Source: Sanghuangporus weigelae
Taxonomy: Eukaryota > Basidiomycota > Agaricomycetes > Hymenochaetales > Hymenochaetaceae
Assembly (NCBI GenBank): GCA_033182465.1
Contig: CP137320.1
Span: 1,674,001-1,738,000 of the forward strand
Length of the DNA: 64,000 bases
Direction: 5' to 3'
In this document: positions 1-64,000 of the stretch, one piece after another
Numbering within the stretch: position 1 is the first letter of the stretch
Layout: every line of letters begins with the position of its first letter
The notes under the pieces: model-generated
The model's input: the letters and a program-made list of their open reading frames with translations, nothing else
Database searches by the model: none
Told to the model about the DNA's origin: nothing
Program-made: the position numbers and the translations under genes

Positions 1-18
1 GCTGATTTCTCTTTGCAG

Positions 19-988
19 TGAGAAGCTTATGACTCGGACAAAGGCGCTATGCAAACGCCAGAGATCCGGAAATGGAGCACCACCAACACCGGATGTGTCC
101 GCGCGATTCTCAACGCCATCGCGCTTCGCAACTTTGAGTCCAACACCGAGTATGGTAGTTCCGGATTTCACTCCCGCATTTGCGGGAAGAACTCGTTTGT
201 TCGATTCTGGATCTGTCAGCAGGAAAGCCATGCTCCCTCCGCCCTCGTCGGAGTCATTCTTCAAACTACCTTCCACGTTACCGGCGAGGCATTCGCGGTT
301 AAGACAAGATGTGACGTCGGATGTGCTTGAAACTCCAAGGCCGAGTCGCGCACTCGACCTCTTTGGCTTCGCTACGCCGTCAAGGAATGTACAATATCAG
401 CAACAACAGCGGGAGGACGACAGTGATGATGAATCAATCGCTCAGGAGGTTGATGCGATGCTGACACCGATCACTGCGTCTCGCGTACGACAATCAAGGC
501 CTGAATCGGCGGTTAAACGGTCACTGAGCTATATCAGTTCATGGCTCAAGCCGGACATGTACACGACAAAGAAAGAAGAGCCGAAAGAACCGCAATTCCC
601 CGGATTGCCCGTCCCTCCAGAGGACTTACTCTCAAAGCCTCGCGGACCAGTGGAGACGCCAGCGCCCAAGGCTGCACCTAAACCCGTTCCGCATATAGAC
701 CTAGTTTCATTGGAACACGTCCCGCCTCCGCAGCCTACCAGGATCCCGTGTGCTCAAAGGCCGCGGCGTCTTATAGACCTCAACCACGTACCCACTCCGC
801 AGCCCAAGGATGAAATGAAGAAGAAAACCATTTCGCGGAGGTCGAGCGTTAAGGATCTTATAAAGGAGTTCGAGGAGAAGGAGAAGGTTAAGGGTCCGGC
901 TCTTGCACCGCCCCGCGTTGCGGAGTTGAGGAGGCAGGGTAGCGTAAACTCGCTCAAAGGGAAGGACAAGCCAACTTGGAGACCTTGA
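19..988 (+). CDS. Last exon of an unknown proline- and TP/SP-rich protein (5' part outside window)
   Basis: The reading frame is open from a splice-acceptor-like CTCTTTGCAG at the left edge to a TGA at 986-988, so this is probably the 3' exon of a longer gene; the ATG at 29 need not be the start. The protein is basic, low in predicted fold, and rich in Ser/Pro and Thr/Pro dipeptides that resemble proline-directed kinase sites. Near the end two short copies of the pattern IDL-x4/5-HVPxPQP sit about 25 residues apart, followed by a basic and acidic helical stretch. I do not recognise the family. That it is a real exon rests on the length of the open frame and the acceptor; function is unknown. 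Confidence 0.6.
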
Positions 989-1295
989 ATGGAATGTTTA
1001 TTTGATTAACTTCTTTATTTTTTGATTGTACACGTCTTGCTTTCACGTTTTTTATTTGCTTCTATAAACTCGGATATCCCTGTTGAGTGGCTTTTGGAAT
1101 ATTTGGACAGCGCTATAAAAAGATTGTATATTACGTCTAGAGAGGAACAATGCTTTGCTTTTCTGCTGATACTTGCTGCGTGCTGATTATGAGGTCTTTT
1201 GGTCGAAGAAATACAGTAAAGGTACGACACGGCACGTCCGCTCGCAGTAGGTTCGGATGGTGCAAGGTGATGAAGAACAATCAAAGGTAAGAGGA
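989..1295. other. Convergent intergenic region
   Basis: This AT-rich stretch separates two genes that point toward each other (the unknown protein and CBP3) and should hold both 3' UTRs and poly(A) signals. I see no supported gene in it. Confidence 0.6.
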
Positions 1296-2468
1296 TCAAT
1301 TCTCAAGAATTTTGCCAAATCTCCCAACACCTTCTCCGTTCATAACAGCCTCGTCAGTGATACCCTCCAGGCGCACGAGCTCCCTCCGAATGTATCGCGC
1401 AAGCGCGTACATCAGCTCAGGATAACGAACATACAAGTTGACATCCTCGCCAACAAAGTCATAAACGCCAGAACCATCATCGCTCTCCTCCAGCCTTTTC
1501 AAGCTCTCTTCCGGATTATCTTGCGACAGCTTCTCCTTTGCGTATTCTCCAGAGATGTTGATTGCACGGCGTAATCGACCGGGTCCAGGGTCGTCAATTC
1601 CGTGCGCCCCGCGCGCGCCAAGGAAGTTTCGCCAGATCGCAGCGGCCATCTCTGCATCACCGTCTCCCGCCTTCGGGCCCGCTACGCTCGCTGCATAGGG
1701 CGAGGAGAGTCCCAGCGCGTAGTCCAATGCGATGCCCAGACCGGCCCATTGCTCGCGTAGGATTTTCATTTGTCGGGTGACGAGGCGTTCGGGGGCCTTC
1801 TTTGAGAGGGCTTGTCGGATGCGGTCTTCGATGTCAAGAAAGAAATGGTCTACGAGACCTGATTCAGTGTATGGGAGTCAGTTTGTATGCCAAATGGTTA
1901 GATAGACCAAGTGCACCGTGCACCTACCCTGCACGAAGTTCTCTCCGTACGGAGCAGGTAATGCACGGAAGCGGACAGTGAGGAGCCAGACGTGCAAGTT
2001 CGTAACAGTGAACCAAGTCTGAAACGTCGGCGGCAGTCGACATTCTGACCGTTTCTCTATCAGCATGATTCTTCGGTTCAAGATTACATGGTAGAGCGAC
2101 GCACCTTTGTGCCAGAACTCCCGTTCCTCCAGTTCTCTAACTGCGCAGATGTTTTGGTAATAATGGTAGGATATCCTTCCCGCGACTTGTCTAGGATTTC
2201 CCATTCCGAGGGCGCCTGTGACGGATTTGAATACCGCCATTGCTCTTGGTGAACGTCGTAAGTAGGATGCTAGCCATGTCTCTGGCGGTGGTGGAGGTTT
2301 CTTGTATTCGTATACTTTGTTCGAAACGTCCCCAGGTAGAGTTTCTTTTGGCTCTGGGGGAGTGTTTTTCTGGCTGTATAATCTTCGTAAAGTCGAGGAT
2401 GAAGCAGCGGAAGCATAGAAACGTAAGTTCTGATGAGAAAGCACCGAACGTCGAGCCGTGCTCAACAT
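1296..2468 (-). CDS. CBP3: Ubiquinol-cytochrome c chaperone CBP3 (complex III assembly factor)
   Basis: Cbp3 (UQCC1 family) binds newly made cytochrome b at the mitochondrial ribosome and is needed for complex III assembly. The gene reads 2468-2105, 2044-1928 and 1858-1296, giving 347 residues. The N terminus is rich in Arg, Ser and Ala, as expected for a mitochondrial presequence. The family core is plain: LPPTFQTWFTVTNLHVWLL, then the short motif NFVQG spliced to LVDHFFLDIEDR. The first intron is 60 nt, a multiple of three without a stop, so it could be misread as coding; the family alignment ECRLPPTFQ supports removing it. It is divergent from PDX1, with 182 bp between starts. Confidence 0.93.
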
Positions 2469-2650
2469 TTTTTTGTCGGGGTCGGGACAAGTGAGAATGG
2501 ATTGGAATGAGAGTAACGCGGGAATTGCCGATTAGCGTCATTTTTTCGTTTCAAGGAAGGAGCATACAGTCATGCTTAAGCTTAGCCTCGTCTTCACGCA
2601 CTTTCTGACTCACTCCCATCTCTCTCTTTCTCTCTCACCTACTCGATAAT
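2469..2650. promoter_or_regulatory. Bidirectional promoter CBP3 / PDX1
   Basis: Only 182 bp separate the two divergent start codons, so both promoters must lie here. The PDX1 side has a pyrimidine-rich TCTCTCTTTCTCTCTC leader just before the ATG, common at fungal transcription starts. No specific factor site is claimed. Confidence 0.5.
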
Positions 2651-4283
2651 ATGAGCGCGCTGAATGAGCCTTCCAGAGCGGCGACGCCTGCTTTGTCGGT
2701 GACTGGCCCGCCAAATGGCGCAGCGCATGCCACTGCTGCACCGACTCGCTCAGCGAATCGTGACGTCGGGAACAGCAACTTGGGCACATTCGGTGTAAGT
2801 CATGCCAGTTCAGTCTGGCGAGGGACTTTCTGATGAGGAGACCCTATGCTCGTACGACAGGTCAAGTCTGGTCTGGCACAAATGCTCAAGGTAAACAATC
2901 CATCTGGCATGAAAGCGAAATGTGCTCATCGACTGTTCTGTTCGTAGGGCGGAGTCATTATGGACGTTACCAATGCCGAACAAGTAGGAGAAGTCATCAT
3001 TATTCGGAGAAGCATGGTTGAGCAGTTTCTTAGGCTCGCATAGCCGAGGAGGCTGGTGCGTGTGCTGTCATGGCTTTGGAACGAGTGCCCGCAGATATCC
3101 GTAAGGACGGTGGTGTAGCTCGCATGGTGAGTCTCATACCTTTAACTTTTTTATGGCACTCATGGGACGGTTTCACGTCTGTAGAGTGACCCGCAGATGA
3201 TAAAGGAAATCATCGATGCGGTGACCATTCCCGTAATGGCGAAAGTGCGCATAGGCCATTTCGTTGAAGCGCAGGTATATTTTGACTTGCTCGCTCACTC
3301 GCCTTGCCATTAGAGGCTTATCTCGCTCTGACTTCTTTGTTTTACAGATCATCCAAGCCATCGGCGTCGACTACATCGACGAGTCGGAGGTGCTCACGCC
3401 TGCAGATGAGCAATATCATATCAATAAACACCCATTCAAAGTTCCCTTTGTCTGTGGTGCAAAGAATTTGGGCGAGGCATTGCGACGCGTCTCAGAAGGT
3501 GCATCGTTTATCCGCACGAAAGGTGAGGCTGGCACCGGAAACGTCGTCGAAGCCGTCCGTCATCAAAGAGCTGTTATGGCCGACATTCGGAGGGCGAGTG
3601 CTATGAATGATGAAGAGCTTTATGTATTTGCAAAGGATATATCGGCGCCCTTCCACCTTCTGAAAGAGGTGGCTCGACTCAAGAGATTACCTGTAGTCAG
3701 CTTTGCAGCTGGAGGTATTGCGACGCCAGGTACGTTTCTTTGATACTCTGATGATACGACCTCACTAAATTCTCAATCTCGCCGTAGCTGATGCTGCTCT
3801 CATGATGCAGCTAGGTTGCGACGGAGGTGAGAGCCCGGTTCCCATCGTATTTATACCGATATTAACTCCGTCGCTCAGTATTTGTTGGCTCTGGTATTTT
3901 CAAAGTGAGCTGGAAGGTGATAGCTACTTCTCTTAGTTTTGCTAACGGATGATAGTCTGGTGACCCGGCTAAGAGAGCGCGCGCTATTGTACAATCTGTA
4001 CGATAATTTACGATTCTCTGGTTTGCCTTTTCTGAAGGTATGTCTCCTAGGTCACCCATTATAATAATCCAAAGGTTCTCGCAGAGGTGCGCGCCCTGAC
4101 TGAGGACCGTAACGTTCGAATTGATGATGACCGTGAACACGTAGATCTCCGAAGGCTTAGGCGAGGCTATGGTCGGTCTGAACATGTAAGCCAACCAGCA
4201 GGAAATCAACGGGCCATTGCTGACGTTTCTGCGAAAGTGATGATAATGTAAAAGGTGGCCGCCTGGCCAGCCGCGGCTGGTAG
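2651..4283 (+). CDS. PDX1: Pyridoxal 5'-phosphate synthase lyase subunit (PDX1/SNZ)
   Basis: Pdx1 builds pyridoxal phosphate from ribose 5-phosphate, glyceraldehyde 3-phosphate and ammonia supplied by the glutaminase Pdx2, which is not in this window. Twelve exons can be joined: 2651-2794, 2861-2890, 2948-2983, 3034-3126, 3185-3274, 3348-3729, 3788-3826, 3879-3904, 3956-3997, 4051-4086, 4145-4185, 4238-4283, giving 334 residues, the usual size. Visible signatures are [20 protein letters not shown] (catalytic Asp), VPVMAK-like [16 protein letters not shown] with the active-site Lys, [12 protein letters not shown], and [16 protein letters not shown] near the phosphate site. The terminal exon ends RLASRGW, the typical family C terminus. 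The first 45 or so residues are a low-complexity extension. Confidence 0.96.
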
Positions 4284-4549
4284 ATACTGACGCTATACGC
4301 AATGGTCTCCGAAGTCTGGTAGAAAAGACAGATGCTTGGAAGGAACGTAGGAGACTGCGCATATAGGAAACGTGATAACGATATATCGGATTGTGTTACG
4401 CTATTGATGAACCAGATCATTTGGATATCCTGGATGCAAATTTTCTTTTCTCGACGAACTTCGACAAAAACTTTGACCTTTTGTAGTGATCATGTGATCA
4501 AGTTCTTACCACAGCTGGCGAAGATTCTTCGTTCGTATTATTTATTTGT

Positions 4550-5364
4550 CTACTTCGGTTTCTGTACTGTGTACGCCCTGACCAAGCCTGCAAGAAGCTC
4601 GGCTCCGGCCTTAGCTCCGTCAACAGCACGCACCTCGCGACCGACTGATTCTCTCACTCCTTCCTTCACCAGTTCCTCCATCCCTGCCATCCCGGCGCAT
4701 CCCAAGATCAAAACATCCGCACCAAGTCCAGCAGCTCGTGCCGCCGTACTCTTCATAACTCTGTCAACCCTCTCTCTATCTCCTTCTCGTAGCTCTGAAA
4801 CGCCTAAACCAGTAGTCAGAACATCTACAAATCGCTCAGACTTTGCTCCTCCGAGGAAGGCGCTCGTCGCGCTGACGAGTGGGTACTTCATACTTTCGAG
4901 AGTGGTGATTATGGCGAAGCGACGGCCCAGGAGGAGGGCATGCGACATGGCTGCTTCGAAGATGTTTATGACTGGTTTGGATGAGTGGATAGACGTGAGG
5001 TGTTCGCGGAGCATGTGCGTTAGCGGATGATCAGAGACTATGTATGTGAATAACGTAACAAGAAAATTCGGACGTCAGTCTATGTGTCGAAGTTCTCCAT
5101 TGTATAGTCACACGTACAGCAACACACCAAGAAGCCGTCATACTGCTCGAGGGCATTCCGATCAATCAAATCCCGATAGCAATACGTAGCCGTCAGATTC
5201 GCAGTAGTCGTGTCCGAGATTGCAGCTGGCGCGTGCGAAGGGGCTGTGAAATAGCTGAGGCACGTTCCGGGAGGAGCGAACGGATCTAAGGATGCCTGTA
5301 AGCCCTCGGTAACACTCTTCGACGAATTGGGGTTGATAACTAGCAAATTGAATGCTCTCGACAT
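4550..5364 (-). CDS. Asp/Glu/hydantoin racemase family protein (DCG1-like)
   Basis: Members of this family interconvert enantiomers of amino acids or hydantoins with two cysteines and no cofactor; yeast Dcg1 lies in the allantoin gene set. Exons 5364-5118 and 5037-4550 join to 244 residues, the usual length. The N terminus LLVINPNSSKSVTEG is the family signature. The two likely catalytic cysteines are in FLVCCFSDHPL (across the intron) and VLILGCAGMAG. The start at 5364 (MSRAFNLL) is preferred over the in-frame ATG at 5406 because the family begins directly with this strand. It is convergent with PDX1 and has Argonaute upstream in the same orientation. The exact substrate cannot be told from sequence. 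Confidence 0.9.
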
Positions 5365-5715
5365 ATCTTTGTCTGGCTTTGACGTTGAGATAAGAAGGAA
5401 GAACAAAATTTATTTCCCAGATTATCTTATCAGTATGCAAAAGAGGAAGTTGATAATCGACTGTATTGTATTCATGTATTCAAAGTCGAATAAAGACATT
5501 GTCGTGCTACAGAATCTCATAAATTACGCAGCTCAGACTACAAGTAATGGAATAGCAATCGTGCGTGAAAGATAGTGATACAACACGATATGCAAGCAAA
5601 TACAGCCTAAATCAACAGGAAACTGGATTCACCAGAAGACAAAAAGAAGTCATCAAAGGACGAAATCGCCAGAAAGCCGTTTAGCGCCCCGAGAGACAAA
5701 GGTTCGTCAGTTGGT
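5365..5715. other. Intergenic region upstream of the racemase gene, downstream of Argonaute
   Basis: About 350 bp between two minus-strand genes. It should contain the racemase promoter and the Argonaute 3' UTR. It is AT-rich near 5400-5600. I see no extra gene. Confidence 0.5.
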
Positions 5716-8700
5716 TCACATGAAGTACATTTTTTCGCTCTGAGCCGGATGCACGTTACTGAAACCTTGAACCCAGGTCCCTAGGTTGAATTCACCAGAT
5801 GAAGAAAGATCGTCTGCGTAGTTCAGACTGTCGTGGAAGTGAAAATCCGCTCTTGAGCAAGCAATCTGCGGGGTGAAAGATCAGTTCGAGAAGTTCTCAG
5901 CATTCCGAGGTTTACAATTCTTACATCCGCATCTGAGAAGTGAATGACTCAGTCATATCCGACTCCGTCAAGGCAACATACGACTTACAATATACAGGAG
6001 CTGGGATGGATACAGAGCGCGTGGCACGCGCATAAGTATGACAAAGATCAAAGGAAAAGCTTTGAAGCCTAGTAAAATGGTTAAGTAGGTTTCATTCTCA
6101 ATGTTACGAGATTACGTACGTTGAAGCATCGAAATTGTTATCGTCCTTGATGACAATGTAATGCGACGGACGTGACGCTGTTACCACAGGTAAGACGAAG
6201 TGCTTCGCGGCGGAACAATCAATCACTTACTTCCGAGCAGTCCTGCATGAGATTGCAGATAGAAGTCAAAAATCCCGGGAGCTGTAATGTGTTGATCGAC
6301 TAGCAGGCCAGCAGGCGCATTCCCGCTTTTGTCAGCACTTCGGCCTTGCTTCGGAAAGAATCTAATATGGTGCCCTTTTCCGACGACAACGAATGTGAGC
6401 TTAGCTCGGAAGGGAGCCTTCAATCTTCCATAAGCATTTTCAATGGCATCTAGGTACGGAAAAACGAGTTGCGGAACCGATATAGTAAGCTCGCTCCTTC
6501 CTTTCTCAAAAAATAATGAAAACCAGTAAAACGTACTCGTGACTTTCTCAATCTCATGCTCCACTACCTTCTGAATTTCGCCTTCAGAAACTCCGTCCCT
6601 GTAAAACACTATTTTCTCTGGCAAGAGAGGTATATCTTTCCGCTGTAATTTCTTGGAAAGGTGAGTTCTGTATCCGTAGAACATTCTTAACGCGTTCTAC
6701 TAATTGCGTCAGACCAGTATCATGGCATATAAATACACGCCACTCACATCCATGAGATTTTCTAGGTCCTCAATGATCTCGGTACGAGGCCCTTGAACGG
6801 CGCACTTAGCAACATATTTTGCCGCTCTCTCATCTACAGATGACACGACAGCCGCAACTGATGGACGCATAACACCTGGTCCAGGGTGCGAAACATCCGC
6901 TCCTATGATAGAGCTGAGCTGCGAACTGCAAACCAATAACGAATAAGTGACTCACCAACAACCATGGTTTTCCCATCCACGAACCAACGGAACGAGGGCG
7001 ACTCTCCCGAGGGAACGAAGTTTATTCCTCCGAGCTTTGCATTTATCCTGTGGAAAGCAGAAATCAGATCTGACGAAATCTGAATCATTATTTATCATAC
7101 ATACTTGAGAATCAAATTATTAAGATACTGGCTTCCCGCCTGCTTCATTTTGTCTGATCGCTGGAAATGTCCCTGAGTATGCATGTCCAATCCACGAAGA
7201 AGAACATTACCACGCATTGGGTGACAATACCGTGGTTGATGTCACCAAATTGCTTTACTTCTTTCCGTTGAGGAGCAGCACTTTGAGGGAGTATCACGAT
7301 TAGAATATCCGGGTTCCTTCCCCTATGCCTGCGAGCTCCTTGACAGAGCTCTGTCAAATCCTATAGACATGTGAGTAGGATTGCCTTTCGGAATGATAGT
7401 ATTCTTACTTGATTGATTTGGTATCCAGAATTGCGTTGCAATACTGGTTTTTCCAATACTTCTGTTCTTGCGGTTTATATGAGGGTTCGAGTGCATAAGG
7501 AACTATACGTACTCATTCCTAGATCTTGTTGAGCAAGTTGGTCTCAGATAAAGAGTGATAATAACCCACCAACGTTTACCATTGCAGCCATGAGGTTGGT
7601 TGTAAATCCCTGAACCGAATCCAGTTGTACATCTGGATCTAAACACATCACTGACCACATTTCGATCGGGATCGCCGCTCTAAGTTTCTTCCCGAGCAGA
7701 TTCCATGAACCCGATCTCGGCTTGGAGAAGGTTATAATCGAAGCATATCTGCTTGTCGGATACGAAAGGCATACCTTTTCCGCCGTCTCTTGACCATAAA
7801 TCATAGTTGGGGGATCCAGAAGTCTACCCTGTATCGACATCGATTCTGGATTTATTCTTATTCCTGCCTGAACTATGGACGGAGCATTGTCGAGCTGCAA
7901 CATCTGGAAAATGCACATGAGAGTGCAAACGATAAGTCGCCTCATGAGATTCGAACCTGAATGCCACGCTTCACAATACCCAGACGCTCTTCTGGTTTTT
8001 TCTTCGCGAAGTTCAACATACGACTTGTCAATTGGGGAGATGCCTTCTTTCTAAAAAACTGGCCTTCTTTGATTTTGCAGAGCTCAAAAGGGATGCATTC
8101 GTCTCTTGCAGTCCAAATCCCAGGTATTAATGGATACCTGACATTATAGGAATACTTTTCCCGGAAGTAGAGCTGTGCGAAATAGCAGCTGAATAATGTG
8201 GTAATCACACAAAATTGAAATATAACGAACCTCCACCGTGGTGTTCTGCCCATTCTGCTCGAACTCATATGTACCCGCTCGAGGCACGATTGTCCGTATT
8301 GTTCTCAGCCGTCCTTTCGGTCCGGTGATGACCTTTTTCCCTTTCAAAATTCCTCGAAGCTGATCCCAGTATCGACTGTTTTCATCCATGTCGTAAAGGT
8401 CCCTAACATCCTGAATACTGAAATACGCGAAGATAAAGTCGATCAAAGGTCCGCGTTGGTACCTGTAGGCAGTTGTTTAGCCTCTGTCACTAGTCGTCAG
8501 AATAAAATCTGAGTTTACACAACAGTGGTCGCCATATCCACATTCAAGAATAATTTTCCAGCAGTGGGTCGTATCGATCTATAACATATTAACTATTTAA
8601 AAATGCACAGGTCATTAGCATGATTTGTGCACATACGCAAAGAAACCACGCCAGATTTCGAACCCTCCGATTGATTCGTATCCAGAATCGATGTAATAGC

Positions 8701-9552
8701 GATTCTTGGTATGGACCTGAAAGTGTCTGAAGGAAAAGTTAGTATCGTGGAAACCGTCAAATAGCCAACTGACAGTGCCGCTGCTTGCTGCACCAGAACA
8801 TTGAGAACTTGTAATGGTGTAGTCGTTACTGGCACACCCGGAGAGTGTCCTTGTAATACGCGCTCCAAGTCGCTAAAATAGGCTGTATTAATGGATGGGA
8901 TTTGGGGCACGTCTGAAGAGATGTACCTGGGTGGTATGTCCGCGACCTTGGTCAGTATGACAGAGAAAAGGCCTCTGTCGTCGGGACCCTCCGGGGGATA
9001 GTCTCTCATGTTGACACTAAACTATACGATAGTTGAACTCATGAAAGTACACGATCTGCGCAAGGAACACGACGTACGGTCATTTGGCCCTCCTGAAATA
9101 ATGGCCTCTGCAGGGAATACAGATTTTTCGCTCCATCGAATGCGGCAACTACCAGACTGAACAATTGAGGGGCAGTGTGGTGCATCATTCTGTGAATGAC
9201 AGCTTGTGCAAGCCTTGGAGATCGTTGGGAAATGCCATCTATACAAAGACAAATGGAACTCGACTTACGCTGTATTGCGAGGACTTGGAGAAATCACTAG
9301 AGAAGAAGATGATGCGAGCTAAGATATGACGCAAAAGAATGTGACCTGCGGCAAGAACGAACCGACTGAATGAACAAAGACTCATCAGGACACGAGTAAA
9401 CTAGGGCGGACTGGGAACCTACCGTCATAATGGAAGAAAGTCACTTTAGGGTATGAGCGAAGCTCGAATGTATTAGAGTAGACTTCGTAGATCGATCCAC
9501 GAGTGCAATGTCCGGGCCGACGAGCGAGCTGAAAGCCAGTCTGAAGAACCAT
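5716..9552 (-). CDS. Argonaute (RNA interference effector)
   Basis: Fungal Argonautes bind small RNAs and silence matching transcripts. Translating between many short introns gives an ordered N, PAZ, MID and PIWI protein. The N part starts [14 protein letters not shown] at 9552 and contains [27 protein letters not shown] and [18 protein letters not shown] shows [20 protein letters not shown] (about 8100). PIWI spans about 7090-5716 with [36 protein letters not shown], and the late [19 protein letters not shown] joined to [14 protein letters not shown]. The slicer residues therefore read Asp, Glu, Asp and a final Asp where animal Ago2 has His. The C terminus ends SEKMYFM. The N-terminal Gly/Arg-rich tail seen in many relatives is nearly absent. 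All domains look intact. Confidence 0.93.
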
Positions 9553-9930
9553 TGAGGAGAGTGGCAGAACGAGAATGATTAGGTGAACGTTAGAGAGCAG
9601 AGCGTTGAGAGAATAAAAGAGTGTCGGCGCAGGAAAGAACGCGTATTATATGTTTTTTACAATAGAGTCCGAGATGAAAGAATGTTGCTCTGGCCGGAAA
9701 ACGCGTCTGTGAAGTGGAAGAGGTGTGCATAGTCATGAAAGTACTGAGAGATCAATTTAAATTTCGAGAAGCAGCGTTACTTAAACGGTGTAACGCGACC
9801 GTGACAGCGCACATCATTCCGTACGAGACTCACGGCCAACGCTCCTCTCCATCTTCTGCTTCTGCCTTGCTCTAAAGCCACTGCATTCCATCCCTTCCTA
9901 CCACCTACCGCATTACATATTTCATTAGAA
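9553..9930. promoter_or_regulatory. Bidirectional promoter Argonaute / YPT1
   Basis: These 378 bp lie between the divergent starts of Argonaute and YPT1. The YPT1-proximal half is strongly pyrimidine-rich (TCTCCATCTTCTGCTTCTGC and similar), as is usual before highly expressed fungal genes. No specific binding site is claimed. Confidence 0.5.
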
Positions 9931-10975
9931 ATGCACACGAGCGAATACGACTATCTCTTCAAGCTTCTTCTCATCGGAGACTCCGGTGTTGGAAAGGTTT
10001 ATCTTTCTCCGCAGTCGTCTTCTCCTCAATTACACTGTTCACGCCTACCTTATAGTCTTGTCTGCTTTTGCGTTTTGCTGACGACACGTACACGGAGAGC
10101 TACATTAGCACTATCGGTGTCGACTTCAAGATCAGGACTATTGAACTTGATGGAAAGACAGTTAAACTTCAGATCGTGCGTAATCTTCTTTGAGTTTGTA
10201 TCCACTTCATATTTTCCACTTTTCCCTCGCCGCTGGTCTGTTGTGATGCACGCGGATCTAATATTTTCTTTGCCTGCTGGAACTGCCTGCTTATAATCAA
10301 AACCTTTTACTCATGAACTATATCTCAGTGGGATACTGCCGGTCAGCACAGCATTGCGCGCTCTATAAGGAGTTTACCCTAATTACTCTCCTTCAGGTCA
10401 AGAACGGTTCCGCACAATCACATCGTCGTACTATCGTGGCGCCCACGGCATAATTGTTGTATACGACGTTACTGACAATGGTGCAGTACCAGTCGGTTCA
10501 CGGTTGTTTCATTATACTAACTCCCGTCAGACACGTTCCGAAATGTGAAGCAATGGTTGCAGGAGATTGATCGCTATGCTTCAGAAGGTGTGAACAAGCT
10601 TCTCGTTGGTAACAAGGCAGATCGTGCTAGCGAGAAGGTCGTTGAATATGCCGTGGCAAGCGTGAGCACGACTGAGTCACGTATCTGTAATACTTCCGTA
10701 TAACAACTTTTCAAACAGGAATTTGCGAAGAACCTCGGTATTCCTTTCCTGGAGACCTCCGCAAAGACTGCCGTAAACGTCGAACAGGCTTTCCTGACAA
10801 TGGCAAGAGAGATCAAAGAGAGGTCAGGACCTCTTTTCAGTTCTATTCGTTCATATCTGACATGTCCTGTAGAATGGGTCCCACCTCCGCTCCCGGTGCT
10901 GGCAAGAGTAACACGGTTCAACCGGGCAAGAGCGAGTCTCTCCAACCTCAGTCCGGTTCCACCTGCTGCTCTTAA
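9931..10975 (+). CDS. YPT1: Rab GTPase Ypt1/Rab1
   Basis: Ypt1 controls ER-to-Golgi vesicle tethering and early autophagy. Seven exons join: 9931-9996, 10056-10175, 10329-10341, 10397-10480, 10531-10661, 10719-10822, 10873-10975, giving 206 residues. G motifs are in order: GDSGVGKSCLLLRF (P-loop), the effector [50 protein letters not shown] and [25 protein letters not shown] is specific to the Ypt1/Rab1 group. Exon 3 is a 13 nt microexon encoding only WDTA. The C terminus reads STCCS, a CC pair followed by one Ser, still compatible with dual geranylgeranylation (CCX) but not the common terminal CC. Confidence 0.95.
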
Positions 10976-11385
10976 TTGGCGTTTTCTGCCATGCAGCTTC
11001 GGGTATGTTTGCAGAGTGCTGGATCAGAGATCCCTCAGATGGACTTGGCCCTTCCTCTTATGCCGTAATTACGCATCTTTCTCTACATGAATCCACCTTT
11101 GACACAATCTGCTTGCGGATGTGTTCAGTTTCGTGTTGTCGATACATTTTCAAGATTTTTACATTCAGTATTTCGTATATGGATTGATCATTTAATTGGT
11201 TTTCCTGGCTCAAATCAATGACTTGATCTCTTTCAGGCACTTTGCGAGCATTCTGCCCGTTAGGTTGCAGCAGTTTCTCATACGCATCGAGGTATTCATT
11301 AATATTTTCACATTAATTGTCTCAATTTGGTTACAGGATGTCCGCCAGCCTCATCTTGAGATTATCAGTCAGCCTCTCAATTTAG
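10976..11385. other. YPT1 3' region and upstream region of the aspartic protease
   Basis: AT-rich, no supported protein-coding gene. It contains an ATG at 11338 opening a short frame that stops after 15 codons, and splice-like TTTCAG and TTACAG sites near 11240 and 11333, so a 5' UTR exon or the signal-peptide exon of the following protease may lie here. I could not decide. Confidence 0.4.
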
Positions 11386-11475
11386 ATTGTTCCTTCTTCC
11401 ATGCCCTTCTGCGCTTGAGTCAGTTCTCTTGTTCTCCTTAAGATCAACGTCTTTTGGGCTTGATCTTCTATCTAT

Positions 11476-13272
11476 GACTCGTTCGTTTTCTGGCGGCGCA
11501 GGATTCACGGTTCCGCTTTCAAGAGTTCCCAAAACACAATTGATACTTCCTGCTTCCACCGGCCAGAAGGAAAGTAACGAAGTCCAGCTTCGAAACGCCG
11601 ATGAATAGTAAGATCAATCATGTCCATTAAATTCGCGCTGATTTCTTCGGCAGTGCATACTTGGTTCCATTGAGGTGAATGGGGATGTTCCTCGCTCCTT
11701 ATTGGCCTTGAGTACTAATATCAAAATTACCGCAGTGTCGGCGGACAGTCTTTCCAGACGATCTTTGATACAGGGTCCTCCGATCTGGTGTGTGTTTTTA
11801 CTAACACATAGCCCATTAAAGTTCATTTTAACTGTTCAACGCGGCGACGGACAGTGGATCGTCTCTTCGGCATGCACAAATATTGACTGCCAGCAGATCC
11901 GGAAGTACAATCCCACTGCTTCTCTAACTCCCACCAATACTTCTTTCGGTCTCAACTATCTGACGGGGAAAGTAACAGGCGCCGTAGCATATGAAACGGT
12001 GTCTTTTGGACCGTACATGGTCTTCGCGCAAGTTTTTGGTACCACAAGTTGTTTCTACCGGAGTTTCTCTGCTTTAATTTCCGCGTCCTTCTAGCTCTGG
12101 CCAACGGCACTGCGAACATGGGATTATCCTCTACAGGCGTGAGCGGTGAATTGAATTCTTGAGGTTCTCTTCTGCAAATGACTCATGTTCGAGGCAGGCG
12201 TACTTGGACTCGCTTTTCCTGAGGAAGCCGCGATATCGAGGATGATTGGTCGAACCCTGCTCGAGAACATTTTCGCTAGCATTAATTCTGAAGACCGCTT
12301 CTTCTCATACAAACTGGACACAGATGCATTCTCCAGCTCTTTTTCTGTCGGACAAATAGATCATCGGTACGCCGACCGTGTATCTGATGTCGCATATTCC
12401 CCTGTCTTTAATTCTAAAGATGGGGACTATGATTATTGGAAGCTTCCTCTACTGTCGTTGTCCATAAACTCCGTGTCTAAGCCCTTTGCACTTTCCTCAT
12501 CCAAAGTCCATGAATCTGGCTCACCTATTGCGGTTCTCGACTCAGGGACAACACTGATTCTAGGTCCTACTCATGATGTGGACAACTTCTGGACTGCGGC
12601 TGGTGGTGCGCGGAAGAATGAAGATGGAAGATGGCAAGTGCGTTGTGACCATGCGGTATCAGTCGGTTTCCTCTTGGGAAACGACAGCTCGCGGAAGGAA
12701 ATTACATTGGATCCATCGGATGTCAGCTGGATGCCGCCTGGAGGACTGCCTGTTGATGGCTGGTGCTTGGGAGGAATTCAAAGTAATGATCGTGTATGTG
12801 CTATCTTCTATTCCGCGCATGCAGACTCAAAACGCGCTTCGAAAATTTCAACGCTCACACGATTCTGAACTTACAGGTTTTCTCAGCAGATTGGCTCCTC
12901 GGAGATATTTTTCTGAGGGTGCGTGTATGACTATTTCTTTATCATGCCCCACACGCGACGAACCCATTGATGACCTCTTTTCACAAGAACGCCTATGTTA
13001 TACACAATGCAGCGACTGAGTCCTCGCCTCCCTTGATCGGCCTTCTGGGCACAACGAATGACACTCAGACACATGAGCGATTTGAGATAGTTCGAGGAAA
13101 TGATTCATCCGCGTCCTCCGCTCACGCCGCTTTGCCCTACCAAAACGCAAGTCCGCCGACGCCCGGAGTGATCTTCGCAGCCACATTGATATCAACCTTT
13201 GTCGGAGGGACCGGGTTGGGAGCACTGTTCCGTGCTCGGCGGGAGAAAAAGAAGCAAAGCAAGTACTATTGA
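11476..13272 (+). CDS. Membrane-anchored pepsin-like aspartic protease (family A1)
   Basis: A1 proteases cleave proteins with two aspartates, one per lobe. Spliced segments visible: to 11607, 11654-11674 (21 nt microexon), 11736-11786, 11855-about 12040, about 12100-12145, 12198-12791, then two exons to 13272. The joins give AYLVPLSVGGQSF, first motif FDTGSSDLW (about 11767), SACTNIDC, GVLGLAFPEE, second motif AVLDSGTTLILGP (about 12535) and FSADWLLGDIFLRNAYVIHN. The C terminus has a Ser/Pro-rich linker, a hydrophobic segment from about 13165 to 13225, and a basic tail RARREKKKQSKYY, typical of a type I membrane anchor. The start is uncertain: 11476 is the first in-frame ATG, but it lacks a signal peptide and the frame is open back to 11360, so an upstream exon is likely. 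Confidence 0.85.
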
Positions 13273-13410
13273 CATGGGGCATACACGCTGGGAGATGATA
13301 CATGATGTAGAGCTGAAAATACAAGTGTCGTACGACCGTAAAAGATGCGAACACGAATATAGATTTTCCAAGCCACCGTTACCGGTCCATAATACAATCT
13401 CGAGAAGATT

Positions 13411-14122
13411 TCACTTCTGGTAATGATTCATATACGTAGGACCGTATCCGGAATGCTGTGGTGGCACTTGTCCTGGGCCAGGAGGTGGACTTCCATACCA
13501 GCCTTGCTGTTGGGGTTGCCCCTGCCAGCCCGGCGCGAAACCCTGTTGTGGAACCATCGGCTCCCATCTACAATGTTTCAGTAAAGCACAGAATGACGCT
13601 AGGAGAGAGACTAACCCTTGCTGCAAAGGGACTTGCCATTGACATATGCTACAGCACCAGATGTGCTTCGAATTCATCGGAATGAGCGGAATGAAGCAGA
13701 GCTCAAACCATGTACGAGACTTCGCCTGGAACGCGGAAGCTAAAAGACGAAGGATAGTAAGACACGGGCTACCAAGGAGCATTCATTACACACCGTTACT
13801 GCATCTATCAACGAACTCAGTATCATGCCTCACCAAAGAGAATCTTTAAGACATACCTGGGACAGATCCTGGGAGATTGGTCACCATCCGGCTTGATCTT
13901 CGTAGGACACCCAACTAATTACAGAGTCAGCACATCCACTTCTCACTTCATGTGTAGACAGGCTTCGAAACACGGAAATATCATTCCGAGGGCAGCACGC
14001 AAGAAGCACGGAAGCACACGGTGAACTAGCAACTCACATAGGATCGGTAAGCAAACTGTATCATTAGGTTTAGTTGACCTTGACTGCTTTCAAAGCCAAA
14101 GGAACTCACTGAAGAAATCCAT
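13411..14122 (-). CDS. Small fungal zinc-ribbon protein (zinc_ribbon_15 type), six exons with three microexons
   Basis: Exons 14122-14110 (13 nt), 14055-14038 (18 nt), 13914-13857, 13804-13794 (11 nt), 13739-13616 and 13567-13411 sum to 381 nt, 126 residues. The product starts MDFFICLPILFGCPTKIK, continues ICPRCSNASAFQAKSRTWFE, then FIPLIPMNSKHIWCCSICQW, so two CxxC pairs can bind one zinc. The tail is rich in Gln, Pro and Gly. This layout matches short fungal proteins of the zinc-ribbon 15 type, whose role is not known to me. Each microexon is flanked by GT and AG and repairs the frame; the CPRC pair itself is created across the intron before the 11 nt exon. It is convergent with the protease and divergent from the transporter. 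Confidence 0.85.
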
Positions 14123-14542
14123 TGCTCACTGTCGTTGAAGGTGGTGGATTGGATTGTGAGAGTGTGTGTGTGTCTCGTTGCCGTGCACGACTCGTGCTGC
14201 GGGCCAAGCAAGTCTTAGGGCAGTCGGCTTCGCACAGCATACTCTCCAGAGAAAGTAATTCCCACGTCCAGTTTGAACGTCATACTCGATTACAAATATG
14301 TTATGTTTAACTTTTCAAGTTCGACCGACATAGATATAACACTGTGAATAATGCAATGGACGCCGCATGCATGCCTGTTGGAGGTTAAGAAACTCCAGAG
14401 ATTCGCGTGGTCCGACGTTTCCGGCGGCACTTTACTGGAGCGGAAAAACAATTACCGTACTGACCCGTGAGCAATAAATAAAAACCATCGGATTCCTTCT
14501 CGGTTGACTCGGTGTGTTCGTTGTCCCGCCGTTCTCCGCCTC
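14123..14542. promoter_or_regulatory. Bidirectional promoter zinc-ribbon gene / MCT transporter
   Basis: 420 bp between divergent starts. It contains a short GT run (GTGTGTGTGTC) near 14161 and AT-rich patches near 14290-14345 and 14470-14485. No gene and no recognised factor site. Confidence 0.45.
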
Positions 14543-16660
14543 ATGGTTAATGCTCACGGCAGATCGGTGCGCGACTGCGACACAGAAAAGGAGGTCCTCA
14601 GGGCTAGTGCTTTGACCGACAAATCCGCTGCCGACTTCGGCGAGGGCATCACATATGCCCGAAGAAAGTCATCGGATGAACAAACGCTCAATGATCCTGA
14701 GCAACTAGTCAGAGAAGAGCGTGAGGCTACGAGGGCAGCAATCCAAGAGCCCGAAGGTAAGAATGAAGATTTCCCGGACGGGGGTTTGCGTGCATGGCTT
14801 GTAGTGCTTGGTGTAGGTGATCGCTCTCCGGATTTCCTGTCTCGGTACCGTTAACTGCTCTGTATCCAGGCCACCTGCACGACCATGTCCAGGCGAGTGT
14901 GAATTATCGCAAGCCGAGTTTTTACAAGATCTGATCGATTCTTGTTCAGCTTTGGTTTTGTTAACTCATGGGGTGTATGTCCTAATACTTTGCTAGTTAT
15001 AAGTACTTGCTTACCCGCTTACCAGGCCTTCCAGTCGTATTACGAACAGAACATGCTTAAAAATATGTCAGCTTCGGATATGTGAGCATATCTTGTTTCA
15101 GTGCTTCATTTATTCTGATTCAATTCCAGAGCTTGGATCGGCTCGATTCAGGTGAATTGTCCATATAAATCTCTTCCATCCAAAAAGTCTGACAGGTCAC
15201 ATAGTATTCGTTTACTTTCCTACCATGCCTCATTACAGGCCGTTTATTCGATTTGGGACACCTCAAGATTCCTTCATTCGTAGCGAGCTGTTTTCTAATC
15301 GTCGCGACTATGTTGACTGCACAATGTACAAAGTATTGGCACTTTCTATTGTGTCAGGGCTTCGTAATAGGCGTGAGTCCCGAAATCTTTTTCGTAGTTG
15401 CTATCTGCTGATATGTAGGGTGTATTGTGATCATGTAGCTGGCATCTGGCTTCATCTTTGGATCGACCCCGGCTGTCATTTCTCATTGGTTCAAGAAGCG
15501 GAGAGGTTTTGCCCTAGGTATCATTGCGTGTGGGTCTTCGATCGGCGGCACTATTTTCCCCATCGCATTCCATAGATTAGTCGAGCAGATAGGGTGAGCC
15601 ATATTTACCTCAATATTCTACTTCTACTAACGTTCTGGTCAAAGATTTCCATGGACCATGAGAGTTTTGGGATTCATTCTCATCTTTACTTTGACAGTAG
15701 CCAACCTGGTAGGTCTGTCTGATACACGAGCCTATTCCCTTGTTAAAGTCTGTTTTCTTCAGACACTGGCCCGTCGGCTGCCTCCAGTAACCGTCTCTGG
15801 CGGCGTACTGAACTTCCGAGCTTTCAAATCCCTCCCATATAGCATCTATACGCTATCTGGTTTTATAGCGTTCCTTGGCCTCTACACAGGTTGGTTTACT
15901 TGACATCCATTTATATCACTTCTGACCGTTTGCTCAGTCCTGACGTATATCGACGTGAGCGCGACGGCTAGTGGCGTTGATAACAGCTTGGCGATTTACC
16001 TTGTCGCCATCGCCAATGCTGCCTCGATGCTAGGGCGATTAGCAGCAGGATATTTCGCTGATAAAATCGGTGAATATCCCGAGAATTCGAATTACATATC
16101 ACGACTCATGCTTGTCAACAGGCGCCATTAATGTCATGGCACCCTTTACGTGTGTTGCTGGTATTTTGACATACATTTGGCCTTTCGTCCATGGAAAGAC
16201 AGGCTACATTGTGGTCGCTATTATATACGGGTATATATGCCTCTGGTCTAAGTAAAATACTTCTCTGATAAGTATCTTTGTAGCATGTCGTCGGGAGCAT
16301 ACGTCTCATTGATCACTGCGCCTATGATCGCTCTGGGCAAGTTTGCTTGTCTAAAATGTTAAGCCTCTACTGATTCTGTCGCCATCAGGAGACACAAGTG
16401 ACGTAGGTCGCAGAACAGGAATGTTCATGTCGGTACTAGCTACCGGTGCTCTGGCGGGGCCGCCGATCTCTGGTGCGATAAATGTAGCGACCGGCAACTT
16501 TATCGCTACGGGGATCTACGCAGGTACATTCACATTGAAATTGGTCTTTTGACTCATCAACGCTCATCTTCATGGTGCAGGGACGGCTGTGTTTATTTCA
16601 GTCGCTGTAATGTGGCTCGCCCGATGTCTGGTGTTAGGTCGCTTCTTGGGGAAATTCTGA
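14543..16660 (+). CDS. MFS transporter, monocarboxylate (MCT/MCH) type
   Basis: Predicted proton-linked plasma-membrane transporter of small organic acids or related metabolites; fungal relatives include riboflavin and other carriers, so the substrate is open. The first exon (14543-14812) encodes a polar N-terminal tail ending in FPDGGLRAWLVVLG, the MCT entry motif. Short exons follow (14870-14892, 14950-14974, 15026-15081, 15130-15151), giving FGFVNSWG, AFQSYYEQNMLKNMS and AWIGSIQ. Later parts show LPCLITGRLFDLGH, GSSIGGTIFPIAFHRLV, FKSLPYSIYTLSGF, AANAASMLGRL-like AIANAASMLGRLAAGYFADK, and GPPISGAI. About twelve hydrophobic segments are present. It ends RFLGKF. The start at 14543 is the first ATG in the open frame. 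Confidence 0.9.
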
Positions 16661-16992
16661 CGATACTCACACGCTGCTGTAGAATTTTCACTTTACTGGG
16701 AAGGTTGCAGTATAGCATAGACTCATTCTATCCGAATTTATGACGTTCATGTTGAATCAGCAGTTAGACTTTGTAATGACTTCATTGCGCACATATAATA
16801 AGTCCCACGATTACAAACAAAGTAACCTTCGGCAAATCCCGGGCATGCTCTTGAAATAATTGAAGTGTACAAAAATTTTAGGCGCTGACCAGCATCTACA
16901 TCGATTGACCAACACTATTATAACCACCTTCCTTGTTCAAGCACGGTCGACAAAGCTTGTCGACACTTGAACTGACTAGAAGTTGAACATAC
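16661..16992. promoter_or_regulatory. Upstream region of eIF4A
   Basis: 332 bp between the transporter stop and the eIF4A start, same strand. It should hold the transporter 3' UTR and the eIF4A promoter. No gene or clear motif seen. Confidence 0.45.
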
Positions 16993-18574
16993 ATGTCCGC
17001 GTACGTGATTGTTGTTGATGGGTCGTGAAACACGAGCTGATGGGAAAGGGCACTTTAGAGAAGAATTTAACGATGTCGAAGCCAACGAGATCGAGTCCAA
17101 CTGGGACCAAATCGTCGACAAGTACGTGCCTATATGCTGCATCCCAAGGCCGTCGGTATACTAAATCATGCATTCATCAGCTTCGACAACATGGATTTGA
17201 AGCCAGAACTGTTGCGTGGTATCTACGCCTACGGGTAAGTTATGAGTGTGGCGACGAAGGGGTGTCCGTCTCTGACTAAGTAATTCCAGTTTCGAGCGTC
17301 CCTCTGCGATTCAGCAGCGTGCGATTGTACCTGTTATCAAGGGGCACGATGTCATTGCGCAGGCCCAGTCTGGTACTGGCAAGACAGCGACGTTTTCTAT
17401 TGCCATTCTTCAAAAGCTCGATATGTCCATCAAGGGCACTCAGGCGCTCATTCTTGCTCCAACTCGGGAGCTTGCCCAGCAAATTCAAAAAGTAGTCATC
17501 GCTCTCGGAGATTACATGAGCATTGAGTGCCATGCCTGTGTCGGAGGCACAGATGTCCGCCAGGACATGGCCACGCTCCAATCCGGCGTACATGTGGTTG
17601 TTGGTACTCCCGGCCGTGTTTTCGATATGATCAACCGACGGGCACTCCGCACCGATAACATCAAAATTTTCTGCCTCGACGAAGCTGATGAAATGCTTTC
17701 TCGTGGATTCAAGGATCAGATCTATGATGTTTTCCAGTTGCTCCCTCAGGACACGCAGGTTGTCCTTCTCTCGGCCACGATGCCGGCAGAGGTGCTTGAT
17801 GTGACGAAGAAATTCATGCGCGATCCGATCCGAATCCTCGTAAAGCGCGATGAGCTTACACTTGAAGGTATCAAACAGTTTTATATTGCAGTAGAAAAGG
17901 AAGAGTGGAAGCTTGATACGCTCTGCGATCTTTATGAGACGGTCACGATCACACAGGCCGTCATCTTCTGCAATACACGTCGGAAGGTCGACTGGCTTAC
18001 TGACAAGATGCATCAGAGAGAATTCACGGTGTCTGCCATGGTGAGCCACTAACTCATGCGAGTCAAAGTCTAACGTTTTGCTTAACGTCGCGCTTCGGTA
18101 ATTTAGCACGGGGACATGGACCAGAAGCAGCGTGAGGTACTGATGAAAGAGTTCCGTTCCGGATCCTCTCGGGTTCTGATTACGACGGATCTGCTCGCCC
18201 GAGGGATTGATGTCCAGCAGGTGTCACTGGTCATCAACTATGATCTCCCGACGAACCGGGAAAGTTATATCCACCGTATTGGCCGGGGTGGACGCTTCGG
18301 ACGCAAAGGTGTTGCGATAAACTTTGTGACGACCGAGGATGTCCGGATGCTCAGGGACATTGAACGTGGGTAACCTCCCAGACAGAACGTGCCATGAAGG
18401 AAGATTTCACTGACTATGATGGTGATACTCCACATTTACAGAGTTCTACAATACTCAGATTGACGAGATGCCAATCAACGTCGCGTACGTGTATATTTAC
18501 AGCATATGAGAAAGGCAAGCTGGCAGGTGACTGATGGAACGTGCATGTTCTGTATTTACAGCGACCTCATCTGA
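16993..18574 (+). CDS. TIF1: Translation initiation factor eIF4A (DEAD-box helicase)
   Basis: eIF4A unwinds mRNA leaders within eIF4F. Seven exons join: 16993-17000, 17059-17121, 17181-17234, 17290-18040, 18107-18365, 18442-18484, 18562-18574, giving 396 residues, the family length. The first exon is only 8 nt (ATGTCCGC); its splice yields [19 protein letters not shown]. Helicase motifs in order: [10 protein letters not shown] (Q), AQSGTGKT (I), PTRELA (Ia), VGTPGRV (Ib), DEAD (II), SAT (III), VIFCNTRRK (IV), [12 protein letters not shown] (V) and [13 protein letters not shown] (VI). The C terminus NVADLI is typical of eIF4A. An ATG at 17018 opens the same frame but would keep an intron. Codon use is strongly biased, as in a highly expressed gene. 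Confidence 0.95.
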
Positions 18575-19638
18575 GCGCAGCACCTCGAATGGAGCCACGA
18601 TAGAGCCCGTCATGGAAATGGGATGGTGGTACATGATAATGGAGATGATGATGATGGATGATGGGGATGATAAAGGTGAAGGTTAACTGTGTGGTCACGC
18701 GGTAATAATATTGGAGACGAGAGAGAAGCCCAGCGAAGTTTGATGTAGAAGTATGTAGTGCTACATAGGTCAGGTTGTTGTTTCTTTCTTGTCTTCTACT
18801 TATGTCTTTATCCTCTTTCTTTCCTCCTGTTGCTGCCGCCGCTGCTGCTCTGATGCCACGCTTGATACCGTACTGCTGAAAGAGTTCTGTCCGCACTGTG
18901 AGACTGGATGAATATGAAAGCGGTGCTTTAGTTCCCATTGGCAATTGCCTTCATCACACGTTGCAAGTCTTTTGATATCTACATCAGAGCGATGTGATGC
19001 CACTGTCTAATCTTCGCTGAGGGCAGTGCTGTTCTGTGCTGTTGGCAGCCCTGCACCCCCTCGCTGGCGTCTCTGCTCGGCGCCATCCAGGACCCGTCTG
19101 GTGAACATTGACTGTCCGGAGATGCTCCAGCCAGAACTAGAGTCAGCACAGACTTGGCCATGTCCACGGATGACCTGCTTTTCCGCCCCGGATGGCCGAG
19201 AGAACCACAAAAAAAAAGTCCACAATCACTGGCAGGCCCATCGCGAACAATGCGACCCTCGCCGTCAAGGCCACACTAGCCACCTATACGTATTGCTTGC
19301 TTGCTGGGATTCTATGTGTGCATTCATTCACCCTCAGATTCAGAATCCGCAGAAACCGGGCCACCCTTTCCCTGGCTTTAAAAGCCAGCTCCTCCGGACT
19401 GGCCTTTTGCCTCTGTATCTACCATCTGATCCGGTGTATACTAGCCGTCCGCTCGCCTAACTAACCCAACACGTCCATCCCTCCTTCAGCGTCCCCATCT
19501 CGCCAGTTGCTGTCTCTTGCTTCATCATTTCACCCTCTTACCCTCCCCCTCCATTGCCGCCTGTACAGCATCTGCACTTCCCATCACACGCCCCGACTCC
19601 CGAGGCCTCTCAACTTCTCCAATCATGGTACGTATTAT
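18575..19638. other. eIF4A 3' region and promoter/leader of the phosphatase
   Basis: About 1 kb without a supported gene. The left part holds a short GATGAT repeat; the right part (19480-19560) is very pyrimidine-rich, suggesting a transcription start for the phosphatase. Short open frames here lack family features. Confidence 0.5.
18641..18671 (+). repeat. Imperfect GATGAT microsatellite
   Basis: A run of GATGATGATGATG with interruptions, lying in the presumed 3' UTR of eIF4A. Simple-sequence repeat of no evident function. Confidence 0.7.
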
Positions 19639-20145
19639 ATGACACATTATGCTCTCAGATCTCTGACGCCTATATGCGATGTTCCCTTTGATGATTACCC
19701 GCAGCTCACCGAGATCATTCCTGGACTGTACATGTCAGATCTCTCAGCTGCAGAGAGCGTAAAGACGCACGACTGCTATGGAATCACACACGTCCTGAGC
19801 GTCATGCCAGGGAACGTAATACTCCCTCGAACGAGCCGTCCCAGTCCTCTGACTCTCCAAATACCGATACGAGATACGCCCTTCGAGGAGCTCGCCGGCC
19901 ATCTCTCGCGTACCAGCGCGTTCATCAGTGACGCTTTACATAAACGCGGTCGCGTGCTCGTCCACTGCGTACAGGGCATGAGCAGAAGCGCGAGCGTCGT
20001 GGCTGCGTATCTCATGGCGACCTACGGGTGGTCGGTGCAACAGGCCGTCCAATTCGTGCGTGATCGCTGTAGTACCGCCCAGCCCAACTCGGGGTTTCTA
20101 CTACAATTGCAGGAGTATCATGACGCGTTGCGTCAAAGGAGGTGA
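19639..20145 (+). CDS. Dual-specificity protein phosphatase
   Basis: Single-domain DSP of about 168 residues that would dephosphorylate Ser/Thr and Tyr. The fold can be followed: EIIPGLYMSDLSAAE, YGITHVLSVMPGN, IPIRDTPFEEL with the general-acid Asp, and the P-loop VLVHCVQGMSRSAS with catalytic Cys and Arg (C-x5-R). The C-terminal helix FLLQLQEYHDAL is normal. The frame is open further upstream to at least 19507, but the first ATG in frame is at 19639 (MTHYALRSL). There are no extra targeting or docking domains, so the substrate is not predictable; it resembles small atypical DSPs. It is convergent with the Rab4-like gene. Confidence 0.88.
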   Translation: MTHYALRSLTPICDVPFDDYPQLTEIIPGLYMSDLSAAESVKTHDCYGITHVLSVMPGNVILPRTSRPSPLTLQIPIRDTPFEELAGHLSRTSAFISDALHKRGRVLVHCVQGMSRSASVVAAYLMATYGWSVQQAVQFVRDRCSTAQPNSGFLLQLQEYHDALRQRR

Positions 20146-20550
20146 CCATTGGCCCTGAGCCGACACATCGCGTTTCCCCGTTTGGATTTCAACGGCCGCT
20201 TCATTTTATCTCTTTGATTGATCTGCTGTTGCTCTTCTCGTTCTATCCATATCACATCACATGCTGTCAGGCAGGATTATCATGTAGTGCTCACGAACTC
20301 ACCTCCGCTCTGCTGATTTTTTTATTCGCGTGGATTTATTCGATTGTTTTTGTTTAAACATCCCTGCCATTACTTCCTTGTACAATAGTTGGGATACTCG
20401 CTCCGAGGTCTACAGGTGCGGCGGAAAGGAAGAAAACAAAATAAAAGTACATAGCTGCTAAATTCCGTGCCCATTCGAGAATTATACAAGACAAGAAAAA
20501 TGAAGAAATCTAGGAAAGCGAGGTGGTATACAACTACAGTATTAATGACA
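20146..20550. other. Convergent 3' region
   Basis: 405 bp between the phosphatase stop and the Rab4-like stop, containing both 3' UTRs. T-rich (20310-20355) and A-rich (20420-20510) tracts may serve polyadenylation on opposite strands. No gene seen. Confidence 0.5.
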
Positions 20551-21489
<939 letters not shown>

Positions 21490-21727
21490 GGCAAGAAAGC
21501 TACACAGATAAAAGAAAAATACAGGGTATAGATGCGACCAAAGTCGTCAAGATGGTCGTTGAGGCAGAGTTGAGAGAGTCTCGATGGTAAGTAATACTGC
21601 CGTTGGCGCACCCAATCGCGCGTGGCGGCTGGGAAAGTCATGTCGATCACGTGAATTGTCCGGGAAAATCCGACAGCGCAATCGTCGTCTCGTCGTACTC
21701 GTAGAGCATCTTCATCTCTATCCCACG
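21490..21727. promoter_or_regulatory. Bidirectional promoter Rab4-like / ATP15
   Basis: 238 bp between divergent starts, so both promoters must share it. No specific motif is claimed. Confidence 0.45.
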
Positions 21728-22055
21728 ATGAGCAGCGCTGTTTGGCGTCAGCATTTCTCGTGCGTTCTATCTGCATTATCTTGCCTTTCTGAAGGGTTTT
21801 TGACGCATTTTCTGGCGGTTTAATAGCTTCAACAAGTACAGCCAAATCTGCGCCCGCGCGGTGCGCTCGTCGCTCAAGGAAGCCGAACGAGTCAATGCCG
21901 AAAAGCGTGGTCTTTCTGCCCTGCGTTTTCAGAAGTGGGAAGACGGAAAAGGCGGAGAACAGGTATGACTCATTGAATATGGCTTATATGGCCAGATGCT
22001 CACTTGTGAACCTTAGGTCTACCTGAACCCACCAGACGAATCACCCAAAGCATAA
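21728..22055 (+). CDS. ATP15: Mitochondrial ATP synthase subunit epsilon
   Basis: This is the small central-stalk subunit of F1, inside the mitochondrial matrix. Exons 21728-21759, 21827-21962 and 22017-22055 sum to 207 nt, 68 residues. The spliced start MSSAVWRQHFSFNKYSQI and the helix ICARAVRSSLKEAERV followed by RGLSALRFQKWEDGK match the family, which is normally 60-75 residues. The gene is easy to miss because the longest uninterrupted exon is 136 nt. It is convergent with COX5, another oxidative phosphorylation gene. Confidence 0.92.
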
Positions 22056-22463
22056 CGATATAATAAGTTGCGGGCAATGTAACAAGCGTGCAATTGGGCG
22101 AGAAAATATTATAGACGGAGTGCCTTTTAAGACTCAATTCACACCGGACAAACAGACCTGTAACCTTGATACGCAAGCATTAACTCGAACTTCAGTCTGT
22201 CGAGATCTAGCAAATATCCGAGTAATTCTAAGAGTGATAGATGCAACCAAAACAGCGCTGGAATTCATACGATTGGTCAATGAAAAGCTATTGAATTAGT
22301 TCCATGGACGAGGATTACAGCCAGAGAAACTGGCGAAGTGAGGTAAATTACAGCCTCTTCTGTGCTGGTTACTCCCGTTTAAAAAAGGATGTCCATCCCG
22401 ATTGCTCAGTCAGATTGGTTTGATTCGCATGTTTTTAACCAGCACCGTTGTTTGAGAGAACAA
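22056..22463. other. Convergent 3' region ATP15 / COX5
   Basis: About 400 AT-rich bases between two stop codons. Nothing beyond 3' UTR sequence is seen. Confidence 0.5.
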
Positions 22464-23174
22464 TTACTGAACGAATCCCTTGCCCTTGTAGCCTTCCGAT
22501 GAGACACCTGTAGTAAACAAATTAGTATTGGCCCTTAGTTGAGTATGTAATTAAAATTTACCAGAGATAGGGTTCATTTGCTGCTCCTTCGCCCGTTCGT
22601 TCATTGCCTCTTGCCATTCTTTTGTCAAAGTCTTTGGCGGAGGGGGAGCTATTCAACGCAAACAAAGAAAAAAACACGTAAACACAACCAGATTTGGAAG
22701 AAGCAACCAAGTAACCCGGGCGACGTACCGGCTGCACGGATGGCATATGACATGATCCCGGCGGCAGATACACCAAACGCGACTGCAAGGAATATTTTCA
22801 GTGGCTGGCCAGCAGGCGTGACGGGTGCGCGGGGACCATGAGGACCGAAGGCGACGTAGTAGGCTTGAAATAAAGAGTTGAAACATAGCACGAATACAAA
22901 GAAAAACATGGTATTTACCAGCTCTCTTCTCGTCCATGGACAGGGTTTTCCAGTCCTTTTTCTGCAGTTCGTCAAGCTGCTGCTGCACGACGAGTTGCTC
23001 GTCAGCGGAAAGCTTTTCCCATTGTGCTTCTACGTTTGACAAGGGTACAACTGGTTCGGATGACGGACGCGAGACGCTGCCTGGAGTTGCAGTAGCGGTA
23101 GCCAAGCACCGCCTTGGAAGCACGACGCGTGCGCGAACACGGCTGCGAGCAATCTGGAGAGCAGCAGAGGACAT
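22464..23174 (-). CDS. COX5: Cytochrome c oxidase subunit IV/Cox5, mitochondrial
   Basis: Nuclear-encoded subunit of respiratory complex IV in the inner membrane. Exons 23174-22919, 22863-22729, 22648-22562 and 22507-22464 give 173 residues. An Arg- and Ala-rich presequence (MSSAALQIARSRVRARVV) precedes VEAQWEKLSADEQ and KKDWKTLSMDEKRA. One membrane helix follows (IFLAVAFGVSAAGIMSYAI), then the conserved tail LTKEWQEAMNERAKEQ and SSEGYKGKGFVQ. The start at 23174 is preferred over the upstream open frame because it begins the presequence. Exon joins are all in phase. Confidence 0.95.
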
Positions 23175-23414
23175 AGCGAGCGACGGTGGTAGGGCGGACA
23201 GGCAAGAGAGCAGGCGGCGAGTACGAGAGATATTTGCGAACTCCCACGCCGACGTCGATACCAAAACGGATAATGCCGGGAGAATCGGTCCCAATCGGAG
23301 TACGTTAGTTTATCACCTCTACGGATTGTATACAAATCAAATCACTACCCGTACTCTAGCGCTAACTGCTTTTGTAGAACACCATACATACAGCAATCTA
23401 TACAGTAATCCCCT

Positions 23415-26400
23415 TCACACCTGCCCTGCTCGTGCGTATGACCCAGCTATCCGTCGATAGAACAACAGATACGCGCAGTCTCTCTCCTTCCCAAACACTT
23501 CCTCAGTCCGCAAATCTGTAACCAACTCGTCGTCGATTCGGATCCAGCCCTCTCGGGGCTTCGCGCTTGGGTCCGCATTCCGGTTCGGGTGAAGCACGTC
23601 AAGCGTGTAATGTCCACCTGCAGCAGATGTCCCATGGTGGTATAGCACTGTTTATAAAGCACTCCATTTCAGTTCTAGAATCAAGTGAAACACGTCTTTA
23701 GGACCCACCCGCGAATAATTTGTACTTGGCTGGATGTGCAGTCCTCCGAGCCGGAGAAATCGCATCTTTAACATGGGTCAAAACGGATCAAATCAGACAA
23801 GTTCAGTCTACCTGCCTGATGGAACCTCTAGTTCAGGGCCGTAGGATACCTGCTTGTGAACCTTAATTACATCTCTTGCTGAAGTATCGTATAAGAACCG
23901 TTTGAGATGAAGGACCAAAATGGTGGGAAGAGCATCGACAAGAACTTGTTGTAACGCTTCTATGGCAGCTCCCCCTTTGGTCACTGACGACATTTGCACC
24001 GGTTGCGGATGAGAAATGTATCGCAGCGCGTCCTCGATTGACTCTACCTGTTCCCGCTGCGATTAGGCCGTCAGAAAATGGGTATGAAAAGGTCATTCCA
24101 AAGAACTACCAACCTGGATATCCAGCTTCAATGACCTCCAGTCCTCAACGACTACCGAATCTCGCTGACCAGGTACTTTGAGGGTCGAGCGGAACTTGCC
24201 TCCAAATATCCGCGTCATTGGTGAGTCTGCAGATTTTACCTAAGAAGATGCATCAGTTGAACAGCTCTCTGGCAATGTAAAAAAACGTACCGTGCGAGCA
24301 ACGATGGGCTTGTTCTTCCTTCCGACTTCCATCCAATCATCTCCATCCGTCGCGTCACGATCATGCCCGGCAGGTCTTGACCCATCTTTCAGTGACCTGG
24401 ATATAGCGAGAAGCTCTTCTTCAATCGAGTCCAAGAAGAATCCAAAGAATTCCTCCGCGTCTTCCTGTTGACCACCCTTATTTCATAACGGATTAGTCAC
24501 ATAATTATATGTACTTCAAAATATTTACATACCCCCATGTTATCGAACCTGCTTTTCCCCTTCATCGCATCATAAACGTAAGAAGGGATAAATGAGTCAA
24601 TGGCAGCGTAATCTTCATCGTCCTCATACGAATCTTTTGAGGAGTCCCTAACCTTCGGCTTGAACTCTTTCAAGAACTCCACCGTCGCGTCCACCAAGGG
24701 CGCATCCTTACCAGCCCATTCTGTGGAAGTAGCTCCTGTGCCTTTAAAGTTCCCAAGCTCCGTGAAAAAGCGGTAGAACAAAGGCGTGTACACAAAAGTT
24801 TGGAGAACCGCATTCGCGAAACACATATTTCCAGTGTTAACCAATCCACGAGGTCTGATTTGAGGAGCAGAGCTGCTGCCCGTCGGACCATTGCTTAGCA
24901 AACGTAACAGTTCAGCCTCCTTTCCACCGGACCCTGAAGAAACCGGAAGCGAGGATGGACCAGCTGTCGATTGAGCCGGAATGGAAAAGCCCTGGACGGA
25001 AGAGGTGGGAAGCTTGGTCTTCAGAGAAGATGAAGCATCCGACCGAAGTAGCGACGCCCATGACTTTTTAACAGATGAAGCCGATACAGGAGACTCCACG
25101 TTTACTGTGGAAGGAAGATGGGCAGAAACAGAGGACTTTGGAGATTCGGCACTGATACTGGGTTCCGTGGGTTCCGAGGCAAGAACAGTCTGAGCCTCAT
25201 TCTTGGCAAGATTATCCGACTTCGGAGGAGCAATCGACACGGATGTAGCCGTCGATAACGGAGATCCAGCGACAGAGGTATCGGGTACTGTTGATGTACG
25301 CGACTCTGTCTCGGTTGCAGAACAGGAGACTTGTTCGGTCTGAGAAGCAATCCCATCAGCAGATGATACGCTGCCCGTACTAGCAGCTTCGTGTTTCTCT
25401 GACTCAGGCATATCAACGGAGGCTGGTTCTAAAGGACTAGCCTTTGGACGAACAGGATTAATGTATTGCTGTGCTCCCTTGACAATATGACTTGGTGGTT
25501 TTGCCTTGGGTGAAATCGTAAGTCCGAATGCAGCTGCAGGATTTCCTGGTCGGATTGCAGAGATCACCCACTCTTGCTGAGGAGCCGGTTCGCTATCAAA
25601 AGAAGGTAAGCTAATCGTAGGGCTTGGTGGTGTGTTGGGCAAAGTAGGTGTTCGGATCTCGGCGGCAGGTGAAGAGGATTTTGGAGAAGGAGAGGACGCC
25701 GAGAGTTCGGCACGTTGAGGTGAGTCGTCTGTGTCTGGAGGAGAGGGAGGTGATGGACTTAAAGGAATAACGGGACTTGGCGCCTCTTTTTGCTGCATGG
25801 GCAAAGGTGTCGAAGAAACCTGCAAAGTTCGTGGAGAAGAAGGTTGTTGAGTCTTCCATGTCTTTGGCGGACTCGCGGCACTATCTGCAAGTACCGTTGA
25901 TGGAGACTTAACGTTTTGATGACTAGGAAACGAGGGTGGCGGATGGTGGATCGGAGGAGAAAATGGTGCAGGGTAGGGGGCTAGATGTCCTGGAGCATGA
26001 GGATAAGGGTACATGGGTCCTGGACTTGGTACAGCGGTCGGAGACATGTACGGTGACGAATGAGAGTTATACATATGAGTAGGATGTAATGCGGGAGAAG
26101 GAGGTGCTGGAAAGTTGCCTGCGTGGTAGCTCGGTCCTGGTCGTCGACCAGGGGGAAGACTGTTCTGCGCATGGAATTGACCATGCGGAGGAGGGCCAGT
26201 TGTTCCATTTAGTCCTAAAGAATATCCAGCGTATGAGCCAGCGACGCCAGGCGAAAAGAAAGGTGCCTGGTGCGTTTGATGGTAATTGGCGTTCGCATGT
26301 CGATAGCCTGGATGTCCTCGTCCTCGCCCGGCACCGTAGGAAGGTGGAGGCCGACCCTCCTGCGAGTAAGGACCCGAAAATTTTGATGGACCAGCTTGAT

Positions 26401-26425
26401 TGTAGATCGCATGAGGCGGTTCCAT
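23415..26425 (-). CDS. UBP3: Ubiquitin carboxyl-terminal hydrolase, Ubp3/USP10-like
   Basis: Deubiquitinase of the USP (C19) class. Yeast Ubp3 acts in ribophagy and COPII recycling, with the cofactor Bre5. The first about 520 residues are disordered: Gly/Pro/Tyr-rich at the start, then Pro/Ser-rich. The catalytic domain begins RPRGLVNTGNMCFANAVLQ (Cys box, about 24840) and includes EDAEEFFGFFLDSI, ILVLHLKRFLYDT, LYHHGTSAAGGHYT (His box, about 23600) and WIRIDDELV with the third triad residue. The C terminus AYLLFYRR is typical. Introns are small and mostly in the 3' half. The start ATG at 26425 opens MEPPHAIYNQAG. The long disordered N terminus before a late Cys box is the Ubp3/USP10 pattern. 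Confidence 0.92.
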
Positions 26426-27067
26426 GACTCACAGCTAGCTAAGCTCGCTGGTCAGTACAGAAGGACACTCATTAGCGATTCAACCACGAGTACGTGGAAG
26501 AGACATGTGCACACCTGCCCTCCAAGTCGCAACAAGTTGTTTCAGCAATGATTAGCGTGCGTTTCGCAGATCGGGCTCCGTGTCTGCACGCCAGGATGTT
26601 TTCCACCTATGAGAGTAAGCAGAAGGCTCGTTGGGGATAGACTCGAGCTGGTCTGTCCGATCATTAGTTTTCGCACGAAAGGGTCAACCACTTAGAAAGC
26701 ATACGTTACTTTTATAGACCTGACACTGCTATCTCTCAAAGTTATACGGTGTCGTTGATAAAGTAAGTAAAAGGGAGCGACGCGCGTTGTGCTGGACTGA
26801 GTAAAGACGTGCACGTTTTGGATGGAATCCAACCACACACGCCTACATAATCGGGCACATTACGTAGTCACGCAAGATCTGAAACTAGTACTTATTTAAC
26901 TTCAAATTTCTTTGCGAAGGTAAGTCTCTATTGCACGACTAGGAAGATCAAACAAACTGTCGTCATACAAGTACAAGTCATACATCCGAAAAAAAGGGGC
27001 AATTAAACCAGTAAGAAGTTAAAAAAAGAAAAGACACCGTTGAACCAAAACTATATACTGACCACTA
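26426..27067. promoter_or_regulatory. Upstream region of UBP3
   Basis: 642 bp between two minus-strand genes, holding the UBP3 promoter and the 3' end of the next gene. It is AT-rich near 26870-27060. No gene is supported. Confidence 0.5.
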
Positions 27068-29481
27068 TCATGCCGCCTCCAAGATGCTGGCAAACGTCTG
27101 CAGGATTATAGTCCTGTCCATTTGCAACATGTGAGATACGATTGAGTAATGGTCAGAGACTGCATGATCAATCAGCTCGTCATTCGTCGTCGTAGCAGGG
27201 AAAATCCTCTTCTTGTTTGCGTCACGGATGTCAAGTTCACACTCCATCCTACAGAAATATGTGTGATTACTGGAAAGTAACGAAAATATGTAAGACTCAC
27301 ACGCAGAAACGGCATTCGGTGGCTCCTGATTGACACTTGTGATATATCAGCTGGAGGTGGACGGTATCGACCTGTAGTGGTGTGTCGTGCCCTATAAAAG
27401 GTTCGATTAGTCCATGTGCGCTCGAAGTTTGAACAGTCGAGTGACCTTTCCCGGTGTCCGGACTATTTGAAAAGGTAGTGTCAAGTCCATTGGGATGCGC
27501 AAAAGGAGCCGACAGTGCATCATCGCTATCCCTAGTGTTCTGCGCCTGTGCCAAGTTCTCTGGAGCTTCGACTACTTCGGGAAGCGGTCGAGATGACGTA
27601 GAGCTATCTAAACGAACCCGCTTTCGTGTTCGGCTCACATCATCAGCACCTTCAAGATCGCGTTTCTGGCCATCACTAGTCGAAAGGAAGAGCGGATTCT
27701 TGAATGAAATAGAGTCGGATGAAAGGGTTTGTCCAGGTCCAGACCCAGAGGATGCCACGTTCTGTGCGGAATCCGATAAAGGATGGTGCACCTCTTTAGC
27801 CAGAGTCGTCGACGTCTGGTCCAGCGATGCTTCCTGTGCCTGATCTTTCCCGGGGTCGTCGGTGGTAAGATCGATGATATAGGAAGCATTGCGAGACTCG
27901 GCTTCTGCATTGGCCACCAATAGCTCTTTTTTCGGTGATTGAACATCCACAGTAGTCTTGTGACTGGAATTGCGCTCCAGTAGGTCGACTACGATTTTTT
28001 GCAAACGCTGCTTATCGGAGTCAGTATCATCCTCGCTGACCCTAGCGACCTCCTGTTCCGGGCTAGAAAATCCTTTTACGGCCATTGATGTGCTAGTATC
28101 CGAATCAAGTTCATCCTTTATTGCGATGGGAATATTCAGATCGGAAAATCCTGGGTGCACATCTTCATACTAATGCACGGCAGCTTAGAGAATCCGCAAG
28201 ATTGGATGCTGCTAATTGGCTTACCTTCTTCAACCTCGTCTCTAGATACTGCACACGACCTGTAAGAGCAGCTATCAGTGCTTCAGAGGAATCTGCCTTT
28301 GTCTGCTTATTGAGTTCAAGAGCTATCTGTGCAAGTTTGGCATGCTGTTCTTGCAAACTTGCATATTTTCTCCTGGTATCTTCTAAAGATTCTTTCCACT
28401 TCAAGGCTTTGGATACAATAGTTCCGCTAGCTCGAAGAGCGGTCTCCTGCTTCTCCTTTGCCTCTTGTTCGGCACGCGTAGCTCTATTACGCGCGTCTTG
28501 GAGCTCGTATAAAGTTTGCCTATTCATCGCGTTAAGGCGGAGAAGTTCATCTCGGAGAACCCTCTTCTGAACTTCGTAAAAACCGTTCAAGGAAGGATAC
28601 GTGCGCGCAAGAAGGCAGGAAGCGTGGCGATCTGCGGCTGCAAAAGCAGCATCTGACGATATGAGCCTGCATATATTTCACGTTAAACGTAGTCATTTTG
28701 CAATAAAATAAATTTGGACTTACTCTGAAAGAGGTTGCTCAGCAAGAGTGCGACCAGACTCCATGATGCCTGAGGTAGCCTGAGTTTCAAAATTCTGTTG
28801 TTGCACTACCATGTTCAGTCGCTTTAGGTGACTTAGCGGATGATTACACAGGAAAAGAGGGTTGCAATGCCGAACCTGATTCCGATCCGATGTCTGGCCG
28901 TGTGCCGCAACTTGCGCCTGGAACACGTTATTGGCTGCCCGAGAAGTATATGGACCACGATTAGAGTTTGAGGTATGAGATGCTTCTCTCTCTGCGCCTC
29001 GCATCATTTGGTCTGGTGGACCCACAAAGCGATCATGGCGTGGAAAACCGAAGTCAGGAGCTAGTTGAATAGCTGCCGCAGAAACGAGGCTCCTTGATGG
29101 ATGCTTCTGCAAATCCATTAAAAAAGGTGGTTGGGACCGAGATGGCACATTGATGGGCATCATGTTCGACTGTGATGGACGGTGCGCCTGTCCTGCGGGT
29201 AATTGAGACTGCGCCGGCACTGTCGATGCAGACGTGCGTACGGCCTCTGATGGAACATGATTATGGCCTTGAGATGCACTACAAGGATACGCTGGGTTCT
29301 GTTGGACTTGAGAATAGGGCTGTTGATGACATGGATAGGACGGCGGGGCATTGCCAGGAAGAGCTTGATGTGGAGGCACAGGAACCTGAGGCGCAGGACG
29401 CGTATTTGGCGCGACATTTCGCATCTGGCGATTGGGTTGGAACGGCGGATTGGAATAAGACATTATAGGAGCGCCTTGCAT
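27068..29481 (-). CDS. Unknown nuclear-type protein: Pro/Gln-rich N terminus, coiled coil, SUMO-interaction-like motif
   Basis: I do not recognise the family. Reading with small introns, the N-terminal third (about 29481-28730) is rich in Pro, Gln, Ser and Asn. The middle (28590-28165) is a strong coiled coil, with QKRVLRDELLRLNAMNRQ and repeated Glu/Lys/Leu heptads. The C-terminal third (28160-27297) is acidic and Ser-rich with YIIDLTTDDP, which fits a SUMO-interaction motif, and a basic KRDLEGADDVSRTRKRVR, which fits a nuclear signal. The last exons read TECRFC, MECELDIRD and, further on, DHAVSDHYSIVSHM, a possible Cys2-His zinc site. Start 29481 (MQGAPIMSY) or 29463 is tentative; an upstream exon is possible. 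Confidence 0.6.
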
Positions 29482-30201
29482 GTGGGGTGCTCCGCCGCTA
29501 ATATTGTGCTGTATCTGCTGAATTGGGCTGAAAGGGAAGAAACAGCTGTCATTAGAGCGCGAAAAGAGGGAAAGACAAGGACAAACGGTAAGCGTATGCG
29601 AGCAACGCTTTGTTGCTAACCAATCTGAAAAATGATCTTGGATAAAGGTGAAGTGAAGATGTAGATTGTTCAAGAGACAGACGAAAAAGCGCCTGGCGCA
29701 GGCGCGCGAGGCTGCCCTGCTGCCACTGGTGGTGGGCGTAATTGGTAACATATGGCTGATCCTCCGCACTGCCACCGGTCCGATCATTGCAATGTAATTG
29801 TGAAAGAAACTCCGTGCGTATGTCAAGTAACTGAGCACATCTATGTTATTGCATTCGATATTGATATAGAGAGCGCATTCTCTCTCCTTCGGTAAATATT
29901 AGGTCCATTCAGAAGTATCGGACTAGTTCTATCAACTAAATATCACTTGCTTGAAGGTAGGGCAGTTGACCATAAAGTCTTGATAACTATAAAGCGAAAG
30001 CCGGCATGATGCCGTACTTGACTACTTGGCAAATTTGGAAGCCAACAGGACTTCATGAAGACTTGTTTTAACTAAGACTTACCACGATGCGAGGTTTGGG
30101 TCTACATAGAGTAAGGACGCCGATCATCCTGGTAGAACACGCGTGTGCCGGAGGTGAAGTGTGAATGGCTTGCAAATTCGCATTCTCGCCGCTATGCCAG
30201 C
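29482..30201. promoter_or_regulatory. Divergent upstream region
   Basis: 720 bp between the starts of the coiled-coil/SIM protein (minus) and the long coiled-coil protein (plus). The minus-strand frame stays open to about 29838, so part of this may be 5' exon of that gene. Otherwise no feature is seen. Confidence 0.45.
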
Positions 30202-33200
30202 ATGGCATCGGACGTCGTGTTAAGCAGCGATCACCCTTTGGTGTTGGAACTTGATAGCCTCCAGGAAGCGATAACTCATTTCCAGGTCAGCATGCCTACT
30301 CACAATCATCGTTCCCAACCCTTGACCTGAAGAAAATAGGGTGAAGCGCATCGGGCTACAGTCCAGCTTCGGCATCAGTCCCTAGAGCATGCCACTCTCT
30401 TGCAACACTTACGTGCTCTCGAGAATGAGAACTCTTTTCATCGTACAGAGCTTCAAGTGCACCGGGCTGCTGGACCTGTCGGGGCACACCGTGACGCGCT
30501 CCAAGTTCAAGAGCTGACGCTCGCCCTCAGGCGCCTTTCGGACAAGCTTGATCTGACTGAGAGGGTACTTCTTGAACGGAACGAGGAACTTGCTTCCGTA
30601 CAGAGCGAGCGGGACTCTGCAAAGAAGGCAGAAGCCGGTGCGATAGAGACGGCGAAACGTCTGCGTTCAGAAGTCAATGCAAGCCATGCGCGTGAAAGGG
30701 ATCTTGCAAGTCGCGTTAAGGCATCAGAAGAGCAAAGGAGGATGTCGGATCTTGTTGTAGAGGAGTATGCGAGCCTCGTGCGCTCTCTTGAAGGCAGGTC
30801 CTCTACCTCACGAACGAATGGAAGTGGTGCCGGTGATTCGACAAGGAATTCTTTGGATGGGCTCGTGCATGCTCGACAAGGCTTACAAAAACTTCTGCAA
30901 GACTCAAATCACGACTCAGAGCAGCTTCATACTGAAATTGATCGTTTGTATGGCCTCTTAGAATCGACCCGTAGCGAACTTGAAGTAGTGAGGGCCATGG
31001 ATCTAGAACACAAACAAACTCTCGCTCGTATACAGCTTGAACTTCACCAGTTGAGATGCGATGATAATGCGGCAGCGAAGATGGTATCTCGCTACATGTA
31101 AGCCTGTAACTGTCTTAACTTGATTATAAACTAAAGAATAGTATAGGAAGTTTTCGCAATCCTCGACAGATCTACTCCATGGTGCGATCGAAAAGCTGAA
31201 AGCTCGACAGGAAGCCATCACCACTTCTTATGAAGCTCGATTGCAGCAGCTCGAGGACAAATTGGCATCCGAGAAGCGACAGTCTGAGATGTTACGCAGA
31301 GCACTCGACGAGCTGACAGAGGATATTTCGCGTGAGGCTTACGGGCGTCGGCGCGAAATTGTGCTTCGATTGTTATTGCTCGCAAGGGAAGAAATGCTCA
31401 CCGAGAGATTGCGAAGGTGGCTTCTAAGATCCCATGAGATCCTGCAGAAAATGCACTCACCAGAGAACGAGGATTCCGAAGCGGTATTTGAAAAAATTCT
31501 CGACGACGCACAAAGTATATTGACCGTCGTAAATGGTACGAACCTCCCTGAAAGAGATGCTTCGAGCTCTGCCGCTCGTCTATTCGCCGCGCATGCCACG
31601 GTGAAGGCCCTACAAGTCGAGCTTCGACGTGAAATGGACAAGAGACTCTACTTCCAGTATCAATTGGCGAACTCACAGTCCGAGTCCATTCAAACTAAAG
31701 GGTTGGTAGCAAGGAGAATTGTTGTAAGCGATTCGCCTCGTTCGTTCGTTACAACTCATACGGAACCATCTGAGGTTCCCTCAAATTCGATCAACCCGGT
31801 CAGTGTTTCGACGGACAAGCAAACGGACAGAGCTACACGTGTTTCTGATGACCCAGTCGAGCAGAACGAGCACAAATTGTTTGCTGATGCTCCCGACTCA
31901 AAGTCAGGCTCCTCAGAACGGGCCGGTGATGACTTGACTTTGGATGCCCACCGTCCGAAAAGCTCAGATGATGCGCTTACGTCAAGTAGCATTGTAGACG
32001 AGTCTGTCTCAGAGGAAAACAAGGATGGTGTTCGTTCCACCATTCCTGCATCCGCTAGTGGCAACGACACCTATAATGGGTCCCTAGAGGCAACTTCTGA
32101 GCGACTTGGACAGTGTGACGCTCTTGATCCTAATTGTCTATCGAAAGAACCCGGAACACATTCCCACGGGGATGGCGAGACGCTAGTGTCTGTAGTGCAG
32201 CAGATCGAGGTGGAGATGGAGTCCGGGTCTGGTGCTCAAATAGATCCTGCTGCCGGACTCAGTTCGCCCCAGTGTACGGAGGCCAAGGAAGTTTTGGACG
32301 AGGGAGCAACCATGGCTAGCCATCAAGCTCCAACCCAAGAACAAGCTGGAATTGAAACTTGGTCCACTTTTCCATCCACTTTTCCTCAATTGTCGATGCC
32401 CCAGGACGAACGATATCGAAGTTCGTCCAGTCTTCGTTTGCAAGACTCAGATTATTGCGCCTCCGAAACTTCAGATCTGAAGGGCAATAGTGATGTGACC
32501 TTGCTGTCGAGACTTGCGGAAGTGGACGAACGATACGCTGACATGCAACGGTCATTCCGCGACTGTCATTTGGCGTTACAGGATCTTCAACAAGCTTCCA
32601 CCGGTGCACCAAATCCGAATATTTTGAATATCGCCATCGAGAGGTTGAGTGACTACTGTGAAGACGCTCGAGTGGAGGTGGAGATACGTATATCGGATGA
32701 AGAACGCATTGCCAAAGGGTTCCAGATGTTACTCTCTGTCCCTGGTGCATTTTCCGACGAGGTGAACGAACAAGAAATTCTGCGGCAGATTGAAGCGTTT
32801 CTCGACGGATCCGATCCAGCGGTCCAGAGATCACAAGAAATACTGAAGCGCAAGCTCGATGATTTAGAACATGACATAGCATCAGTCAAGTATGCTATGC
32901 ATAGCTCTGCGTCGCCAATGTTCGCTTCTGAAGATCTTCAGGAACCAACGAATGTCCGAAACAACTCGGGCTGGACGTCATGGACAGGGTCCATCTTAGG
33001 CTCCTCTCGCAGTCCAAGCCCCGCACCGAGCTTTGGTGCAGTTATGACGTCCCCACGTCTCCGGCAATCATCATCAACAAGGAGCCTCCGGGGCGAGACG
33101 AACAACGTACAAAATCCTTTGGCAACCCTACGCCTACGCGTTCCGATGCCCAATAATTTCCTTCATCAAGGCGAGCATCCCTCATCGCCAGCAAAGCAAA

Positions 33201-33367
33201 GAGCCAGGCACCACGTCACGACTAATTTGCTCGGCTTAGGTCTTCGGGGTGGGTTAGTAAGACAAGGCATATCCAGGCCCCCGTTATCTTTCGTTAACAA
33301 TCATAACGACTCTGCGAAGCCTGCATCTGACAAGGAGACCAGAGACTTAGACAACGATATCGAATAG
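30202..33367 (+). CDS. Long coiled-coil protein of unknown function
   Basis: Exons 30202-30285, 30340-31097 and 31147-33367 sum to 3063 nt, 1020 residues. The first about 450 residues are heptad-rich and charged: HATLLQHLRALENEN, LALRRLSDKLDLTERVL, RLYGLLESTRSELEVV and LQQLEDKLASEKRQSEML are typical coiled-coil stretches. The middle is acidic, Ser-rich and disordered. A second helical block follows (LLSRLAEVDERYADMQRSF and KRKLDDLEHDIASVK), then a Ser/Pro/Arg-rich tail with SRSPSPAPS and LLGLGLRGGLVRQG. This pattern suits a cytoskeletal, spindle-pole or tethering scaffold, but that is inference only; no named domain is visible. The start at 30202 follows from the first exon frame (MASDVVLSSDHP). 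Confidence 0.75.
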
Positions 33368-33593
33368 ACTTTTCCGAAGAAGTATACTAGCCATTATTTT
33401 TTCTTGCAATAATACCTCGGATTCGGGCAAAATATTACAATTTTGCGAGATTTATAAATATAATCCGCTTCATCACGCGTGGCCTAAATAGGAAAGTTTC
33501 GTCAATCCTGCTCTGGGGAAGACTGGAACACCTGGTTGCTCCTAGACCTGCCATATATTCTACATCCAAACCACATCGTCCACTAGTACTATC

Positions 33594-36152
33594 ATGACTA
33601 CAACGCAGACTTCTCATACGCAAAGTGCGGGCTCTTACCGCCATGCTCAAGGCCGACGCACCAATAGACCAAGGAATCGGACCCAGAAGAAACACGATAG
33701 CCCTCCCAACAATGATGCCACCCCGGAGCCACCGTCGACGGAAAATGATAAAAAAGGCACATCGAATGATGAGGGATACGAGGGAAAGGAAGAGTTAGAA
33801 GACGCCACTGGAGAGAAGGATGATGCAGATATTTGTTGGATCTGCGCGGAATCCGTCAAATTCTACTCGCTATCTGAATGCAACCACCGAACGTGCCATG
33901 TGTGCGCTCTCAGGCTTCGCGCACTTTATAAGAAAACAGATTGCACCTTCTGCAAGGTGCGTTTCCTTGCTATCGCTCGTATCTTGATTTTTCTGAACCA
34001 AATTTCAAGCATCCTCAATGCCTAGTCATATTCACGTCTTCCCCAAGTTCTCAGTTCGAAGATTACAAGACAGACGAAATGCCCTATAAGGATTTGAAGC
34101 TGTCTATTGCCTTTGAAACTCAAGAGATGATGGAGGAGACACTTATACTTCTCCGATTCAATTGTCCAGACGAAGACTGTCCCTTCATTGCTCGGGGTTG
34201 GAATGATTTGAAGGTACATGTTCGCGGTACACACGGCAAGCAACTATGGTGCGTTGCACGAAGCCAGTTCGAATAATGAACTTTCATAGTTATTGTTTGC
34301 TCAGTGATCTTTGCCTACGCATGAAGAAAGTATTTTCTCATGAGCATACATTATACACTTCGGCACAACTTCAAGTTCATCTGCCCTCATTGCCGCAAAG
34401 GGGAAAGGGAGCCAGCAAAGATAAAGAAGTCCCTGAAGGAGGAATTCATCCTCTTTGTGAATTCTGCAAGGATTGCTTCTTCAGTGAAGATGAGATTTTC
34501 TCGCATATGCGTGAGAGACACGAAGAGTGCTTTATTTGCAAACGTCAAGGGATTCGTGATCAATAGTAAGTCGAGGTTTATACGGATTCTGGTCTAGTCC
34601 TTATTCACTCAACCTGTTTGTTTATCCATTCCAGTTTTCTTGATTATGCTAGCCTGGTGAGTTTCTCTTGTCCCTGTGCATATTCGAGTCCTTCTAATAT
34701 GAAGTGAAGGAATCACACTTCAGTAACGCTCATTATCCCTGCACTCAACCAGCCTGTCAAGCTCAGAAGTTTGTGGTCTTTGGGTCCATCGTGGACCTGA
34801 AGGCCCATATGGTGGAACAGCATGGCGCCAGCATGTCGGCAAAGGATATCAAGGAAGCGAGGAGATTGGAGACTAACTTCGAGTTTAGTGACAACAGAGG
34901 TGCAGGGACCAGGCGAAGAGAACGAGACAGGGAAACGGATAGCAATCGGGAGGCTCCTTCGCGTGCTATTGTGCAGCAAAATAGGCCCCTGGACAGACGA
35001 AGAGAAGGGTTTGGAGGCACCCTGACTGGGCAGAGTGAATCGGAATCAAACGCTCCTGCAGTCCAGGGGAATGGCCGGTCGAGCCCGTCTCCAGGTAGAA
35101 ATATCGATCCTGAGACCGCTAGGTATATTTTCCCTGATATGGTCTTGCCTCTGTACTGAAAAACGCCAATAGGAGGCATGCTGCATTTATGGGGCGCGTT
35201 GCACAGCTCACTTCGAACTCCTCTGCTGCTGAGACTTCAGTTCGCTCAGCCATTAGGTCATTCCGCGCTTCCGAATCTACCGCTCGAGATGTCGTGTCGA
35301 CTTTCTATAATCTCGTCAATAGAGATCTTGAGGCAACAGCGAGTCTCATAGCGCCGCTTGTTGATCTGTTGGACGATGAAGGCAAGAGGAAGGAACTCCT
35401 TGAAACCTTCAATGGATTCAAGATCGAGGTATGGGTTTAGCGAGATCTCTTCCTATTTCACATTACTCATGCTTCATGCGTAGCAACGTCAGCAATTTCC
35501 TGACCTCATCCCTGGAGGTCAAGGCTCCGCATATGCCGGAGTAGCTAGCGGACGGGTATTGAATGTCAAACACTCTACTCAACCTAGACGAAATGCTGGC
35601 CAAATTTGGGATAGGGTCGCTCGTGCTGCGACTTCTTCATCTTCTGTTCCTGCCTTCTCCGGATCCTCGTCGCGGCTGCTTGAGCGTTTCCCCGCCCTAC
35701 CGCGAGCCAGTCCAGCAGCCGCCGTTCCGTCAAATACCGTTATACCGGCCTTTCGTCAGCAACAGAAGTCAACACCGTGGTCATCTTCATCTTCATCGGC
35801 TGCTGTTATCGCTCCAGCCGCTCCGAACCCTCGTACCTTTTCTGTAAAAGTGAACGAATCTTCATCCAGACCTGCGACCGCGTTGTCGCGTTCCGCTTTT
35901 CCTTCCCTTCCATCTGCTGCGCCACGTGTCAAACCCCCAATGAGTGGCAACAAGTCGCTTCGCAACATCGTTAGCGCCTCGACTACAGCTACCAATGCAT
36001 GGAACGCTTCCAACGAGGACCCGACTGTAGAGCAGACGACGGAGGGGAATACGGAGGAAGGCATTAATGAAGAGCCTCAACAACCACGAAAGGGGAAAAG
36101 AAAAGGGAAGGAAAAGGTCACATTATTCACTCTTGGCACATTTCCTACGTAG
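33594..36152 (+). CDS. HEL2: RING E3 ubiquitin ligase Hel2/ZNF598 (ribosome quality control)
   Basis: Hel2 recognises collided ribosomes and ubiquitylates small-subunit proteins. Exons 33594-33955, 34010-34248, 34304-34565, 34635-34656 (22 nt), 34710-35122, 35173-35428 and 35484-36152 sum to 740 residues. A basic and acidic disordered N terminus precedes the RING, CWICAESVKFYSLSECNHRT then CHVCALRLRALY and CTFCK. Next come VIFTSSPSSQFEDY, C2H2-like fingers (CPDEDCPFIARGW, CDLCLRMKKVF, CEFCKDCFFSEDE, CFICKRQG, HYPCTQPAC) and the helix AHMVEQHGASMSAKDIKEAR. The C-terminal half is disordered, with a conserved-looking helical block (FYNLVNRDLEATASLI) and a final KVTLFTLGTFPT. All domain landmarks of the family are present. 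Confidence 0.94.
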
Positions 36153-36259
36153 CAGAACAGTGTTGGGTCAGACGCATCGTTCTGGTCGAAGAATTAATAT
36201 TCTTCACAATCTGAAGATTCCCTGCTCATAAATGTAACTCGACATTGTATTCCCGTAAA

Positions 36260-37719
36260 TTACAGTCTGCTGCTGGTACTTCTATGAACTTTCATAACAA
36301 TCTTACCAAACTGATCACCTCTTTGCATAAGCTGAAAACCTTGTTCGAAGTCATCAAGACTCTCAAGGACTACCGAAACTGCCGGCTTGACTCCGTGAAG
36401 TTTAATGAACTCCGTTGCATCAATCAAGTCTTTCTTTGATCCCATGGTCGTACCTGCAAGAGGTCCAGTCATACTTCCAACACAGGACAGCATCGCACGA
36501 ACCTATCAATTTCTGATTTTTGATGACTTCCCTCATCGTGAAGGTGATCTTTGGTTCGGCAGTCCTGGAATCAAACTTGTTGAGTGCTTCAGATCTCAAG
36601 TGAGTCATGAACGTACATTCCATAACAGACTAGTTTCCCTCCATGCTTAAGTAGGTTGCCAATTTTCTTGAATAAGTCACCTCCTCCGGAATCTATTATC
36701 GCGGAAAGAGCTGCATTTCGTTGTTGCAGTAACTTGGCAAGATCCGTGGGCCATTCATCTGCCGACAATCAGCGACAAACGCCATGTAGAATGATGAAAT
36801 CATACTTGATTTATAGTTGACCCCTCCTCTGGCACCTAGCCCCACTGCCTTCTGTATCTTTTGGTCATTTCCGCTAGTAACATAAACGTTGGCGCCCTTG
36901 GCGATGCATAACTGCATGGCGATCAAAGCAACTCCTCCGCCGATGCCAGTGATGAGAATATTATCGCCCTTCTGGACATCTGCAGCGATTGCAACAGCCC
37001 TGTCAAAACATCAGAAATGGATGAGTCTGAGGTTGGATTGTTTCACCTCCAAGCTGTGACTCCGGCGAGTGGCCATGCAGCAGCGTGATAGTCTTCCAGG
37101 CATTCAGGAGCCTCGACCACTTGATCTCGCGATATTTTTACAAATTCCGAGAACACGCCAAAAGACGGGAATCTGTTACCACCTACAATCCCGAAACTAA
37201 CCAAAGCACTTTCAGCTTCCCTAAGTGTTGGTAATGAAAAAGTCCTTACGTTGACTCGGGTGCATCTGGATGGGATTCCCAGCCTTGCATGGGCACGATA
37301 AACACGCGCCTGTTCAATAAACCGTCACTTTGATCTCCAGAAGCAATGATGGTTCCTTTGTGTGATATTGAACAAGTTATTCACTCCAAGAATATTTGGA
37401 TCTTACCGACGGCATCTGATCCTAGCACACTATCAAAAGCAATCCCAGGGTAAAGACCTTTTCGGATCCATAACTGTGATCAAGCAAGAAATGGAGGAAT
37501 TGAGAAATCGGTATACATGTATCAAAGCATTTGGATGATCCTTATTCTCACGTCACGGTGGTTGAAAGCTACTGCTGATACTTTTACAAGTATCTCGCCA
37601 GGTTGTAATTCCAGTTCGAGGCTGCGACTCTCTATAACCACATCGTGGTACACGGGTGCATTCGGTTCAACCTTGGCTTTCTTGATGACAAGAGCGCGAC
37701 TTGCCCGAGGCAGAGACAT
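36260..37719 (-). CDS. MDR-superfamily zinc-independent oxidoreductase (alcohol dehydrogenase/quinone reductase-like)
   Basis: NAD(P)-dependent reductase of the medium-chain dehydrogenase superfamily. The start MSLPRASRALVIKKA leads to the GroES-like domain (LQPGEILVKVSAVAFNHRDV, LGSDAVG-like stretch, GGNRFPSFGVFSEFV). The Rossmann part shows DNILITGIGGGVALIAMQL, then GANVYVTSGNDQKI and an IIDSGGGDL strand. The C-terminal part includes KKDLIDATEFIKLHGVKP and QRGDQFGKIVMKV. I see no catalytic zinc cysteine or structural four-Cys lobe, so it belongs with the zinc-lacking enzymes. At least six small introns break the frame. It is convergent with HEL2 with about 107 bp between stops and divergent from the Zn2Cys6 gene. 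Confidence 0.87.
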
Positions 37720-38256
37720 GCTTCCAGGTATATGTAAATGTCTTGGGTGAGAGCAACACTTAGTAAGTCGAAGCAATCTGTAATTGAACGGATATCCACT
37801 CCACTGTTACAGTGTTAGTAATTCTTAACGATTCACGGAACGGACAGCTTACGTCAGGTAGTACCCAGTTTGGTGCAAGTACTCGAAGAGTCATTCAGAT
37901 TTTCGCCGAAATGACATTTCAATGACTTGTTTTCGGCGATTCATCGCAATTCATCATTTAAGGCTTCGTGCCATTCCGGCGAACTCGCCGAAAGAGAAGA
38001 CACCCCTTTTGCGGGATGCAAGGATTATTGAGGCGATTTCTGCTTCTGTGGCGATTCAAGTTCCATTTCAAATATGTGGACTCGCCGACTGTGTCAACTC
38101 GCCGAATGAGTCGCGATCGGTTCGCCGAAGCCTTGGCCAAAAATAAGCGAAGATTGGTAAACAATGTACTCTTACAACAGCTTATAAAACCACTGAAGTC
38201 AGTGACACTTGGACAGTACAGCCCTACACTAAAGAGCGGCCTTTGCTACAGATCTC
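37720..38256. promoter_or_regulatory. Divergent promoter with a cluster of TCGCCGA heptamers
   Basis: Between the MDR oxidoreductase and the Zn2Cys6 gene. The heptamer TCGCCGA occurs at 37903, 37985, 38082, 38099 and 38122, its complement TCGGCGA at 37933, and CGGCGA at 37977. Three of them extend to TTCGCCGAA. This density within about 230 bp is far above chance and suggests a multi-site binding region or a degenerate repeat. Confidence 0.6.
38183..38189 (+). promoter_or_regulatory. TATA box of the Zn2Cys6 gene
   Basis: TATAAAA lies about 68 bp upstream of the ATG at 38257, a usual distance for a fungal core promoter. It follows the heptamer cluster directly. Confidence 0.5.
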
Positions 38257-39090
38257 ATGAGCTTCAATCTTAATCCCACATTACATCCACACTTTAATTC
38301 CATCGACTATCCACAACCTATCCAATCGACCTCCGCAGACCTGCACCGCTCTCTCACCGAGATAAAACGTAGCGTTGTTTTTCTCGAGAACCAGATAAGG
38401 TCGCAAGCAGCTCTACGATCCCAGTCACCACAATGGATTCACGATATTGCAAGGCTACCGGGAGCACAATCGCATCTATATAGACAAATGATCATGAACC
38501 TTCACAATCCTGCGCGCAATGTTCGGCATCCAAATACAGTCCAACCAGGTCCGCAGAGGACGCGTACTGCCAACAGGAATGCGAATCCTTGTTCATCATG
38601 CCAGATGCGAAAGAAAAAGGCAAATAGATTTATATAGGCAAAGTGTTGTGTTGGTTTCTGATAGTCTTTTCACTGTAGTGCAACAAGAAGCCTGAATCGC
38701 CGGATCTATGCGAGCGTTGCGAAAATCTAGGCCGAAGCGCATGTCCTCCGCCTCCGGTTCGCTCTACGGATAGAGCTGGCAACTCGGATCAAAGGGTAAG
38801 TTGTAGAAATGACCGAGAAGGGCAGCGTCTGAGACTTCGTTTCTGAACAGGCTGGCAGACTAGATGATCCAGAATCAGAAGAGTGCAAAGTCAGCAGTAG
38901 GTACGATCATCCTAGCCAAGAGGTCAGAGGAAACAATTTTAAAACCAAAAAGAAATTCAAAATACTGAAGCGCAACCTCCAGTTCGGCGCAGCTAGCCAT
39001 ATAGATGTACAAGGGTGCGCTAGTGAACACAATCAAGTAAACATGAAACGCGAATGGGAAGCAGGAGGACACACGCTTACATCTTTTTGA
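38257..39090 (+). CDS. Small Zn2Cys6 zinc-cluster protein with a GC-AG intron
   Basis: Exons 38257-38619, 38679-38795 and 38851-39090 give 239 residues. The N-terminal about 115 residues are polar with a helical stretch (LHRSLTEIKRSVVFLENQI). The cluster CSSCQMRKKK joins across intron 1 to CNKKPESPDL, CERC and ENLGRSAC, giving C-x2-C-x6-C-x9-C-x2-C-x7-C, the Gal4-type binuclear pattern. Intron 1 starts GCAAAT and ends TGTAG; no GT donor precedes the in-frame stop, so it must be a GC-AG intron if the gene is real. The cluster sits mid-protein, and there is no fungal transcription factor middle homology domain. The tail is Lys-rich (NNFKTKKKFKILKRN). It may be a small regulator or a degraded gene. 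Confidence 0.65.
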
Positions 39091-39166
39091 CCCCTTTACC
39101 ATGTTCTCAGCCAACCGTTGCTGTTGAGTCATTATCATATAAATTGACAAAAAAGGCGCATCATAT

Positions 39167-42051
39167 TTATGTTTCTTCGTCTAATCCGGCACCGGTATCT
39201 ATCTCATTTCGAATAGACTCAATACTTCCATAGGGGACCCGCTCATCCTGAAAATGTCCCAAAAGCCAGTCAATGCGACAAATTCCAGATGCCGTAGCAG
39301 ACGCTAGAAGTGGAGCACGAGCCAGTCCTGTTCCGTTATTCCAAGAGACGCGCGTGACAGATACTTCTGGCGACCAGGCTCCCGTTCCCTGAATTCCGGT
39401 TCCGAGTGGTTCAGCAGCTTGCTTCTTCCCTTTCTTTGCGGCCGAAGCTCCTGATCGGTCGGGTATTTCCTGAACATGAAAGATAAGAAAGACAAAAGGA
39501 TTAATGTTCGACTTGAGCTTACGTGAGGGAGAAATCGATCCAACATTCTGTATTCGCCGGTAGTTCTGTTATAGTCCATCTGAAAGATCTTGTGGTAAAG
39601 GAAAGGCTTCGACAGTATCAGTAAGCCGTCGACCAAGGGACAGAAAGGAAAGGGAACATACAGTATTTGCGGTGCGCCTTGTAGGCCTCAACATATTGGT
39701 GATAAGAGCGGAGCCGTCAGCCGATCCAAGAGCGAGGAATGGATGGTAATCCGAGGCGTTTAAGCTCTGTAGTGCGATGTGAATAAACTTTTGATAGACG
39801 GAGTGAAGACGGTTTACCCATATTGGACCTCCAGCCTCTATTACAACATTACCTCGACCGAAAATATTAGGTGCCAACGAGTACGTCATGACGGTATTAT
39901 CAAGATCTATGGAAACAACACCCTCTGAGAAGCGCGAATGGGTCACCGATAGAACCACGTCTAGGAGCGAAAGTTCATAATGGACAGGTTAGAAAATGTC
40001 GATGGCCTGACCTCTTGTTCTGTTTAAGATGTTTCCATACCCATCTCGTATATCAACAATCATTTCACAACCATCGTACCCACCACTGACGATCATGCTA
40101 GGAGACTGCTGAAAATTCAAGCTTCCATTAGCCGAAGTGGTCGGTACGGATATCCATCGAATCGAACGGATGGCCGATTGATGAATAGAAAAGTAATGAG
40201 TTGGGAGAGCATCTATAGTGGTGCGGGTATCATGAGTTTGGACTCTGAAAGTATAGGAATATTCATCGTTACCTTCTTTCGGATCGCTTAGAGCTTCGCG
40301 AATATTATAAACGGCAATCGAACCTGTCGAAGAATAATGAGCGAATTCTCTATTTGGGCTTCCTGCACCCACCGTTTGTGCACCCAACGGCTATGAGTTC
40401 ACTATTTGCCCAGTCCAATGCCCACATGCATGTCTCTTCGAGCTCAATTCGGACTATCGGTTGAACTTTCACTGAGACCAATAGATGAATACGGATCCTT
40501 ACAGAAAACAGCAACTTGCTCACCAAACTGTGGCCAAGTTTCCAATGTACATCCCAAGTCCTCCGGATCAGGCACAGAGAAAATACTAAGAGAACCATCT
40601 TCGAACGTTCCTGCTAGAAGACCGAGCTTTCTAACACCATCTGGCTGCAAATCCGCCCACTATGCACAGAACTCAGCTACGCTAGGAACACAATATTAGA
40701 TTGAAGACTCACTGAGTCGTGTGAGGGCAAAGGGCACCATTTTATTTCCTGGGCAGTTCCACAGTCAATGCATAGAACCAGCTCACAGGCCATCTTGCCA
40801 GAATCAGAATCAGCACCTTCCTCGCCAGCCTTTCCTTTCCCTTTATCCGATGTTTCTCGCCTGGGAGATTTGGGAGCATAGCTCCATATCTGTATACAGG
40901 CGGAAGACGGGGTTCTACATTTTCGGCCAATAGAAGGGGAGTATGATTTTGACGGCAAAGGTGCCACAGCGACATATTGCTTGAAAGATCGGTCTTGATG
41001 TTGCATTAGGTCATCTCGTGAAAGTATAATTGGAATAACTTACAGACATGATCTTCCGCGTATATGGGGCACCAATCCAAGCACCATACTGGACCACCGG
41101 CGAAAAATACATGCGCCTTAGCACCGGAAGGATCATCGCCTGTTTTCCAAAGGTCGTAAAGCACGATGAAGGGATGTTGAATATAATGACTCACTCATCT
41201 CGAAGTAGTCAAACATTTTAAGCTCCTTCGTGGTATTTTTGCTCGGCGACCCGAAGTAGCATTTAACAGATGTATCCGAGGGCTCATTGGACAGTTCATC
41301 TTGTCTTGGAAGATATTCTTGTGCCTGTCTGAAGAGTGGGAGAAGATTTAGCATGGCAAAGAGGGGGCTTTTGTACGTACTGTTCGTTGATAACTACGGA
41401 TGGCGTATCCACCTTCGCCGACTCGTAAACTCTCGGTCTCCGAGTAGCCTCTGTCTCGTTCATACCTTCTTCGACGACAAGTGATTCTTTCCACCACGAT
41501 CTATCCTCCAAAAGTTCCCAGATTGGACCTCGGCCTATGTTGTATGCGTGCGCTCTGATGATCTTTTCGGCAATGGACTTGTTAAAGTTCCAACTAGAGG
41601 TTGGTGTAGTGACGCTAGCTTTGAACGGTGCAGGAGGATGGACGAGCCGTTCTACGCGGGCAGAGCGCAAGAACAATGGACCCGCACGTTGCCTATGGTC
41701 AATACCGGCAGCGGAAGGCGCGTTTTGAGGACGAGTACTTGAAGGACCAGTAGCAGTCCTTGGCAAGCTAACAGAAACTGATGGCTCTTTTCTCAATGTC
41801 CCCTTCCCCGACTTCTTTTTCGGCTGCAAGAACTTGGTGACAGATGGCTTGATTTGACTGGGCGGCACTTCCGATGCTTGAGACGCTGGGACGTCGGATA
41901 CGTCCATCGGTTCGTCCACTTCGTCTTGATCATTCGACGGCTGGAAATCGTCATTGCTTGCTCCGTCTTCTTCAGGTACATCTTCTTCTCCCGAGTCCAT
42001 CAAAGATGCGTAGCTGGGACGTTCTTTGCGAGGACGTAACGATCGCGCCAT
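39167..42051 (-). CDS. TFC6: TFIIIC WD40 subunit (Tfc6/Sfc6, GTF3C2-like)
   Basis: TFIIIC binds the B box of tRNA genes and recruits RNA polymerase III; this subunit belongs to its B-box lobe. The protein starts MARSLRPRKERPSYASL with an acidic, Ser-rich region (about 250 residues), then a helical block KSIAEKIIRAHAYNIG. WD-repeat pieces follow: AGGPVWCLDWCPI, KSYSPSIGRKC near IQIWSYAP, TAQEIKWCPLPSHDS, KLGLLAGTFEDGSLSIF, EETCMWALDWANSELIAVGC, HQSAIRSIRWISVP and VSGGYDGCEMIVDIRDGYG. The last exon ends RNEIDTGAGLDEET at 39167. About ten short introns are present. The family assignment rests on the acidic N terminus plus this WD40 order. Confidence 0.85.
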
Positions 42052-42195
42052 GACGAAGTCCAACGCAGTTTCTTAGGTCCTACTAGTAGGGGTCACGAAG
42101 AATTTTGAACGCGTCTGGTCACGCGTCGACGTCGATCCTTCTTTCCTACTTGCTGCTCTAAGCTAACAACTCTGCGACTCATTCCCATTTCCACC

Positions 42196-42645
42196 ATGCA
42201 CCGACTTCCCATAACGCCATTCGTCTCGCTCCGTAGATGTGTTGCACGTTGTTCACGGATCCATGCCCGCCCGTTTTCATCTTCTGTCCGACTCAACGAT
42301 CTTTCGCAGTCAGAAAAGTCTGAAGAAGGCACCAAAGCAAAACTGAGGAAACCTGAAGGTAAGCATCTCTGTTCACAAGGTGTTTAGTCCGTATTTAATG
42401 TTGCATATTCAGCAACTCCACTCTCATCATGCCCCGAAAATACTGTTCTAAATGGCCTGAACTACCTTAAAGGACAAGAGCCAGTCGTTGCGAAAAAGGA
42501 CGAAGAGTATCCGCCTTGGCTTTGGACTATACTGAAACCTAAACCGATTCCAGACGACGGTCCAGGAGGGAAGGGCGAAAAGATGCGCCTACGGGCAGCA
42601 AATCGGCAGAGAATAAAGGAACAAAATTTCCTGAAGACACAATGA
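42196..42645 (+). CDS. MRPL37: Mitochondrial large-subunit ribosomal protein mL54
   Basis: Component of the mitochondrial ribosome. Exons 42196-42359 and 42414-42645 give 131 residues. The N terminus MHRLPITPFVSLRRCVARCS, followed by RPFSSSVRL, is a clear mitochondrial presequence. The family core is LNGLNYLKGQEPVVAKKDEE then YPPWLWTIL and the basic C-terminal RLRAANRQRIKEQNFLKTQ. It is divergent from TFC6, with 144 bp between the starts. Confidence 0.92.
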
Positions 42646-42984
42646 ATCACTGGTGTGTTCCTGTCCGATTTTCCTATCGCTCCTTCGCGGGTTAGTACTC
42701 AATTACCGCCATTTATAGCGATGGTATTTCGATCGCGTACCTTTGAAATCCACTTTTTCTTTCTAATTCTACGCATCTCACTGCTTGCCATGTATACTCC
42801 ATCTGCACACAAGTTAATTATCAACGATCTATGATAGGCCATATGAACAGTGCAGCTGTGTTATATGATACAATGATGCCTTCAAGAGGACAAAAAACAA
42901 GACTATGAGAGCCGTCTATATCCGTGCAGCGTAACAAAGGGAGTGGGAGAACACAGCGAATACAAGCAAAGGATACCAGACATA
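42646..42984. other. Convergent 3' region mL54 / PNS1-like
   Basis: 339 bp between two stop codons. AT-rich, with both 3' UTRs. Nothing else is seen. Confidence 0.5.
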
Positions 42985-45447
42985 CTACATAAAATCAAGT
43001 CCTAGTATCATTGATCCTTCACTTTCGCAACTTTCTTCTAATTTCCTCTGCGGAGAACGCGTCTCAGAACGAACAAATGCCGGAGGTGAGCGGGGAGACC
43101 GTCTTTCAGATTGTTGCAAAGGTATTTCTTCGTCACTTGATGTGATAGGCGACGGCGAAGGAGAACGAGGACGCGTAGGGATCGATTGCGGTCTTCGTCC
43201 CGTCCCACTAGGTCCTCTTTGTTGACGCGAGTGATCACGAGCAGGAGGATGCCATTCGAACTGAGAAGCCTTATTAGAACCTGAATATTCTAAAAGATTA
43301 GACCAGAAAACGTACGGCGTCGAAAACTTCCTGCTTATGAATGTTGCCAATATCACGATCAATACAATAACACAAAAATAATGTGTCCGCACTAAATAAG
43401 ATGCATCAACATTGTCAGTTTCTCAGATATCAACATAAAACACCCACGTGTCTTCGACGAGACTCGCACAGAACCGTCCGACCAAAGCGGTGACTCCACC
43501 AGTCAGCAAAGCTGCTAATGGAGCATAGCCAGGAGCGTTCAAAGTGTGCGCCACAAAGAGGTATGCACACAAAGCGAATGGAAGGGTAAGTGTTAATGGC
43601 GTGTAAATTAAGATGGATAGTGTGGCTGAACACGTTTTAGCATCGGTCTGTTTCCGGTATGACTGGACTTAGAACTTACGATCAACACCAGATCTTCGAT
43701 ACGTTAATCGTCCGTTTGCAGCTGCCATAGTCAACGCGCGTGCGCGCCTTGCGCTCGGGAAGAACGCATCTCCTGTGAGACCGGTATATACCAGAGCTAA
43801 CGTGCTAAGGGCGCTTGCTGTGTTTCCAAGAAAATTCAGAGGAAATTTCAGCAAAGGGAGAAGAGGAACAGGTGCTCTTCGAAGCAGAGCTACTAGAATC
43901 GTGATCATTCGTACACCGGTGAGCAAAAGTGCTGAAAGGGCGACGGATCCCAAAGATGTGTCAGTGGATCTATACAGGGCGGCGTGGATCCGATAGGTAT
44001 CCAATGGTCTCAAGTCTGTCTCCGGTCTGATAAAGTATGAGCCCATAGGAACGAAACCCGCAGAAAAGCTCGTAACTCACGGACTGAAATACCATGAACC
44101 AATAACTGCAGCGCAAGTCGTACGCAAGACCCCGCGGGCCACACCCCAGCTCCATAGCCAGACCGCAACCGTTCCGGCAATTGACCACTCCGCCCAGCTC
44201 TTCACATGCCATTCCCAAGTACTATCAGGACTTGTCGGGAAGTACCGTATTAGAAGCAAACGGAACGAGAGTGTTAAGAAAGGTATGGATCCAAGCAAAG
44301 CAAGGACGAGTATCAAAGGCGATAAGGTGAGCAAGTATGGATTGGAAAGAAGTAATGAGGTTGAAAGGTTGAGGATCGAGGATGTTGAGTGAATCTTCTC
44401 AGGCAAATGAAGGAGCCTTCTCGATGTGAGTAGGGCTAGGATCAGCGGGACAATCGCGAAAAGACGTAAACTGGCATGCGGTCAGTCATGCTTCCAGTTT
44501 GATGATATACATGAGACTCACCCAACTGTTTCTCCCCAAGAAGGTACTGTTCCCTCTTCCCACATGAAACTCCCGATAAATGCCCAGATAGCGGAGATGA
44601 AAAGGGTCGCTGGTATGAAGAAGCATGTAGCAAATAATACCGGCTTGACGAATATCGTCAATAACATGATATGAGCATAAGATACAGCAGCGCTTATGAA
44701 AGTCAATATTGCTAGAAGAGGTACAGTGTGCAGCAGAGTCGTATACGGGTTAACGATAGGGGATCCCTTCGGAGCGGAAGTCGTGAAGAGGATTATGAAT
44801 GAGCCAATTGCACATGCGGTGACGCTTGCAAGCCAAACGGCCATCCAATGATAATCCCGATGGATCACCCTACCTCGAGAGTGAGCCCGTGGGTCTGGTA
44901 GTGAAAATACGTCCACTGGTCGAGCAACACCATCCCGGGGTAAAAGGGATTCTGTGAGAGGATTCTCGTGATAACCAGGAGCGTCTGGCCTAGTAATCTG
45001 AGTCAAGAACTCTGCTGGAGGCACGCCGGATTCAGAAGAGGTCTCCGACTGTGAAGACGAAGAAACTCGATTTGAATGTGGCGCCTGGTGCGAGAGCCAT
45101 CCTTGTACGGGTCTGGAAGATGCGTCTCTCCTGGCATTTCCAGTGTGTTGATTGTCTGGAGGAACGCGGGCAGTTCGGGTGAGGGGCGAGCTCTCGTCAT
45201 CAAGTCGCAGATAAGGGTCATCATCATCAACAAGAGGAAGATGCCTCTGCTGTGAGAGATAATCACTGCTTCGGCCCAGATGGGGATCATCGTTGTCGTC
45301 GAGGTCTGTATCCGAGAGGTCTCCTACTCGAGAACCATCGTCGGTAGTAAACGAATAGAATAAAGGTTGCGAGGTTGAAAGCGCTGACACCGGCCGCTGC
45401 TGTCTATTTAAAAATTGAGATGCATAGGCTGTAAAGGATGCGGCCAT
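42985..45447 (-). CDS. Choline-transporter-like (CTL/PNS1 family) membrane protein
   Basis: Multi-pass membrane protein. The first about 200 residues are acidic and disordered (SDTDLDDNDDPHLGRSS). Membrane segments start at WMAVWLASVTACAIGSFI and continue with LLHTVPLLAILTFISAAVSY, VLFATCFFIPATLFISAIW, LFAIVPLILALLTS, LILVLALLGSIPFL and WSIAGTVAVWLW. The CTL signature follows: VIGSWYF, then TDTSLGSVALSALLL. The tail after the last helices is Pro/Ser/Arg-rich. The start at 45447 (MAASFTAYASQF) is the first ATG consistent with the family. Family members were once proposed to carry choline; the fungal role is not settled. Divergent from ATG2. Confidence 0.83.
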
Positions 45448-45878
45448 CGCGTGGAAGGTAGAGGAGAGCGAGAACGAGAGGAATGAAGTGCGTCTCGTGT
45501 GCGCAAAGCTAAGGGCGTGGTGGGCGACAACAATCCCAAACAAGTAATCGATACGCGTCACCGTCGATCGTCCACTTTCGTCGATTTGGGACTGCTTCAG
45601 AAAAGAATTCGACTGCTCTAAACCATCAGTACCACCAACATCCGTCGTAGATACGGTTTACCGAAGCTCTTTTCCATTCAATAAGACTAGTACTAATACT
45701 CTTGCTCCTGGAATTTATATTTATGGATTTATTGCTAATTTATGTATCGATTGCACGTGAGCGGATGATGTAATAATATTACATTACACTTCTTCCTTAA
45801 TCCTAAAGGACAGCACACACTCAGTCACTGAGCACTACCATGCCACGCATCTTTCCATAGCCATAGTCATACGCAACC
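45448..45878. promoter_or_regulatory. Bidirectional promoter PNS1-like / ATG2
   Basis: 431 bp between divergent start codons. AT-rich in the middle (45690-45790), with TAATATTACATTAC near 45772. No known factor site is claimed. Confidence 0.5.
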
Positions 45879-48800
45879 ATGAGCTTTTCATGGCTTCCAT
45901 TTACCTTCAACTTCTCTTTTCCGGATTTGGCCCCTCCGTTGTCTATCCAGAGGAGGTTCATCTCGTTCATACTAAAGCGCTCTCTTGGACACCTCCTAAA
46001 GCCCGGGCAGCTTGATGTTAACCAGATTGACGCCCAGATTGGAAGTGGATTCGTCGAAGTCAAGGATTTGGAGCTGGACTGCAATGTAGGTTGATTGCTA
46101 TTCTGTTTCGTCTATTAACAATATTTCAGGCAATCAATTCTCTCCTAGGCAGCCAACCCATTCAGTTGGATTCAGGGACAATAGCTTCGGTCACTGCTCG
46201 AATACCCTGGCCCAATCCTTTCTCCTCCACTGTCGGCCTTTCGCTCTCCGGCTTGAAGCTGCATCTTCGGCTGGCCGAGGGCGTTGACGTCTCTCAAGAT
46301 TCAGTTCATGCTGATGAGCTTGCTGAGTCTGTTGCTTCGGTCGCAGAATCCTTTATCCACGATGAGCTGACAGCTAAGGAAGAAGCTCAGCTTCGCCAGT
46401 CCATTCACTTGGAGCAGAATATCATCGATGAGATTCCTGGATCGATGAGTTCGTTCCTTAGTCAAGACGAGGAGCTAACGCAGAAGCGTATCAATGATCC
46501 GGAAGGGGTCTCGATATTTGCCCGCCTGTTTGAGAGCTTACTGGCTCGCTTCGATTTTGACGCATCGGATTCCCAAGCTTCTCTGGCTCATGAGGAATTT
46601 ACCATCGCTCTCAGTATTGGCCGAATGCACTATTTCACTTCGTCTAATCAAATCCAGACTGGCGACTCTGACCAGAAGGACCCTGTGGCCGGAGAGAAGC
46701 GATCCGTGGAAGTTTCAGGAGTGAGAATGACAATGAATGAAGGAAGCAACTCCGCAGCCCATACAATGGATGTGCAGCAGGGAGTTCGGACGGAAGCGTC
46801 GCACGAAGGTAGTGACTCTGGACTTGATGATGATACGCACGCGATGATGTCGCAGTCATTGGCTTTTCTTCCTCCGCGCTCTGGTGAAGAGCCAGCTGGA
46901 AAGTTATCCCTTCTGCTGGACACAGAGTCCGCTTCTCCCGAATCAAGCATATATCAAAGTGCGATATCAGCGCCGATTTCAATTTCAATACCTAGTACTG
47001 GGCCTGCTGGTGCTGACCCACCCGTGGAGACGCGTCGTACTGAAAAGACAATTTTATCGATCTCTGAACCGATTGCTTTTCAGTTGACTACTCCTCCCGT
47101 TATTGCCTCCCAAACAGGTAGCAATCCTGGACGATCTCCTCCGTATAGCAGCAAAGAAGACGAGAGAGGAGTGCCCACTGAGAATATGAAGCTGGACGTT
47201 TCGTTAGGAATCATAGCCATCCTGCTTGATGCGAGGTGCATACGTGGTCTACTGACCATGACAGACGCTTTTCCGTCGGCCGTTCCGCGACAATTTCATA
47301 AGACCCCTAAGAGGTCTATAGAGCCCGAAATGACTGTACTCGAGAGAATGGATGTGTCGGTGCAGCTCAAAGGGCTGATTGCTCTGGTTCTCGGCGAAGC
47401 TGTAGATGAAACACAGGATGACTCATATCTTGCGCAATTTTATGAGCGGCCACTCATTCCACCTAGTCTCTCGAGTGGATATTTGCGCATCCATGTAGAT
47501 CTTGTCAAGCTCGACTTAGAAAATGAAACCTTTCCAGAGTCTAATACGGCGACGACACCTATTTTCCGATCTCCACCATCTACGGCATCTCAGCTACGGG
47601 CATCAGCAGCGCACAAAGGCATAATAACTTATACAGTCTCCGATTTTTCGGTTCTTGTATTTCATCCTTTTCTGTCGTCGGATGGTACGAACAGCAGCGA
47701 GAGGCGTAGGTCCTGTTCACCTTTCCTCATCACGGATCGCCATCTAGATCATTCCTACCACTTCCCAACAGCTCGGTTAGGTCGAGCAGATAGGCATGCC
47801 CATCCGTATTCTGAAGACGAGAAGAGCGCATCACTTCCAAGTATTGCTGTTACAGAGTGGTACTCCGAACACGTCCGACCTCATGGCACAAGCCTGCGTC
47901 AATGGAAGACTAAGATCTCCCCAGCACTCCATCAGCGAAGAGCGTCGGGCAGTCTGGGTGCAGGTCTTGTGTCAAAAATCGGGATTCCGTCGTCTCCAAC
48001 ACGGATAATGAAGAGCCCTCTGACCATCGATGTTCTGTCATTAAAAACCAAGGAAACTTTTGCGGTATCTGTGCAGTTATACTTAGGAAGGAATGCCAGC
48101 ATTACCTCCGTTAACGTCAAAACTACGGCTTTGCACATGTTCATGGATCTTGAACTTGGCAGTTCGATATCTCGCTTCATCGAATCCGCACTTCCTGATT
48201 ACAATGCCTTTACGCCGAATGGACCTTCTCCAACTTCCGTAAGCAGTCAAGATCAGGAAACGGACTCTGAAGATGATCGACCTCTTTCTCTGCATAATAT
48301 TAGCGAAGAAAGAAGAAGACTTGAGAAGCTTGTTTTGGAAGATCTGGACTTAAGCATGGACTATCTTCATTCAGGGGAGGCGACGCCGAGACGACGTGCC
48401 AGTCCAACTCGACTAAAGCCAAAGGTCCGTAAAATGTTTTGGAGTGTCACGGTATTCTTACTAATACCTTCAAATTTCCGGCGTCAGAAGGCAAAGTCCA
48501 AGTCAGCAATACATTTTGATGTTTCGGTGCCTCTTCTGCGCTTGGAGATCCGGGTTCCACCTCCTCAGAGTCGACAACCGCGGTCAGGGTTACTCTTACT
48601 GGATCTTCATACGGCTCATTTCTCAAGGACTACCTCTCCTTCTCCGCCAGAGTCTCGGGTGCCTCGGTTTGCCACGAGCAGAGAGGGTAACGACGGATTG
48701 GAGGATTGGTTTAATACCGGCTTTCGAAGTCAACCAGTGTCCCTAGAAATGCACCGAGTAATTATTGCATATGCTGCACTCGGCCAGTCATCAGCAAAAA

Positions 48801-51800
48801 CCGTTCTTTCGTTAGGACCAATCAGCGATTCTGAATCCGAGGGGATCCGCAGCGATGATAAACATTCTCGCCTCCTTCCTCTAATTTTCTTCCGAGAGTC
48901 CGAAACTTCAGGCGCGACGACACCGCAGACTAAATCTAATGCTTTAGTTGCACGCATACCATCTTTACACGCCGTCGTGAATAAGGGGTCATTAGATGGA
49001 CTTCAACTGTGGGTCGATGACTTGACCCAGTGCATCGAACGGTTGATGAGCGGTGCCAGATCCGGTGCTAGCACACACGCTCAAGTCAGCAGAACGAGCA
49101 GCTTAATCGGTAGCCGTTATTTCATCTCTCGAACAGGAAGTGGTAGTACCGAGAGCGAGATAGCGGGCGGTGCTCCTAGTGGTGCAGCGAAGAGTGAACT
49201 AGTCATCAAAGTCTGTCTTACCGAAGGTATGTCCAGTATTGTTCCATTTCGCAGCTATCGTGAAGTCTCTGATAATGATCCCGTGACGAGCCTTCATTCG
49301 ATTTGTCGTTCCGGCAAGTGAAAGCGTAGCCTCGGGCATCAACCGATTCCTTGATGTGTGTGCATCGGATCTGGATGCTTTGGTTGAATTCAAGCCCGAA
49401 GGAAAGGTGAAAGAAGTTCTCCGATCAGTCAAGTATTTTCGGGAAGACTCAACTTTCTTGCTACTTTAGGACGAAACAGTCATTTCGCTCAATGTCCTTG
49501 ATGTGAACATTAAAGAGATCTCAGCTGGGAAAACACATGATGTTGTAGCAACGAAATCTCTGGGAATAGTAAGTAAAGGACCATTATCTGAGCCGAAAAT
49601 CCTAACGGCCACTTCTCAGAGTGATAGTAAGAGACCGTCTGTGCTCAGGATCCGGTTTCGTTCGGTAGTTTTACCTGGAACTGCTGCGAAAGAGTCCAGA
49701 GTAAGGATGGTTCTAAATGGACTGACCTTCGATCTATGGTCGGATGTGACATGGATACAGGATCTTACTTCCTTCATAAAATCACCTCCCGGGGTAAGTT
49801 TCTTACAAAACCGGGAGATTTGCGTAACTAAAGAGCAATTAGGCCTTCGAGTCCGTGATACCGAGCGAAAGAACGCAAATTTCATTGAACCTCCTGGAAT
49901 GTGCATGTCGTATCACGCCGCCTTCTCGGCCGAGCGTTCTTGTTCTTTCATTCGGCGATGTCACTATTTCAACAGATCTCGCTAGCAATTCTCAAGAGAC
50001 AGCCCTCGGTATCACTGTTGCAGATCTTTCTATCCTTTTAAACGATGACAGTAAGGCATCAGTGGATAGTCCCATCTTTGGACGTCAGACAGGGGCAGAG
50101 CATTGGACGGTTAGCAACACTGGAATTCTTCTAACCGGAATTTTCAACTGATACAAATTCTAGAAGCAAGGATTTGCTCTTCTTGTTACCATACAAGATT
50201 TATTGTTGCGGTTAGAGCACAAAGCCATGGCAATACCGTCAAATACGCAGGTATGATCTTGCTTATGGTCAATCAAATTGTATACCACTCAGCACGATCT
50301 CAGATCAACTTGAATGGCATGCGCCTCGATGTCCATCTGTGCGCGGACAGTATATCGGGAATCGTCGGTTTTATCAGCGACCTTAAATCAATCATTCCAG
50401 AGACCACAGACTCGTCATCGTGAGTAACTTACTGTGGCTTTTGCTCAACATTCTTACTGATCAAAAGGTTGAAAGGACGCAACCAACGTTGCCTCGCAGA
50501 CCGACACATGTAACTGACCCGCGATCTTCGACATTGCTCCGTGAGTTGCAATAACTTAATATACCGTATTCTTCTCCTGAAAGAAACCCAGGGTCGTTGG
50601 ACGAGCATGCCTTCCGTCGACAACCTGTCATTGGGCCTCTACCGGATATGGTTGATGATGACCTACCAAAAAATCCTGAATACCTAGATGCGTCGTTCGG
50701 TGCAGCCGCTGGATTGCGTCCTCTGGATGACGAAGACGTCGAAGATGGGTTTTATCCGGAAGGAAATGATGATATTTCGCAATCTTCAGGTAACATCATT
50801 GCAAGGCATGGAGGAGAAACTATAAAGATGCTACATTCGCCAATTGAGGTAGTTGAGAACTACTTCGACACCTTAACGCCTAGCTCCATCGACCTTGCAT
50901 CCGAGTAAGTCAATCCTTGCCTCCATTCATGTTGCGTGCAAGCTCATAATAGTCTTTGAATAAGGCACGGCGAAGCGGCTGTCAAGGTACGGGCGCAGGA
51001 TTGCGAAGTTCATCTGCTTCTGTACGACGGATACGACTGGGAAAGGACAAGGAGGACCATCCGTGAAGAAGTGAAGCGAGTACGACGGCGACTTGCGAAA
51101 ATAAGACAGCTTCTAGCGTCGGGGCAGACTTACGATCCCAATGTTGAGGAAGTCAATTCCAGACTCTTCGATTCCGTCTATGTTGGACTGGAACCAGAAG
51201 CAGAGGATCTAGATGGAAATGCTCTGATGGCTGCGATCGATGATGAGCTAGCTGTAGACACAAGCGACATGGCCTCCGAAAGTTCCTGGCAGTCGTTTCA
51301 ACCCGAGAAAAAAGCTACTACTGGAGTTCCAAGACAATCGCTCCGAGTAAATAGACTAGATCGATCACAGGCGCCCAGTATAGAGTTCTCAATCCGTGGC
51401 ATGGCTATTGACTTCGACCAGTATCTTCCGGGTGCTAGTCTTGCATCCCGTTTCCTCTCCACAATTAGGGACCTAGAAATCCTTGATCATATCAAGACTT
51501 CGACTTGGAGTACATTCCTTACCGAGCTTAGATCTGATTCACGAGGCAACATTCGTGAAACCGACTCAAACATGGTGAGAGTGGAACTACAAATCCTGCA
51601 ACCGTTCCAGGGACATCATGAACAAGAGGCACGCCTGAAGGTGAGAAAGCATCCTTTGCTATTGTTGCATCTCGCCTTGACAATATTTTAAGGCAAAAAT
51701 TTTGCCTCTAAGACTTCATGTCGATCAAGACGCATTAGATTTCCTGAAAAAATTCTTTAGCTTCAAGGACGGTGATGCAGAGCCTTCACCACCCCCAGAC

Positions 51801-52854
51801 AACGAGATCTTCTTTCGTGAGTTCGGATTGCGAATACTTTTTCGAGCAGAGTTTCTAATTATCATTCCTGTAGAACATGTGGAGATATTCCCAATAGATA
51901 TTAAGCTTGACTACAAGCCTCGTCGAGTTGATTACAAGGCTTTGAAAGAAGGACGAACCATCGAGTTGATGAACTTCTTCCACTTTGATGGCTCAGAAAT
52001 GACTCTCAGACATCTTACGCTTACAGGGGTCAGCGAAGGCGTCAATTCTTCATTAGAATATAAATACTCATTGCTTCTGTTACAGGTCACGGGTTGGGCT
52101 AGAATGTTTGATCTGCTTAATGATCTTTGGACGCCTGATGTCAAAGCAAACCAGCTGGTCGATGTTATTTCTGGGGTATCTCCAATTCGTTCCGCGGTCA
52201 ACGTTGGATCCGGAATTGCAGATCTTGTGCTACTGCCAATCGCACAATACAAGAAGGATGGCAGAATCATCCGCGGTTTGCAGAAAGGGGCCACGGCATT
52301 CATGAAGTCGACAGCCATGGAGGCAATTAGGCTTGGTGCTCGTCTTGCAACAGGCACACAAGTTGTTCTCGAACAAACCGAAAACGTGCTTGGCGCTCAG
52401 TTTTCAGGACCGGTGACAGCAGAAGCCCTACAGACACCTGGTGTTTCCGACATGACCGGTGTACAATCAGGCGAAAGCAGCGCTTCGGCCGAGGAGCTTT
52501 ACAGTCGGTATGCGGAGCAACCTACCAACGTGCGAGAAGGGGTGCAATCCGCATATCGGAGTCTATCGGAGAACGTCAAGTATGCTGGGCAGACGATTCT
52601 TGCAGTTCCGATGGAAGTCTATGAGCGCTCCGGTACCGAGGTGAGTTGGGAAAAAAATCCCTTTATGGTTGGAGATTGTTGACCTAATTGACTTGCCAGG
52701 GACCTGCTCGTGCTGTCATTAGAGCGGTACCAATCGCAGTGCTGAAGCCGATGATTGGAGCAAGCGAAGCTGTCAGCAAGACGCTTCTAGGGCTTCATAA
52801 TACGCTCGATCCGCAAGCTCAGATTGAGTCGGAGACGAAGTACAAACATCGATA
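45879..52854 (+). CDS. ATG2: Autophagy protein ATG2 (bridge-like lipid transfer protein)
   Basis: Atg2 carries phospholipids from the ER to the growing autophagosome membrane, with Atg9 and Atg18. The start MSFSWLPFTFNFSFPDLAPP leads into the chorein-type N terminus: RRFISFILKRSLGHLLKPGQ, IDAQIGSGFVEVKDLELD, spliced to AINSLLGSQPIQL and TARIPWPNPFSSTVG. Exon 2 (46130-49226) holds the long beta-rich and disordered middle. Later exons include AFESVIPSERTQISLNLLEC and KILPLRLHVDQDALDFLKKF. The Atg2 C-terminal amphipathic region is clear: VSGVSPIRSAVNVGSGIADL, LIPIAQYKKDGRIIRGLQKG-like residues, and AYRSLSENVKYAGQTILAVP, ending ETKYKHR. About 2,000 residues, as in other fungi. No break seen. Confidence 0.95.
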
Positions 52855-52999
52855 ATTTCCGTGTAGCACACTCACATCGCTGCTGCATCGACGACTGCAA
52901 CTGTACTTTTATGCAAATACATTTCATTACAATTGATGCTAGATAAACAAAGGACAAGAATATATGAAGCAATGAGAAAATAAATGCTGGTGTGGTGAC

Positions 53000-53823
53000 T
53001 CAATCGATTTCCATCCCCATGGAACGCCCTTCGCCTGGTACAAGAGCGCTCTTTCGTGTAGGCACACGAACCTTCTGAACAATCTTCTCTTGTGACTCTT
53101 CGACCGAAAGCGCTGCCATAGGCTGTACGAGCTTGATAGTGCTCGGTGCAGCCAATTTCTTCTTCTTGCGGTGGGCAAGGAGTTTCGCGCGACTTGCGGC
53201 CATCCTGCGCACAGAACAAAATTCAATACATTTACGCTGCATGAAGTAAAAAATATGTGATAGTTGCGTACCGGTTTCGCCAGAATGCCTGCTCGCGCCT
53301 CTGTCTGATCTCTACGATACGCTTCATCGCCTTGATAGTCGTCCGAATGAGCTCCCTGTTGTACCGTACTGGGACGTTTCGCCTCTTCTCGAATTCGAAT
53401 GTTGAGTCCTAGCATTACCAACACCTGTGAGAAAGACTTTCTTCTATAATGAACTGAGCAACGTACAATAATCATCTCCTTCCCATGTGTTTTCCTAAAC
53501 GCTTTCGTCCAGCGTACTTTACGAGGATTTCGTTTCATTCTTATCACGATGTCAGGAACAGCCGGGATAAACCGATACAATGAACACAAACTTGAAATTT
53601 TTGTGACATCTAACACTGATGTTAACGATACAATGAAGCGATAATATTCGACAAAGACTCACTTTGAAGAGCAGAAACGGAACATTTTGGCATCGTTACG
53701 GACGAAGGCTGAGCCTGCATTGGTGTGTAATTTAGACACCCATAATACCATTGATTAGACGTTGCACGCACCATGACCCGGATAAACGCTCTTCGAGCAG
53801 AAATAGCACTTTTCGATCCTCAT
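53000..53823 (-). CDS. RLP24: Ribosome biogenesis protein RLP24
   Basis: Rlp24 occupies the eL24 site on pre-60S particles and is released by the AAA ATPase Drg1. Exons begin 53823-53772 ([18 protein letters not shown]), 53714-53663 ([15 protein letters not shown]), then an 18 nt microexon 53609-53592 (CHKNFK) and [37 protein letters not shown] and [18 protein letters not shown], ending [16 protein letters not shown] and a 50-residue tail. The Cys residues CYFC and CSSKCHKNF form the zinc site. Length and the VRWTKAFRK block distinguish it from eL24. The C terminus lies at 53000. It is convergent with ATG2. Confidence 0.93.
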
Positions 53824-54179
53824 CGTGTAGTGTCTTTGTAAAAACACTGGCAAGTCTTGTCTTCAAGTTCGCGTGTGAACCTAGTGTGATCACATCACGT
53901 GATACAAGTTATTACGTAGTAGTATAACGTAACTATGGTCTGCGCCGCCGATCACTCAGAGCAAAAATAATAATAATTCAAGTTCGATCAAAAACTTCAA
54001 CACTCTCAGAAGGACGAAATACCGTACTCTTCGATTTACAGATCATAAAAGTAGCCTATTCCCTGAAATTTTACATGAAATCCTGGGTGTCCATTGTTTT
54101 TCCAGAGCCTTCACTAAAAGGGTCTCGCTGGCTTTTTTTAAAAAACTACCTCTCAACATTCAGCTTGGTCCAGAGTCCT
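53824..54179. promoter_or_regulatory. Upstream region of RLP24, downstream of the ornithine monooxygenase
   Basis: 356 bp between two minus-strand genes. AT-rich with a T/A tract near 54130. Holds the RLP24 promoter. No gene is supported. Confidence 0.45.
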
Positions 54180-56186
54180 TCAGTTTGCATTGAGCAGATC
54201 GTCCAATACTTCACCCGAGCGAACGCTGGCGACGCTCAGGAGAGTATCACTAAGACCGTGAGTCGCTTCTTCACAGCCTTGAAGGTAGACGCGGTTGCCC
54301 GTGTCCTGAGCGGATGGAACGGGAAGCAGCTTATACGCGCGCGAAATTCGCAGCTGGATGGTCTGCGGAAGTGATCTCGGAGGCAGCGATATACTGGGCG
54401 AAGACGGCGGAGTACTTGACGAGCTACCAGTGTCACTCTCTGTGCTCAAATGGCGATCGTTATCGGGTTCCTGGACGAGCTCCGCTCCCTCCTTAACATT
54501 GCCGAAGGGTTTGCCTGTCTCGTACTGAGCGTTGTAGTGAGCTGGAACCAGGCGTACGCGCGTATCGTCCGTCGCAGTAGCCAGACCAAAGTCCTTCGCA
54601 AGGTTTGATTCACGAAGGAGACGAGTCCATGTCTTTCGCTCGTAGCCAGTTCCGCAAATAACGAAGTCGTAAGTGTCCTCCGTTAGCTGGTGCGTCCGAG
54701 TATTCTGACGTATGAGCGTGACACGGTGAGGTAGCGAAGCATATTTCTCCCGGGCAACCAAGTTGGCTCCGACGACAGTTTCGTTAATGCGGAGATTAAC
54801 GCGTGCCTTCAATACATTCTCGCCTTTACGAGAGGCAATCGCATCCGAAAGCCTTTGCTCATAAATAAGTTCATATAACTTATCGTGCATATGCCGTCAA
54901 GTCAGCTGATGTCGTAAGTATACGAAAATAGACCGCATACGTTATCAATGGTCTTCGGATTGACGACGCTGTAGTTCGTATTCTTGTACTCGTAGAGCAC
55001 CTGAGCTCTGAGGCGATCCGTTGGAAGGTTGTACCACTCGTCCGTTGCTATTCAGCGAGGATATCGAATTAGCATCGGGTCAACGACATCGCAGGATGGC
55101 ACATACCCGCAGGATCAAAGATCTCATTCACGAAGGGAGTGTCATCGCTGGGCTTGAGCGAATCTTTGCGAATGATCATATCGATCTGATGACCGCCGTG
55201 TGAAAGATCTTCAAGCCTATTGTACAGATCGATCAAGCACTCCGCGCAGCTCTGGCCGCCACCGACCATAGCGACCTTGAGCGGAGTTCCTGACTGCGTC
55301 AGCCTGTCTAGGAGCGAGCCAATCGAAATCATATAATACGACGTGTGGAATACCGGAACGCTAAGTGTGCTTTGTGTCGTCCATTGCGGAGGTTGAAGAA
55401 CTGCTAAGACACGGGGCAGCCTTGGAGAAGGACCAGTGGACAAAATGATGTCCTCTATCCGATTAATCGCGGTTAACTCATACTTATGAACTTCAAGCGA
55501 AATAGTCTGTTACGCACTTGTCCTGCGTACAACAACCTCACCGGATGGCGACCGACGACTCGTAACTTCAATAAGATCCCGTTCCTCGACTCGAATTTTG
55601 GAGATCGAGACGACCTCTTCACCATATGCAACATCGACGCCTCGTTTTGCTGCTTCGCGAGCCGCCCATCCAAGATAATCGGCGAACTCGCGCCGCGACG
55701 GGACGGTCGTAGAGCGATTAATGAACGCACTAAGGCGGTTCTGCGAGTGGAGATAATTAAGGAAGGTAAAATACGAGCACGGGTCACGCAGGGTCGCTAG
55801 ATCTTTCAAGCAGCTAAGAATATCGAGTAGGCTCGGTGTCAGAGAAGGTAAATCGAGAGACAGAAGAGGAGATGGAGCGAGGATGTACGCCAATCAGGGT
55901 GCCGGCTGACCTTATCTGCATCTTAGCGCCCGGGATGAGCATTCCCGGATGCCATTGGAACTCTGTATTCTTGTCTACGAAAATAGCACGTAGGTTTTGC
56001 TTGAGCTAAATAATCATTCGTTAGTTAAATGAGTGACGGGCGCAATAGTCGGCTGTCGTTTACCTCGTTAGGAGACCACTTATCGGAAATGGCTGCTGCA
56101 ATGGCGATATTTGCTGGACCGAACCCAACACCGAGGAGATCAAAGGTGTCTATCTGGGTGTGGGCAGGGTTGGAAGAACCGGCCAT
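54180..56186 (-). CDS. SMO1: L-ornithine N5-monooxygenase (SidA/SMO1-like)
   Basis: This FAD- and NADPH-dependent enzyme hydroxylates the side-chain amine of ornithine, the first committed step of hydroxamate siderophore synthesis. From the ATG at 56186 the protein reads MAGSSNPAHTQIDTF, then the FAD motif LLGVGFGPANIAIAAA and EFQWHPGMLIPGAKMQ, FTFLNYLHSQNRL, RREFADYLGWAA and VVRRTS. The NADPH motif VAMVGGGQSCAECLIDL lies near 55255, with DDTPFVNEIFDP after it. The ornithine-binding motif DFVICGTGYERK is near 54660. A Ser-rich insert (SSSSTPPSSPS) precedes the C-terminal EATHGLSDTLLSV, the usual family ending. Five or so small introns. Divergent from the NRPS. Confidence 0.95.
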
Positions 56187-56898
56187 GTTAAACTATTTGG
56201 AAATGCAAGTGCCTCTCGTCGGAGATGAAATAACGAGCGGAGGACGGGAAGAGGGAGAGAGGATGGGAGAGTTGTTGTGTGAGTGATTGATGAAGATGAC
56301 GGTTTTATTTATTTTCAGAAGAGTGGGTGGTAAATCCGCCAAGGAGGAGAATAGATTTCCTTGAAAGAAGAGGAAAAATTCACTGGCGAGTAGGAGGATA
56401 TATCGGGTGGAGACGGTGGATGAAAGTTGCGGCAGAATGAGGCGATATTGAATGAAGTATGAGGGATGAATCGGACATAGGGACTGGGCAGAGATCAGAG
56501 CACATTGAGCATAGGCATAGATGACGGACACAAAACGATATCAGATAATTGATATGATAGAGATAAAGTGATCTTATCTGATCGCGACGGATCCCACGAT
56601 CATTCGATTAGATGGACTTCGACTCCGACCAATTTTCGAGGGATGGATTCACGCGGAAGGTCCGGACAGTGGACGTGCAAAGAGAAGACGCAAAGTCCGA
56701 TGGCGAGAAGGTTCGCGGGCCGAATCGAAGTGTGGCGAGGATGGTTGAGTTGAGAGAGGGGCGTGATGATGACATATACATACATAGGTAGGACTACAAT
56801 CCATATCCATATGGCACATCTATGCCACTCACCGCATCATACATAAACTCAATGCGCTGATAGAGTTACTCCAGGTCGTGTGTTTCCCACTCCCAAAC
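56187..56898. promoter_or_regulatory. Shared promoter of the siderophore genes
   Basis: 712 bp between the starts of the monooxygenase (minus) and the NRPS (plus). A GATA-type motif cluster lies in the middle (56540-56582), 354 bp from one ATG and 317 bp from the other. See the separate site entry. Confidence 0.7.
56540..56582. promoter_or_regulatory. Inverted pair of ATCAGATAA sites (iron-GATA factor motif)
   Basis: ATCAGATAA at 56540-56548 on the plus strand and again at 56574-56582 on the minus strand (reads TTATCTGAT), with AGATAA at 56561-56566 and TGATAG just before. The nine-base form ATCWGATAA is the published target of SreA/Sre1-type iron-responsive GATA repressors that shut siderophore genes in iron-rich cells. 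The minus-strand copy is preceded by G, matching the ten-base version. Binding is inferred. Confidence 0.7.
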
Positions 56899-59800
56899 AT
56901 GTCTACGTCTGAGGACTCCGACTCTCCCTTCGCCGATTACCATTTCCTTTCTCTCCCGGATCTATCCACCCTTCGCCAGCCACAGTCTTCCCGTCAACTT
57001 CTTTCCGTTCGCATTGATCCCAACGTCTCGATCAAGGTTATCCTCGTCGCTCTTGCCCGATGTCTAGGTGCCTATTGTGGAGCCAGTGACGTTCTCCTCG
57101 CGTGGCACGTCCAAGACCCTCCGACAGATTCGCGCGCAATCACTGCTATTCGCGTCAATTGGACAAACTCGAGCAAATACGAAGATGTTCTGAATAACCT
57201 TATTCTTCGCAAATCCGACGACAATCCTTCGAGTATCCGATCTACTCTCGGAATCGAAATAGATGATGGTCTCCAGCCGTTTCTTGCTATTCTCACTTCA
57301 GATCTCGAATACAATCACCCTCTCCTCGCGTCTGTCGAATCAAAAGCCAATGGTTCTGAATCACAGCAAACATTGCACTTCAAGTATTCAACTCGCCATT
57401 TTCACGCGTCGTCTGCCAAGCTCCTTGCGAAAGAGGTAGCTGCGCTAACGGCTCGTATTGCGCAAGATCCTGCTTCTTCGCCGAAGTATCTTGATTTCCT
57501 TCCAGACGAACTACTGTCTATTGTTCCGATGCGTACAGACGGCACATCGTATACGCATTATCCGCCCGCTGGTAATATCATTGAATTCATCAAGCGGCAT
57601 GATCCCGCGACGGTGGAAATTGAGTATTACCCGGATCTGCATCTCGAGGAACCTGGTGCAGTCGAGCAATCCGTGCAGCTCTTGACGTTCGGAGACTTGG
57701 ACAAGCGTTCGAATCGGTTCGCGGCATACCTACTTGCACAAGGCCTCGAGCTTGAAGATCGAGTCACTATATGTATGCATCGGGGCTTAGAATATCATAT
57801 TGCTATGATTGGTGTACTCAAAGCAGGAGGCTGCTATGTACCTGTACGTTATCTCTTTAGAATCAGCAGGTCAGCTCCGTTGATTGTCATTTTCCAGATC
57901 GATCATGAACTACCTAAAGAACGACAGGACTTTATAAATGAGGATTCAGGTGCTCGCTTTACGCTTACGGCCGAAAACATTGAGGAGCACATCACAGCAT
58001 CCGAGTTGTATCCTGATGGCGATGTCAATAATACGCGCAGTGATGGACTTGCATATATGTTGTATACGAGCGGGACGACGGGTGCACCGAAAGGCTGTCT
58101 ACTTAAGCACGACGGGTTCGCACAGGCCATTCATGCACTGAGTTGGTTCGCAAATCAGGCAGGTCCCAACAAGCGTCGTTGGCCTCAAGCGGGACGTTAC
58201 CTCTGCGTTGCTTGTAAGCCTTTTCATGGTCTCTCGAAATCCAGTTCTAATCTATGTACCTAGCTGTCGCATTCGATGTGCATTTAGCGGAGATTTTCGT
58301 AGCTTTGTCACTTGGGATGACACTCATCTGTGCACCTCGCTCGCAATTATTCGAGGACTTGCCACGTTGGTTGCATAGACTTCATATCACGCATGTAGGG
58401 ATTGTTCCGAGTCTTATAGAAGCGACGATGCATGCAGTTGCGGAATCTGTAGAACTTGCAGTTGCTGACGATGGGACCGGCGTGAAGAACAAGACAATGG
58501 ATCTGGCGTACATTGCTAGTGGCGGTGAGAAAATGAGCGATTCGGTACCACCTTACTCTGGTTCACCATTACCAAGTTCTAAAAAGTGATTGTAGATCTT
58601 AGATAAATGGGCGGACAGCCCCCTTGTTACATTGGCAAACTTCTACGGTCCCAGCGAAACGACAATAGGGTGTTCGGCGCATCTCATGACTTCTGCGACG
58701 CGAAAGGAAAACATCGGCCGCATTTTTGAGAGTTGCTCTGCATACGTAGTCGATGAGAATCTCAAGCCGGTTGTCCGTGGTGGAGTGGGCGAGCTTCTTG
58801 TTGGAGGGCGTCTCGTCGGCCGCGGTTATCACAACCGATCAGATCTGACTGCAAAGGCTTTCATTGAATTTTCGCATGGTTCACACTGTGAAAGAGTTTA
58901 TCGTACAGGGGATCTCGGTAGGTTATCTGCTTGTGTCATATATGCGCAGAGTCTGGCTGAAGAGCGACGGTAGTCCGACTCATGCCGGACGATACAATGG
59001 AAATCCTAGGCCGCATTGACACCCAGATAAAACTCCGTGGAGTCCGCATAGAGTCGGAGGGTGTTTCGTCGGTCATCCGTAATGCTGCTGTCCGCTTCCC
59101 CGGTCTCCGTGTCAAGAATGCACCGGATGTTTCCACAATCCTCGCTCGCCATCCGCAATTGAAGACGGACCAGCTCGTCTCGTTCATTGGCCTCGATTCT
59201 ACAGCGACCATTGCTCACCGCCGGTCTACGAAACCAAGCATCTATGAGAATGTCCCTCGAGGTCTCATGCATGCTCTGAAGGAAGCATGCACCCGAGAGC
59301 TTGCGAGCTATATGCGTCCTGCGCATATTGTTCCGTTGGACTTTATTCCGTTAAACCAAAACGGGAAGACAGACAACAAAGTTCTCAGTGCTCTCTTCCA
59401 GTCCGAGAGCCTGGAGGCCCTCAGCCGTACGGGCGCTCAGAAGAGTGACCATCATGCTAATGGGATGGAATCTTCTCGCAGTCTGAATGAGACTGAGGTC
59501 AAGGTCGGCGAGATCATATGCAAGTACGCGGAGGTTCGCAAAGAGCAACTTACTCCTTCTTCAAATCTGTTCCAGCTTGGATTTGATTCTGTGAAGCTTG
59601 TACGACTAGCCTCAGAGTTTCGTTCCTTGTGTAACGCGAGGTCGTTATCCGTCGGTATCATTATTCAACATCCGACCATAGAGGAGCTAGCAACCCTCTT
59701 AGAGGGTGCCCAAGGCCCGAATCAAGGGAAGTCCAGCGTGTCTCGTGTTGAAGAGTTCGCGCAACAGTGGAGGCCAGAAGTCGAAGAAACTTATGGAGCC

Positions 59801-62800
59801 GAAAAGATCGAAAAAGCATTGCCTACCTTCCCTATCCAGGATGGTGTACTGTATCGCTCAGCGGATCTCAAGACTCTATACATACAACACGTCCTATTAC
59901 GAGTTCATGGCGATGTTGATATTGAGAAGCTGAAGAGTGCCTGGACTGCGCTTATGGCTCAGCATGAGATTCTCCGGTGAGATCCGTCATACATTGGTTC
60001 TTTTTTTGAAGCTAATATATCGCGAACTCATCAGCACTGTGTTCCACTATTCCTCATCTCTGGTGCAAGTAGTTCTTAAATCTGAAGCTTGTGATCTTCC
60101 ATGGCTTGAACGGGAAGTCCAGGCAGGTAGCGTTGAGGAGCTCCAGTCTAACTTTTTTGAGGAAGATGCTTTAGTAATCGCTCACTCAATCAACGAGAAC
60201 ATCAGCACGTCACCAGCCTTTCGGTTAGCTTGGTATCGTCTTGAGGGACAGGAAACGTCCGTTCTTACGTACTCTCTCCACCATGCCATATACGATGGGA
60301 TCTCCCTGCCTCTCCTTCTTCACGATGTCGAGACACTCTATCTTCATGAAAGTCCGCGGATGTCCTCGCCGCTCGCACAAGTGCTCGATGCAGTCTATGA
60401 CGTTGACATGGATGAGGCGGCCGCTTTTTGGAAAGAAACGTTTAGCGGATTCGATTGGTCCAGGATTCCGAGGCGTCTGGCATCCGGAGAAGTGGCCAAT
60501 GTCGCTACTAAGATTTTCAGGACTGGGCTCGGCAAATGGGAGAGAAACTCTGCTGAAATTAGAGTTTCCTTGCAGGCCGTCTTGACTGCGGCGTTTGGTA
60601 TTTGTTTGGGGGAGCAGCTCTATGGGGTTCCCGATGTTGTGTTCGGTGTACGTTTTTGATGTGTTATTTTCTCTCGTGTTTACTCTGATTGGTCTCGTTG
60701 TAGGTCATACGGTCTGGTCGTTCGTTTGCGAATGATAAGCTAAATGAAGCACGGGCGCCTTTACTGACTGTGGTTCCTACACGTGTCAACGCTGAACTGG
60801 GCGCGGAACTTTTACAGAAGGTCCAAAACGATATTGGAGCCGTACTCGCATTCGAGCACATTCCATTAAGTCGTGTACAGACGTGGGTCAAACCAGGCCG
60901 ACCGCTTTTCGAGGTGCTTTTTTCTGTTTCGATTGATGAGAAGGATAGAACGGAGCTCTGGGACATTCTTGAGAGTAAACAACCACAAGCAGACGTAAGC
61001 TCCATGTCGGCATCATTATTTTCCCCATCTAATACACTTATTTATCTTTTCGTAGTACATTCTCGCAGTGGAAGTAGTGCTTGATAAGAAGACCGGACAG
61101 ATCCGTATTGACTGTGGGTATACCGCGCCTTTGGAATCCCACGACGTCTGTCGCATTTTTGACGAATTAGAGAATACGGCCAGCTCCCTGGTGGAAGGCA
61201 AAGTCAGGACAGAACAAAAGTATCTTAACGGTACCAAGGTGTATGAGCAAGATACGGGAGATGATAGTGATGCTGAGGACCTTCCTGATGGACCGGTCGA
61301 TGAAGAGCTCCAAAGCAGGATACTTTCGGTCGTGTCGCAATTTCTCAAAATCGACTCAAGTCATATTTTGGAAACCTCTTCACTCGTCGCTCTTGGTCTA
61401 GACTCGATCAAATCCGTTGGATTGTCGCGTGCGCTACGAAAAGAGGGCATCGAAATCAGATCGCTTGATATAATGCGCCATCCTACTATACGTCGTATAG
61501 CTTCACGCTCGAGCCAGGCTCTTGGGTCTCAAGGAGTACAAGGTGAAGAGAGTGACCAAACTCGATTGTTGGCAGAGAAGCGAGAGAAAGTTGCTTCATT
61601 TGTTGACCGGAATTTATTGAAATTCGACGACAAGGACGAAGTTCAGCTTTATCCGACCACTATACTACAAGCCGGCATGTTATCTCAGGTATGATACATG
61701 ACTTTTCTCACGATCCGGTCGCTTATACAGGACCTTTAGACAATCAGCTCAGGCGGCCAATTATACGTGCATGCCTTCCCATTCGTACTGAAGAAGTCAA
61801 TAGATATCAATCGCCTCCGGGGCGCTTGGGAAAAGACGATTCAATATTTCAGCACCCTTCGCACCTCGTTCCACTTTGTTGAAAGCATGGGTGCATGGAT
61901 TCAGGCTGTACATTCATCGTATCGCTTGAATTGGCAAGAAATGAAAGTCCCCGATGGGAAGTCACCCTTCGTTTTGTCCGAAGAGTTCATCAAGGAGTTG
62001 GACTTGTCCTCCGAACGTAAACTTGCGGAACCACCGGTCTTCGCTCGGATGCTACGTCCGAACACTGGAGCTTCTTCGACCTGTACATTGTTGCTTGTCC
62101 TTCATCACGCGCTCTACGACGGAATCTCGGTATCACGACTATCGGAAGTTGTACGGACGTTTTATCGTGACGAACGGCCTGCTCCCTCACCACAATTTGT
62201 GGATTTATTGGGGTACTTCGAGTATCAAGAGTTACATGGTACCGACTTCTGGGTCCGCCAATTGCGTGGTTACAAGCGACCTGCCCTTCGAAGAAAGAGT
62301 GGAGACGGATCACCTACGGGCTCTGTCTCTTCGAGTGCTGACGTCACGTTGCCTGCTACTCGGATGAGCAAGGCCTGCCAGCACTTTGAAGTTACAGTTC
62401 AATGTTTCGGACAAGCAGCGTTTGCGACGGCGTTTGCGAAAGTATGCAACAAACGCGACTTAGTATACGGACATGTCGTATCGGGGCGTAGCGTGCCTCA
62501 TGCAGAAAATGTCTTAGGTCCAATGATAGTATGTACTACCCTTTCTCGAGGTCTCAAATAATGATACAGTGTTCTTTTTAGAGCACCTTGCCGTGTAGAT
62601 CTCACATCCCGGCAGGCATCAGAATCTTGGACTTCGTTCGTACCATACACAGACATAACATGGCTGCGCAGCGATGGCAGCATGCATCGCTGAGGTCGAT
62701 CCACAGGGAAGTTGGGCTGAGCTCACTTTGGGATGCTATCTTCCTATTCCAGCCCATAGTAGACGATACCTCTGATGAACAAGACGCTCTGTGGTCATTT

Positions 62801-64000
62801 GATGAATCAGAGGACGAAATCGCCAAGATACAGGTGAGACTAAATCTTCTCTTTTGATCGATTTCTTGCCGACTGAGTCGGACAGTACCCGCTGAATATC
62901 GAGCTCCACCAACATCGTGATCGCCTCATTATCAAAGCAGCAAGCCAAGTAGACTTCTTTGACCAAGCCGAATTGGAAGCCATTGTCCAGGATTTCTCCC
63001 AAATATTCATACGGATCGTCAATGAACCATTAGGGATCGTTCTTCCGCACCTTGCTATAGATGACAATGAGCAACATTCGCTAGCCAATGGCTTTATCCA
63101 TGACATTATGAAACGGCCCCGATCAACACTTGCGGACGTGAGGGTTTCAAGTTTCATTGCCATTCTATCTGCATGCGTCGAAGCTCCACCCAATTCAATT
63201 CAGCCTGATACTCCGCTCGTCTCTCTCGGCGTCGATTCTATTACAGCCATCCAGATCTCCTCGAGGGCACGGGAGGCCGGTCTGCGGTTGCATGCAGCGG
63301 ACGTTTTGCGCTGCCAAACACCCGACGATGTTATACTGATACTGGAGAGCAAGACGACTGAAAAGGATGCCCAGAGAAGACCGAACTCGCGTATCTCAAC
63401 CCAATTAAGAGATTCAATCGTACAACGCCTTAGTTCTTCCAAAGACTTGATAGAAGATATCTTTCCGGCGTCCGCCGGTATGGAGTGGCTCATTGGCATG
63501 TGGCAGATCAGCAATCGAGAGCGCTTCCAGCATGTTTTCGCATTCGAACTGCCAACTGATGTTGATGAGAACGCGCTAAAGTCGGCTTGGTGCACCCTCG
63601 TCCAGAAACACCCGATCCTACGATCTACGTTCGTGTCAATGACCGGTAATGACGTCAACGTCGTCGCGTTCAAGAAATTAACGGAAGAACGCCTCTGGTC
63701 CCGCCGAGATTTGTCGGTTGGGCATTCGGCAGCAAAACAGATCGAAGATTTTGCGAAAGAAATGGTTTCGAGACCACTTTCTACCGACCTTCCTCCTTGC
63801 CGGGCGGTCCTTTTCAGTAGCCGAGGATTAAAGGTCCTCGCTCTACACTTGCATCATTTCCAGTATGACGCGTGGAGCTTACGACTTCTTGCGAATGACC
63901 TCGAGAGTTTGTATAGAGGCGAAGGGGCCCATTACAGCGGAAATTTATCTGCATTCTTAGAAAACTGCGACTCCGAATACTTCAAGGATGAACAAATGCG
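56899..64000 (+). CDS. NPS2: Siderophore non-ribosomal peptide synthetase, A-T-C-T-C-T-C (3' end outside window)
   Basis: The synthetase would activate a hydroxamate amino acid (acylated N5-hydroxyornithine is expected) and join copies into a siderophore. After about 220 residues starting MSTSEDSDSPFADYHF comes one adenylation domain (about 57580-59400): YMLYTSGTTGAPKG, NFYGPSETTIG, YRTGDL, GRIDTQIKLRGVRIE and LNQNGKTDNKV with the A10 lysine. Carrier 1 is LGFDSVKL (59575), condensation 1 has HHAIYDGIS (60280), carrier 2 LGLDSIKS (61395), condensation 2 HHALYDGIS (62105), carrier 3 LGVDSITA (63220), and condensation 3 begins at about 63450 with HHFQYDAWS and is cut by the window. One A domain serving three carriers is the layout of basidiomycete basidioferrin/ferrichrome synthetases. 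All core motifs are intact. Confidence 0.94.

What the first reader, a model, noticed from the sequence alone, without database searches (positions are those of the whole stretch)
56187..56898. Two inverted ATCAGATAA iron-GATA sites at the centre of the divergent siderophore promoter
Seen: ATCAGATAA at 56540-56548 (plus) and 56574-56582 (minus), plus AGATAA at 56561, inside the only 712 bp shared by the ornithine monooxygenase and the NRPS. A nine-base match with W allowed is expected about 0.01 times per strand in this length, so two in opposite orientation are unlikely by chance. Known: ATCWGATAA is bound by SreA/Sre1/Urbs1-type repressors that silence siderophore genes when iron is plentiful. 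Inference: one repressor platform controls both genes at once.
Basis: partly seen in the sequence, partly recalled or inferred. Interest (0 to 1): 0.75.

Follow-up and report, generated by a model that had tools for sequence, protein, structure and literature searches.

The report
Iron-repressor sites in siderophore promoter
Between two fungal genes that make an iron-scavenging compound lies a pair of short DNA signals that also sits in front of several other iron-uptake genes of the same genome, so an iron-sensing repressor of a known type very probably controls them together; the kind of control is already known from other fungi.

Summary
In detail: ATCAGATAA lies at 56540-56548 (+) and 56574-56582 (-), with AGATAA at 56561, in the 712 bp between an ornithine monooxygenase gene and a siderophore NRPS gene. 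They are the window's only two ATCWGATAA. The word is not in excess genome-wide (680 against 667 reversed), but close pairs (gap 10-40) occur at only four places, three of them upstream of iron-type genes: this promoter, a ferric reductase and an Acetyltransf_8 gene. Loci of six iron-related families hold 13 against 1.7 expected, including sites 102-215 bp before the predicted starts of FTR1, a FET3-like oxidase and a transporter. The genome encodes a GATA protein with two fingers and a four-cysteine stretch between, as in SreA/Urbs1. Best reading: that repressor, iron-loaded, binds this bidirectional promoter and silences both genes. It is a new member of a known kind: PMC2610380 states that the Urbs1 sites at Ustilago maydis sid1 fit the same motif. 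Binding, iron response and conservation in relatives could not be tested.

The parts
56187..56898 (.). Bidirectional promoter region (712 bp) between the ornithine monooxygenase and NRPS start codons
   Evidence: start codons read from sequence
56540..56548 (+). ATCAGATAA, candidate SreA/Urbs1-type repressor site 1 (354 bp from monooxygenase ATG, 351 bp from NRPS ATG)
56574..56582 (-). ATCAGATAA, candidate repressor site 2, inverted (388 bp from monooxygenase ATG, 317 bp from NRPS ATG)
56561..56566 (+). AGATAA, plain GATA core between the two nonamers
56555..56560 (+). TGATAG, further HGATAR core between the two nonamers
54180..56186 (-). L-ornithine N5-monooxygenase gene (SidA/Sid1 type), several exons; start codon 56186-56184
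   Evidence: Pfam Lys_Orn_oxgnase E 7e-16 and 2.2e-25 on two exons; no match on the last exon scanned
56899..64000 (+). Siderophore NRPS gene with domain order A-T-C-T-C-T-C (type VI like); runs past the window end into L025
   Evidence: continuation read by eye

Best explanation
The 712-bp stretch is the shared promoter of the two core siderophore genes. The two inverted ATCAGATAA nonamers, 34 bp apart start to start, are operator sites for the fungus's SreA/Urbs1-type iron repressor, a GATA protein with two zinc fingers and a four-cysteine stretch between them. When iron is plentiful the iron-loaded repressor binds the pair and keeps both the ornithine monooxygenase and the NRPS silent; when iron is scarce it leaves and both are expressed, together with FTR1, a FET3-like oxidase, a transporter, ferric reductases and an acetyltransferase that carry the same nonamer. 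Shown here: sites, gene arrangement, enrichment of the nonamer at iron-family loci, presence of a gene with the repressor's architecture. Inferred: binding, iron dependence, direction (repression), and that one pair serves both genes.
For: Sites and arrangement. In 33.87 Mb only 4 places have two nonamers with a gap of 10-40 bp: 3 facing inverted (reversed-word control 1 place), 1 direct (control 0), 0 outward (control 0); about 0.42 expected, P(>=4) 1e-3. 3 of the 4 are upstream of iron-type genes: this one; a ferric reductase (C7:2550927); an Acetyltransf_8 gene (C9:6725). Loci of six iron-related families (84,592 bp) hold 13 nonamers against 1.70 expected, P 3e-8; the reversed word occurs 3 times there. 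Ferric_reduct was searched after the C7 pair had been seen; without that segment 11 against 1.63, P 1e-6, and if the three hits not lying in a promoter are dropped too, 8 against 1.63, P 3e-4. 10 of the 13 lie 64-518 bp upstream of a predicted start codon. SreA/Urbs1 architecture at C2: GATA fingers on two exons with four cysteines in the stretch between. PMC2610380 (sections 12 and 13 read): ATCWGATAA is over-represented in the SreA regulon, the U. [quoted passage not shown] pombe and U. maydis.
Against: No binding, expression or cross-species data. The sites lie 317-388 bp from the start codons, farther than at FTR1, the FET3-like gene, the transporter and the acetyltransferase (64-215 bp), though like the C7 ferric reductase (393-429 bp). 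Most members of the broad families have no nonamer in the stretch held: 5 of 7 TRI12 segments, 8 of 11 ferric-reductase segments, 2 of 3 acetyltransferase segments, VIT1 and HapX. One of the four pairs lies in a coding exon of a coiled-coil gene, one nonamer in a coding exon of a reductase-family gene, two overlapping ones in a BolA intron. Plain HGATAR is also denser in the seven chosen promoters (21 outside the nonamers in 4,279 bp, 4.9 per kb) than in the window (2.8 per kb), much as upstream of ammonium transporters (4.2 per kb). A second locus (C10) also shows two GATA fingers, without the four-cysteine stretch. The zero nonamers of the control loci are weak evidence: 1.5 were expected in 76 kb. 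The other genomic nonamers, the great majority of 680, were not looked at.
Confidence: 0.86

Rival explanations
1. The sites are bound by another GATA factor (nitrogen AreA/Nit2 type, light or development GATA factor), so the promoter answers to nitrogen or light rather than iron.
For: Nine GATA-finger matches lie at seven loci, two of these loci with two fingers (C2, C10), and the core WGATAA is contained in the nonamer. Plain HGATAR is also denser than background in the iron promoters.
Against: The ATC extension is common in the iron promoters (12 of 19 WGATAA cores) and absent from comparison sequence (0 of 155) and from 4,503 bp at three ammonium-transporter loci, which hold 19 HGATAR. Those three stretches are a small sample, one of them partly coding, and their nitrogen control is assumed.
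Confidence: 0.07
2. Chance: two nonamers happen to fall in this promoter and do nothing.
For: The whole window is expected to hold 1.56 nonamers by chance and holds 2; chance pairs do occur (C11 pair in a coding exon).
Against: P about 1e-4 for two or more in 712 bp; 3 of 4 pairs genome-wide are at iron-type genes; 13 against 1.7 in iron-family loci, still 8 against 1.6 on the strictest count.
Confidence: 0.03
3. The pair is real but works on only one of the two genes; or control is mainly by HapX/CCAAT-complex activation with the GATA sites minor.
For: A HapX-type gene is present and one CCAAT lies in this promoter, 270 bp before the NRPS start; CCAAT is a common word and says little.
Against: The pair is central, almost equally far from both start codons, and no other nonamer is in the 712 bp.
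Confidence: 0.2

Closest known systems
Ustilago maydis sid1 promoter and Urbs1
   Same: Ornithine monooxygenase gene of a basidiomycete under an iron GATA repressor; [quoted passage not shown] maydis and S. pombe. PMC10672361 (passages): Urbs1 regulates sid1, sid2, fer1, fer2.
   Different: Here the sites lie at the centre of a short 712-bp shared promoter. In U. maydis they are called distal in the title of An et al. 1997 (title seen in reference lists; paper not held). That sid1 and sid2 are divergent and kilobases apart is recalled, not read.
Aspergillus fumigatus SreA regulon
   Same: ATCWGATAA over-represented (5.4-fold) upstream of 49 putative SreA-regulated genes while HGATAR is only slightly higher; similar here at family level.
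   Different: That regulon rests on expression data. [quoted passage not shown] Here no nonamer was found at the HapX-type gene (3,051 bp held) or the SreA-type locus (10 kb held), whereas a passage of PMC10602907 says SreA represses hapX in A. fumigatus.
Histoplasma capsulatum Sre1 and the SID gene cluster
   Same: Consensus (G/A)ATC(T/A)GATAA at least once in the 5' region of all genes of the siderophore cluster, some of them divergent pairs with one intergenic region (PMC2275787 passages).
   Different: Different siderophore cluster, of several adjacent genes; here one divergent pair, the other nonamer-bearing iron genes lying on other contigs.
CsNPS2 (basidioferrin) and Cpf1 (coprinoferrin) type VI siderophore loci
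   Same: NRPS reduced to the tri-ornithine region (PMC10192304 passages), with an ornithine monooxygenase gene in the cluster (PMC12617850 passages); domain order here A-T-C-T-C-T-C.
   Different: 'GATA' and 'promoter' do not occur in PMC12617850. Product of this locus not determined.

Membership tests
SreA/Urbs1/Sre1/Fep1 iron-GATA regulon promoter | Exact ATCWGATAA sites upstream of a siderophore gene | tested here: met
SreA/Urbs1/Sre1/Fep1 iron-GATA regulon promoter | Same motif over-represented at other iron-acquisition genes of the genome | tested here: met
   13 against 1.70 expected in 84,592 bp; 8 against 1.63 on the strictest count. Plain HGATAR is near background in three of six families and higher at FTR1, VIT1 and HapX
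SreA/Urbs1/Sre1/Fep1 iron-GATA regulon promoter | Genome encodes a GATA protein with two zinc fingers and a four-cysteine region between | tested here: met
   C2:1262337-1263617; PF00320 on both exons; four cysteines in the stretch between; definition from PMC2848559 passages. No full gene model or tree was made
SreA/Urbs1/Sre1/Fep1 iron-GATA regulon promoter | Direct binding of the repressor to the sites | not testable with these tools
   needs EMSA or ChIP
SreA/Urbs1/Sre1/Fep1 iron-GATA regulon promoter | Transcription repressed by iron | not testable with these tools
   no transcript data
SreA/Urbs1/Sre1/Fep1 iron-GATA regulon promoter | Sites conserved in orthologous promoters | not testable with these tools
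   no relatives of this genome are held; one scan of viral and one of prokaryote contigs gave no fungal relative
Type VI basidiomycete siderophore NRPS locus (CsNPS2/Cpf1) | Single adenylation domain followed by three T-C units, with an ornithine monooxygenase gene beside it | tested here: met
   (last Condensation domain starts in the window; its rest was read by eye in L025, not scanned). Basidiomycete origin is inference
Nitrogen GATA (AreA type) target promoter | GATA cores like those upstream of ammonium transporters | tested here: inconclusive
   three such stretches hold 19 HGATAR but no ATCWGATAA; small sample, one partly coding, nitrogen control of those genes assumed

The most novel reading that the evidence does not exclude
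In this fungus close pairs of the nonamer are a distinguishing code of the iron repressor for siderophore synthesis and ferric reduction, and the repressor also feeds back on an iron-sensing partner through a palindromic double site (TTATCTGATAA) inside an intron of a BolA-like gene.
Probability: 0.12. Interest if true: 0.55.

Novelty: new member of a known kind. Interest (0 to 1): 0.36.

Why it matters
It gives a testable iron-regulon prediction for a fungus with a type VI siderophore locus, and shows, partly by a gene-blind pair search, that the extended ATCWGATAA word reported from ascomycetes and Ustilago marks iron genes here as well. A 43-bp element that should switch two genes in opposite directions is a handy test of shared repression.

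Tried and rejected
Genome-wide excess of the nonamer: none (680 against 667 for the reversed word), so the total count says nothing; pairs and iron-family loci do. Autoregulation: no exact nonamer in 10 kb at the SreA-type locus. Organism: a paper search on genome size gave nothing usable; 'basidiomycete' is my inference from dense introns and the type VI NRPS, not a tool result. CCAAT boxes were looked at and dropped as uninformative. The seven promoters were chosen because they carry the nonamer, so 12 of 19 is descriptive. The family count is less biased but not blind: I chose the six families as iron-related, and Ferric_reduct after seeing the C7 pair; counts without that segment are given. 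The TRI12 and Ferric_reduct families are broad, and flanks of 1.5 kb round a matched exon may miss a promoter.

For these I lowered the main confidence from 0.88 to 0.86 and raised the other-GATA-factor rival from 0.06 to 0.07.

Full report
The observation. Sequence and pattern search confirm ATCAGATAA at 56540-56548 (+) and 56574-56582 (-) and AGATAA at 56561-56566. They are the only two ATCWGATAA matches in the 64 kb. A fourth HGATAR core, TGATAG, is at 56555; no other of the window's 179 HGATAR positions has four starts within 40 bp. The stretch 56187-56898 separates the start codons, as I read them, of two divergent genes: an ornithine monooxygenase on the minus strand (Lys_Orn_oxgnase on two of three exons scanned) and an NRPS on the plus strand with AMP-binding, PP-binding and Condensation domains in the order A-T-C-T-C-T-C (the last domain continues into L025, read by eye). 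PMC10192304 and PMC12617850 (passages) describe type VI siderophore NRPS genes, CsNPS2 and Cpf1, as reduced to the tri-ornithine region and as having a monooxygenase gene in the same cluster.

Chance. The window lies in a genome of 33,870,148 bases in 13 contigs. It holds 680 ATCWGATAA (349 forward, 331 reverse) against 667 for the reversed word, so there is no overall excess. At that density 712 bp should hold 0.014, and two or more have a probability of 1e-4. Pairs were then searched without regard to genes. Facing inverted pairs with a gap of 10-40 bp: 3 places (control word 1 place). Direct pairs: 1 place (control 0). Outward pairs: none (control 0). If sites fell evenly, about 0.42 pairs in all would be expected (P of four or more 1e-3; for the three inverted, 0.11 expected, P 2e-4). 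Three of the four places lie upstream of iron-type genes: this promoter; a ferric reductase on C7 with the pair 393-429 bp before its predicted start; and an Acetyltransf_8 gene on C9 with the pair 64-91 bp before its predicted start. The fourth lies in a coding exon of a coiled-coil gene on C11.

Iron families. The genome was searched for FTR1, TRI12 (which takes in siderophore transporters), Ferric_reduct, Acetyltransf_8, VIT1 and the HapX-type Hap4_Hap_bind, and nonamers were counted in all loci returned. The union, 84,592 bp, holds 13 against 1.70 expected (P 3e-8); the reversed word occurs 3 times. Ferric_reduct was chosen after the C7 pair had been seen. Without that segment the count is 11 against 1.63 (P 1e-6); dropping also the three hits that lie in no promoter it is 8 against 1.63 (P 3e-4). 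Ten of the 13 lie upstream of predicted start codons: FTR1 (-114); a multicopper oxidase gene next to FTR1, read as FET3 (-215, -157, -102; Cu-oxidase_3); an MFS transporter on C7 read by eye as siderophore type (-125); ferric reductases on C7 (-429, -393) and C4 (-518); and the acetyltransferase (-91, -64). The other three are one in a coding exon of a reductase-family gene and two overlapping ones in an intron of a BolA-like gene. Many members have none in the stretch held: 5 of 7 TRI12 segments, 8 of 11 ferric-reductase segments, 2 of 3 acetyltransferase segments, VIT1 and HapX. Start codons are my reading of the sequence.

Comparison sequence. No nonamer occurs in 66,000 bp at seven GATA-factor loci or in the 10,000 bp beyond the window, but only 1.5 were expected there. 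None occurs in 4,503 bp at three ammonium-transporter loci, which hold 19 HGATAR; in one of these (C12) the match begins at profile position 201, so that stretch is partly coding. In the seven nonamer-bearing iron promoters (4,279 bp, this one included) 12 of 19 WGATAA cores have ATC before them; in 139 kb of comparison sequence 0 of 155 do, where the genome rate would give 2.8 nonamers; for the whole genome I estimate 1.8%. Plain HGATAR is near background in the TRI12, ferric-reductase and acetyltransferase loci (2.4-3.1 per kb against 2.7-2.9) and higher at FTR1 (4.7), VIT1 (3.6) and HapX (3.9). In the seven chosen promoters it is raised even outside the nonamers (4.9 per kb), much as at the ammonium-transporter stretches (4.2 per kb). 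So the extended word is the strong signal, and plain cores a weak one. PMC2610380 section 12 (read) reports a like pattern for Aspergillus fumigatus.

The repressor. Of the seven GATA-factor loci (nine finger matches) two have two fingers. At C2:1262337-1263617 the fingers lie on separate exons (PF00320 on both) with a stretch of four cysteines between them. At C10:1121997-1122388 two fingers lie close together without such a stretch. PMC2848559 (passages) gives two fingers separated by a four-cysteine region as characteristic of the iron GATA repressors, which points to C2. The best PDB sequence matches of its second exon are animal GATA-3 and GATA-1, with AreA among the others. No full gene model or tree was made, so orthology rests on this architecture.

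Mechanism and how sure. I hold it very likely (0.86) that the pair is an operator of the SreA/Urbs1-type repressor and that iron represses through it. That it governs both genes together is likely (about 0.75), from its central place and the lack of any other nonamer, but not shown. Inferred steps: binding, iron loading, repression, sharing.

Novelty. The kind is known. PMC2610380 states that the in vivo sites at Ustilago maydis sid1 comply with ATCWGATAA and that sidA orthologues are clustered with an NRPS there and in S. pombe (section 13). PMC2275787 (passages) reports the extended motif in Histoplasma siderophore promoters, some of them divergent. PMC10602907 (passage) reports SreA occupancy at promoters with ATCWGATA in Fusarium by ChIP-qPCR. 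PMC9959139 (passages) lists sreA, urbs1, sidA, ftrA and fetC among differentially expressed genes of Antrodia cinnamomea with iron. My searches listed no paper whose title or abstract start maps ATCWGATAA over an iron regulon of a mushroom-type fungus; several of those lists were capped, the library holds only open-licence papers, and I read passages or single sections, so I do not claim that none exists.

Limits. Most of the 680 genomic nonamers were not examined.

Noticed in passing
L039:3114-3124 (G000 C3:2662431-2662441): Palindrome TTATCTGATAA (two overlapping nonamers) inside an intron, as I read it, of a BolA-like gene (PF01722, E 9e-14 on exons joined by me). BolA-type proteins partner glutaredoxins in iron sensing (recalled), so feedback is conceivable; chance is likelier.
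   Followed up: partly
L031:2888-3009 (G000 C9:1765610-1765731): Three nonamers within 122 bp, 102-215 bp before the predicted start of a FET3-like gene, the most in one promoter among the loci held; FTR1 and this gene lie head to tail.
   Followed up: yes
L056:2483-2518 (G000 C9:6725-6760): The genome's only direct nonamer pair with a gap of 10-40 lies 64-91 bp before an Acetyltransf_8 gene about 6 kb from the contig's low end; a candidate hydroxyornithine acetyltransferase lying away from the siderophore locus.
   Followed up: partly
L024:4997-5388 (G000 C10:1121997-1122388): A second GATA-factor locus with two fingers, close together and without a four-cysteine stretch.
   Followed up: partly
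L065 and L023: No exact nonamer at the HapX-type gene (3,051 bp held) or the SreA-type locus (10 kb held), unlike the SreA-HapX cross-control described for Aspergillus.
   Followed up: partly
L025:936-9339: Beyond the NRPS, on the minus strand, lie a large gene that reads by eye as glutamate synthase and a small deaminase-like gene.
   Followed up: no
52942-53860 (-): The gene next to the monooxygenase reads by eye as an Rlp24-type ribosome biogenesis factor.
   Followed up: no
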